A stretch of 34,571 nucleotides of DNA, taken from the NCBI GenBank assembly GCA_009778175.1, contig WRKH01000318.1:1-34571 (forward strand), in the 5' to 3' direction. Positions within the stretch are counted from its first letter, which is position 1, and the number at the start of each line of letters is the position of its first letter. Source of the DNA: Turicibacter sp. (GTDB lineage: Bacteria > Bacillota > Clostridia > Lachnospirales > WQUN01). Under the pieces are notes generated by a model. The model was not told where the DNA came from, searched no databases, and saw nothing but the letters and a program-made list of their open reading frames with translations. Position numbers and translations under genes: made by a program. This document shows positions 1 to 34,571 of the stretch, in pieces.

Positions 1-679
1 CCGCCAGGATTTCCAGCTGCTTATCCGAGATTTTTTCTGTGCCGCCGTAACTGCGAATTGCGTCCGAGAGAATGTGCCACGAGCGCGGCGTGGAGAATGG
101 TTCTTCGGTTTTGGGCGGCTGTTTCCAAAGGTGGTCTGGGCGGATTGAGATGTACTCGATTATGTAGTGGTGAATGCCGTTTGCCGCCGCCCAATTTAGC
201 CATTCTGCGGCGGACGCTTTCATTTCCACGTGGAACATTCGGTTGATTAGTGCGGACGACATGGGTTTGACGATTGCGTTGTCCTGCGCGCGGTTGCCAG
301 CACCGATTATGATTGAGCCGTCTGGCAGCGAGTATTCGCCAATGCGGCGGTCGTGAATTAGGCTGTAAAACGCCTTTTGCACCTCGTGCGAGCAAGCGTT
401 GAGTTCGTCCAGGAATAGGCAATATGGGGCGTTGCGAGCGATTATTCGCGGCGGGCAAAAAATGCTTTTGCCGTCAACGATTTGCGGCACGCCGATAATG
501 TCCTCTGGGGCAAGCTGGCTACCGAGGAGCGATACGCAGGGCAGGTCGAGCGAGGCGGCGAATTGCTCTACTATTGAGGATTTGCCGATTCCTGGCGCAC
601 CCCAAATGAAGACTGGGCGTGTTAGGGCTACGTTTAGGAGGAGTTCCAGGAGTTGGGATTGGGTTATTGGGATTGTCAT
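1..679 (-). CDS. MoxR-family AAA+ ATPase, N-terminal part (continues beyond left edge)
   Basis: Minus-strand reading from ATG at 679: MTIPITQSQLLELLLNVALTRPVFIWGAPGIGKSSIVEQFAA...CLFLDELNACSHEVQKAFYSLIHDRRIGEY...; Walker A GAPGIGKSS, Walker B CLFLDELN. Not in the ORF track because it has no stop inside the window. Confidence 0.85.
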   Translation of the reverse strand, partial: MTIPITQSQLLELLLNVALTRPVFIWGAPGIGKSSIVEQFAASLDLPCVSLLGSQLAPEDIIGVPQIVDGKSIFCPPRIIARNAPYCLFLDELNACSHEVQKAFYSLIHDRRIGEYSLPDGSIIIGAGNRAQDNAIVKPMSSALINRMFHVEMKASAAEWLNWAAANGIHHYIIEYISIRPDHLWKQPPKTEEPFSTPRSWHILSDAIRSYGGTEKISDKQLEILA

Positions 680-1082
680 GGGTTGGTTGTCCTTTCGGTT
701 GTTTTTTTGTTAATTATATCATGGGAAATGATAAATTGCAAGGGGGCGAAAATTTTGTTTGTTATGAATACTAGTTCGGTTAGGTTTTTTGCATGGTTTG
801 CCCTTTTCGGTTTTTTCATTATTGATATACACTCATTACTGTAGTTGATTTTGGCTATCTTGTCAAGGGCTTGTAAAATTTTTATGACAACTATGTTGAA
901 ATGGCGAACATCTGTTATAATTGTGTATAGGTTTCCCCTACATAAGTTTATTTTGTGGGATATAAAAGTGTCCGCCGAACACTCGCACCTATCAAAAAAG
1001 CAAATATTTACTCGCCGTGCTATACTGCGGATGGAGTGTAAGGAGGTTGTCGATAAATTTAGCATTACTATTCAACATCGTC

Positions 1083-1600
1083 TCATTCCTCCTCGTCCAG
1101 TTTTGGCGGGTTAATGTTCAGATTGTAATTGTCCACGCCATATTCGCATTTCGACAATACATATTGTGGAATTTTACGAACGTCAATATTATCATAGTGG
1201 TTACCAAGCCTCACATCAAACGCTGGGATACATATAAGCAGGCGTTCGTAATCTGGCAGGTCGCAGGCAATCTCATCTAATTGTACTGCTGTTAGGTATT
1301 GGGTTGTAACGTATATGTAGCTGCCCGCTTGGCTGCTGCCTTGTTTCCAAAATATATCGACATCGGGGGCGTAAGCGTACCCGTTAAGTTTTGCTATTGC
1401 CGCCACTAGCATTTGCGGGCTGTATTTGTCGCTGATGGCTGGATTGCCGTATTTGTCGGTTATAATCAAGGTTGGTGCAAGCTCGTAAAATTTGAAACCG
1501 CCGCCGTTCCAATTCACGGATTTGGAAATCCCGCCTTGCTCGCCGTTTATTACCGCTTGCAAACGTGGCAAACAGTGCGTGTAGCAATCTCGCCCAGTTC
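1083..1600 (-). pseudogene. C-terminal remnant of a type III-like Mod adenine methyltransferase
   Basis: PRLQAVINGEQGGISKSVNWNGGGFKFYELAPTLI...YAPDVDIFWKQGSSQAGSYIYVTTQ...IPQYVLSKCEYGVDNYNLN resembles Mod C-termini. Upstream IELGE lies in another frame, so it is frameshifted and lacks the catalytic domain. Confidence 0.7.
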
Positions 1601-1605
1601 GATTC

Positions 1606-3324
1606 CTATTCCCGATACTTTGCGTTGTTTAAGCAGACACCGACCATTTCCCGAACCAAGGTGCTGACAATAAAGAGGACACTACTGTCCATACTAGAGA
1701 CAGGGTCGTCAATAACCACGATTTTGTCCTTGCCAACATCGGCATCTTCATGAGCGCCACGGACGAGGTGGTAGAAATACAGAAACGCTATGAAGTTCCT
1801 CTCACCCTCGCTGAGTTTATCAGCAACAGTTCCGTTTTGACGTATGACCTCGTAGGCATTAGGAACGTCGCACTTTTCACCTAGAGTGAACCCCTGAAAG
1901 CCCGAATCACGAAGCAGATCGTTAATACTTTTGATGGTTGGTGCGGTGCTGACCACACGTTTATTTAGGTCTGCGATTTCAATTCCCAAATCTCGTGCTA
2001 TTTTCCCGCCGTCTGTAATCAGCTTTGACAAAGCGGTTATTTCATCATCAATGACTTTACGCTTGGACTTATATGTAGAAACGTCAACTTTAAGCGTAAA
2101 CGAAATGAGTTCCCACACTTTTGTTGTACATTCGGCTTGTTTTTGCCGCTTTGCACCGACAATGGCGTTGTTGGCTTGAATCAGCTTGTTAAACTCCTCG
2201 ATGAGAGTGTTTATCTCGTCTCGAAGAGGTTTTACATTCTCAAGAGTTACCACATTGGAGGGTTCTCTTAGCTTATCCGCAATCAAACGAGTATTCGTTT
2301 CTATCATTTTTCCCAAGAGGGCAACTTTATCTTTGTATTCTGTTAGATCAAGTTTAGGGTAAGTATTTAGTAAGTTGCCGCTCAAAATATCAAGAAAACC
2401 CCGCATATCACTTGTATAGTCTTGTTGAAACTGCTTGATAGCATCGATGTCCTCTTGGTATTGCCCGTCAAAACAGGCAACGATTTGCTCTTCAAAATCG
2501 TTGGGCAGTTCTTGTTGGCAATAAGGGCATTTTCCTTTCGGTGGTTCAGCAAAGCGTTCATGCCCCTGACGTACCCAGTCTGTGGCATTAATTGCTTTGA
2601 TAAATTCAGCAAAAGGTGTGCCGCTACTGCTCACGATGGTTTTCGCCAGTAACTCGTTTCCACGAGTGCCTTTTAGTTTCGTGTTCCCGCCTGTTGGCTG
2701 AAATTCCCTATATGAGGTAGCGTTCGGGTCAAATGCCGTCTCATACAATGTTCTCAACTCATTAATATTGTGCTGAACAGGGTTTGCGAGTTGCAAAACA
2801 CGGTCTACGAACTTTGATCTAGATTGTTTATAACCTTTTTGTGTTGAAGAGAACTCCTTGCGGATAGTTTTCGTCTTATCCCAGCAAACTTTTTGAAAGT
2901 TGCTAAGCAAATTGTTTCGTTCTGTATCCTTTTGATTGCTTTTTGTAATGTTCTCGCCATTCAATCGCTCCTGTTCGGCTCGTTCCGCAGTCTTTTTATC
3001 AATTTCTGTTTGAATCTTGTCGTTCTGCTCTCCTATGGTGAATACGCCTTTTAGCTTACCGTAGTCTTTGAAGTTTGCACTTACAAATTCCTGATTGTAG
3101 ATAAGCATAGAATAGTCATTCGCAGATTTTCCCTGCTGCCATGCCAAATCTGCTGGCTGCCCTGTTTCAATATCCTTAGGGTCAATCGCCCGTGCAATCG
3201 TCGATTTACCCGTCCCATTATTGCCATAGAAAAAGTTTATCAAAGTTGGCTCTATCGTAACGCCATTAAATGTTGCGGAATTAAGCATAATTTTTTCGAT
3301 TGCCGAAGTCATTTTAGTGTTCAT
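1606..3324 (-). CDS. AAA_13-type ATPase (RloC-like), probably C-terminally truncated
   Basis: Walker A GNNGTGKST, DDPVSSMDS Walker B/D-loop, KLSEGERN signature, coiled-coil middle with CPYCQQ; ORF stops right after the DDPVSSMDSSVLF segment where family members normally continue. Confidence 0.75.
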   Translation of the reverse strand: MNTKMTSAIEKIMLNSATFNGVTIEPTLINFFYGNNGTGKSTIARAIDPKDIETGQPADLAWQQGKSANDYSMLIYNQEFVSANFKDYGKLKGVFTIGEQNDKIQTEIDKKTAERAEQERLNGENITKSNQKDTERNNLLSNFQKVCWDKTKTIRKEFSSTQKGYKQSRSKFVDRVLQLANPVQHNINELRTLYETAFDPNATSYREFQPTGGNTKLKGTRGNELLAKTIVSSSGTPFAEFIKAINATDWVRQGHERFAEPPKGKCPYCQQELPNDFEEQIVACFDGQYQEDIDAIKQFQQDYTSDMRGFLDILSGNLLNTYPKLDLTEYKDKVALLGKMIETNTRLIADKLREPSNVVTLENVKPLRDEINTLIEEFNKLIQANNAIVGAKRQKQAECTTKVWELISFTLKVDVSTYKSKRKVIDDEITALSKLITDGGKIARDLGIEIADLNKRVVSTAPTIKSINDLLRDSGFQGFTLGEKCDVPNAYEVIRQNGTVADKLSEGERNFIAFLYFYHLVRGAHEDADVGKDKIVVIDDPVSSMDSSVLFIVSTLVREMVGVCLNNAKYRE

Positions 3325-3406
3325 AGTCTAAATCCTCCGTTCGTTTCTTTGGTTTGTCTTTGAAAGAGCGTCGTATTCCTTACGGAACGTTTCGGACTGT
3401 TCAGTT

Positions 3407-6400
3407 TTAGCCCTGCACAACTTCCCAAAGCCTATCATAACTATCCACAACATCATATTTAACACTTTCGCCGCTAATAGCCCGAAAATGCTCCCTCGCG
3501 CAATGTGCTTTAGCCTCCTCAATTTTACGCAACTCCATCGAGGAAATATCCCCTTTAGTTTCGGCAACAAAATAAATATGCTTAACCTTGCCCTCATAAA
3601 ACGCAATCGCCCAATCTGGATTATACTTGCCCACAGGAGTGCTTATATAAAACCCTCGCGGCAATTTTACGTAAACTTCAACCTCCTGGCTGTGTTCCTC
3701 TAGTTTTAGGGCAAAATCACGCTCGTTGGCGGAATTGTAAATTACATAATCGTACAGACTGCGTTTCGCCGCCATTGCGTTTACGCCGAGATTTCCCTTT
3801 TTGAGATTTGGCTCGGTAAATATCTCTGTGCCGAAAACGGCGGTCAATTTGTCGTATGTGATATGCTCGATAATCGCCGTGGCTTTCTGCTCATTTATGA
3901 GATTAGCGGCACGGATAATGTATTCTTCTGGATTGTCTCCAAACTGCTCAAAAATAGCTTTATCGAGACCGACCAAAATTTTTGCCACGGCTTTTCGAGT
4001 AAGCCCTGTTTCCGCTACTATTTTGCCGACAAGATCGTAACGCACGAAAGAATTCGCTTTAATAGTTGCGTATTTCATAGTTTCTTCTCTCACTATATTA
4101 CTGCGAACAAAAGCCGAGCCTTCCTGCAACTGCTCTTTGGATTCGATATTTTTCGTCTGCTCGCCAGTTTCTACTTTGAAATAAATCTTGGAAACACGCA
4201 ATTTGGCGTTCAATTCCTTGACGGATTTTTCCACTAATTCGTCTTCGTCAAAATCTACCACATAGTAACTCTTGTGGTTAATGCATGTCCACAACTCTTG
4301 AAATGCCTTACTGTTTAGCTTGTTCTTATCAAGCGTTACCTCAACGGTATTTTTTCGGGCGTTTTCGGGCTTGTTGGCATTTGCATCGTAAATGGAATCG
4401 AGAACGGCGATAATTTCGGCGGCTTGTACGGCGGTTTCTTCTGAGATTTCAATCGTGCCGTTTTGCTTATCTTGGTAATATTTTTCGGTAAGTTCGCCAC
4501 GTTTTACATAGCCGTTTTGGATAAGATTCTCGTGAATTGCAATAGCGATTTCCTCGCCGAACTTTTCGGCGAACAGTTGCGGCTCCACTTTGCGTGGACG
4601 GTCGGCGACCGTTTCGGCGATTTCGCTTTGCAGCCCTTTCGCAAAATCGTCATAGCTTTCGTTTGCGATAACCGTCAAAACGTTGATATTATGCACTTCC
4701 TCACGAGATAGCAGCGTTTCGTCCATGCGTTCGCCGCTCTGATTTACCGCCAGCCGCAACCCGCGCCCAACTTCTTGCCGCTTGCGAACATCACTTCCGC
4801 TTTGCTTTAAGGTGCAAATTTGAAACACGTTCGGGTTATCCCAACCCTCGCGAAGAGCGGAGTGAGAGAAGATAAACCGCACAGGCTCACGGCGGTCGAG
4901 CAGACGTTCCTTGTCTTTCATAATTAGGTCGTAAGCGTCCGCATCGTCAGAGGTGCGTTCTTTTTTATTACCGAGTTTGCTGTCTACCATGCGACCGCTT
5001 TTTTTATCGATGGAGAAATAACCTGCGTGTGTCCGCTCTGCTTCAATTCCGTCAAGGTACGCAAGATACTCTGGTGTGTCGGATAGGGCAAGTTGTATAT
5101 TACCGACGATTGATTTGTACTCTTCCTCAAAAATTTCGGCATAAGTGCCGCCTTGGGCGTTACCCGCCGTGTCATATTGCTTATATTTCGCCACCTCATC
5201 TATGAAGAACAGCGATAAGACTTTCACGCCTTTTGCAAACAACTGTCGTTCCCGCTCGATGTGGGATAAGATGGTTTCTCGTATTTGAATACGGCGTAGC
5301 TGCTCCTCGCTGACTGCACCAATAACGTCCCCCGCAAACAGCTTTTTGCCGTTTATAAATTCAACAGAAGAATCCCTGCCGTCAATCCTCAGAACGATGT
5401 ATCCGTCTTTGTACTCGGCGAGTTCGCCGGAATTGTCGAACAGGTTGTATCCCTCGGTAACTACACGTGCCACCTTTCGTACACCCGAACCACTTTTCAT
5501 ATCAAACTCAATCGTAGCGGTCGGGTTGCCTTTGGAAAGGTTGATGCTCTGCACATAAACATAACCCTCGGTGGCGGTGCTGCCCGTTACCGAAATGCCT
5601 TTTACTGCTATTTTCTTTACGAGCCGCTTGTTGTAGGCTTCAAGTGCATCAAGGCGGTAAATCATATTGTACATACTGTCGGCTTTGTGAGTTGCTGAAT
5701 AACGGAGCGTGGCGAGGGGAGCAAATTCCTTTAAGCGCTCCTTGGTAGCAGCGCCTTCAACCGACTGCGGCTCGTCGATTATCAAAATCGGGTTCGTTTT
5801 CGCCAAAATATCAATCGGGCGGCGAGAACGGAACTCGTCAAGTTTCATATAAATACGTCGAGCGTTCTTGCCCCTTGCGTTAAATGCTTGGCTGTTGATT
5901 ATCATAACGTTTATTGCACTGTCCGATGCGAAACGGTCAATCTCGGTCAACTGTGCCGAATTGTAGATAAAATAACGGATTTTCTTCCCATAGTCCTCGG
6001 AAAAATGCTCCTCGGTTACTTGGAACGATTTGTACACGCCCTCACGAATAGCTACGCTCGGCACAACGATTATAAATTTGCTCCACCCGTAGCGTTTGTT
6101 GAGTTCGTACATGGTTTTTATGTAGGTGTACGTTTTGCCAACTCCTGTTTCCATTTCCACGGTTAGGTTGAACCGCCCACCGTGCCTATCGGCAGGCAGG
6201 CTTAGCGAATCGGACGGCTGAATTTTGCCCTGCCGTTGGATATTTTGGATATGCTCTAAAATTTTGCTGTCGTCAAGCACAACTGGCGCATTGCTGAATC
6301 CTGTGAAATCTTCTTGTTGGTTTAGCGATATTTCGCCCAAACCAGAGTCTATCATATAAGTTGGAGTGCGAAACGGTTGACCTGCGAAAACTTCGCAAAC

Positions 6401-6454
6401 TGCCGTTGCTGCATCTGCTTGAAAAGGTTGGTGCTTGAATTGTAGTTTCATCAT
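3407..6454 (-). CDS. res: Type III restriction enzyme, Res subunit (DEAD/DEAH helicase plus endonuclease)
   Basis: 1015 aa; METGVGKTYTY Walker A, ILIIDEPQSVEG motif II, LRYSATH motif III, QEVGRGLRLAVNQ motif VI-like, C-terminal AETKGD nuclease-like segment; overlaps mod by 4 nt. Confidence 0.9.
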   Translation of the reverse strand: MMKLQFKHQPFQADAATAVCEVFAGQPFRTPTYMIDSGLGEISLNQQEDFTGFSNAPVVLDDSKILEHIQNIQRQGKIQPSDSLSLPADRHGGRFNLTVEMETGVGKTYTYIKTMYELNKRYGWSKFIIVVPSVAIREGVYKSFQVTEEHFSEDYGKKIRYFIYNSAQLTEIDRFASDSAINVMIINSQAFNARGKNARRIYMKLDEFRSRRPIDILAKTNPILIIDEPQSVEGAATKERLKEFAPLATLRYSATHKADSMYNMIYRLDALEAYNKRLVKKIAVKGISVTGSTATEGYVYVQSINLSKGNPTATIEFDMKSGSGVRKVARVVTEGYNLFDNSGELAEYKDGYIVLRIDGRDSSVEFINGKKLFAGDVIGAVSEEQLRRIQIRETILSHIERERQLFAKGVKVLSLFFIDEVAKYKQYDTAGNAQGGTYAEIFEEEYKSIVGNIQLALSDTPEYLAYLDGIEAERTHAGYFSIDKKSGRMVDSKLGNKKERTSDDADAYDLIMKDKERLLDRREPVRFIFSHSALREGWDNPNVFQICTLKQSGSDVRKRQEVGRGLRLAVNQSGERMDETLLSREEVHNINVLTVIANESYDDFAKGLQSEIAETVADRPRKVEPQLFAEKFGEEIAIAIHENLIQNGYVKRGELTEKYYQDKQNGTIEISEETAVQAAEIIAVLDSIYDANANKPENARKNTVEVTLDKNKLNSKAFQELWTCINHKSYYVVDFDEDELVEKSVKELNAKLRVSKIYFKVETGEQTKNIESKEQLQEGSAFVRSNIVREETMKYATIKANSFVRYDLVGKIVAETGLTRKAVAKILVGLDKAIFEQFGDNPEEYIIRAANLINEQKATAIIEHITYDKLTAVFGTEIFTEPNLKKGNLGVNAMAAKRSLYDYVIYNSANERDFALKLEEHSQEVEVYVKLPRGFYISTPVGKYNPDWAIAFYEGKVKHIYFVAETKGDISSMELRKIEEAKAHCAREHFRAISGESVKYDVVDSYDRLWEVVQG

Positions 6455-7545
6455 ATCACCCTCACATTCGTATTTGGTGCAATCAGCTTGAAAATCTCAA
6501 ACACATTTATTTTTTCGGGCGAACTGGCGAAACTGCTATCACGAAAAACGGCACGTAGCGGCTTGCGTTCGGCTATTTCACGGATTGCCTTTTCGCTGAT
6601 TCGTTCCTCAAAACAGGCGATAAGGTCGCCATCGTTGTAGGTGTGGACGGTAAAGCCGTCGATTTTCTCGTGGCTGTGCGGCATGGACAGCGGCAAGCCC
6701 CAGTCGATCAGACAGCTGTAGAGCAAGTCCATATCGGTGCGGTCGGGCTTGATGTTGTTTTCCATCATCAAAATCATATCCTGCGTGTAGTCGCTTGCCG
6801 CATAGTACACATCATTCATGTTGGTATCATCGAGTTTTAGGACGCGAAAACCGATATCTAACCACGAAAAACACGAATCGCACGAAAATAGTGTTCCTTT
6901 ATTTTCATTTTTCGTGTCTTTTGTGCTTTTCGTGGTTATCATATCTCCAGCACGGCGTATGCGTTCTTTGCCGATTTTGCAGATGTTTTTGTAGCCAGCC
7001 TTAAATGCCTCGGATTTTTCGTCGCATATTTCGGGTAATTGCACCATGATAAACTTGCGCTTGCCGCCATCCTCGGCATTGAGTTGCATAACAGCGTGGG
7101 CGGTGGTGGCAGAGCCAGAGTAAAAATCTAAAACAATATCTCCATCAGTAGTGAAAGCCTGCACGTGTTCTTTGACGATATTTACCACTTTTGGGGTGTC
7201 GAACGGAATCCCCAGTTCAGCAAGTAAGTCAGTGTCGCTACCGCCATAATAAAGCAACGATGGGATATTTTCGTACATATTTTCTTTCAGAAGATATTTT
7301 CTGTTAGGTTGAGTCGTTTCATCTTTACCAAACAGAATTAAACCCGCACTCAACAACTCTTTCATTGTAGCTGAAGGGTTGCGCCAACCCCTCTCTGGCA
7401 GGGGACATGGCTTTTGTGTTACTGGGTGTATCAGAGGAATAAAATAGTTATCGGGTGCCTTTTTCTTGTTTGGCCATGCCATTGAAACTGGTCTATAAAC
7501 ATCACCATTTTGGTCTATTCGATTATATGCTTTCTCACCACCACT
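6451..7545 (-). pseudogene. mod: Type III modification methylase (Mod), N-terminally truncated
   Basis: SGGEKAYNRIDQNGDVYRPVSMAWPNK...LFGKDETTQPNRKYLL...VLDFYSGSATTAHAVMQLN (motif I). The DPPY-bearing N-terminus is missing; upstream codons read antisense into holin/endolysin DNA. Confidence 0.8.
6860..6937. repeat. Palindromic element inserted in-frame in mod
   Basis: AACCACGAAAA...TTTTCGTGGTT ends with interior partly complementary; translates as TTKSTKDTKNENKGTLFSCDSCFSWL between conserved Mod segments. Confidence 0.6.
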
Positions 7546-7666
7546 AACGTATTTCTTTACGAAAAAGGATGTAAACTCCGAAAAAAACGGAATTAACCGC
7601 CACGCCAGTCGAAGAGGAAGAAATACCGACCTATTCATTATGGAAGAGCAGAGAGGAGAGGAAAGC
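7545..7666 (+). pseudogene. 3' remnant of a phage holin gene (paralogous to 30947-31249)
   Basis: acgtatttctttac...gaattaaccgccacgccagtcgaagaggaagaaatacc matches the reverse complement of the right-hand holin with one frameshift (TYFFTK...KKTELTATPVEEEEIPTY). Confidence 0.65.
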
Positions 7667-8743
7667 ATGGGACGAAAAATAACGGAAAAACCGATAATCT
7701 GCATAGATGCAGGACATGGCGGAAACGACCCAGGAGCGGTGGCAAGCGGCTTGCGAGAGTCGGAGATAAACCTTTACGTGGCATTGGAGTTAGGGAAAAT
7801 ATTGGAACAGAAAGGCTGTGAAGTGTGTTACACACGGCGACTGGACGTTGCCATGGGGATAAATGCGAGGGCAAAATACGCTAATAGCCACGCTGCGGAC
7901 TTTTTTATATCAATACACACGAACGCTGGCGGCGGCACAGGAGCAGAGACGTTCATCGCACCGAATGACCGACAGAGCCTTGATTTTGCGACCGCTGTTA
8001 ATGACAGATATGCTACCAAAATGGTCTTACGAAATCGAGGCGTTAAGCTAGATTCGACCACTCGGCACGGCTCTTTGGGTGTGCTTAGGAATACGAAAAT
8101 GCCAGCTATATTGTTGGAACTTGCGTTTATCGACAGTCCAGTCGACAACCCTGATTTAGGGATTTTGTGTGGCAAGCGGCAAAAAATGGCGGCGGCTTTG
8201 GCGGATGGCGTTTTGGCGTTTTTGGGGGTTGAAAATGAACAACCGAATATTTCTCAACGGTTGCAAATCGACATATTAGGACGTGTCGAGACAGTCGGCG
8301 GATTTATCGAAAACGGAGCGACCTTTGTTAGATTAACGGATTTTGCCATGACGTTGGGATATGAGGTTAGTTGGGACGAGGTGCGGCGGTTGCCTGTGGT
8401 TATTTCCAAAATGGAAAATACCTCTCCAACTGTGCAGATTCACAACCTCACGGCGGACGAGATTCGTTTGCTCGAAATGGTCGTACATCACGAATCTCGT
8501 GGCGAGGACTTGAAAGGGCAGACCTTGGTCGCCAACGTGATTTTAAATCGTATGACAAACAATAACGCTTGCCTTGCGGACGTGATATTTCAGAGCGGTG
8601 CATTTAACGTGGTTGAGCGAGCGGATTTTTACGATGCCCAGCCGGCCGAACTCACGAAATCGGCTGTGTATAATGCTTTACACGGCTTTGACTATTCGCA
8701 GGGAGCGACTTTTTTCCATGCAATTTCTAGCATTTCCCCCTAA
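7667..8743 (+). CDS. Phage endolysin, copy 1: N-acetylmuramoyl-L-alanine amidase (Amidase_3) plus cell-wall hydrolase domain; prematurely stopped
   Basis: IICIDAGHGGNDPGA...FISIHTNAGGGTGAETF...LLELAFIDSP; second domain LTADEIRLLEMVVHHESRGEDLKGQTLVANVILNRM. In-frame TAA at 8741-8743, then FWHEKAVKAGTLVKIFDHGGHRFYKLV readable to 8827. Confidence 0.85.
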   Translation: MGRKITEKPIICIDAGHGGNDPGAVASGLRESEINLYVALELGKILEQKGCEVCYTRRLDVAMGINARAKYANSHAADFFISIHTNAGGGTGAETFIAPNDRQSLDFATAVNDRYATKMVLRNRGVKLDSTTRHGSLGVLRNTKMPAILLELAFIDSPVDNPDLGILCGKRQKMAAALADGVLAFLGVENEQPNISQRLQIDILGRVETVGGFIENGATFVRLTDFAMTLGYEVSWDEVRRLPVVISKMENTSPTVQIHNLTADEIRLLEMVVHHESRGEDLKGQTLVANVILNRMTNNNACLADVIFQSGAFNVVERADFYDAQPAELTKSAVYNALHGFDYSQGATFFHAISSISP

Positions 8744-8846
8744 TTTTGGCATGAGAAAGCTGTTAAGGCTGGCACTTTGGTTAAAATCTTTGACCATGGC
8801 GGGCATCGGTTTTACAAGTTGGTGTGATTTGCGGAGGGATATTCTT

Positions 8847-8942
8847 TGAAAACGAGATAATACAAGGATTTTTGAAGTTAATCGAAGCGGCACAGCAGAG
8901 AAATGACCTTAGGGTCGAGGTTTGGAAAGCCTATATTTTATA
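8847..8942 (+). pseudogene. Truncated copy of a small phage membrane protein (paralogue of 23673-23843)
   Basis: ENEIIQGFLKLIEAAQQRNDLRVEVWKAYIL* versus EEKIINGLFKLVEAAQQGNDIRIELWKAYILPSFFLVFF. Confidence 0.7.
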
Positions 8943-8986
8943 GCCGCACTGTTGTTATGTTGATTGCCTAGTAAAATATTTGCCAT
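8933..8986 (-). pseudogene. 5' stub of the putative major capsid protein gene
   Basis: RBS GGAG then ATG: MANILLGNQHNNSAAIKY, directly downstream of the decoration protein; truncated after about 18 codons. Confidence 0.5.
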
Positions 8987-8987
8987 A

Positions 8988-9462
8988 TTAAATTCTCCTT
9001 TCTGTGATTGTTACCTCGCAAACACCGCCTTGGACAATGCCTGTGGTAAAAACCAAGTTGTTAAGGGCTGTGCCTCCATCGGCGGCGAGCGTTCTACCAG
9101 ACTGGTCTGCGTCTGCGCTTAAGTGTACGGGCGTGCCCGCCTGTGGGGTCGAGTCGTCTGCCAGTTGGACAGCAACCGAGCCACGAATCAGCACATCGGC
9201 AAGTTCGCCGTCAGCGTAAAATCCGTGGGTTTCTGCGGCGCTCTTTTGGGCGTTTACGATACGGCATCGCAACGCCTATGAATCTGCCGTTTGCGTCCGT
9301 CATTTTGCTGATTGTGTTATCTGGATTGATAACGACAGGGTCGCCGAAATGCAAGTCGCCGCCTTTATTTTGGCGGTTGCCGATAATCGCATCGCTAGAG
9401 CGTGTAATCGACTCTGCATAGCCTAGATTTAGGCGTTTGCCTACTGTTTGTCTTCTTTTCAT
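8988..9462 (-). pseudogene. Phage head decoration/structural cement-like protein, frameshifted
   Basis: MKRRQTVGKRLNLGYAESITRSSDAIIGNRQNKGGDLHFGDPVVINPDNTISKMTDANGRFIGVA then, one base out of frame, NAQKSAAETHGFYADGELADVLIRGSVAVQL. Confidence 0.6.
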
Positions 9463-9560
9463 GTTTTTGTCCTTTCTAATATATATAAAAATACGGGCGG
9501 CGGAAGAAGTATAGTATACTCCTATCCGTATCCGCCCCTACGTCCGTCATTGGCTATTGC

Positions 9561-10800
9561 CTATTGTTTGCCAAACCGCTCATTTTTAACTTTCTCCAAG
9601 ATTGCGGCTTGTCGGTTTACGATAGAGCGAGAATCACGCATAACGCCACGCCCTGCTACGTTCTTACGAGCGTTTATGATGCCCGGCCGCCAGTCTTTTT
9701 GCCGTCCTTGGTGGCGGTCATGCCGTGGGAAGAGCGGATTAGCTTGCACACGGAATCCGACACCATGCGGCGGGCTTTTGGGTCTTTTATAGCCGCAATG
9801 AACGGCTTAAACTTTTTGACTTCACGCATTGCGGCATACTTTGTCGCAACCCTTAGTTTGTCGATTTTCTCGTTGATATCGTCCACTATATAGTCTTCGT
9901 AAGGGTTGCCAACGGCGACTTCTAAATCCGAGTCAGCGGCGTTAATGACCTCTGGGTCGGCTAGGACTTCGGATTCGTCCAAGCTGTCCATCGTTTCGAG
10001 TAATTCTTCGAGATTATCGCCGTTATCGCCTGTCAACTCGCCCTCTAATTCATCGAGCGGGTCGGTGTCCTTTACCGTGGCTTGCTTTATTGCCGCCACT
10101 TCTTCGGCAAGCTAGATGAGCACATCGCACATTTTTGCAATGTCGCTATTAAGAGTGCTGTCCGAGTCCTTTGTCTCCAAAATCTCTTCGGGTTCGGAAT
10201 CTCGTGTCTTTCCTTTTTTATCGGCAATTATCGGCTCTTCGATTTCGGCAATGCTGTCTTGTACCTCTTCTTTTGCCTCTAGTACGAGGTCTGCGAGAGT
10301 TGAGGCTACTTCTTCGGGAACGGGTTCGGAATCCTTTGTGAATACACTCGCCATTACCTTTGCCATTGCTCCTGCTACTGTTGTTGGTTTTTTTGCTGGT
10401 TTTCTCATGCCAGCCTTGATTTCGTCAATCAAATCGGCATCGTAGATTATTAGGTCCGCAACTAAAAATGCCCGTCTTTGCGGACATTTTAGGTCGTACC
10501 TTTTATGTATTTAGTGGCGTTGTCGGGGATAATGATTTCAACGCCGATAGGCGGATGATCGTTGGTTACTGGCTTGGCCTCAAAACTCGCTATCGCCGAT
10601 GGGTCAAATACGTCCGCCTCTGCTCTATAAACAGTAACGACATCGGTGGTTTGCAAGTCCGAAATATCGAAGTCTATGGGGAGTTCCGCCGCCGCATATT
10701 TCTGCGGTCCAGTTCGTGCTATCGGCACATTTCTACAAACCAAAAACCCCTCTGGGGTCATTGCCATATTGTTAGAAATTTTGCTTGCATAATATAACAT
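9561..10800 (-). pseudogene. Phage head maturation protein (DUF2213-like) with several frameshifts/stops
   Basis: MLYYASKISNNMAMTPEGFLVCRNVPIARTG... then TAA and frameshift, ADLIIYDADLIDEIKAGMRKP..., in-frame TAG, LAEEVAAIKQATVKDTDPLDELE..., then frameshift NARKNVAGRG. Confidence 0.6.
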
Positions 10801-10832
10801 TTTTCCCCCCTCGTTTTTGGCACTACAGTTAA

Positions 10833-11294
10833 TCACTTCACTGAAGCGAAATAATTCCATAGAATTATTGTGTAAATAATGCCTACAAACAGGTAGCATA
10901 TAAGCATTACCAAAAACAACAAAAAATTTACGTCAAACAGGACAAATATAAAGCACAATCCCAACAACGTTACGGTATTAAGTGACATCGAAAATATTGT
11001 GGAACGTATCTGTACCGACTCGTGATTTTTGCGTTTTCTGCCTATTTTTATCATGTTGTTAAAATTTTTGTTAATATAGGCGAAATCTATGTTTTGCAGA
11101 GTTATCAAGAAAAATGAAACTATTATCGAAAGTCCTGTTAATGCGAGGGTCATCCTTTCAATAGGCACTATTACGTTAAAATATTTGAGTATCGCAAAAA
11201 TGAACAAAGACAGCCCTATCGCTACACAATGAAACATTTTTTGCGAGTTAATATATAGGTGTTTTAAGGAGTTAATAATTGTCTTTATAGTCAT
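10833..11294 (-). CDS. Putative multi-pass membrane protein, unknown function
   Basis: 153 aa with about four hydrophobic segments (VAIGLSLFIFAILKYF, LTGLSIIVSFFLITL, VTLLGLCFIFVLFDVNFLLFLVMLICYLFVGIIYTI). Confidence 0.5.
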   Translation of the reverse strand: MTIKTIINSLKHLYINSQKMFHCVAIGLSLFIFAILKYFNVIVPIERMTLALTGLSIIVSFFLITLQNIDFAYINKNFNNMIKIGRKRKNHESVQIRSTIFSMSLNTVTLLGLCFIFVLFDVNFLLFLVMLICYLFVGIIYTIILWNYFASVK

Positions 11295-11691
11295 TTAAAG
11301 CACCCCTCTCTTTTTCTTCTAGTTCGCTCACAATGGCTTTTATTGGAATCCCGTCCAATTCAGTAAAATTGCTAAATGCCAGATTCGTGTCAATAGATAG
11401 TTCTATGCTATCGGTTATTTTAATAGTGTTTCCGTTGTTATCAATGCCAGTTATAACCAAGTGCGGATATTTTTTAAGCACAGTCGATAATTTATTTTTA
11501 TTAAACCAGGACGGCGTTTCAAAAACATATTTCATCGACAATTCTTCAATGGGAGCATCGTGCATATCGAGCTGTTGCGGCAAAAAGGCTACATCTTTTG
11601 CCATAGTGTTTTGGGATAGTAGGCTAAGTTGCGGGTTATTCTCTAGCTTTATATCCATTTTAAGTATCTTTTCTAATTTTTCATAGTCCAC
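11272..11691 (-). CDS. Hypothetical protein in prophage cargo region
   Basis: 139 aa ORF, overlaps the downstream membrane protein ORF; no recognised motif. Confidence 0.45.
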   Translation of the reverse strand: MDYEKLEKILKMDIKLENNPQLSLLSQNTMAKDVAFLPQQLDMHDAPIEELSMKYVFETPSWFNKNKLSTVLKKYPHLVITGIDNNGNTIKITDSIELSIDTNLAFSNFTELDGIPIKAIVSELEEKERGALNDYKDNY

Positions 11692-11718
11692 ACTAGAGAC
11701 AAAATCTGAACTTTTGAA

Positions 11719-12054
11719 TTAAATTAATAAAATCTTGTTAAGCGTTGTTTTAGGGCAATTATGGGCGTAAATATTACCCGTGTCGGAATTTATAAAGATA
11801 TACGCCAACGAGATAAGCCTTTTGCCATCGTGAACCTCTAAAAATTTGTTTGCCTCTACCGCATAGTCGTCAGAATTTTCAATGCCACGTGTGTTGATAT
11901 TATGCGGTTTCGATAACTTAAAGCAATGAAAAGAGTTTATATATTGATATTGACGAATATCTCCCCTATTTTGATTGTTTAATTCCACGTCTAACGGGCT
12001 TGGCGTTATTAGTTCTTTATTACGCATAAACATTACTTTAAAACTTAGTTTCAT
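11719..12054 (-). CDS. Hypothetical protein in prophage cargo region
   Basis: 111 aa ORF on the operon strand; no recognised motif. Confidence 0.4.
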   Translation of the reverse strand: MKLSFKVMFMRNKELITPSPLDVELNNQNRGDIRQYQYINSFHCFKLSKPHNINTRGIENSDDYAVEANKFLEVHDGKRLISLAYIFINSDTGNIYAHNCPKTTLNKILLI

Positions 12055-12072
12055 TATGGCACTCCTTTCTTT

Positions 12073-12360
12073 CTATCTCCTGTTCGCACTCGCCAAAAAA
12101 CCCAACAGCAACGCCACCGCAAACGAGAACGTCCGAACCACCTCACGTGCCAACTCGCCCGATGCGCCGCCACCGCCAAAGTGTGAAATCACAAACACCG
12201 CAAACAGCAAGCCGATTAGCTATTTTATAAGGGTGTAGGCTTTTTGCGTGAAGTCGGATGTGGGGGCTGGCGGTGGCATCTCACTGTATTCTGTGCGTTC
12301 TTCCTGCCAAAGTGGGGATTGTGGCGGTGGTTGTCTGTTAAATAGCATATTTTCCTCCAT
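12073..12360 (-). pseudogene. Small phage membrane protein interrupted by in-frame TAG
   Basis: MEENMLFNRQPPPQSPLWQEERTEYSEMPPPAPTSDFTQKAYTLIK*LIGLLFAVFVISHFGGGGASGELAREVVRTFSFAVALLLGFLASANRR*; TAG at 12220-12222. Confidence 0.5.
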
Positions 12361-12394
12361 GCATTTATGCTTTTTGGGTCGTTTTTACAAATCC

Positions 12395-12730
12395 TCAATC
12401 GAGATAATACGGCAACATTTCCTCGAGGGGTGCACCGCCAAGCGAAAATATTGACACTCTGTCCCAAATATCTTTTAGGCTTTGCTTGCCGTAAAAAACT
12501 TTGGCGTTTGCGAACTCTTCAAAAGTTCGATAATTACGTTCTTGAGTTTCTTCAGGAAATATGCCAAAACCATACATTTCTGTTTTGGTTTCATTGTACT
12601 CGTATTTGCATATAAACTCATTTTTATAAATTTCACAATCGTCAATGTAAAATTCTATTTCAGTCATGTATTTGTCGAAAACTTCTTCTGCCATAACGAC
12701 TGCAAAATCTTGCCAAGAGCATTTATTCAT
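12395..12730 (-). CDS. Putative immunity protein for the adjacent toxin
   Basis: 111 aa acidic protein immediately downstream of the toxin-like ORF (16 nt gap); position-based. Confidence 0.45.
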   Translation of the reverse strand: MNKCSWQDFAVVMAEEVFDKYMTEIEFYIDDCEIYKNEFICKYEYNETKTEMYGFGIFPEETQERNYRTFEEFANAKVFYGKQSLKDIWDRVSIFSLGGAPLEEMLPYYLD

Positions 12731-12745
12731 TTTTGTTTACCTCTC

Positions 12746-13483
12746 TTAGTTTCTTTTTTCTCGTTTTTTGCGTTTTAATGCGGCTTTTTGTTCTTTAAAT
12801 TCTATTTCACGTGAACCATGTTCATGAGGTACTTCAGGATGACTTTGCGGTTTTTTATGGTCAGTAAAATCCACATCTTTAATTTGGCTACCATTTTCAT
12901 CAAACCAACGGTGCGTAGATGGTCTTTCATCATTCCCCAAAATATCCGTGCTGGAATTGGGTTCGCCTTTGAAAGGGTTTCCACTTGCTACGCTATGCTT
13001 AGAGGCGGGAGTAACATCAATAGTATTACCAAGGTTAGTAGTAACAGAAGTAACATTTTTGCCCTGTGCGATGTCGTCTTGAACGCTCTCATGGGTAGAC
13101 TGAACTGGTTTAGATAATGCAGTCCCTAAAAGTTCTCCCGCTGTGGTGGGTGTCCAGGAGTGCATAACTGTCGGCTTTATGCCTTCCCCACCTGTTGCAG
13201 TAGTTCCTATGGTACTCTTAGCTGTCTGCGACTTCTGTGTATCTTGGTTCCCGTTTTTGCTCGTCTTCCCAATCTGGCTAATCTTCTCGCCTGTATGCTT
13301 ATTTCCCATACCCGCAAGGACTTCCCCAGTTCCAGTATCGATATTATAGGGCTTTCCACCACCTTTGGGTTCTCGCCAGCCCTTAGGGTCTAAGTCTTCT
13401 TTCTTGGCATCTTTTATTATTATACTACGTCCTCCCAAAGTCCGCAACTTTTTTTCAAGCGCCCGCCGTTTAATATCCTGCAA
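12746..13483 (-). CDS. Prophage polymorphic-toxin-like protein, toxin domain at C-terminus
   Basis: C-terminus THRWFDENGSQIKDVDFTDHKKPQSHPEVPHEHGSREIEF resembles the terminal toxin domains with a D-x-D-x-T/D-H...HP..PH.H pattern; long T/S/G-rich linker; follows the portal gene. Confidence 0.55.
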   Translation of the reverse strand: MQDIKRRALEKKLRTLGGRSIIIKDAKKEDLDPKGWREPKGGGKPYNIDTGTGEVLAGMGNKHTGEKISQIGKTSKNGNQDTQKSQTAKSTIGTTATGGEGIKPTVMHSWTPTTAGELLGTALSKPVQSTHESVQDDIAQGKNVTSVTTNLGNTIDVTPASKHSVASGNPFKGEPNSSTDILGNDERPSTHRWFDENGSQIKDVDFTDHKKPQSHPEVPHEHGSREIEFKEQKAALKRKKREKRN

Positions 13484-13516
13484 ATCTGCGATTATTTCCG
13501 CCCGTGAGCGTCTTTT

Positions 13517-14987
13517 TTATCCTCGGTGGTCTAGGTCATTTTTGGACAAATCTTCATTCTCGTCCATTTCTGACCCTTCAGAGGGCATATCCCCAAATCC
13601 GCCAAATCCACCATCCATCTCGTCAGGCGGTGCAGCGATGTCGTCTGCTGCCTCGATATCCTCGTCTGTTATCGAGTGCCACATATCCGTAATACCTGCG
13701 TGTGCCGACAACTCCTGTAATGCCGTCCGCTGGCTAATCACGCCCGAGGTGTACGCCCCTGTAATTGCGGTGGTTATCTGTGTGGCAAATCCCATTTTTT
13801 CGGCTTCCGTGGGCGTTTGGATATTCTCGAACGTGTACTCCAAATCATCGGGAATCGCTCCCAGTGCCGACATACAAAGAATTGGCAACAGCTTATCATA
13901 AATCGGTCGCAAGACGGACTCCTGTTTTTCCGCAATCGAATCATAATAAATCTGCATATCCGAGTCGCCCGTGGCGTTCATTCCCGAGGGCGACCGCATA
14001 AACAGCTTTGTAACGGGAATTTCCGCCGCCCCTGCGATGTCGAGCATAAACAACTCCATAACCTGTGAAAGTCCAGAAAATGCCGTGTTTGTGAGGTTGT
14101 GCATCTGGTCTTCCACGCACAGTATCTGCATACCTTGGTTGTTCATCGTGGCTGACAAAATATCCATTTCTGTGAGCATCTGCTGGCGGACATGGTCTGG
14201 GACAATCGACATCTGCTCGAAACCTGCCTTTTTGTAGACAAGGAGATTCGCCCTAAAAATCATGGTCGCTATGTTAAAATTCGTGTTATCCCATTTTTTG
14301 AGTTCGCTGAAAATGTGTTCGAGTTCGGATGCGCCCCAGTGATTCTCGATAAGTCGCTCGATATAGGGTAAATCCCGCCCAGGGAATTTGACCACACGGC
14401 TATGATGCACCTTAGTAAACTCACGAGAAAGTATGTCCGACTGTAATTTGATAATATTCAGGCTCGCCGAAGTTTGGGCTTGTATAGTCGCTGATTAGCC
14501 TATCTGACGGCATTATCCCGCTGTGCCTATCGAGGATTATCATGCCTTTAAAATCGTCTGGCATGATGTCATCGAGTTCGAGCGGCTCGTCCAAAATATT
14601 GTCATGGCGGTCGATTATGATAACGCCAGCCGCGCCGCCGTAGAGCCGCCCCCATTTTAGCCCTGTGAGCAAGTCCGAGCGGAGGCGAGTTTGCCGTTCC
14701 ACACGTTTTAGCGACCGCATTGCATCGGCATCCAGCCGTGAGATTAGGCTGTATGATTGCTTTAGCATATCTTCAGGGACTACGTCAATCAGCCGTTTGA
14801 CTATCCAGTTATTGCGATAGAGGGCGGTCATTAGGTTTACGTCCGCCGTCAGCCGATTGATAAAATATTTTGAGTGTTCTAGTAGATTGTCCGTGAACTC
14901 GCCTATCCGTGCCGCTGGGTTGGAGAAACCGTCTTTTGTGTATTTTGCCGCTGTTTTTGCGGGCGGTTTTTTGTGTTTTTTTGCCAT
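13517..14987 (-). pseudogene. Phage portal protein (DUF1073-like), frameshifted
   Basis: ORFs 14421-14987 (LTADVNLMTALYRNNWIVKRLIDVVPEDMLKQ) and 13517-14410 (HHSRVVKFPGRDLPYIE...IPVTKLFMRSPSGMNATGDSD) are parts of one protein; ILSREFTKVHHSR is read in the second frame. Confidence 0.8.
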
Positions 14988-15012
14988 GGTTATCCCTTTC
15001 TACACTTTCTTT

Positions 15013-15041
15013 TTGCTTTTCGCTTCTTTCTGTGTTATAAT
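15013..15041 (+). promoter_or_regulatory. Sigma70-type promoter TTGCTT-N17-TATAAT of solitary repeat unit 1
   Basis: TTGCTT 15013-15018, TATAAT 15036-15041, 17 nt spacer; predicted start about 15048. Confidence 0.7.
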
Positions 15042-15047
15042 GTTTTT

Positions 15048-15139
15048 TGTAATTGTCGCATCCCTATGGGGTGCGTGGATTGAAATTAACAAAACGTATA
15101 ACACATCGAAAAAGGCGCTGGATTATTCCAACGCCTTTT
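15048..15139 (+). ncRNA. Solitary CRISPR-repeat RNA 1 (candidate type I-C RNA anti-CRISPR)
   Basis: 15055-15086 GTCGCATCCCTATGGGGTGCGTGGATTGAAAT (32 nt, stem GCATCCC/GGGGTGC, loop TAT); followed by terminator-like hairpin AAAAGGCG-C-TGGA-TTAT-TCCA-A-CGCCTTTT at 15110-15139. Confidence 0.75.
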
Positions 15140-15271
15140 GGCTTGGTTGTGGGGTTTTTGTGTTAGACATTTCGATGTGTTAGACAACTTGTTAGACAAT
15201 CAATATTTTTGTTGATAAAATATGGCTTTATAGGGTTCGGGCGTTGGTGTCATCCACCCGTGGCGGTGGCA

Positions 15272-16524
15272 TCACGACCACACACGCACTATCGACTTAC
15301 AGAAATATCGCAACGCATCGAGGGCGTGGTCGTTGGCTTTAATAGGCTGTTCCTTGCCACGTTCAGCCGCCTGTATATCCCACATATACGCCCCGAACTC
15401 CATGATTAGGTTCTTGCAACTGGTGTGTATGTATAATTTTTTGTTTTCCAACAGGTTAGAGACGAGCCTAATACCTTCCAAGACGGCATTATCGGCATCT
15501 TTGACACGCAAGCCTAGGCGGCGGATTTCGAGTTTAAAACTGGCGGCTGATGGGTCGATTATGAGATATACTGGATAATTTTCGCCCGACATCTCGCCGA
15601 TAAAGGCTTTGAGGTCAGCGGCATATTCGCCGTCCGTCTTGCGTTTGCCTCGTTTTCGTGAGTCAAAATAATATTCTCGTGCTACATAATACAGCCCATT
15701 GATATGCCATATATCAAGCAGCACCATAGGATTAACCGTGCCGTAGTCGATTGCGATGTAACGCATCCCTTTTTTCGCAGGGGCTTCCGTGTAGAGGTTC
15801 GCTGGCGAGAACATATCGTAAATATGCCCCTCGACCACGCCCCATTCGCCCAGCCCTGTAACTTGGTAACGGCGTGGGTTTGTGATTTTTTGTTGCTCGT
15901 ACACCGCTCGTGAACGGTCGTCTATGAACTCGTTCATCAAGTAGGTCGTGGTGGCGGCGAAAATATCCTCCGAGGGATTGTCGAAAAAACGGGCTTTTAG
16001 CCAGTGCTTGCCATTCCATGGGTTAAATGTGAGCGTCCACTGCCAATACAGCCCCTCTGGCAATGTTCCACGTAGGCTTTCGTCTAACATATCAAAGTCC
16101 GATTCTTTGTCGATTTGGTAGCATTCCTCTATCCATCCGAAACACAGCACTCCAACAGGGACGGCGATGGACGTGATTTTATGCGGGTCGTCCAATCCTC
16201 GGAACAGGATTTTCTGCCCTGTGGGGAGATAGGTCGCCTCTAAGGGGCTTTTTGTGAACGCCCACAAATCCCATACTTTCAGCCGCCTCGCCGCCCACTG
16301 CAAATCCGCAAAACAGCTGTCTTTGAGTGAGTTAAAAGTCGAGCGGCATACGAGGGCGTTCGCTTGCGGATATTTCATTAGGCTGTAAATAAACCACAGG
16401 GCGGTCGTCTTGGACTTCTTCGATGCTCTCGACCCCTTGACGACACGATACCGTCCCTTAAACCGCCAGAACGCCCCGTAATGCTTGCCTACGATTTGGG
16501 GGATAAAATATCATGCTCGTTCAT
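15272..16524 (-). pseudogene. terL: Terminase large subunit, frameshifted near the start
   Basis: VVKGSRASKKSKTTALWFIYSLMKYPQANALVCR (Walker A-like), WTLTFNPWNGKHWLKARF, IAIDYGTVNPMVLLDIW, LIIDPSAASFK, KANDHALDALRYF. MNEHDILSP start is out of frame with PQIVGKHYGAFWRF at a C run. Confidence 0.85.
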
Positions 16525-16961
16525 TCGAGCGCCTCCTCGCCCCTAAAAACGATTGTAACGCCTGTGTCTGTGGCTCGCTTGCTGTCGGTTAGTCCGTGGC
16601 GTTTGGCTAGGATTTCCGCCGCCTTTATGCGTTCACGTTCGGCGACTCGTTTTTCTACTAGGCGCGCACGACTCTTGCCGTCCCCCACGGATTCGACCAC
16701 CACCGCCGTGTCCAGAGTTTCGCCTTTTAAGACCCTCGAAAGGTACTCCTCGACATCGTATGCGGTGGCGATTTTCTCATCACGCATCCGTTGCAACTCG
16801 GCATCTATCGCTGTCTTGATGTTAAGTTTTTTTAAGTTTTGTGCGCCGATGACGGCGGAGTTTTTCTCTTTGTAACCTGCACGGATTGCGGCTTGCGTGG
16901 CGTTTAGGTCTACTAGATATTCATGCACAAATTTTTGTTGCTTGGCTGTTAGTTTTGCCAT
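16521..16961 (-). CDS. terS: Terminase small subunit
   Basis: MAKLTAKQQKFVHEYLVDLNATQAAIRAGYKEKNSAVIGAQNLKKLNI, Terminase_2-like; ATGA overlap with terL. Confidence 0.9.
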   Translation of the reverse strand: MAKLTAKQQKFVHEYLVDLNATQAAIRAGYKEKNSAVIGAQNLKKLNIKTAIDAELQRMRDEKIATAYDVEEYLSRVLKGETLDTAVVVESVGDGKSRARLVEKRVAERERIKAAEILAKRHGLTDSKRATDTGVTIVFRGEEALE

Positions 16962-17097
16962 GTCTTGGTCTCCTTTCTCGGGATTTTAATATTTCGGGGC
17001 ATAAAACGACAGAGAACCGCTAAAATTAGCGATTCTCTGTCTAAGGAGGTGTTTTAAGGGGTTTTGGTCGGCTGTGTCTCGGTGCAAGAGTGCCTAT

Positions 17098-17135
17098 TAT
17101 AATTATAACACACAAAAAACGGACAAAACGGACAA
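17098..17135 (-). promoter_or_regulatory. Putative activator-dependent late promoter upstream of terS
   Basis: Minus strand: TTGTCCGTTTTGTCCGTTTTTTGTGTGTTATAAT; two TTGTCCGTT units where a -35 would be, then TATAAT. Confidence 0.5.
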
Positions 17136-17190
17136 CTTTTTCACACCTCTTGAAAATAGCGTGTTACTGCCTTTCTTACGCTGTCGCCCG

Positions 17191-17547
17191 TTAATTTCTT
17201 GTAGATTTTTTTGCGACCTCGTCCCAGCTTTTTCCGTCCACGTATCGGAGCGTTACGATGTTGCGGATGCGGGTGTCGGGGATATTATTTATAAAATTTT
17301 CTATCCGCAAAATGTAGCTTTCATGGGCTTTCTGCCGACTTTCTAACATGGATTTTGTGATTTCTGTTTGGACTTTGTCCTGTGATATGCCCTCGATTGT
17401 GATAACTTTCGGGTAGCCCGTTTTATAGTCTTTGGCGAAGTCTTTAATCGCCTCGCCGCCGTATTTTGCTATGTTTGCGAGCCTTTCCTTGACTGTCTCT
17501 AATTCCGATTTTAAATTTACAAACTCCTTTAAATCTTTTTGGGTCAT
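17191..17547 (-). CDS. ArpU/DUF1492-like phage late transcription regulator (3' end frameshifted)
   Basis: IENFINNIPDTRIRNIVTLRYVDGKSWDEVAKK typical of sigma-like regulators; the other frame gives IYKKLTGDSVRKAVTRYFQEV after an A7 run. Confidence 0.7.
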   Translation of the reverse strand: MTQKDLKEFVNLKSELETVKERLANIAKYGGEAIKDFAKDYKTGYPKVITIEGISQDKVQTEITKSMLESRQKAHESYILRIENFINNIPDTRIRNIVTLRYVDGKSWDEVAKKSTRN

Positions 17548-17622
17548 TTTCCTCACTCCTTATCCTCTGTTTTCCTTTAATTATAGCATTTTTTGAGGTT
17601 TTTAGCAAATGCGAAAATAAAC

Positions 17623-17658
17623 TTGTCCGTTTTGTCCGCTTTGTCCGTTTTGTCCGCT
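17623..17658. repeat. Four tandem 9-bp repeats TTGTCCGYT
   Basis: TTGTCCGTT TTGTCCGCT TTGTCCGTT TTGTCCGCT. Confidence 0.85.
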
Positions 17659-17703
17659 CTGCATAAAAAAACGGGGCTGATTTGTTCAGCCCCATTTCTC
17701 ATG

Positions 17704-18400
17704 CTAATATTTTTTTAATATGTCGATTATGTCGGTGGCTAGGTTTTGTAATATCTCGCTGTTTATGCCACGCAGGTTTCGCTGGTCGCCCAATAATTTT
17801 ATCTTAAAATAGCAGCTTGGGCAGGTTATTTCGTATTCTACTGCTTCGTCCTCTTTGAGCCGTTTGCGTTGCAAGCCGCAACTGCATAGCGGACACTCGG
17901 CATCTATGCTCCACACTTCGTAAGCTCGTTCGTCTGTGTAGCAGGGCTCTTCTTCTTCGTCTTCGTCTTCGGTGTCCATATGGACACCTTGTTTTATTTC
18001 CTCGACCTCGTCCATTGTTATTTTATCGGCTTGTTTTAGCTTTTGGGCTACTTCATCTTGTTTTTGCTCGGGGAGTTTGGCGATTTCGTAGGCTGTGGAT
18101 ACGCCGATTTTGCCCTCTTTGTGCTCTTCTTTGACTTCGTCCGTCAGTTATTGCTTTAAAACGGCGATGTCCGCTTATTAGCATATATTGCTCGCCGTGC
18201 GGCTGGACTACTAGATTTTGTAACAGCCCAGAGGCTTTTATCGAGGCTTTTATGTCCGTGATGTCGTCCGTATTGTAGAAATTTAGGGGGTTTGGGACGA
18301 TTTTTTGCCGCTCGATTTGCTTGATGCTTGGTTGGTAGTGCCTGGTTTCGGCTAGGCTGCTCTTGTTAAGGCTGCCGAAGATGTCTGTTTTTTTTGCCAT
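17704..18400 (-). pseudogene. parB: ParB-like partition protein with frameshift/internal deletion; C-terminal zinc ribbon
   Basis: IERQKIVPNPLNFYNTDDITDIKASIKASGLLQNLVVQPHGEQYMLISGHRRFKAI then out-of-frame TDEVKEEHKEGKIGVSTAYEIAKLPEQKQDEVAQKLKQADKITMDEVEEIKQ...CPLCSCG...CPSC. Confidence 0.75.
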
Positions 18401-18402
18401 GG

Positions 18403-19179
18403 TTATTCTCCTTTTGATAGATATTCCGCTACTAACGCCTCGTAATCGGCGGCGGCTTGGGCTTGTTTGTGGGCTGAGAGGGCTAACGGCTCGGACGAGA
18501 ATGTTGACTCGTCTACTTTTACCGTTTTGCGGATTATGGCGGCGAAGACTGGTAAGCCGCTATTTTCTCGTAGCCACCGCTCGCCGTCTTTGCCCGCTAC
18601 CGTGGCGGATTGCATTGTGATAAAACAGCCACGCAGGTTTAGTTTGGGGTTAAATTCTTCGATACCCTCCAACACATCTCGAAGTTCTTTTAGTCCGTCA
18701 AACGCAAATTTGTCCATTTTCATGGGGATTAGTACGTCCTGCCCCGCTACCAAGGCGTTTATCACGCCCATGTCCATGTCGAGTGGGTTGTCTATTATGC
18801 AATAATCATAATTGCTCGCTACTTGTTCGAGGGCTTTTTTTAGGCGTGTTTGCTGGCTTGTGTTCGTGTCTATTAGAATTAAGCGGTTGGCTTGTAGTAG
18901 CCCCATGTTGCTTGTTATAATCGACAGGTTGTCGTATTGTGTGGGTTTGATGTAGCTTGTTGTGGATTTGCGGTTTTTGCCTGTTTGTGTTAAGAGTTCC
19001 GCAATGCCAGCTACGTCATCACCATGCAGCCCGAAGAATTTGCTGACGTTGGCTTGCTTGTCGTTGTCGATTAGGAGCGTCCGTTGGTTGTGTTTGGTTG
19101 CCAAGGTGTAGGCTATGTTGATTGCCGATATTGTCTTGCCTACCCCGCCTTTTAGGTTTATTATGTTTGTGGTTTTCAT
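18403..19179 (-). CDS. parA: ParA/Soj-family partition ATPase
   Basis: MKTTNIINLKGGVGKTISAINIAYTLA (deviant Walker A), TLLIDNDKQANVSKFFG, DYCIIDNPLDMDMGVINAL. Confidence 0.9.
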   Translation of the reverse strand: MKTTNIINLKGGVGKTISAINIAYTLATKHNQRTLLIDNDKQANVSKFFGLHGDDVAGIAELLTQTGKNRKSTTSYIKPTQYDNLSIITSNMGLLQANRLILIDTNTSQQTRLKKALEQVASNYDYCIIDNPLDMDMGVINALVAGQDVLIPMKMDKFAFDGLKELRDVLEGIEEFNPKLNLRGCFITMQSATVAGKDGERWLRENSGLPVFAAIIRKTVKVDESTFSSEPLALSAHKQAQAAADYEALVAEYLSKGE

Positions 19180-19255
19180 TCTGTCCTCCTAGTTATAATA
19201 CCAATTATCCTGTGTATTTGGGCTGATTGTCTCGTAGGACTCTTTTAGACCCTCT

Positions 19256-19930
19256 TTATAGAGTGTAGTCAGCACGAACGCTTTTAGGTCGCTTATGGGA
19301 TGCGGGTACTTGGCGATTCTCTCCGTGATGTCGGCAAAGAAATATATATTTTTTTCGAGCAACATTTTTTAGGTGTGAGCGTGATATGCTACTGCCGCTT
19401 TTTAGCCATATTCGTTCGTTATCCTCGTTCGACTCCGACCAAATACTGACTAGGATATTTTTTAGTGCGGTGGCTATTTCCACGTTTTGGCGATAGAATT
19501 TTAATAATTCCTGTGGGTTTTTATGAGGGTCATTAGTATATTCGTTGTACAATGCTATGTTGTATTCTATCCCCAAAATCTCGCCAAAATGCTTGTCGAT
19601 TGCCTTGATTTCATCCGCCGCCGCCGTGTCAGTGGGCTGCGGCTTGGGTGGCGGGGTGGCTGGCGGCTTGGGCGGCGGCTGGCGACCTGCCCGTCTGGCA
19701 GGCGGGTAGCCCTCCGCCCTTGCGTTGTCCGCCGCATATTCCGCTTTCTTGCGGGCTGTGTAGCCCTCGTTGGCTATTATTTTCTGCCGCCTTGCGAAAT
19801 AGCCTATTTTGCACTCCGCTACCAAGGTTTCTAACTCGCCCGTAACCTCGTAGCCCTCTAACATCGTGAGTAGCCGTTCCGTCTGCTCGAACAATGCCAT
19901 GTCGATTTGTACTGTCTTTGCCTTTGTTAT
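19256..19930 (-). pseudogene. Phage hypothetical protein, frameshifted near the end
   Basis: ITKAKTVQIDMALFEQTERLLTMLEGYEVTGELETLVAECKIGYFARRQKI...; Pro-rich linker; a plausible alternative C-terminal frame (YIFFADITERIAKYPHPISDLKAFV). Confidence 0.45.
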
Positions 19931-20300
19931 TCTCCTCCTGTCCTCTTGTCTTCTAATTTTTCCAATTCGTTGATTAGCATATTCGCAAATATTTGCTCGT
20001 GTCCTATGTGAGCGTGTCCCGCTACGAAACTGGGGAAAAAATCCTGCTCGTTCTCGAAAACCCAATCCAACAGTCCCGCAAAGTTGTTTAGGCTCTCTAG
20101 GTGGCTCGTTATGCCTAAAATTTGCACGATTACCGCCTGTATGCGTAAGTAGCAGTCAAAATATTTTTTTAGGCTGTCGTACTCTTCGGTCTCTTCTAGG
20201 GTCAGTTGGGCTTTCTCGCTTAGCCATTTTGACCTATTGCTGTGCTTGCAGATTAGCAGGTTCTCGGCTAGTTTTTGCCGATACGCTTTAAGATTTCGCC
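19927..20300 (-). CDS. Phage hypothetical protein
   Basis: LAENLLICKHSNRSKWLSEKAQLTLEETEEYDSLKKYFDCYLRIQAVIVQILG...; start uncertain, upstream short ORF MGTTRKISQAELQEMHRLGAEMG in another frame. Confidence 0.4.
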
Positions 20301-20487
20301 GTGTGGCGGATTGTAATCCGCACTGACCACCATCATTCCCATTTCTGCACCTAGCCTGTGCATCTCTTGCAATTCTGCTTGGCTTATTTTCCTTGTTGTT
20401 CCCATTGTCTCCTCCTCTGCACGTCTTTTTACGCACATCCACTTGCTGCCAGCTCATTTATCAATCATTTCTCATTCGCCCCTCAGC

Positions 20488-20702
20488 ACACGGGCGTTAC
20501 GCCCGTGTATGTGTCGGCGTTACGCCGACACGACTGATGGATTGATTATGCAACACTAATCCAATTTATTTGACGGATTAGTAATTGTGCTGTGCCCTGC
20601 CTCATATATCAATCATTATCTCAATCAGCCCTCATCACACGGGCGTTACGCGCTTGTTTACAGCGGCTGATGCCGCTGTTTACACGGAGCATAGCTCCGT
20701 GT
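20488..20702. repeat. Cluster of five short perfect/near-perfect palindromes
   Basis: ACACGGGCGTTACGCCCGTGT (20488-20508), GTGTCGGCGTTACGCCGACAC (20511-20531), degenerate CACACGGGCGTTACGCGCTTGT (20636-20657), ACAGCGGCTGATGCCGCTGT (20660-20679), ACACGGAGCATAGCTCCGTGT (20682-20702). Confidence 0.85.
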
Positions 20703-20963
20703 TTGATGGGAGAGTGATTATTGATTAATTTATTGAGTTTGCAGCGCCTTTATTGCGTATGCAAGGGCAGCAAAAAACCGTAGCCGTATCCGTAACCATA
20801 TCGGGCTTAAGCGGCGCTTGGGTTTCGTGTATTTTTGTACAAAAATACAGCCTATTAAGTTTAAGCTGCAAAATCAAAAGAATTTGATTTCACACCTCCA
20901 CTTCGCACTTCGCACTTCAACTTCACAATTCGACTTCGACTTCACACTTCGCCAATCAATCAA

Positions 20964-21320
20964 TCAATCAAACAGTGATTGTTGGTCGTCTGATACTTTT
21001 AACTTGCGGATTTTTTGTTGTGTTACTTGTCCGCCCTTTCGACCGATTTCGGCGTTCTTGCTACTTGTGGCTTCCACACGGTTCATCCGCATTATTACAC
21101 GATTTACGTATGCCGCAGGGGCTTTGACCAATTCCCTTTCTAACGGCGGGAACACATCTGGGTACATTCGGTGTAGGATTTCCGATACTATTAAACCTCT
21201 AATCGGTGCGTCCCAACTTACCAAATCCTCAAAATCCTCATGTGCCAATCCCAGTGGGATAAATAGGCAGTTCTCTCTATCTACCTCAAAATTTAATTTG
21301 ACTTTTTCAAATTTTTTCAT
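20964..21320 (-). CDS. Phage hypothetical protein
   Basis: MKKFEKVKLNFEVDRENCLFIPLGLAHEDFEDLVSWDAPIRG...; RBS upstream. Confidence 0.5.
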   Translation of the reverse strand: MKKFEKVKLNFEVDRENCLFIPLGLAHEDFEDLVSWDAPIRGLIVSEILHRMYPDVFPPLERELVKAPAAYVNRVIMRMNRVEATSSKNAEIGRKGGQVTQQKIRKLKVSDDQQSLFD

Positions 21321-21667
21321 TATAATCTCCTTATGACTTTGTTTGGCAAGGGGCGGTCGCATTGGACGATTGCCCCTCTTTGTATTTTGTCAAACATCTC
21401 CATATATGTGTAGGGCGTGTATTGTTCGGGCAATTCCTCGTAGCCCGCCGCTATCAGCATATCCGCTACCCTATTGCGACATACGCCGTAATACTGGCGG
21501 TCTCGCCCTGCCCGTCCGTTAGGCGGGTCTACATCGCAATCTAACATCACGATCTTATACTTGCCCTCGTTCCCTGGTCTGTGGGCGTGGGCCGCCGCCG
21601 CTGCTGGGCTTATGTATCGCCTCATGTGCCTTGGGCTTGTGTATTTTTTGTAGTCTGATTTTGTCAT
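21320..21667 (-). CDS. Phage hypothetical protein
   Basis: 115 aa ORF, ATG overlaps the next gene region; contains an in-frame GRAGR palindromic segment. Confidence 0.5.
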   Translation of the reverse strand: MTKSDYKKYTSPRHMRRYISPAAAAAHAHRPGNEGKYKIVMLDCDVDPPNGRAGRDRQYYGVCRNRVADMLIAAGYEELPEQYTPYTYMEMFDKIQRGAIVQCDRPLPNKVIRRL

Positions 21668-21771
21668 GGTTTCCTCGCTTTCTGTTTTCTTACGTCCGAT
21701 TTGGTCGCCCTGTTGGATCTCTGCAATTATTTTTTTTCATATAATCCTCCTAATCTCCTCCTCATAACCCC

Positions 21772-21978
21772 GCCTGTTTCTCCACCCATTCCTCTCGCTC
21801 TGCGTTAAACACGTCCAGGAATATCTTCGGCAGCGAATCCTCTCGCAATCCCAATTTCTCGCTGTTGGTCGGATTTTCTAACCATACTTCGACATTTTTT
21901 CTTAACTCGCCTGTTGGTAGGCGGATTTTTTGGGAGGATTACTCCTGTCGGCGTGTGGTTTTCTTTTAGGTGGCTCAT
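21772..21978 (-). pseudogene. Short phage hypothetical protein, frameshifted
   Basis: MSHLKENHTPTGVILPK then, out of frame, PTGELRKNVEVWLENPTNSEKLGLREDSLPKIFLDVFNAEREEWVEKQAGL. Confidence 0.4.
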
Positions 21979-22133
21979 GGTTGGGTCTCCTTTTTGGTTG
22001 AGGCTGGGAGGTCGAAACTTATTTTTTGCAAAAATCCACAAATATAAATTTGTTGCTTCCTTGTTAAGTCCTTAAACAGCCGCATTATAGTATCCAAGTC
22101 TATTGTTCTTTTTTCGCCTAATCTGTCATTCAT
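21975..22133 (-). CDS. Short phage early protein
   Basis: MNDRLGEKRTIDLDTIMRLFKDLTRKQQIYICGFLQKISFDLPASTKKETQP; divergent to the repressor; ATGA overlap with next gene. Confidence 0.4.
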   Translation of the reverse strand: MNDRLGEKRTIDLDTIMRLFKDLTRKQQIYICGFLQKISFDLPASTKKETQP

Positions 22134-22158
22134 ATTAAGCCCCTTTCTAACTAAAAAA

Positions 22159-22305
22159 TGTCTATGGTTATATTATAAATGCCAATGACAATTTTACCAA
22201 TATTTTTTGTTATTTTTGTCTATGGTGTAAATTATACATACCAATGGCAAATTTGTTGAATTATTTTCAAAATATTTTGACATTGGTAATTGCCTATGGT
22301 AAAAT
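22159..22305. promoter_or_regulatory. Operator region with three related repressor-site-like motifs between divergent genes
   Basis: TGTCTATGG-N14-CCAATGACA (22159-22190); TTGTCTATGGT..ACCAATGGCAA (22216-22250); TTGACATTGGTAATTGCCTATGGTAAAAT (22277-22305), the last overlapping TTGACA-N17-TAAAAT. Confidence 0.65.
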
Positions 22306-22325
22306 ATAAAAAGGAGGTAAGGAAT

Positions 22326-22931
22326 ATGAATGAACGAGTTTACGCAATACGTAAAAAAAGAGATTTAACGCAGTCTGAATTTGCTGAAAAATTGCGAGTT
22401 ACTGCGACAACCATTTCACGCATCGAAAAAGGCGAACGTGGCTTGACCGAACAAATGTTGTTGACCATATGCCGTGAATATGGTGTAAACGAAATATGGT
22501 TGCGGACTGGCGAGGGGGAAATGTTTTTAGACAGCCAAGTCGAATTGTTGAATTATGCGACCAAAAAATATGACCTCGACGAATTTGAAATAAAATTTGC
22601 AAAGCAATATTTGACACTAACTAGCGAGCAAAAAATGACTATAAAAGAATTTATAATGAATGTGGCGAATAAACCTAATTTGTCTCTTTCTCCGCAATCC
22701 ATCGAAGTCCCCGCCAGCGACTGGCAGGAAATGAAAGCCGAAATCGCCGCCCTAAAAGCGGCGCTATCAACCCAGCCGCCGCCAGCCGATGACGACACTC
22801 CAACCCTAGCCGAAATCGAAGCAGAAGCCACGGTGCTTGCGAAGGAATACAAAAAGCAACGCCTAAAAGAAAACGAAATGTCATCTCGTTATTCTGCTGG
22901 GCAGTACGGAGCGGAAAAACGGAGTGGCTGA
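22326..22931 (+). CDS. XRE-family phage repressor (CI-like)
   Basis: RBS AAGGAGG; MNERVYAIRKKRDLTQSEFAEKLRVTATTISRIEKGERGLTEQMLLTICREYGVNEIWLRTGEGEMF. Confidence 0.85.
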   Translation: MNERVYAIRKKRDLTQSEFAEKLRVTATTISRIEKGERGLTEQMLLTICREYGVNEIWLRTGEGEMFLDSQVELLNYATKKYDLDEFEIKFAKQYLTLTSEQKMTIKEFIMNVANKPNLSLSPQSIEVPASDWQEMKAEIAALKAALSTQPPPADDDTPTLAEIEAEATVLAKEYKKQRLKENEMSSRYSAGQYGAEKRSG

Positions 22932-23036
22932 AAGATTGGCTAAAATACAGGCGATTTTAGGGGCGAGCAGTTTTTTACAAAAAGTTTGATATACGCATAA
23001 TAAAGGAGTATAATAAAATTGTGAGGAGGGGATGAC

Positions 23037-23219
23037 ATGAAAGCCAAGCAAATAGAAAAAACGATAAAAGCCGATGGTTGGTATCGCATTAAGGGAAATA
23101 GTGGCTCGCACAGGCAATATAAACATTCCACTAAGATAGGCAAAGTTACCATTCCGTGGCACAACAAAGACATTCCCCTAGGTACAGTCAAAAATATATT
23201 AAGGCAAGCAGGGCTGTAA
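23037..23219 (+). CDS. hicA: HicA-family toxin
   Basis: MKAKQIEKTIKADGWYRIKGNSGSHRQYKHSTKIGKVTIPWHNKDIPLGTVKNILRQAGL. Confidence 0.92.
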   Translation: MKAKQIEKTIKADGWYRIKGNSGSHRQYKHSTKIGKVTIPWHNKDIPLGTVKNILRQAGL

Positions 23220-23253
23220 AAAGCCCTATTTGCCCAATAGATAGGAGAACGAT

Positions 23254-23667
23254 ATGCGTAAATATTCATATTTTGCAGTGTTTGAACCTGCACAGGACGA
23301 GGGTTTTGGGGTTTATTTTCCAGATTTGCCAGGCTGTGCAAGTTATGGAGATGATTTTGAGCAAGCTGTAAAAATGGCTGAAGAGGCACTAGGACTCCAT
23401 TTGTACGCAATGGAAAGCGACAATGACGAGATACCGAAACCTACAAGAAATCCAAAAGAACTGTTTATTGAACCCGAAACAGAACAAGGCTATGTTATAT
23501 CCATGGTTACGACCTACCCTGCATTGATAAAAAATCGTTTGGAAAATAGGGCGGTAAAGACTAATGTAACGCTTCCTAGTTGGTTAAAGGAACTTGCAGA
23601 GGAGAGGAATATTAATTTTTCTCAACTCCTACAAAGTGCTATAAAAGAGCGATTGGGGTTAGGTTAA
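23254..23667 (+). CDS. hicB: HicB-family antitoxin
   Basis: YFAVFEPAQDEGFGVYFPDLPGCASYGDDFEQAVKMAEEALGLHL plus C-terminal RHH-like segment; adjacent to hicA. Confidence 0.9.
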   Translation: MRKYSYFAVFEPAQDEGFGVYFPDLPGCASYGDDFEQAVKMAEEALGLHLYAMESDNDEIPKPTRNPKELFIEPETEQGYVISMVTTYPALIKNRLENRAVKTNVTLPSWLKELAEERNINFSQLLQSAIKERLGLG

Positions 23668-23672
23668 AAATT

Positions 23673-23843
23673 TCATGTATCTGGGATTAAAATTGGTTGA
23701 AAAATAAGGAGACTAAAAATTCCAAAAAACACAAGAAAAAAAGACGGCAAAATATAGGCTTTCCAAAGTTCTATTCTAATATCGTTGCCCTGTTGTGCCG
23801 CCTCGACTAACTTAAAAAGTCCGTTTATTATCTTCTCTTCCAT
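23673..23843 (-). CDS. Small phage membrane protein
   Basis: MEEKIINGLFKLVEAAQQGNDIRIELWKAYILPSFFLVFFGIFSLLIFQPILIPDT; paralogous fragment at 8847-8942. Confidence 0.6.
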   Translation of the reverse strand: MEEKIINGLFKLVEAAQQGNDIRIELWKAYILPSFFLVFFGIFSLLIFQPILIPDT

Positions 23844-23865
23844 TGCGAAAAATCCTCCATATCAA

Positions 23866-25881
23866 TCAAGCCGTGGACAAAATCCCCTGCATAGTGCGGT
23901 CAACGGCACGCGCTACGCTGTCGGGTCTGCCCGAGGTGTCGTTTATATTGTAGTTTGAGGGAGCGGAAACGCTGTAATAATTATTCACGGTGTTGCTTTG
24001 GCTGGTCGATTGCGGCAGCGGAGCGGAAAGCCCAGCATTTAGGCAGTTCATGGCGGCTGCCCACGTCCTAGGAAATCGGCGACATTGCACAAAATCTCAC
24101 GGACACGGTCTGGTTTCGAGAGCGGAATTATTGCCTCGGGTTGGTTGCCCTCGGCGAAACGGGCGATATGTTCACGGTCGAAAATGCCGCCGTCTGCGTG
24201 TCCGTCCAGTTCGAGTGATGCGTTTGACGAAAAACCGCCGCCGAAGAGCCGTCCGCCGATGCCGCTTAATCTCAAAAGCGGACTCGAAAATCCCTTGGAA
24301 AAACTCGATAACAGGCGTGAACAGCTCGACAATCGAATCCCACAGGGCTTGAAAAGTCTCGACCACTCTATCCCACAAGTCCTTAAAAAACGCCGCAATC
24401 GTGTCCCAGTGCTTGACCAGCAGAACGGCAATCGCAATAACCGCCGCAATCGCCGCCACAACAAGGAAAATCGGCGAAGTCAACACGGCAAAAGCGGTGG
24501 CGAGTACGGTCATCGCCCCGCCGAGTACGCCAGTTATGACCACCCAGACGGTCTTTATCGCAATGAGTGCACCGATTGCGACAACCAAGCCAGTTATGAT
24601 TTTTTGGACGATGCCGAACTGTATAAACCACGAGATAACACTAGCCACGCCAACCACGAAATCGGCGATATGCCCAATAATCCCAGGCAAAGCCTCGGCG
24701 AGTAGCCATTCAAGAAACGGTTCGAGATATTCTCCGCTTGAGTCAGCGACAATGCCCAAGCCGTCCGCAAACCTCAAACCCCGCAATAAAGGTGTTTGCA
24801 ACCTCTTTTAGGGTCTCGAAAACGGTTTTGACAGCCGTTCCGACTTTCTCGAACGCCTCTTTGAAATTTTCGATAATGCCACGCTCTTTTAGCCGTCCCC
24901 AAAACCGCACGATCCAGCTGATAACCTCATGAATCACACGGGCGGCTGTCTGTGCGAACTGCGAAATCTTATCCTTAATCTGGTCAATCAATCCGCCTCC
25001 CTCGGAAATCTTCGCCCACAGGTCAATTAAAATCTGCCAAAATGTACCCAGAAGCGACTGCCGCCGTCAAGATACGTGAAGAAATCGTCCAGCAAGAGCA
25101 ACAAGACAGAGAATAACGTCATCAACTTTCCAATCGGTCCCGTTTTTAGGAACGCTACAAACGCCCCAAAAACACCTGTCAACACCTTGACTTCAGAGGG
25201 AATCATATCGAAAATCCGTTTGAGCATATTAAAAACCACCACCCCGCCACGCAGAAATGCGGTTGTCATGTGCACGACTAAGTTCATCACGGCGGCGATG
25301 CGTTTTGTCCAGACTGGCAATTTGTCAATCAGCTTGGCGTTAAAATTTGCAAAAGTTTCTCGCAACTTTTCCATGGGCTTTTGTAGGTATTTTAGCAAGT
25401 GATGCCCGACCCATTGCAGGGCTTGGCTGGCGGTGTTTTTGAGCCTCGCCCATTCGCCTTGTATGGCTTGGACTTGTGCCAAGCCCTCGGACATATCGGG
25501 GATGCCGATTTTGGCGGAGTCGGCTTTCAACTGCTCGAACTGGGCGAGCAAGGTCGGATTAGCTTGGATTTCTTCGAGGGAGCGACCCATGGCTTGCAGG
25601 GCGAAGTGGGTTTTGTGGGCTTCTTCTTTGGAAATTTCCATGCTTTCGGCTAGTTTGCCGATGGTTTCGTCTGTTTTGACCAGTCCGCCCAGGAAATGGG
25701 CAATGCATTTATTGGCGGCAATAAAAAGCCCCGCAAATGCGAGGCTTGCCGTTTTTACGCCTTTTGCCAGCCCTTGCATCTTGCTTGATGCGTTTTTCAT
25801 GCTCTTATCAAGGGCTGGCGAAAAATTGTCTTTGATGCCTAAGGCGACTAAGTATTCTTTCATTATTGAGGCGTTTGTCAT
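23866..25881 (-). pseudogene. Tail tape measure protein with several frameshifts
   Basis: MTNASIMKEYLVALGIKDNFSPALDKSMKNASSKMQGLAKG...; continuity across frames near 25050, 24790, 24270 and 24070 (DREHIARFAEGNQPEAIIPLSKPDR). Confidence 0.8.
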
Positions 25882-25906
25882 GGTATCACTCCTTTTTTGA
25901 CTTTTT

Positions 25907-25935
25907 TTGACACATTAGCGGAGGTGTGTTATAAT
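25907..25935 (+). promoter_or_regulatory. Perfect consensus sigma70 promoter TTGACA-N17-TATAAT of solitary repeat unit 2
   Basis: TTGACA 25907-25912, TATAAT 25930-25935, 17 nt spacer. Confidence 0.85.
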
Positions 25936-25941
25936 ATTTTT

Positions 25942-26039
25942 GTAGATGTCGCATCTCTATGTGGGTGTGTGGATTGAAACGGGTTCAATATTGGGCGACC
26001 TCTAACCCCGCCCCTACACAATTTCGTAGGGGCGGGGTT
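25942..26039 (+). ncRNA. Solitary CRISPR-repeat RNA 2 (candidate type I-C RNA anti-CRISPR)
   Basis: 25948-25980 GTCGCATCTCTATGTGGGTGTGTGGATTGAAAC (33 nt); downstream 14-bp perfect stem AACCCCGCCCCTAC/GTAGGGGCGGGGTT at 26004-26039. Confidence 0.75.
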
Positions 26040-26060
26040 CGTCCGTCTGTGGTATTCAAC

Positions 26061-26731
26061 CTATCGGGCGGCTTTCGCCTCCTGTACCGCCTGTTCGTTG
26101 GCTAATCGTTCATTTTCGCCTTGAATTTGCATTGCCTCAATGATGTCAAGCAAATCATCGAGGCTATACGTACCGTCCCAAGTTTCATGCTGCCGCCAAT
26201 GCCCCGCAATGACGGGAGCAAATAGCATTTCGCCTATATTTACGGCTGAGACGGGAATAAATTTCTCAACTCGCCGAGGACTGAACCCGAGCGATTCTCT
26301 TGAAAAAAACCCCGCACTGAGTGGACGAGGGATTCAATCGTCAGCCGCAACATGACGAGCAAATCGTCTTCAACGCCAGGGACATTGTAAGTGCCGTTTG
26401 GGTTCAAGACCTGCACCGAGCCAGCGGGCAAAATCTCGTAGCAGTTGGCAAGCCCCGCATTTATCAGCTTGTCCAGACTTTCATCCTCGATATTGTCAAG
26501 GGCGTTGGCTATTGCTATCAAATCGAGGTTTTCTAAAAACTTGTCGATGTCCTTATCGGACTTAACAAACTCCGCTATTTTAGACGGTGCGACCGTCCCG
26601 AAAAATGGGACTGCACTCGCTAACAAGGTTTTGGCGATTTTCAAACTTACGCGTGCGGGCATTTTCTTAATTTCAAACGTCCTGCCCTCTCCGCCTGCCG
26701 AATTGGCAGGTATTTCTATTGTTTTTGTCAT
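26061..26731 (-). CDS. Tail assembly chaperone, made as short form (to 26240) and -1 frameshift extended form (to 26061)
   Basis: MTKTIEIPANSAGGEGRTFEIKKMPARVSLKIAKTLLAS...; A_AAT_TTA heptamer at 26264-26258, then -1 frame IPVSAVNIGEMLFAPVIAGHWRQHETWDGTYSLDDLLDIIEAMQIQGENERLANEQAVQEAKAAR*. Confidence 0.75.
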
Positions 26732-26749
26732 ATTTTTCTCCTATCTAGT

Positions 26750-27178
26750 CTAATTTTCAATCATTTCGCCCGCTAGGAACTCCCAAGTTTGCTGACCGTA
26801 AGGCTTGTCGGGGCATTTCTTGATTGACATATTATTGCAAATATGCTCAGTCCGCATATGCGTACCCACCGCAATCAGCGTGATTTTGGCAAATTCGCTA
26901 AGCGGATTATCACGGGCGTTCAGATAATTAAACAGCTCCGTGAGCCAAATATGGGCGCTGGACGTCTGTTGTATCGAGAAAGTAACCGAGCCAGCGGGTG
27001 CATCGATTTTCGAGGTCATTACTGAGCCGTCCGCCGCCAAATCGTGTGCGGAGGCATCTTCCGACATCGCAAAAGTTATCGAACCCACGCCCTCGCCCTG
27101 TATCTGCAACTGCCCTTTTGCGGGGTGCTGCAACGTGATTTTTAGGTCGCTAAACCCGTATGTGCTTTGTACTGCCAT
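26750..27178 (-). CDS. Phage tail tube protein (DUF3277-like)
   Basis: MAVQSTYGFSDLKITLQHPAKGQLQIQGEGVGSITFAMSEDASAHDLAADGSVMTSKI...; directly after the sheath. Confidence 0.75.
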   Translation of the reverse strand: MAVQSTYGFSDLKITLQHPAKGQLQIQGEGVGSITFAMSEDASAHDLAADGSVMTSKIDAPAGSVTFSIQQTSSAHIWLTELFNYLNARDNPLSEFAKITLIAVGTHMRTEHICNNMSIKKCPDKPYGQQTWEFLAGEMIEN

Positions 27179-27192
27179 TGTTTTTCTCCTTT

Positions 27193-29106
27193 CTATCTAT
27201 TGACATCAATGCGAATCGCCACGGAGTGAATCGCACCCGCCAGCTTGATTGCCACATAAATTGGCGGCGAAAGGCGGGTATCACGGTCGGCTTGCGACTG
27301 CAAATCGACAGGCTCGGACACGATACGATAGCCAAGCGGCAACGCTGTTCCTGAGCGGATAGGTGCGTAGTGGTTTTCTGTGTAAATCTCGCCGCCGTTC
27401 CAAACGCCAGGGGCAATGAAACCGATTAGCCGCGCTTTTTCCAAGGCGGGCTGCATGGCTAGTTTTATCGTATTTACGCCCTCTTCGGTCTTTGCGATTT
27501 TTGGATGTGAAATAAAGAGGTCGAGAATTGCCCGCTGCAGGTCGTTTACGAGCATATCGAGGTTGATAACCTCATCGCACCAAGTGCGGTCAGCCGTTTC
27601 GCCCGACTCGAACATCGAATAAGAATCGTCAAAACCACGAGAAATAAAATAATTTCCGCTGATTTTTCGGAGATTTTCAACTTGCGTGAGTTTGTCGGGT
27701 GCAATGCCGCGCGGGCGTTTGTGCATGAGCGTGAACGCCGAGCGAGAAGTCCGAGTATTTAGACCCATAGCCACGCCCACGATGCCGCAGACCGCAAATG
27801 GAGTCCGAGAAAATTGTCCGATAGACCGCATAAATCCTAAATCCCGCAGACGGCGGAAAACGCTGGTCGGCTGGTTGGTCAAGACCAAATCTTCGTCCGT
27901 AGTGTAGAAATGCAGCGAGTGGAGTTTCTCGGATTCGATATAGCGGGCGATTTCAACTATTTCGTCCGAGGTCGCTCCGAGATAGGTTATAGTGTACCAG
28001 TCGGTATTGGCGGCACGGCAAGCACGGACGGCAGCGGCGGCGGTTTCGTTTTGGATAATCTCGTATTCCGAGCCTCCGAATTTTTGCATTGGTATTGACG
28101 AAAAAGCCGAAAATGCGATTTTTGCGGTCTTTAAGTTTGGATTGGGTTCGGCGGGTACAAGATAGGGATGCCACGGGAACGGCAAAGATTCATCGGCGGT
28201 GGCTAATCTATTCCTCCAAATGCGAGTCCAGCCAAAACGTACTATCCGATTTTCCGCCGTCAACTCCAGCACACGCAACCAACCGCCGTGGCTTTGGTGC
28301 AGGTCATTTTCTCGGATTGCCCGAACGCCGCCATTGGTAAACGTCCGCATATTTAGGATAGTTCCCGCCCAAACGTTGCCGATAGTGAGCTGATTCCACG
28401 GTTGCGGAATCATAACGTTGTGGGTATTGGCTTGCGGGGTGTTGTTGACCTGTATGACCGAGAGGACAAACCTGTGTCCAGAGCGAGGAGTTGCGTTTGC
28501 CGTGATTTCATAGTCTCGTTCCCAGCCGTTCAAGGCACTGTTTACTCGGTCGCCTAGGCGGAGGACTTCCACCTCGAACGGCACGTTTTCCGTGGGGAAT
28601 ACGAACTCTTCTTCTTCGGGTTCAGAGGGTTCTTCAGGTTCTTCGGGAGTTTCGTCTGTTTCGATTTCCGAGGTTTTTTCTTCTTCGGGTTCTTGGTCTT
28701 CTTCGGAAGTTTCAGAAGTTTCGTCTGTGTCGGTTTCGGAAGTTTCCGAGGTTTCAGAATTTTCATCTTCGTCGTCTTCAGTTTCCGAGGTTTCGCCCTC
28801 GCCGTCCGTTCCGCCGCTTCCGCCATTTCCGCCGCCCACTTCGGGGATTTCCGTTCCCTCGGGCAATTCCAAGATAGGCGACAAAATTTGCGGGATTTCC
28901 AAGATTGGATGTTCCGCCCCGAATTCGGGAAATTCCTCTGGGAGTTGCAAAATCGGATGTTCCCACCCAGGCGGGCAGGCCTCCTCGACTTCGGGAATCT
29001 CGTTCGGAGGAATTATCAAGATTGGTTGTTCCGCCTTTTTCTCCTCCTCTTCTGGCTGAATCGGAATAGTAACGACATGGTTGATGTCATGCCGTCCAAC
29101 AGCCAC
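27193..29106 (-). CDS. Contractile tail sheath (DUF3383-like) with large N-proximal acidic insertion
   Basis: C-terminal half TAKIAFSAFSSIPMQKF...VRACRAANTDWYTITYLGATSDEIVEIARYIES...LMHKRPRGIAPDKLTQVENLRKISGNYFISRG; insertion of E/P/S/T-rich sequence at residues about 18-167. Confidence 0.75.
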   Translation of the reverse strand: MAVGRHDINHVVTIPIQPEEEEKKAEQPILIIPPNEIPEVEEACPPGWEHPILQLPEEFPEFGAEHPILEIPQILSPILELPEGTEIPEVGGGNGGSGGTDGEGETSETEDDEDENSETSETSETDTDETSETSEEDQEPEEEKTSEIETDETPEEPEEPSEPEEEEFVFPTENVPFEVEVLRLGDRVNSALNGWERDYEITANATPRSGHRFVLSVIQVNNTPQANTHNVMIPQPWNQLTIGNVWAGTILNMRTFTNGGVRAIRENDLHQSHGGWLRVLELTAENRIVRFGWTRIWRNRLATADESLPFPWHPYLVPAEPNPNLKTAKIAFSAFSSIPMQKFGGSEYEIIQNETAAAAVRACRAANTDWYTITYLGATSDEIVEIARYIESEKLHSLHFYTTDEDLVLTNQPTSVFRRLRDLGFMRSIGQFSRTPFAVCGIVGVAMGLNTRTSRSAFTLMHKRPRGIAPDKLTQVENLRKISGNYFISRGFDDSYSMFESGETADRTWCDEVINLDMLVNDLQRAILDLFISHPKIAKTEEGVNTIKLAMQPALEKARLIGFIAPGVWNGGEIYTENHYAPIRSGTALPLGYRIVSEPVDLQSQADRDTRLSPPIYVAIKLAGAIHSVAIRIDVNR

Positions 29107-29223
29107 GTGCGGCGGCGCACCTCCTCAAATCCAAAATAATAACCCTACCCACAACATTCAGAATAGTAGCCCCTTTATAAAATGATACCAAACCAAGCCC
29201 CATGTGTAAAGGGGCTTGGTTTA

Positions 29224-29345
29224 TAATACAATTTGCTCCAGTTCCTTTGTTATACGCTCGATTGATGTTTTGTAATAATCTTCGTCAATCTCAAATCCGA
29301 CATAATCAAAGCCCCCCCTTAATGCAAGCTACTAAACTCGAGCCA
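29224..29345 (-). pseudogene. C-terminal remnant of a DNA methyltransferase
   Basis: SGSSLVACIKGG, then after a G7 run out of frame, FDYVGFEIDEDYYKTSIERITKELEQIVL*. Confidence 0.6.
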
Positions 29346-29523
29346 CTTTACCCATAACCTCACTAGCACAAATTGGACATAAATAAAAACAATCGGTTTC
29401 GTTGTAACCTGTTTGTCGCCATGTTACTTCTTCACGTGTACACTCAAATATACAATCGCATTTTGCACACTCAAAACGCCAAATTGTCGGCGGTTTTATT
29501 ATGCCCTTTTTTATAATTGTCAT
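29332..29523 (-). CDS. Small zinc-ribbon phage protein
   Basis: MTIIKKGIIKPPTIWRFECAKCDCIFECTREEVTWRQTGYNETDCFYLCPICASEVMGKVARV; two CxxC pairs, RBS upstream. Confidence 0.5.
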   Translation of the reverse strand: MTIIKKGIIKPPTIWRFECAKCDCIFECTREEVTWRQTGYNETDCFYLCPICASEVMGKVARV

Positions 29524-29768
29524 TGTTATACCTCCTCTATTTGCAGTTTTACCCACCGTTTTAACTCTTCCAACGTCAATGTCTTTTCGTAAAGCTGCAA
29601 GTTGCAAGCCTTGAAAATTTCGTCTTTTTCGTCCCTATCCTTGTACGCCACCACGAAATAAAAATTGCAGGTTTGGGTTCTTTGTAAAGTTCGCTAAATT
29701 CGTCCAAAAATTTCATATCGTATTCGGAAAAGCCCCTATCTTCCTCTAAATTTAATTGGTTTTAAGTT

Positions 29769-30962
29769 TTATTTGTAAAATCGGTGGTTGCCATGGTCAA
29801 ACAAGTGGATAATGCGTCCATCTGCCGCCGCACGTTCATGCCAAACATCAGGTGTTAAATGGCTGATTGCGTGGAAAAACGTTGCCCCCTGCGAATAATT
29901 AACACCGTTTAACGCATTTTGCACAGCCGATTTTGTGAGTGCAGACGGCTTGGCATCGTAAAAATCCGTTCGTTTGATCACGGTAAACGCACCGTTCTGA
30001 AATATCACATCCGCAAGGCAAGCGTTATTATTTGTCATACGGTTTAAAATCACGTTAGCGACCAAGATCTGCCCTTTTAAATCTTCGCCACGAGACTCCC
30101 AATGTACCACGGTTTCGAGTAGTTTAATTTCGTCAGGTGTCAAATTTGCACCAGTTGGAATTGTTTCCATTTTGGAAACAACCACAGGCAACCGCCTTAC
30201 CTCGTCCCAACTAACCCCATATCCCAACGTCTGTGCAAAATCCGTCAGTCTAACAAAGGTCGCACCGTTCTCGATAAATCCACCGATTGTCTCGGTGCGA
30301 CCCAAAATGTCGATGTGAAGTTCCGAGTCATTCGGACGACCGATCCGCCCATCGGACGGACAGGGGACGATCTCCTTTATGGGCATCGTGTCAATCCCTA
30401 AAAACGCCAAAATACCGTCTGAAAGTGCCACCGCCATCTCCTGCTGTTTGCCACGTAAAATTCCCAAATCTGGGTTATTTACAGGACTGTCGATAAACGC
30501 CAATTCTAACAAAATCGCTGGCATTCTCGTGCCACGCAACACACCCAAAGCACCATGCCGAGTGCTAGTGTCAAACTTCACGCCACGATTTCTTAAGCCC
30601 ATTTTGGTTGCATATATATCATTAACGGCTGTCGCAAATTCATGGCTCACTTTATCATTCGGTTGTACAAATGTCTCCGCCCCTGTGCCACCGCCAGCAT
30701 TCGTATGTATCGAGATAAAAAAGTCTGCATTATGACTATTTGCGTATTCTGCCCTCGCATTTATCCCCATTGCAACGTCCAAACGCCGTGTGTAATACAC
30801 TTCACAGCCTTTCTGCTCCAAAATTTCTCCAAGTCGGAGTGCCACATCGAGGTTGATGTCGCTTTCACGTAAACCGTTTGCCACCGCTCCTGGGTCTGCT
30901 CCGCCATGCCCTGCGTCTATGCAAATTATCGGCGGTGCGTTTTCGTTTATTTTTCGTCCCAT
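29769..30962 (-). CDS. Phage endolysin, copy 2: Amidase_3 plus cell-wall hydrolase domain
   Basis: MGRKINENAPPIICIDAGHGGADPGAVANGLRESDINLDVALRLGEILEQKGCEVYYTRRLD...GATFFHAISHLTPDVWHERAAADGRIIHLFDHGNHRFYK. Confidence 0.9.
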   Translation of the reverse strand: MGRKINENAPPIICIDAGHGGADPGAVANGLRESDINLDVALRLGEILEQKGCEVYYTRRLDVAMGINARAEYANSHNADFFISIHTNAGGGTGAETFVQPNDKVSHEFATAVNDIYATKMGLRNRGVKFDTSTRHGALGVLRGTRMPAILLELAFIDSPVNNPDLGILRGKQQEMAVALSDGILAFLGIDTMPIKEIVPCPSDGRIGRPNDSELHIDILGRTETIGGFIENGATFVRLTDFAQTLGYGVSWDEVRRLPVVVSKMETIPTGANLTPDEIKLLETVVHWESRGEDLKGQILVANVILNRMTNNNACLADVIFQNGAFTVIKRTDFYDAKPSALTKSAVQNALNGVNYSQGATFFHAISHLTPDVWHERAAADGRIIHLFDHGNHRFYK

Positions 30963-31249
30963 GTTTTCTTCTCCTCTCTGCTCTTCCATGCTGAACCTGT
31001 CCGTCCGGCAGGCGGGTAGGCTGGTATTTCCTCCTCTTCGGCTGGCGTGGCAGTTAATTTCGTTTTTTTTACTGTCTGACTGGCGGACGGATCGACCTTT
31101 TCCCCACGTTTTGTGAAGAAATACGTGATAACCGCTCCCAAAGTCAGCACAAACTCATTCGGCAATTCACGCTCCGTTATCGTCATAAAACACAGCGTAG
31201 CCACCAACGCCAGCGTTACCACCGTTTTAACCGTTAAAAATCTATCCAT
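30947..31249 (-). CDS. Putative phage holin
   Basis: MDRFLTVKTVVTLALVATLCFMTITERELPNEFVLTLGAVITYFFTKRGEK; hydrophobic segments, next to endolysin. Confidence 0.6.
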   Translation of the reverse strand: MDRFLTVKTVVTLALVATLCFMTITERELPNEFVLTLGAVITYFFTKRGEKVDPSASQTVKKTKLTATPAEEEEIPAYPPAGRTGSAWKSREEKKTWDEK

Positions 31250-31296
31250 TTTCCAATTTCCTTCCCACCTGCTGGACGGGCAGGTCTAATTTTGTC

Positions 31297-31743
31297 CTAT
31301 TTTGTCTCTTTCCTGTGCTTTACCGCAACTATCGTATTCGCCAGCAGTTTTTCCTTAAACCGCAATAGCGTTTGATTGTTTTCGTAAGCGGACGAGGATT
31401 CGATGAGTGCCGTCAAGCCTTCTAAAATCAAGCTATTAGAATATTGCATATTTTCAAAACCCTCTTGCATTTGCTGTTGCACTAGCTTTATCTCGTCCCC
31501 TTTGGTGTCTATTTTGGAGAACGCTGTTTCTAGCTTGTTTTCTAGCATTTGTGTACGATTTTCTAGTGACTCTATTTTGGTTTCTGTATTGGATAAGACT
31601 TTTGTTAGTATGGGTACTTCGTCTGATAGGTGCTTTACTTTGTCCATTTTGCGAGTTAGCATTGATACTATGCTGCCTATACTGCCAATTACAGCAAGCA
31701 GAGCGACAATGCCGCCCACTATGTAATATATTGTACTATACAT
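31297..31743 (-). CDS. Coiled-coil membrane protein in the lysis block (hemolysin XhlA/holin-like)
   Basis: IYYIVGGIVALLAVIGSIGSIVSML then long coiled coil ESLENRTQMLENKLETAFSKIDTKGDEIKLVQQQM. Confidence 0.45.
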   Translation of the reverse strand: MYSTIYYIVGGIVALLAVIGSIGSIVSMLTRKMDKVKHLSDEVPILTKVLSNTETKIESLENRTQMLENKLETAFSKIDTKGDEIKLVQQQMQEGFENMQYSNSLILEGLTALIESSSAYENNQTLLRFKEKLLANTIVAVKHRKETK

Positions 31744-31790
31744 TTAATATCACGTCCTTTTCTTAGATTATTCTCCGTCCATGTGATAAA

Positions 31791-31819
31791 TTGACATTTT
31801 GCCATGTTCTTGCTATAAT
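31791..31819 (+). promoter_or_regulatory. Perfect consensus sigma70 promoter TTGACA-N17-TATAAT, opposite to the operon
   Basis: TTGACA 31791-31796, TATAAT 31814-31819. Confidence 0.75.
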
Positions 31820-32045
31820 AAACATTCTGCCGCCGAAGAACACTATTGCGGAATCTGTTATGGCGGTGGCTCGTTTTATGTCGGATTTTTAACAATAAAA
31901 ATCGTGCAACTGTTACACTAGTGTAATATCCTCAAGGTGTAAGTCCGACCGCTTTCGATATAATTCCGCTAGTTTTTGTGCGGCACATTTCCGTGTTATC
32001 CCCCTAATTTCGATACCAAAATTTTGAATTTTTCTGTTTTTCATG

Positions 32046-32074
32046 GAGCGGCGACTCTGCTATGGTCGCCGCTC
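32046..32074. terminator. Strong hairpin in long intergenic region
   Basis: GAGCGGCGAC-tctgctatg-GTCGCCGCTC, 10-bp perfect stem. Confidence 0.5.
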
Positions 32075-32290
32075 TTGCCTATGGACATTCGTTAAAAATT
32101 CTTTTCGACATATTGACACACGTTCATTTCCTGATAAATATACCGTTCCAAAACCTCGACTAAACGCTTCATTAAAAAATACCAGTCAATCTTTCGAGTA
32201 AAAAAGTTATAATCGCAACAAACCCAATAGCAAATGTTGCAAACTCAATCATTTTGTCTAGCGTTTTGCATAACGTTTCACATACAAATT

Positions 32291-32346
32291 TTTTGACATC
32301 ACGGACATGGCTCTTGATTTTTGACATCACGAACATGGCTCTTGAT
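32291..32346. repeat. 28-bp tandem duplication
   Basis: ttttgacatcacggacatggctcttgat followed by ttttgacatcacgaacatggctcttgat (one mismatch). Confidence 0.9.
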
Positions 32347-32971
32347 TAGAGTAGTTACTTATCCGCGTGCTGTGTTGATTAGTTAGACTTGCGATTATCA
32401 TTGGATTTTGAGTAAATGCGTGGCGTTCGTTGCCCTGTTTTGTTTGGGTTTTGTAATGTAGACGTTCTTGTAAGGGATTTCGCAATCTAGGTACAACAAC
32501 AGGCACTTCCACGTTAAAATAAAATCCCAAAACCATAAGACCCATGTCGCTTTCAGGCTCGGTCTCTGTGTATGTATTCAGTAACCGATGCCGTGCATTC
32601 CCTAGCCGCACATGAGTAAAATCTCGCAAGAGTGCAAACCCCACCTCATCAAAGTCCGCAAATAGCATATTTTCGGGATTTTTCCGCCCTCGCTCCGTCC
32701 GATATTTTACCGTCATAAAATAATCCCACACATCAAAGCGGTCTCGTCCATGTAAACGGCTATCCTCTTGCCGTGTCGTTTGCAAGCCGAGTATATGGAA
32801 ATTTGGGAATTTTACGTCCTTTGTCGGCAGATTTTCCGTATAAACTGTAATCGGCTTGCCGTCCATGCCCACAAATAACTTTCGTAATTCGATTGATACA
32901 GCCGACTTTATGTCATACGATAACATTTCCTGCCCAAAGTTGGGCTGCGGTGTTTTTACGTTTTCAGCCAT
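32327..32971 (-). CDS. Phage tail-completion-like protein
   Basis: KDVKFPNFHILGLQTTRQEDSRLHGRDRFDVWDYFMTVKYRTERG; position after gp10-like gene. Confidence 0.5.
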   Translation of the reverse strand: MAENVKTPQPNFGQEMLSYDIKSAVSIELRKLFVGMDGKPITVYTENLPTKDVKFPNFHILGLQTTRQEDSRLHGRDRFDVWDYFMTVKYRTERGRKNPENMLFADFDEVGFALLRDFTHVRLGNARHRLLNTYTETEPESDMGLMVLGFYFNVEVPVVVPRLRNPLQERLHYKTQTKQGNERHAFTQNPMIIASLTNQHSTRISNYSNQEPCS

Positions 32972-33309
32972 GGTAAAATAATCTCCTTTTGGAAAATTTC
33001 AGGGAAATCCTGTAAAGTCAGATTTGCCGCCTTTTCGAGCGTGTGTGTGCCTTGTTGAAAGCGTGCACCAAAATTCCAATAACTTGCGTATTGATTGCCA
33101 TCTGAATGTTCTGCCACGTTTTTTATCTTTACCGATTTGGAATTATTTTCAACCACCCATGACCGCTTAGAAAGCCATGTAGCGACAGGCGTTCGAGGTT
33201 TTGCGTACTCAATAAATCGCCCACCTACTTTTTCCGTGAATTTCTCCGTCAAGCCATCCAAATTTTCGGACATATGTTCTAGCTGTTTTGCGAAATCTGT
33301 TAATGTCAT
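32956..33309 (-). CDS. HK97 gp10-like head-tail joining protein
   Basis: FAKQLEHMSENLDGLTEKFTEKVGGRFIEYAKPRTPVATWLSKRSWVVE...SYWNFGARFQQGTHTLEKA. Confidence 0.65.
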   Translation of the reverse strand: MTLTDFAKQLEHMSENLDGLTEKFTEKVGGRFIEYAKPRTPVATWLSKRSWVVENNSKSVKIKNVAEHSDGNQYASYWNFGARFQQGTHTLEKAANLTLQDFPEIFQKEIILPWLKT

Positions 33310-33655
33310 TTTTTCCCCTCCTACAACGTTTGAACCTGCATATTCACGACCTTATGCGATTTGTAAGCGATTGGCTCGCCGACAATGCTCCGCCATTCGC
33401 CAAAAACTCGCCTATTTTCGTTCTCTTTTTGGGCTATGACAAAATCGCCGTTTTCTATGCCAGTATCTAGGAATGTGTAAATTTCAGTAGTTTGGTGGAT
33501 TGGCTGTGTGAGGTTGGTCAGGTCATCAGGGCTATCATTTTTTCTCGGAGCAATAAAGCAGCGAGAGCGTTCGCCTGTTCGCTATACCTCTACAAAATGC
33601 AAGCCAGCCAAGGATTCAAAGTGGCAATCAAATTTGCGAAATTTATCATATGTCA
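33310..33655 (-). pseudogene. Phage head-tail connector-like protein with in-frame TAG
   Basis: LTYDKFRKFDCHFESLAGLHFVEV*RTGERSRCFIAPRKNDSPDDLTNLTQPIHQTTEIYTFLDTGIENGDFVIAQKENENRRVFGEWRSIVGEPIAYKSHKVVNMQVQTL*. Confidence 0.4.
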
Positions 33656-33658
33656 AAC

Positions 33659-34192
33659 CTATCCCAAAATCAGCGGTTGCGGTGCAGGAACGGTAATTCC
33701 ATTTTCAAGCGGAGCAAACCATTCCATAAAATCAACCGATTCCATCTGTATGGTCGCCGTGCCTGTCAGCACCCTCGTGTCCACCTCGCCAAGTGGGATC
33801 GTGCCGTCAGAAACCCAACATTTATTGCAAATGACTTTCTGTGTTTGTGCATGAGGGACTTCCCTATCGTGCATAAACGCCACAATCTGAAACCGTTCCA
33901 CACGGCGGCGGCGTTGTTGCCCTCTTGGTGGGCTGATTATCAACCTCGCCCACTGACTTTGATCTTGACCTATCCGATACGTTATGCTGGCGGTAAATTC
34001 GGGCAATCCTGGTTTTTTCCCTGCTGTGTCCTGCCCTAGACTGTTAATCGTTTCCACAGACCTAGATACGCTCAATGACATGGTAACAATCTCGCCACGT
34101 TCCGTCCGCCGTCCATTTTCGCCAATCGTATAAATCAACCCTTGTGTGCCGTCTATTGTGTCAAAATAGTCGTATTGTCTACGTAATTCCAT
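33659..34192 (-). CDS. Phage structural (tail tube-like) protein
   Basis: MELRRQYDYFDTIDGTQGLIYTIGENGRRTERGEIVTMSLSVSRSVETINSLG...GTATIQMESVDFMEWF. Confidence 0.4.
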   Translation of the reverse strand: MELRRQYDYFDTIDGTQGLIYTIGENGRRTERGEIVTMSLSVSRSVETINSLGQDTAGKKPGLPEFTASITYRIGQDQSQWARLIISPPRGQQRRRRVERFQIVAFMHDREVPHAQTQKVICNKCWVSDGTIPLGEVDTRVLTGTATIQMESVDFMEWFAPLENGITVPAPQPLILG

Positions 34193-34207
34193 AATTCTAC
34201 CTCTTCT

Positions 34208-34495
34208 CTAAAATAATCTTAATATCCTGCATATTTTTGGCTTTTTCCGCCTGTTCATGTTGCATTTTGTATAAATTTTTTCGTTTTGGACTCGAGCCGT
34301 CTGTACTCGCAAAATTGCGTCCTCAACCTCGAAAATTCGCTTGGATTTCGCCACCGTGTCCATTTCTAGCATATCGGATGCGTTGTTTTGTAAATTTTCC
34401 TTGATTGTACCGTATTTGTTGGGTTGAAAAATTCGTTTTTCTATCTCGACAACGGTCATAGACGGATTTTCTCGTAGTGTAGAAGTGTCAAACAT
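34208..34495 (-). CDS. Hypothetical phage protein
   Basis: 95 aa ORF MFDTSTLRENPSMTVVEIEKRIFQPNKYGTIKENLQNNASDMLEMD; C-terminal frame uncertain. Confidence 0.35.
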   Translation of the reverse strand: MFDTSTLRENPSMTVVEIEKRIFQPNKYGTIKENLQNNASDMLEMDTVAKSKRIFEVEDAILRVQTARVQNEKIYTKCNMNRRKKPKICRILRLF

Positions 34496-34571
34496 AGGTT
34501 ACAAAAAAATTTTAGTGATATAAAATGGCGAAAGTTAAAACATAATAGCTAAAAATTTTGCCAAAACCTCA

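Follow-up and report, generated by a model that had tools for sequence, protein, structure and literature searches.

Why does a prophage carry a single CRISPR-like repeat between its portal and terL genes? The window analysed here, a 34,571-nt stretch of DNA from a Turicibacter sp. genome bin, contains at this site a 32-nt type I-C-like repeat preceded by a promoter-like sequence (Table 1). The neighbouring genes (terS, terL and portal) all lie on the minus strand. A preliminary description had placed the repeat between portal and terL, on the strand opposite to the structural genes and with no cas gene near it; Pfam and PHROG assignments of the flanks bear out the location, the orientation is correct, and no cas gene was found among the window genes scanned, which were part of the window's ORFs. 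Judging from its sequence, we put at about three in four the probability that in this unit the prophage has a gene for a small non-coding RNA, a promoter-driven mimic of the I-C repeat and thus a candidate RNA anti-CRISPR (Racr) against type I-C systems.

Table 1. Coordinates of the features discussed. Positions without a contig name refer to the window; the other contigs belong to the same genome bin.
Feature	Position	Strand	Basis or remark
Portal gene, flank	13517-14987	-	Pfam/PHROG; two ORFs through one frame change near 14415
284-nt insert bearing the cassette	14988-15271	.	Between portal and terL
-35-like hexamer TTGCTT	15013-15018	+	Sequence; scored alone, the promoter exceeds shuffles (p = 0.041)
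-10 hexamer TATAAT, extended -10 (TGTTATAAT)	15036-15041	+	Sequence; 13 nt to repeat
Type I-C-like repeat GTCGCATCCCTATGGGGTGCGTGGATTGAAAT	15055-15086	+	32 nt, 8-bp stem; sequence and RNA folding
Larger inverted repeat around hairpin	15087-15194	.	Arms 15087-15111 and 15170-15194, 84% complementary
Hairpin AAAAGGCG...CGCCTTTT, possible (bidirectional) terminator	15110-15139	+	Fold z = -4.2
terL, terminase large subunit gene, flank	15272-16378	-	Pfam/PHROG
-35 hexamer TTGACA, second cassette	25907-25912	+	Sequence; score 12/12 with -10
-10 hexamer TATAAT, second cassette	25930-25935	+	Sequence and promoter score
Second I-C-like repeat GTCGCATCTCTATGTGGGTGTGTGGATTGAAAC	25948-25980	+	blastn; covariance model 44.2 bits
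GC-rich hairpin AACCCCGCCCC...GGGGCGGGGTT past second repeat	26004-26039	+	Sequence; no T run
Units in the window	15055-15086; 25948-25980
Units on C317	1532-1563; 1449-1479
Unit on C288	12832-12864
Units on C319	7990-8022; 7866-7899		Tandem pair, conjugative element
Unit on C294	3379-3414
Unit on C303	4559-4595

The repeat described earlier as 32 nt long and I-C-like is present as claimed, and it is the only match at three or fewer mismatches across the window, where chance predicts none. In the computed RNA fold, a stem of 8 bp (CGCATCCC/GGGGTGCG) is closed by the loop UAU, so that the stem and loop reported before stand, with the stem one pair longer than the 7 bp given. The single-stranded 11-nt 3' tail equals the handle UGGAUUGAAAU, and the overall anatomy is that of a type I-C repeat. 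An exact copy lies on another contig of the bin (C317), and the window corresponds to IMG/VR contig 2820303403_000003 and to metagenome contig JGI24700J35501_10930888, both equal to it in length and in the repeat; from their names, we take these contigs to be termite-gut data. Outside its own two contigs, the exact repeat was not found in the reference genomes or the viral and metagenome contigs scanned, no array with exactly this repeat turned up in any of these collections, relaxed repeat patterns found no host array in them and an Rfam search gave no match.

Comparison with CRISPR repeats, proposed earlier as a check, nonetheless places the repeat close to I-C arrays. Against the array on IMG/VR contig 3300010162_000756, 30 of 32 positions are identical in a gapped alignment that is generous because gaps are cheap (shuffled repeats reach a best of 19.7 and a maximum of 24), and 26 of 32 are identical without gaps, with the mismatches in the loop region and inner stem. 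The other units described below match real arrays at 27–30 positions with gaps, compared with at most 25 for composition shuffles, and the best plasmid match by DNA similarity was an array beside annotated cas7c/cas8c on the Bacillus mycoides plasmid pl208. The absence of I-C systems from related hosts, named earlier as grounds for refutation, was not borne out: Cas8c, the I-C signature protein, is encoded in 16 of 151 related genomes, many of which also have an array on the cas8c contig. One genome, G016, has a promoter and I-C-like repeat just before two adjoining reading frames (contig C119; L289:1560-1605, L302), and its I-C cas8c lies on another contig. Searches of the bin (2.70 Mb, 91% complete) for cas1, cas5c and cas8c found none, which may leave the present host without a target; the elements that carry the units may move among related species, or a I-C locus may sit in the missing part of the bin.

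The unit appears to have been added to the phage genome. In the close relatives checked, terL and portal overlap and the 284 nt are absent, which gives this segment the look of a moron-type insertion. Among the terL and portal relatives examined, no repeat was found at the terL/portal junction, and a DNA search of the insert against phages gave no match. The frame change in portal is either a sequence or assembly error or a sign of prophage decay, and the two cannot be told apart.

The claim that TTGCTT-N17-TATAAT precedes the repeat by 13 nt is borne out by the sequence. That there is no second repeat proved wrong: a diverged, promoter-bearing copy lies 10.9 kb further along the same strand of the window, behind a perfect TTGACA-N17-TATAAT, and seven more occur on other contigs of the bin. 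In all, blastn of the insert against its own genome, together with a covariance model (R1), yielded nine promoter-repeat units on six contigs. R1 was built from seven of the nine unit sequences, one of which occurs twice, and recovers these by construction; the unit on C303 is its independent find. TGTGTTATAAT is common to the window -10, the unit with its -10 at 25930 and the unit on C288.

Promoters were scored as the best TTGACA/TATAAT pair with 16–18 nt spacing, ending 4–30 nt upstream of the repeat. Summed over the nine units, which are not fully independent because some are related to one another, the score was 90, compared with 69.2 ± 2.4 and a maximum of 79 in 2,000 sets of dinucleotide shuffles. 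A score of 10/12 was reached by five of the nine units and by 0.8% of random positions on the same contigs, and eight had, by eye, an extended -10 (TGN); the unit at C317:1532 has a weak promoter. Solitary I-C repeats from other viral contigs served as the control: 64 unique ones averaged 7.2, and their shuffles 6.9. Promoter-adjacent I-C repeats do occur in other viruses too. Several solitary I-C repeats of viral contigs directly precede a gene start without a promoter signal of their own, and these might be transcribed within messenger RNAs.

All six unit-bearing contigs carry phage or conjugation genes, which is a plain count and not an enrichment figure. Apart from the window, these are head, cement and tail sheath genes on C288, baseplate genes on C317, portal, major tail and tape measure genes on C294, integrase, repressor, RecT and exonuclease genes on C303, and TrbL/VirB6, CD1107-like mobile-element protein and LPD25 genes on C319. 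The units are spread over one conjugative element and no fewer than three different phages, of which two each have a tail sheath gene and one has another kind of tail; some of the contigs may be pieces of one phage. On C303, the unit (4521-4595) runs antisense within the 3' part of the recT reading frame. On C317 (1449-1563), two I-C-like repeats stand 52 nt apart between baseplate and tail-fibre-like genes, and the interval contains a promoter-like TTGACT-N17-TAATCT as well as 22 nt with 86% identity to the downstream gene. An array would have at least two repeats with regular spacers; the window region has a single repeat, and the 52-nt interval is not of I-C spacer length. The unexpected finding is how near-homologous promoter-repeat units recur in one host: they sit on several mobile elements unrelated to one another, with a tandem pair on the conjugative element and two different versions in one window.

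Within the repeats, it is the handle that is conserved. In eight of nine, the last 11 nt read TGGATTGAAAY, identical apart from the final C or T, and stems and loops vary. Pairing is kept in 89% of stem cells, compared with 34–75% when the stem is slid, and two stem pair positions have changed on both sides (for example, C-G to U-A). The covariation is barely above that of shuffles (23 of 500 reach it, with eight distinct sequences), so the structure is supported, not proven.

The preliminary description had also proposed a terminator, a hairpin followed by a T run. The hairpin is there (z = -4.2), and the terminator does not hold up as well: a consensus terminator scan did not call it, and its T run is just TTTT followed by GG. 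In view of these two points, and of the nesting of the hairpin in a larger inverted repeat, a terminator role is plausible. We rejected the idea that a downstream hairpin belongs to the family in general, as other copies have no T-run terminator in the direction of the repeat; the window copy at 15055 alone is followed by a terminator-like hairpin with a correctly oriented T run of any length. TGTTAGACA occurs three times in succession just beyond (at 15161, 15178 and 15190, spanning 15161-15198) and nowhere else in the window, with 0.19 occurrences expected; the triplet is perhaps an operator.

How such an RNA could act is suggested by type I-C processing, in which Cas5d, not Cas6, cuts the pre-crRNA to leave an 11-nt 5' handle and stays on the hairpin (PMC5965380), and by tested Racrs: RacrIF1 captures Cas6f and Cas7f, and RacrIC1 rescues phage growth from I-C immunity (PMC10651486). 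By analogy, we infer transcription, Cas5c binding and immune inhibition for the window unit. The sigma-70-type promoter would drive a short RNA whose 5' part mimics a type I-C repeat; in a I-C cell, Cas5c (Cas5d) would bind it and probably cut at the stem base, leaving the 11-nt handle. With Cas5c and Cas7c then assembled on an RNA that offers no useful guide, Cas proteins would be diverted from real crRNAs and interference would fail. The earlier reading as a Racr against I-C is supported as a candidate by the repeat, the mobile setting, the promoter, the handle and stem pattern and the presence of I-C systems in the same order.

The closest tested counterpart, RacrIC1 of a Bifidobacterium pseudocatenulatum prophage, experimentally inhibits I-C (Camara-Wilpert et al. 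2023, PMC10651486) and likewise mimics a single I-C repeat, lies on a prophage and has no cas genes. It differs in being co-transcribed, 11 nt behind the acrIC5 gene, whereas the nine units here have a promoter-like site of their own close upstream; no anti-CRISPR gene was recognised by NCBIfam among the 10 neighbouring proteins. The window unit is also like viral solitary repeat units (SRUs) of subtype I-C, including the 64 examined here, in being a solitary I-C repeat on a viral contig, but those mostly have no immediate upstream promoter signal and most of the nine units do. By computation, it shows several of the traits used for SRUs: a I-C repeat with a hairpin, a mobile intergenic site with no array nearby and no cas gene among the window genes scanned, and an upstream promoter. 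The published SRU selection accepted promoters within 250 bp upstream and found a matching CRISPR subtype in the host for 83%; as that survey covered IMG/VR3, the window unit may be in its list. With the type I-C array and leader of pl208, the units have in common the repeat sequence, stem, 11-nt handle and promoter-like sequence before the first repeat, but they have no spacers, regularly spaced repeats or cas genes. In placing a promoter before a repeat, the units are like the leader of an array and the repeat that follows it, so they probably originated by capture from such a leader.

Four other explanations were weighed. The likeness to I-C could be convergence, the units being a dispersed MITE- or REP-like repeat or a small RNA unrelated to CRISPR. 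Nine copies per genome would be unusual for a Racr, and the relative G162, a genome of the same taxonomic family, has a dispersed 91-bp element family with a promoter-like part and the end GTGGATTGAAAY amid ordinary genes and tRNAs. We nevertheless regard this as unlikely, since every copy in the present genome is on a phage or conjugative contig, the nine have only promoter and repeat in common, with no terminal inverted repeats or common ends, and both I-C repeat ends (GTCG...GTGGATTGAAAY) are kept, not just one. A functionless remnant of a decayed I-C array is the least probable of the four, with very little chance of being right: the frame-shifted portal gene means that the prophage may be decaying and the bin has no I-C cas genes, but promoter, stem and handle are kept on several elements and most copies adjoin no remnant of a spacer or second repeat.

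Two further explanations keep the link to CRISPR. Mini-arrays on viruses are known, and a promoter, a repeat and then unique sequence would yield a crRNA-like 5' end, so each unit might be a single-repeat guide RNA that, with its handle and the following sequence as spacer, turns the host I-C Cascade on a rival element or a host promoter. The C317 repeat pair would fit, except that its 52 nt exceed the 33-nt I-C spacer (PMC5965380) and themselves hold the promoter-like sequence. The sequence behind the window repeat is self-complementary and has no target-like match in the phages searched, nor in its own genome (E ≤10) apart from its own inverted repeat and short chance matches, which leaves this explanation improbable, close behind convergence. 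Somewhat less probable still is a captured leader and first repeat that works as DNA, either a decoy drawing spacer insertion by Cas1-Cas2 or a site of recombination into host arrays, even though array recombination has been proposed for SRUs (PMC8616872) and promoter and repeat resemble a leader/first-repeat junction, one of which the promoter-repeat model scores in genome G107. None of the nine copies has acquired a normal-length spacer with a duplicated repeat, and the conserved promoter, stem and handle point to RNA.

The G162 family deserves separate mention. About 21 full or partial copies (L243, L246-L265) combine a promoter-like part (TTTGATATAATAGAT) with a hairpin ending in GTGGATTGAAAY; one even lies between two tRNA genes, and the ends resemble imperfect inverted repeats. 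Not counted with the cassettes because it looks like a separate dispersed element at ordinary intergenic sites, it is possibly a MITE-like family with a CRISPR-like end.

A tentative extension of the Racr reading, which we think has rather less than an even chance, is that a Racr gene (promoter plus mimic) has spread over phages and a conjugative element of one lineage, its stems diversifying to match different I-C variants; two versions on one element may then extend the cover beyond a single host. As a form of counter-defence, RNA anti-CRISPRs were described only recently and few have been tested, and the nine units of this bin provide a naturally occurring set of I-C mimics that differ in their stems, suited to asking what capture of Cas5c and Cas7c requires and whether mobile elements share such RNAs. 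At 1606-7704, the window also encodes a type III restriction-modification endonuclease and methyltransferase and, after them, an AAA_13 ATPase whose gene resembles the candidate defence family PDC-S06.

Follow-up and report, generated by a model that had tools for sequence, protein, structure and literature searches.

The window (the whole stretch of DNA analysed, 34,571 nucleotides) carries on its minus strand the phage gene order tail sheath, virion structural protein, tail chaperone and broken tape measure. A plus-strand cassette lies in the 179 bp between the chaperone stop and the tape-measure start at 25881, and the promoter, single repeat and hairpin of the original prediction were all present there:

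25027–25881 (−): broken tail tape-measure gene, 5′ part (sequence search)
25882–26060 (no strand): intergenic gap around the cassette, 179 bp (comparison with phage L314, mapping of the frameshift extension)
25907–25935 (+): sigma-70 consensus promoter, TTGACA-N17-TATAAT (sequence, dinucleotide shuffles)
25948–25980 (+): solitary type I-C-like CRISPR repeat with stem arms 25950–25956 and 25963–25969 (sequence, fold, alignment)
25970–25980 (+): intact 11-nt I-C 5′ handle, TGGATTGAAAC (sequence, alignment of 22 solitary repeats)
25981–26003 (+): 23-nt tail from repeat to hairpin (sequence, phage-collection search)
25994–26046 (no strand): dispersed palindromic element of the host, GTAGGGGCGGGGTT type, with the 14-bp hairpin 26004–26039 as its core and no T-run (genome comparison)
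26240–26731 (−): tail assembly chaperone (sequence search)

The chaperone open reading frame (ORF) stops at 26240, and another frame, entered from the T7 stretch at 26303–26309, runs to a stop at 26061–26063. We infer a −1 frameshift extension after the T7 stretch, which we liken to known G/GT-type chaperones; the extension (26061–26309, −) ends ...WRQHETWDGTYSLDDLLDIIEAMQIQGENERLANEQAVQEAKAAR, and the C-terminus in the related phage L314 is similar. The predicted placement between tape measure and tail chaperone can now be narrowed to the gap between this extension and the tape-measure start. L314, whose tape measure is 43% identical, has a chaperone extension of the same kind; there only 4 bp separate the end of the extension from the tape-measure start, and the junction holds no repeat. 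Because a related phage has only 4 bp at the same junction, the cassette looks like the insertion of a small-RNA ‘moron’.

The suggestion that the prophage is defective is plausible, as two ORFs in different frames make up the portal gene (13517–14987, −) and the tape measure is in pieces (about 24000–25881, −); these breaks reflect either a decaying prophage or an assembly error. The window is identical to IMG/VR contig 2820303403_000003 and to metagenome contig JGI24700J35501_10930888, and such contig names presumably denote termite-gut data. Elsewhere in the window, 1606–7704 (−) encodes a type III restriction enzyme and a methyltransferase whose family match is confined to the C-terminal part of the family, as well as an AAA_13 protein that matches the PADLOC candidate PDC-S06.

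The cassette promoter matches the consensus at 12 of 12 positions (TTGACA at 25907, TATAAT at 25930–25935), with a TG at 25927–25928 forming an extended −10 element, and RNA is predicted to start at about 25942–25944. When the upstream 67 nt were dinucleotide-shuffled 200,000 times, 10 shuffles contained such a 12/12 promoter. The repeat begins at 25948, 12 nt beyond the promoter end. The I-C pattern GTCGC-N9..20-GTGGATTGAAAY occurs at two places in the window (15055 and 25948) and in none of 300 dinucleotide shuffles. Given both shuffle results, the combination of promoter and repeat is far beyond chance. The claim that a phage carries a solitary I-C-like repeat behind its own promoter is borne out. 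One other perfect TTGACA-N17-TATAAT is found in the window, at 31791 (+), in a stretch of about 580 bp without a called gene; a possible hairpin (CCGCC...GGCGG) follows, and 31791–31900 (+) is maybe another small RNA.

The repeat, GTCGCATCTCTATGTGGGTGTGTGGATTGAAAC (33 nt), is single copy at up to three mismatches in both the window and the whole genome. In the canonical I-C register its stem pairs C3–G22, G4–U21, C5–G20, A6–U19, U7–G18, C8–G17 and U9–G16, unbroken, with three G–U pairs and no bulge, leaving the 11-nt handle UGGAUUGAAAC on the 3′ side. Handle length follows from the known processing by Cas5d/Cas5c, and TGGATTGAAAC is expected to lie just 3′ of the Cas5c cut. The original prediction had reported a bulged T and took it as a possible sign of tuning or decay. 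RNAfold did favour a bulged fold, which shifts the stem base, by only 0.6 kcal/mol (−6.9 against −6.3 kcal/mol for the canonical register); the bulge belongs to this competing fold, whereas the canonical I-C stem is continuous, and the reading as tuning or decay is not supported. The stem also covaries across 21 solitary repeats (from unrelated loci, this genome and one member of its family): of 84 variable-pair cells, 70 were paired, against a shuffle mean of 55, and none of 5,000 shuffles equalled this, although kinship, which can inflate pair counts, applies to few of these mostly unrelated loci. MAFFT aligned the stems poorly, and pairing was counted by script from both ends. At gathering score, Rfam returned no family; at the repeat it gave only a sub-threshold CRISPR-DR9 match.

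No second repeat was found within 400 bp of the 25948 repeat, or of the other loci from our promoter–repeat scans, and there are no spacers at the 25948 repeat. Among those ORFs of the window that were annotated there are no cas genes, the cassette's neighbours being phage structural genes, in agreement with the earlier description of a repeat alone, with neither spacers nor cas genes. The locus is one intergenic repeat on a mobile element with no repeat neighbour and no adjacent cas gene, and it lacks the two or more repeats with spacers that make an array or mini-array. Decay of the prophage, and a host genome in which no cas1 or I-C cas gene was found, would suit the relic of an array or mini-array that had lost its spacers and cas genes and kept one repeat. 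We disfavour this origin and consider it improbable: there is no degenerate second repeat within 400 bp, the promoter is just 12 nt from the repeat, the same solitary layout recurs at unrelated loci, one genome has such repeats at five separate places between genes without any of them being an array, and the relative's junction is without the cassette. The check put forward in the original prediction, whether an array continues at this site, came out against a relic, as none does so either here or in the relative.

The hairpin at 26004–26039 had been predicted to be part of the unit. Palindromes of the GTAGGGGCGG type are common on other contigs of the same genome, and a near-identical one with longer arms lies 3′ of a host gene on contig C205, a gene that we take, from its translated end, to be accC. 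The hairpin is thus not specific to the unit. As a dispersed host palindrome without a T-run, it was rejected as a unit-specific terminator and is best seen as a host repeat that happens to be downstream. If the tail before it served as a spacer, the RNA might direct the I-C complex of a host against a promoter or a rival element; with its intact handle, then some 23 nt and a hairpin, it formally resembles a mature I-C crRNA. Such a guide is very improbable, however, as a search of the phage collection with the 23-nt tail matched nothing (the whole locus gave one weak match), about 10 of its 23 nt overlap the dispersed host palindrome, and tail length and sequence vary between loci.

The second occurrence of the I-C pattern in the window marks a sister repeat, unit 1:

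15013–15041 (+): unit 1 promoter, TTGCTT-N17-TATAAT (sequence)
15055–15086 (+): unit 1, a sister solitary I-C repeat, between the terminase and portal genes
about 15110–15139 (+): unit 1's own terminator (sequence)

Unlike unit 1, the 25948 unit has no T-run terminator behind it. Unit 1 lies within a 284-bp terminase–portal gap. By portal gene, L316 and L317 are the nearest relatives, and their corresponding gap measures at most 58 bp; no I-C repeat occurs in any of the other 79 portal relatives fetched. Because the corresponding junctions in relatives are short (4 bp and at most 58 bp), both units look like insertions.

Altogether, the same genome carries seven I-C-like solitary repeats, spread over five intergenic places and four contigs, of which three are phage-like:

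C318 (the window): two repeats, phage-like
C317: two repeats, flanked by a baseplate gene and one further gene
C294: upstream of a minor tail/tape-measure gene and a prophage tail endopeptidase gene
C319: two repeats, on a contig encoding LPD25, DUF6674-like, sortase and HipA proteins

Contig C319 looks mobile and is not clearly phage. A promoter matching at least 9 of 12 consensus positions lies directly upstream of six of the seven repeats. The two C319 repeats (L157, 7866–8022, −) are I-C-like but diverged, stand in tandem and share the leader TAAGAAATGGYAACACTT; both have an 11/12 promoter of their own.

Scans of metagenome and virus collections that required a promoter before the repeat yielded about 13 further distinct loci with the promoter–repeat layout. 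Most of these have an intrinsic terminator after the repeat, as judged by eye, and many adjoin phage tail, portal or lysis genes. With the promoter condition dropped, 48 of 182 I-C-like matches in viral contigs were solitary, and almost none of the 48, besides the window's own, had a good promoter; stand-alone promoter–repeat cassettes are therefore the less common layout. Among the IMG/VR loci (L167–L244), many solitary I-C-like repeats are promoterless, and several of them, in sense orientation, closely precede the start of a gene. At L277 (3898–4459), a promoter and I-C-like solitary repeat immediately precede an ORF whose product has a TnpB-type (OrfB/IS605) helix-turn-helix domain. Matches to TATAAT plus repeat in genome contigs were nearly all array repeats with a chance TATAAT in their spacers and were set aside, the solitary ones kept being L023, L035, L040 and L052; at the last, in a Synergistales genome encoding Cas8c, the lone I-C repeat has both a −10-like TATAAT and a terminator.

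The cassette runs antisense to structural genes, and at four of this genome's five places the repeat is antisense to the genes on either side. Together with the lack of any I-C cas gene found, this would fit a small RNA with no CRISPR target now, either an antisense regulator of the late-operon transcript or a passenger in an I-C-free host. Orientation bias over all loci is weak, however (11 of 17 promoter-bearing against 15 of 38 promoterless repeats are antisense to the downstream gene, only a trend), and an operon regulator would not need an I-C stem and handle conserved across unrelated loci; we regard this explanation as unlikely.

Single repeats in phages can act as small-RNA anti-CRISPRs, with RacrIF1 and RacrIC1 as two functional cases; a promoter often precedes solitary repeats, and I-C crRNAs are processed by Cas5 (PMC10651486). 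That survey counted 2,103 solitary repeat units on viral sequences, and 83% of prophage units matched a host cas operon (PMC10651486). The cassette fits the survey's sequence definition, and its repeat resembles those of subtype I-C in sequence and structure, down to the processing stem and handle, as expected of an RNA anti-CRISPR (Racr). Like RacrIC1 of a Bifidobacterium pseudocatenulatum prophage, it is a phage-borne solitary I-C repeat with no adjacent cas gene; RacrIC1 is co-transcribed 11 nt downstream of acrIC5, whereas this candidate has its own perfect promoter and no known acr gene was identified adjacent to it (PMC10651486). It shares with RacrIF1 of a Thiocystis violascens prophage an intergenic position, its own strong promoter, a single repeat and a short RNA (predicted for the cassette), but RacrIF1 mimics I-F repeats and is processed by Cas6f, while the cassette mimics the repeats of I-C, where Cas5 is the processing enzyme (PMC10651486). 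Viral CRISPR mini-arrays are another use of CRISPR repeats by viruses, but they have at least two repeats and virus-targeting spacers (PMC11656645), of which the cassette has none.

Because the promoter, the covarying stem, the intact handle, the solitude, the closed junction in a relative, the recurrence and the published precedent all point the same way, we propose that the cassette is probably a stand-alone, moron-like small-RNA gene and a candidate Racr against type I-C; the RNA-decoy idea of the original prediction is, as a candidate, the best reading of the sequence evidence. In this gene the promoter is followed by one CRISPR repeat and then a tail, and RNA polymerase would start about 5 nt before the repeat. 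A host Cas5c, the I-C processing enzyme, would bind the repeat stem-loop and cut after it. The Cas5c-bound hairpin, the handle-plus-tail fragment, or both, offering no useful guide, would then occupy Cas5c, Cas7 and Cas8c, and the resulting non-productive Cas complexes would compete with real crRNAs. The host-repeat hairpin at 26004–26039 may by chance stabilise the 3′ end of the RNA.

The main weakness of the Racr reading lies in the putative target of the cassette RNA. A same-subtype CRISPR system in the host, typical of Racrs (about 83%) and not defining for them, was not found here, in contrast to the surveyed prophage units: no Cas8c, Cas7 (PF05107) or Cas1 was detected in the host genome (91% complete). 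As a positive control, the Cas8c search found the gene in most named genomes with I-C arrays. Among 38 genomes of the same family Cas8c was present in only one, whose repeat starts GACGC and has the handle CGGATTGAAAC. Also counting against the Racr reading are the missing T-run terminator, the lack of a comparable promoter at most solitary I-C-like repeats of viral contigs, and the broken structural genes of a prophage that may be decaying. A matching I-C defence may be encoded by other strains or other hosts, or lie in the 9% that is unassembled. There is also a small chance that several unrelated mobile elements keep I-C-like solitary-repeat RNA genes as mobile non-coding morons in an I-C-poor lineage, the RNAs acting on another Cas or RNA-processing protein or guarding against hosts met elsewhere.

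The trick has been known since a 2023 report, and the cassette is a convincing new example rather than a new kind of system. To the type I-C RNA anti-CRISPR candidates it adds a compact, self-contained case of promoter plus repeat, from a genome in which four contigs, three of them phage-like, hold five such cassettes. The closed junction in a relative indicates that insertion of such RNAs between essential structural genes is possible. It makes testable whether phages trade non-coding anti-CRISPRs as they trade protein ones, and why these are kept where the matching defence is not seen.
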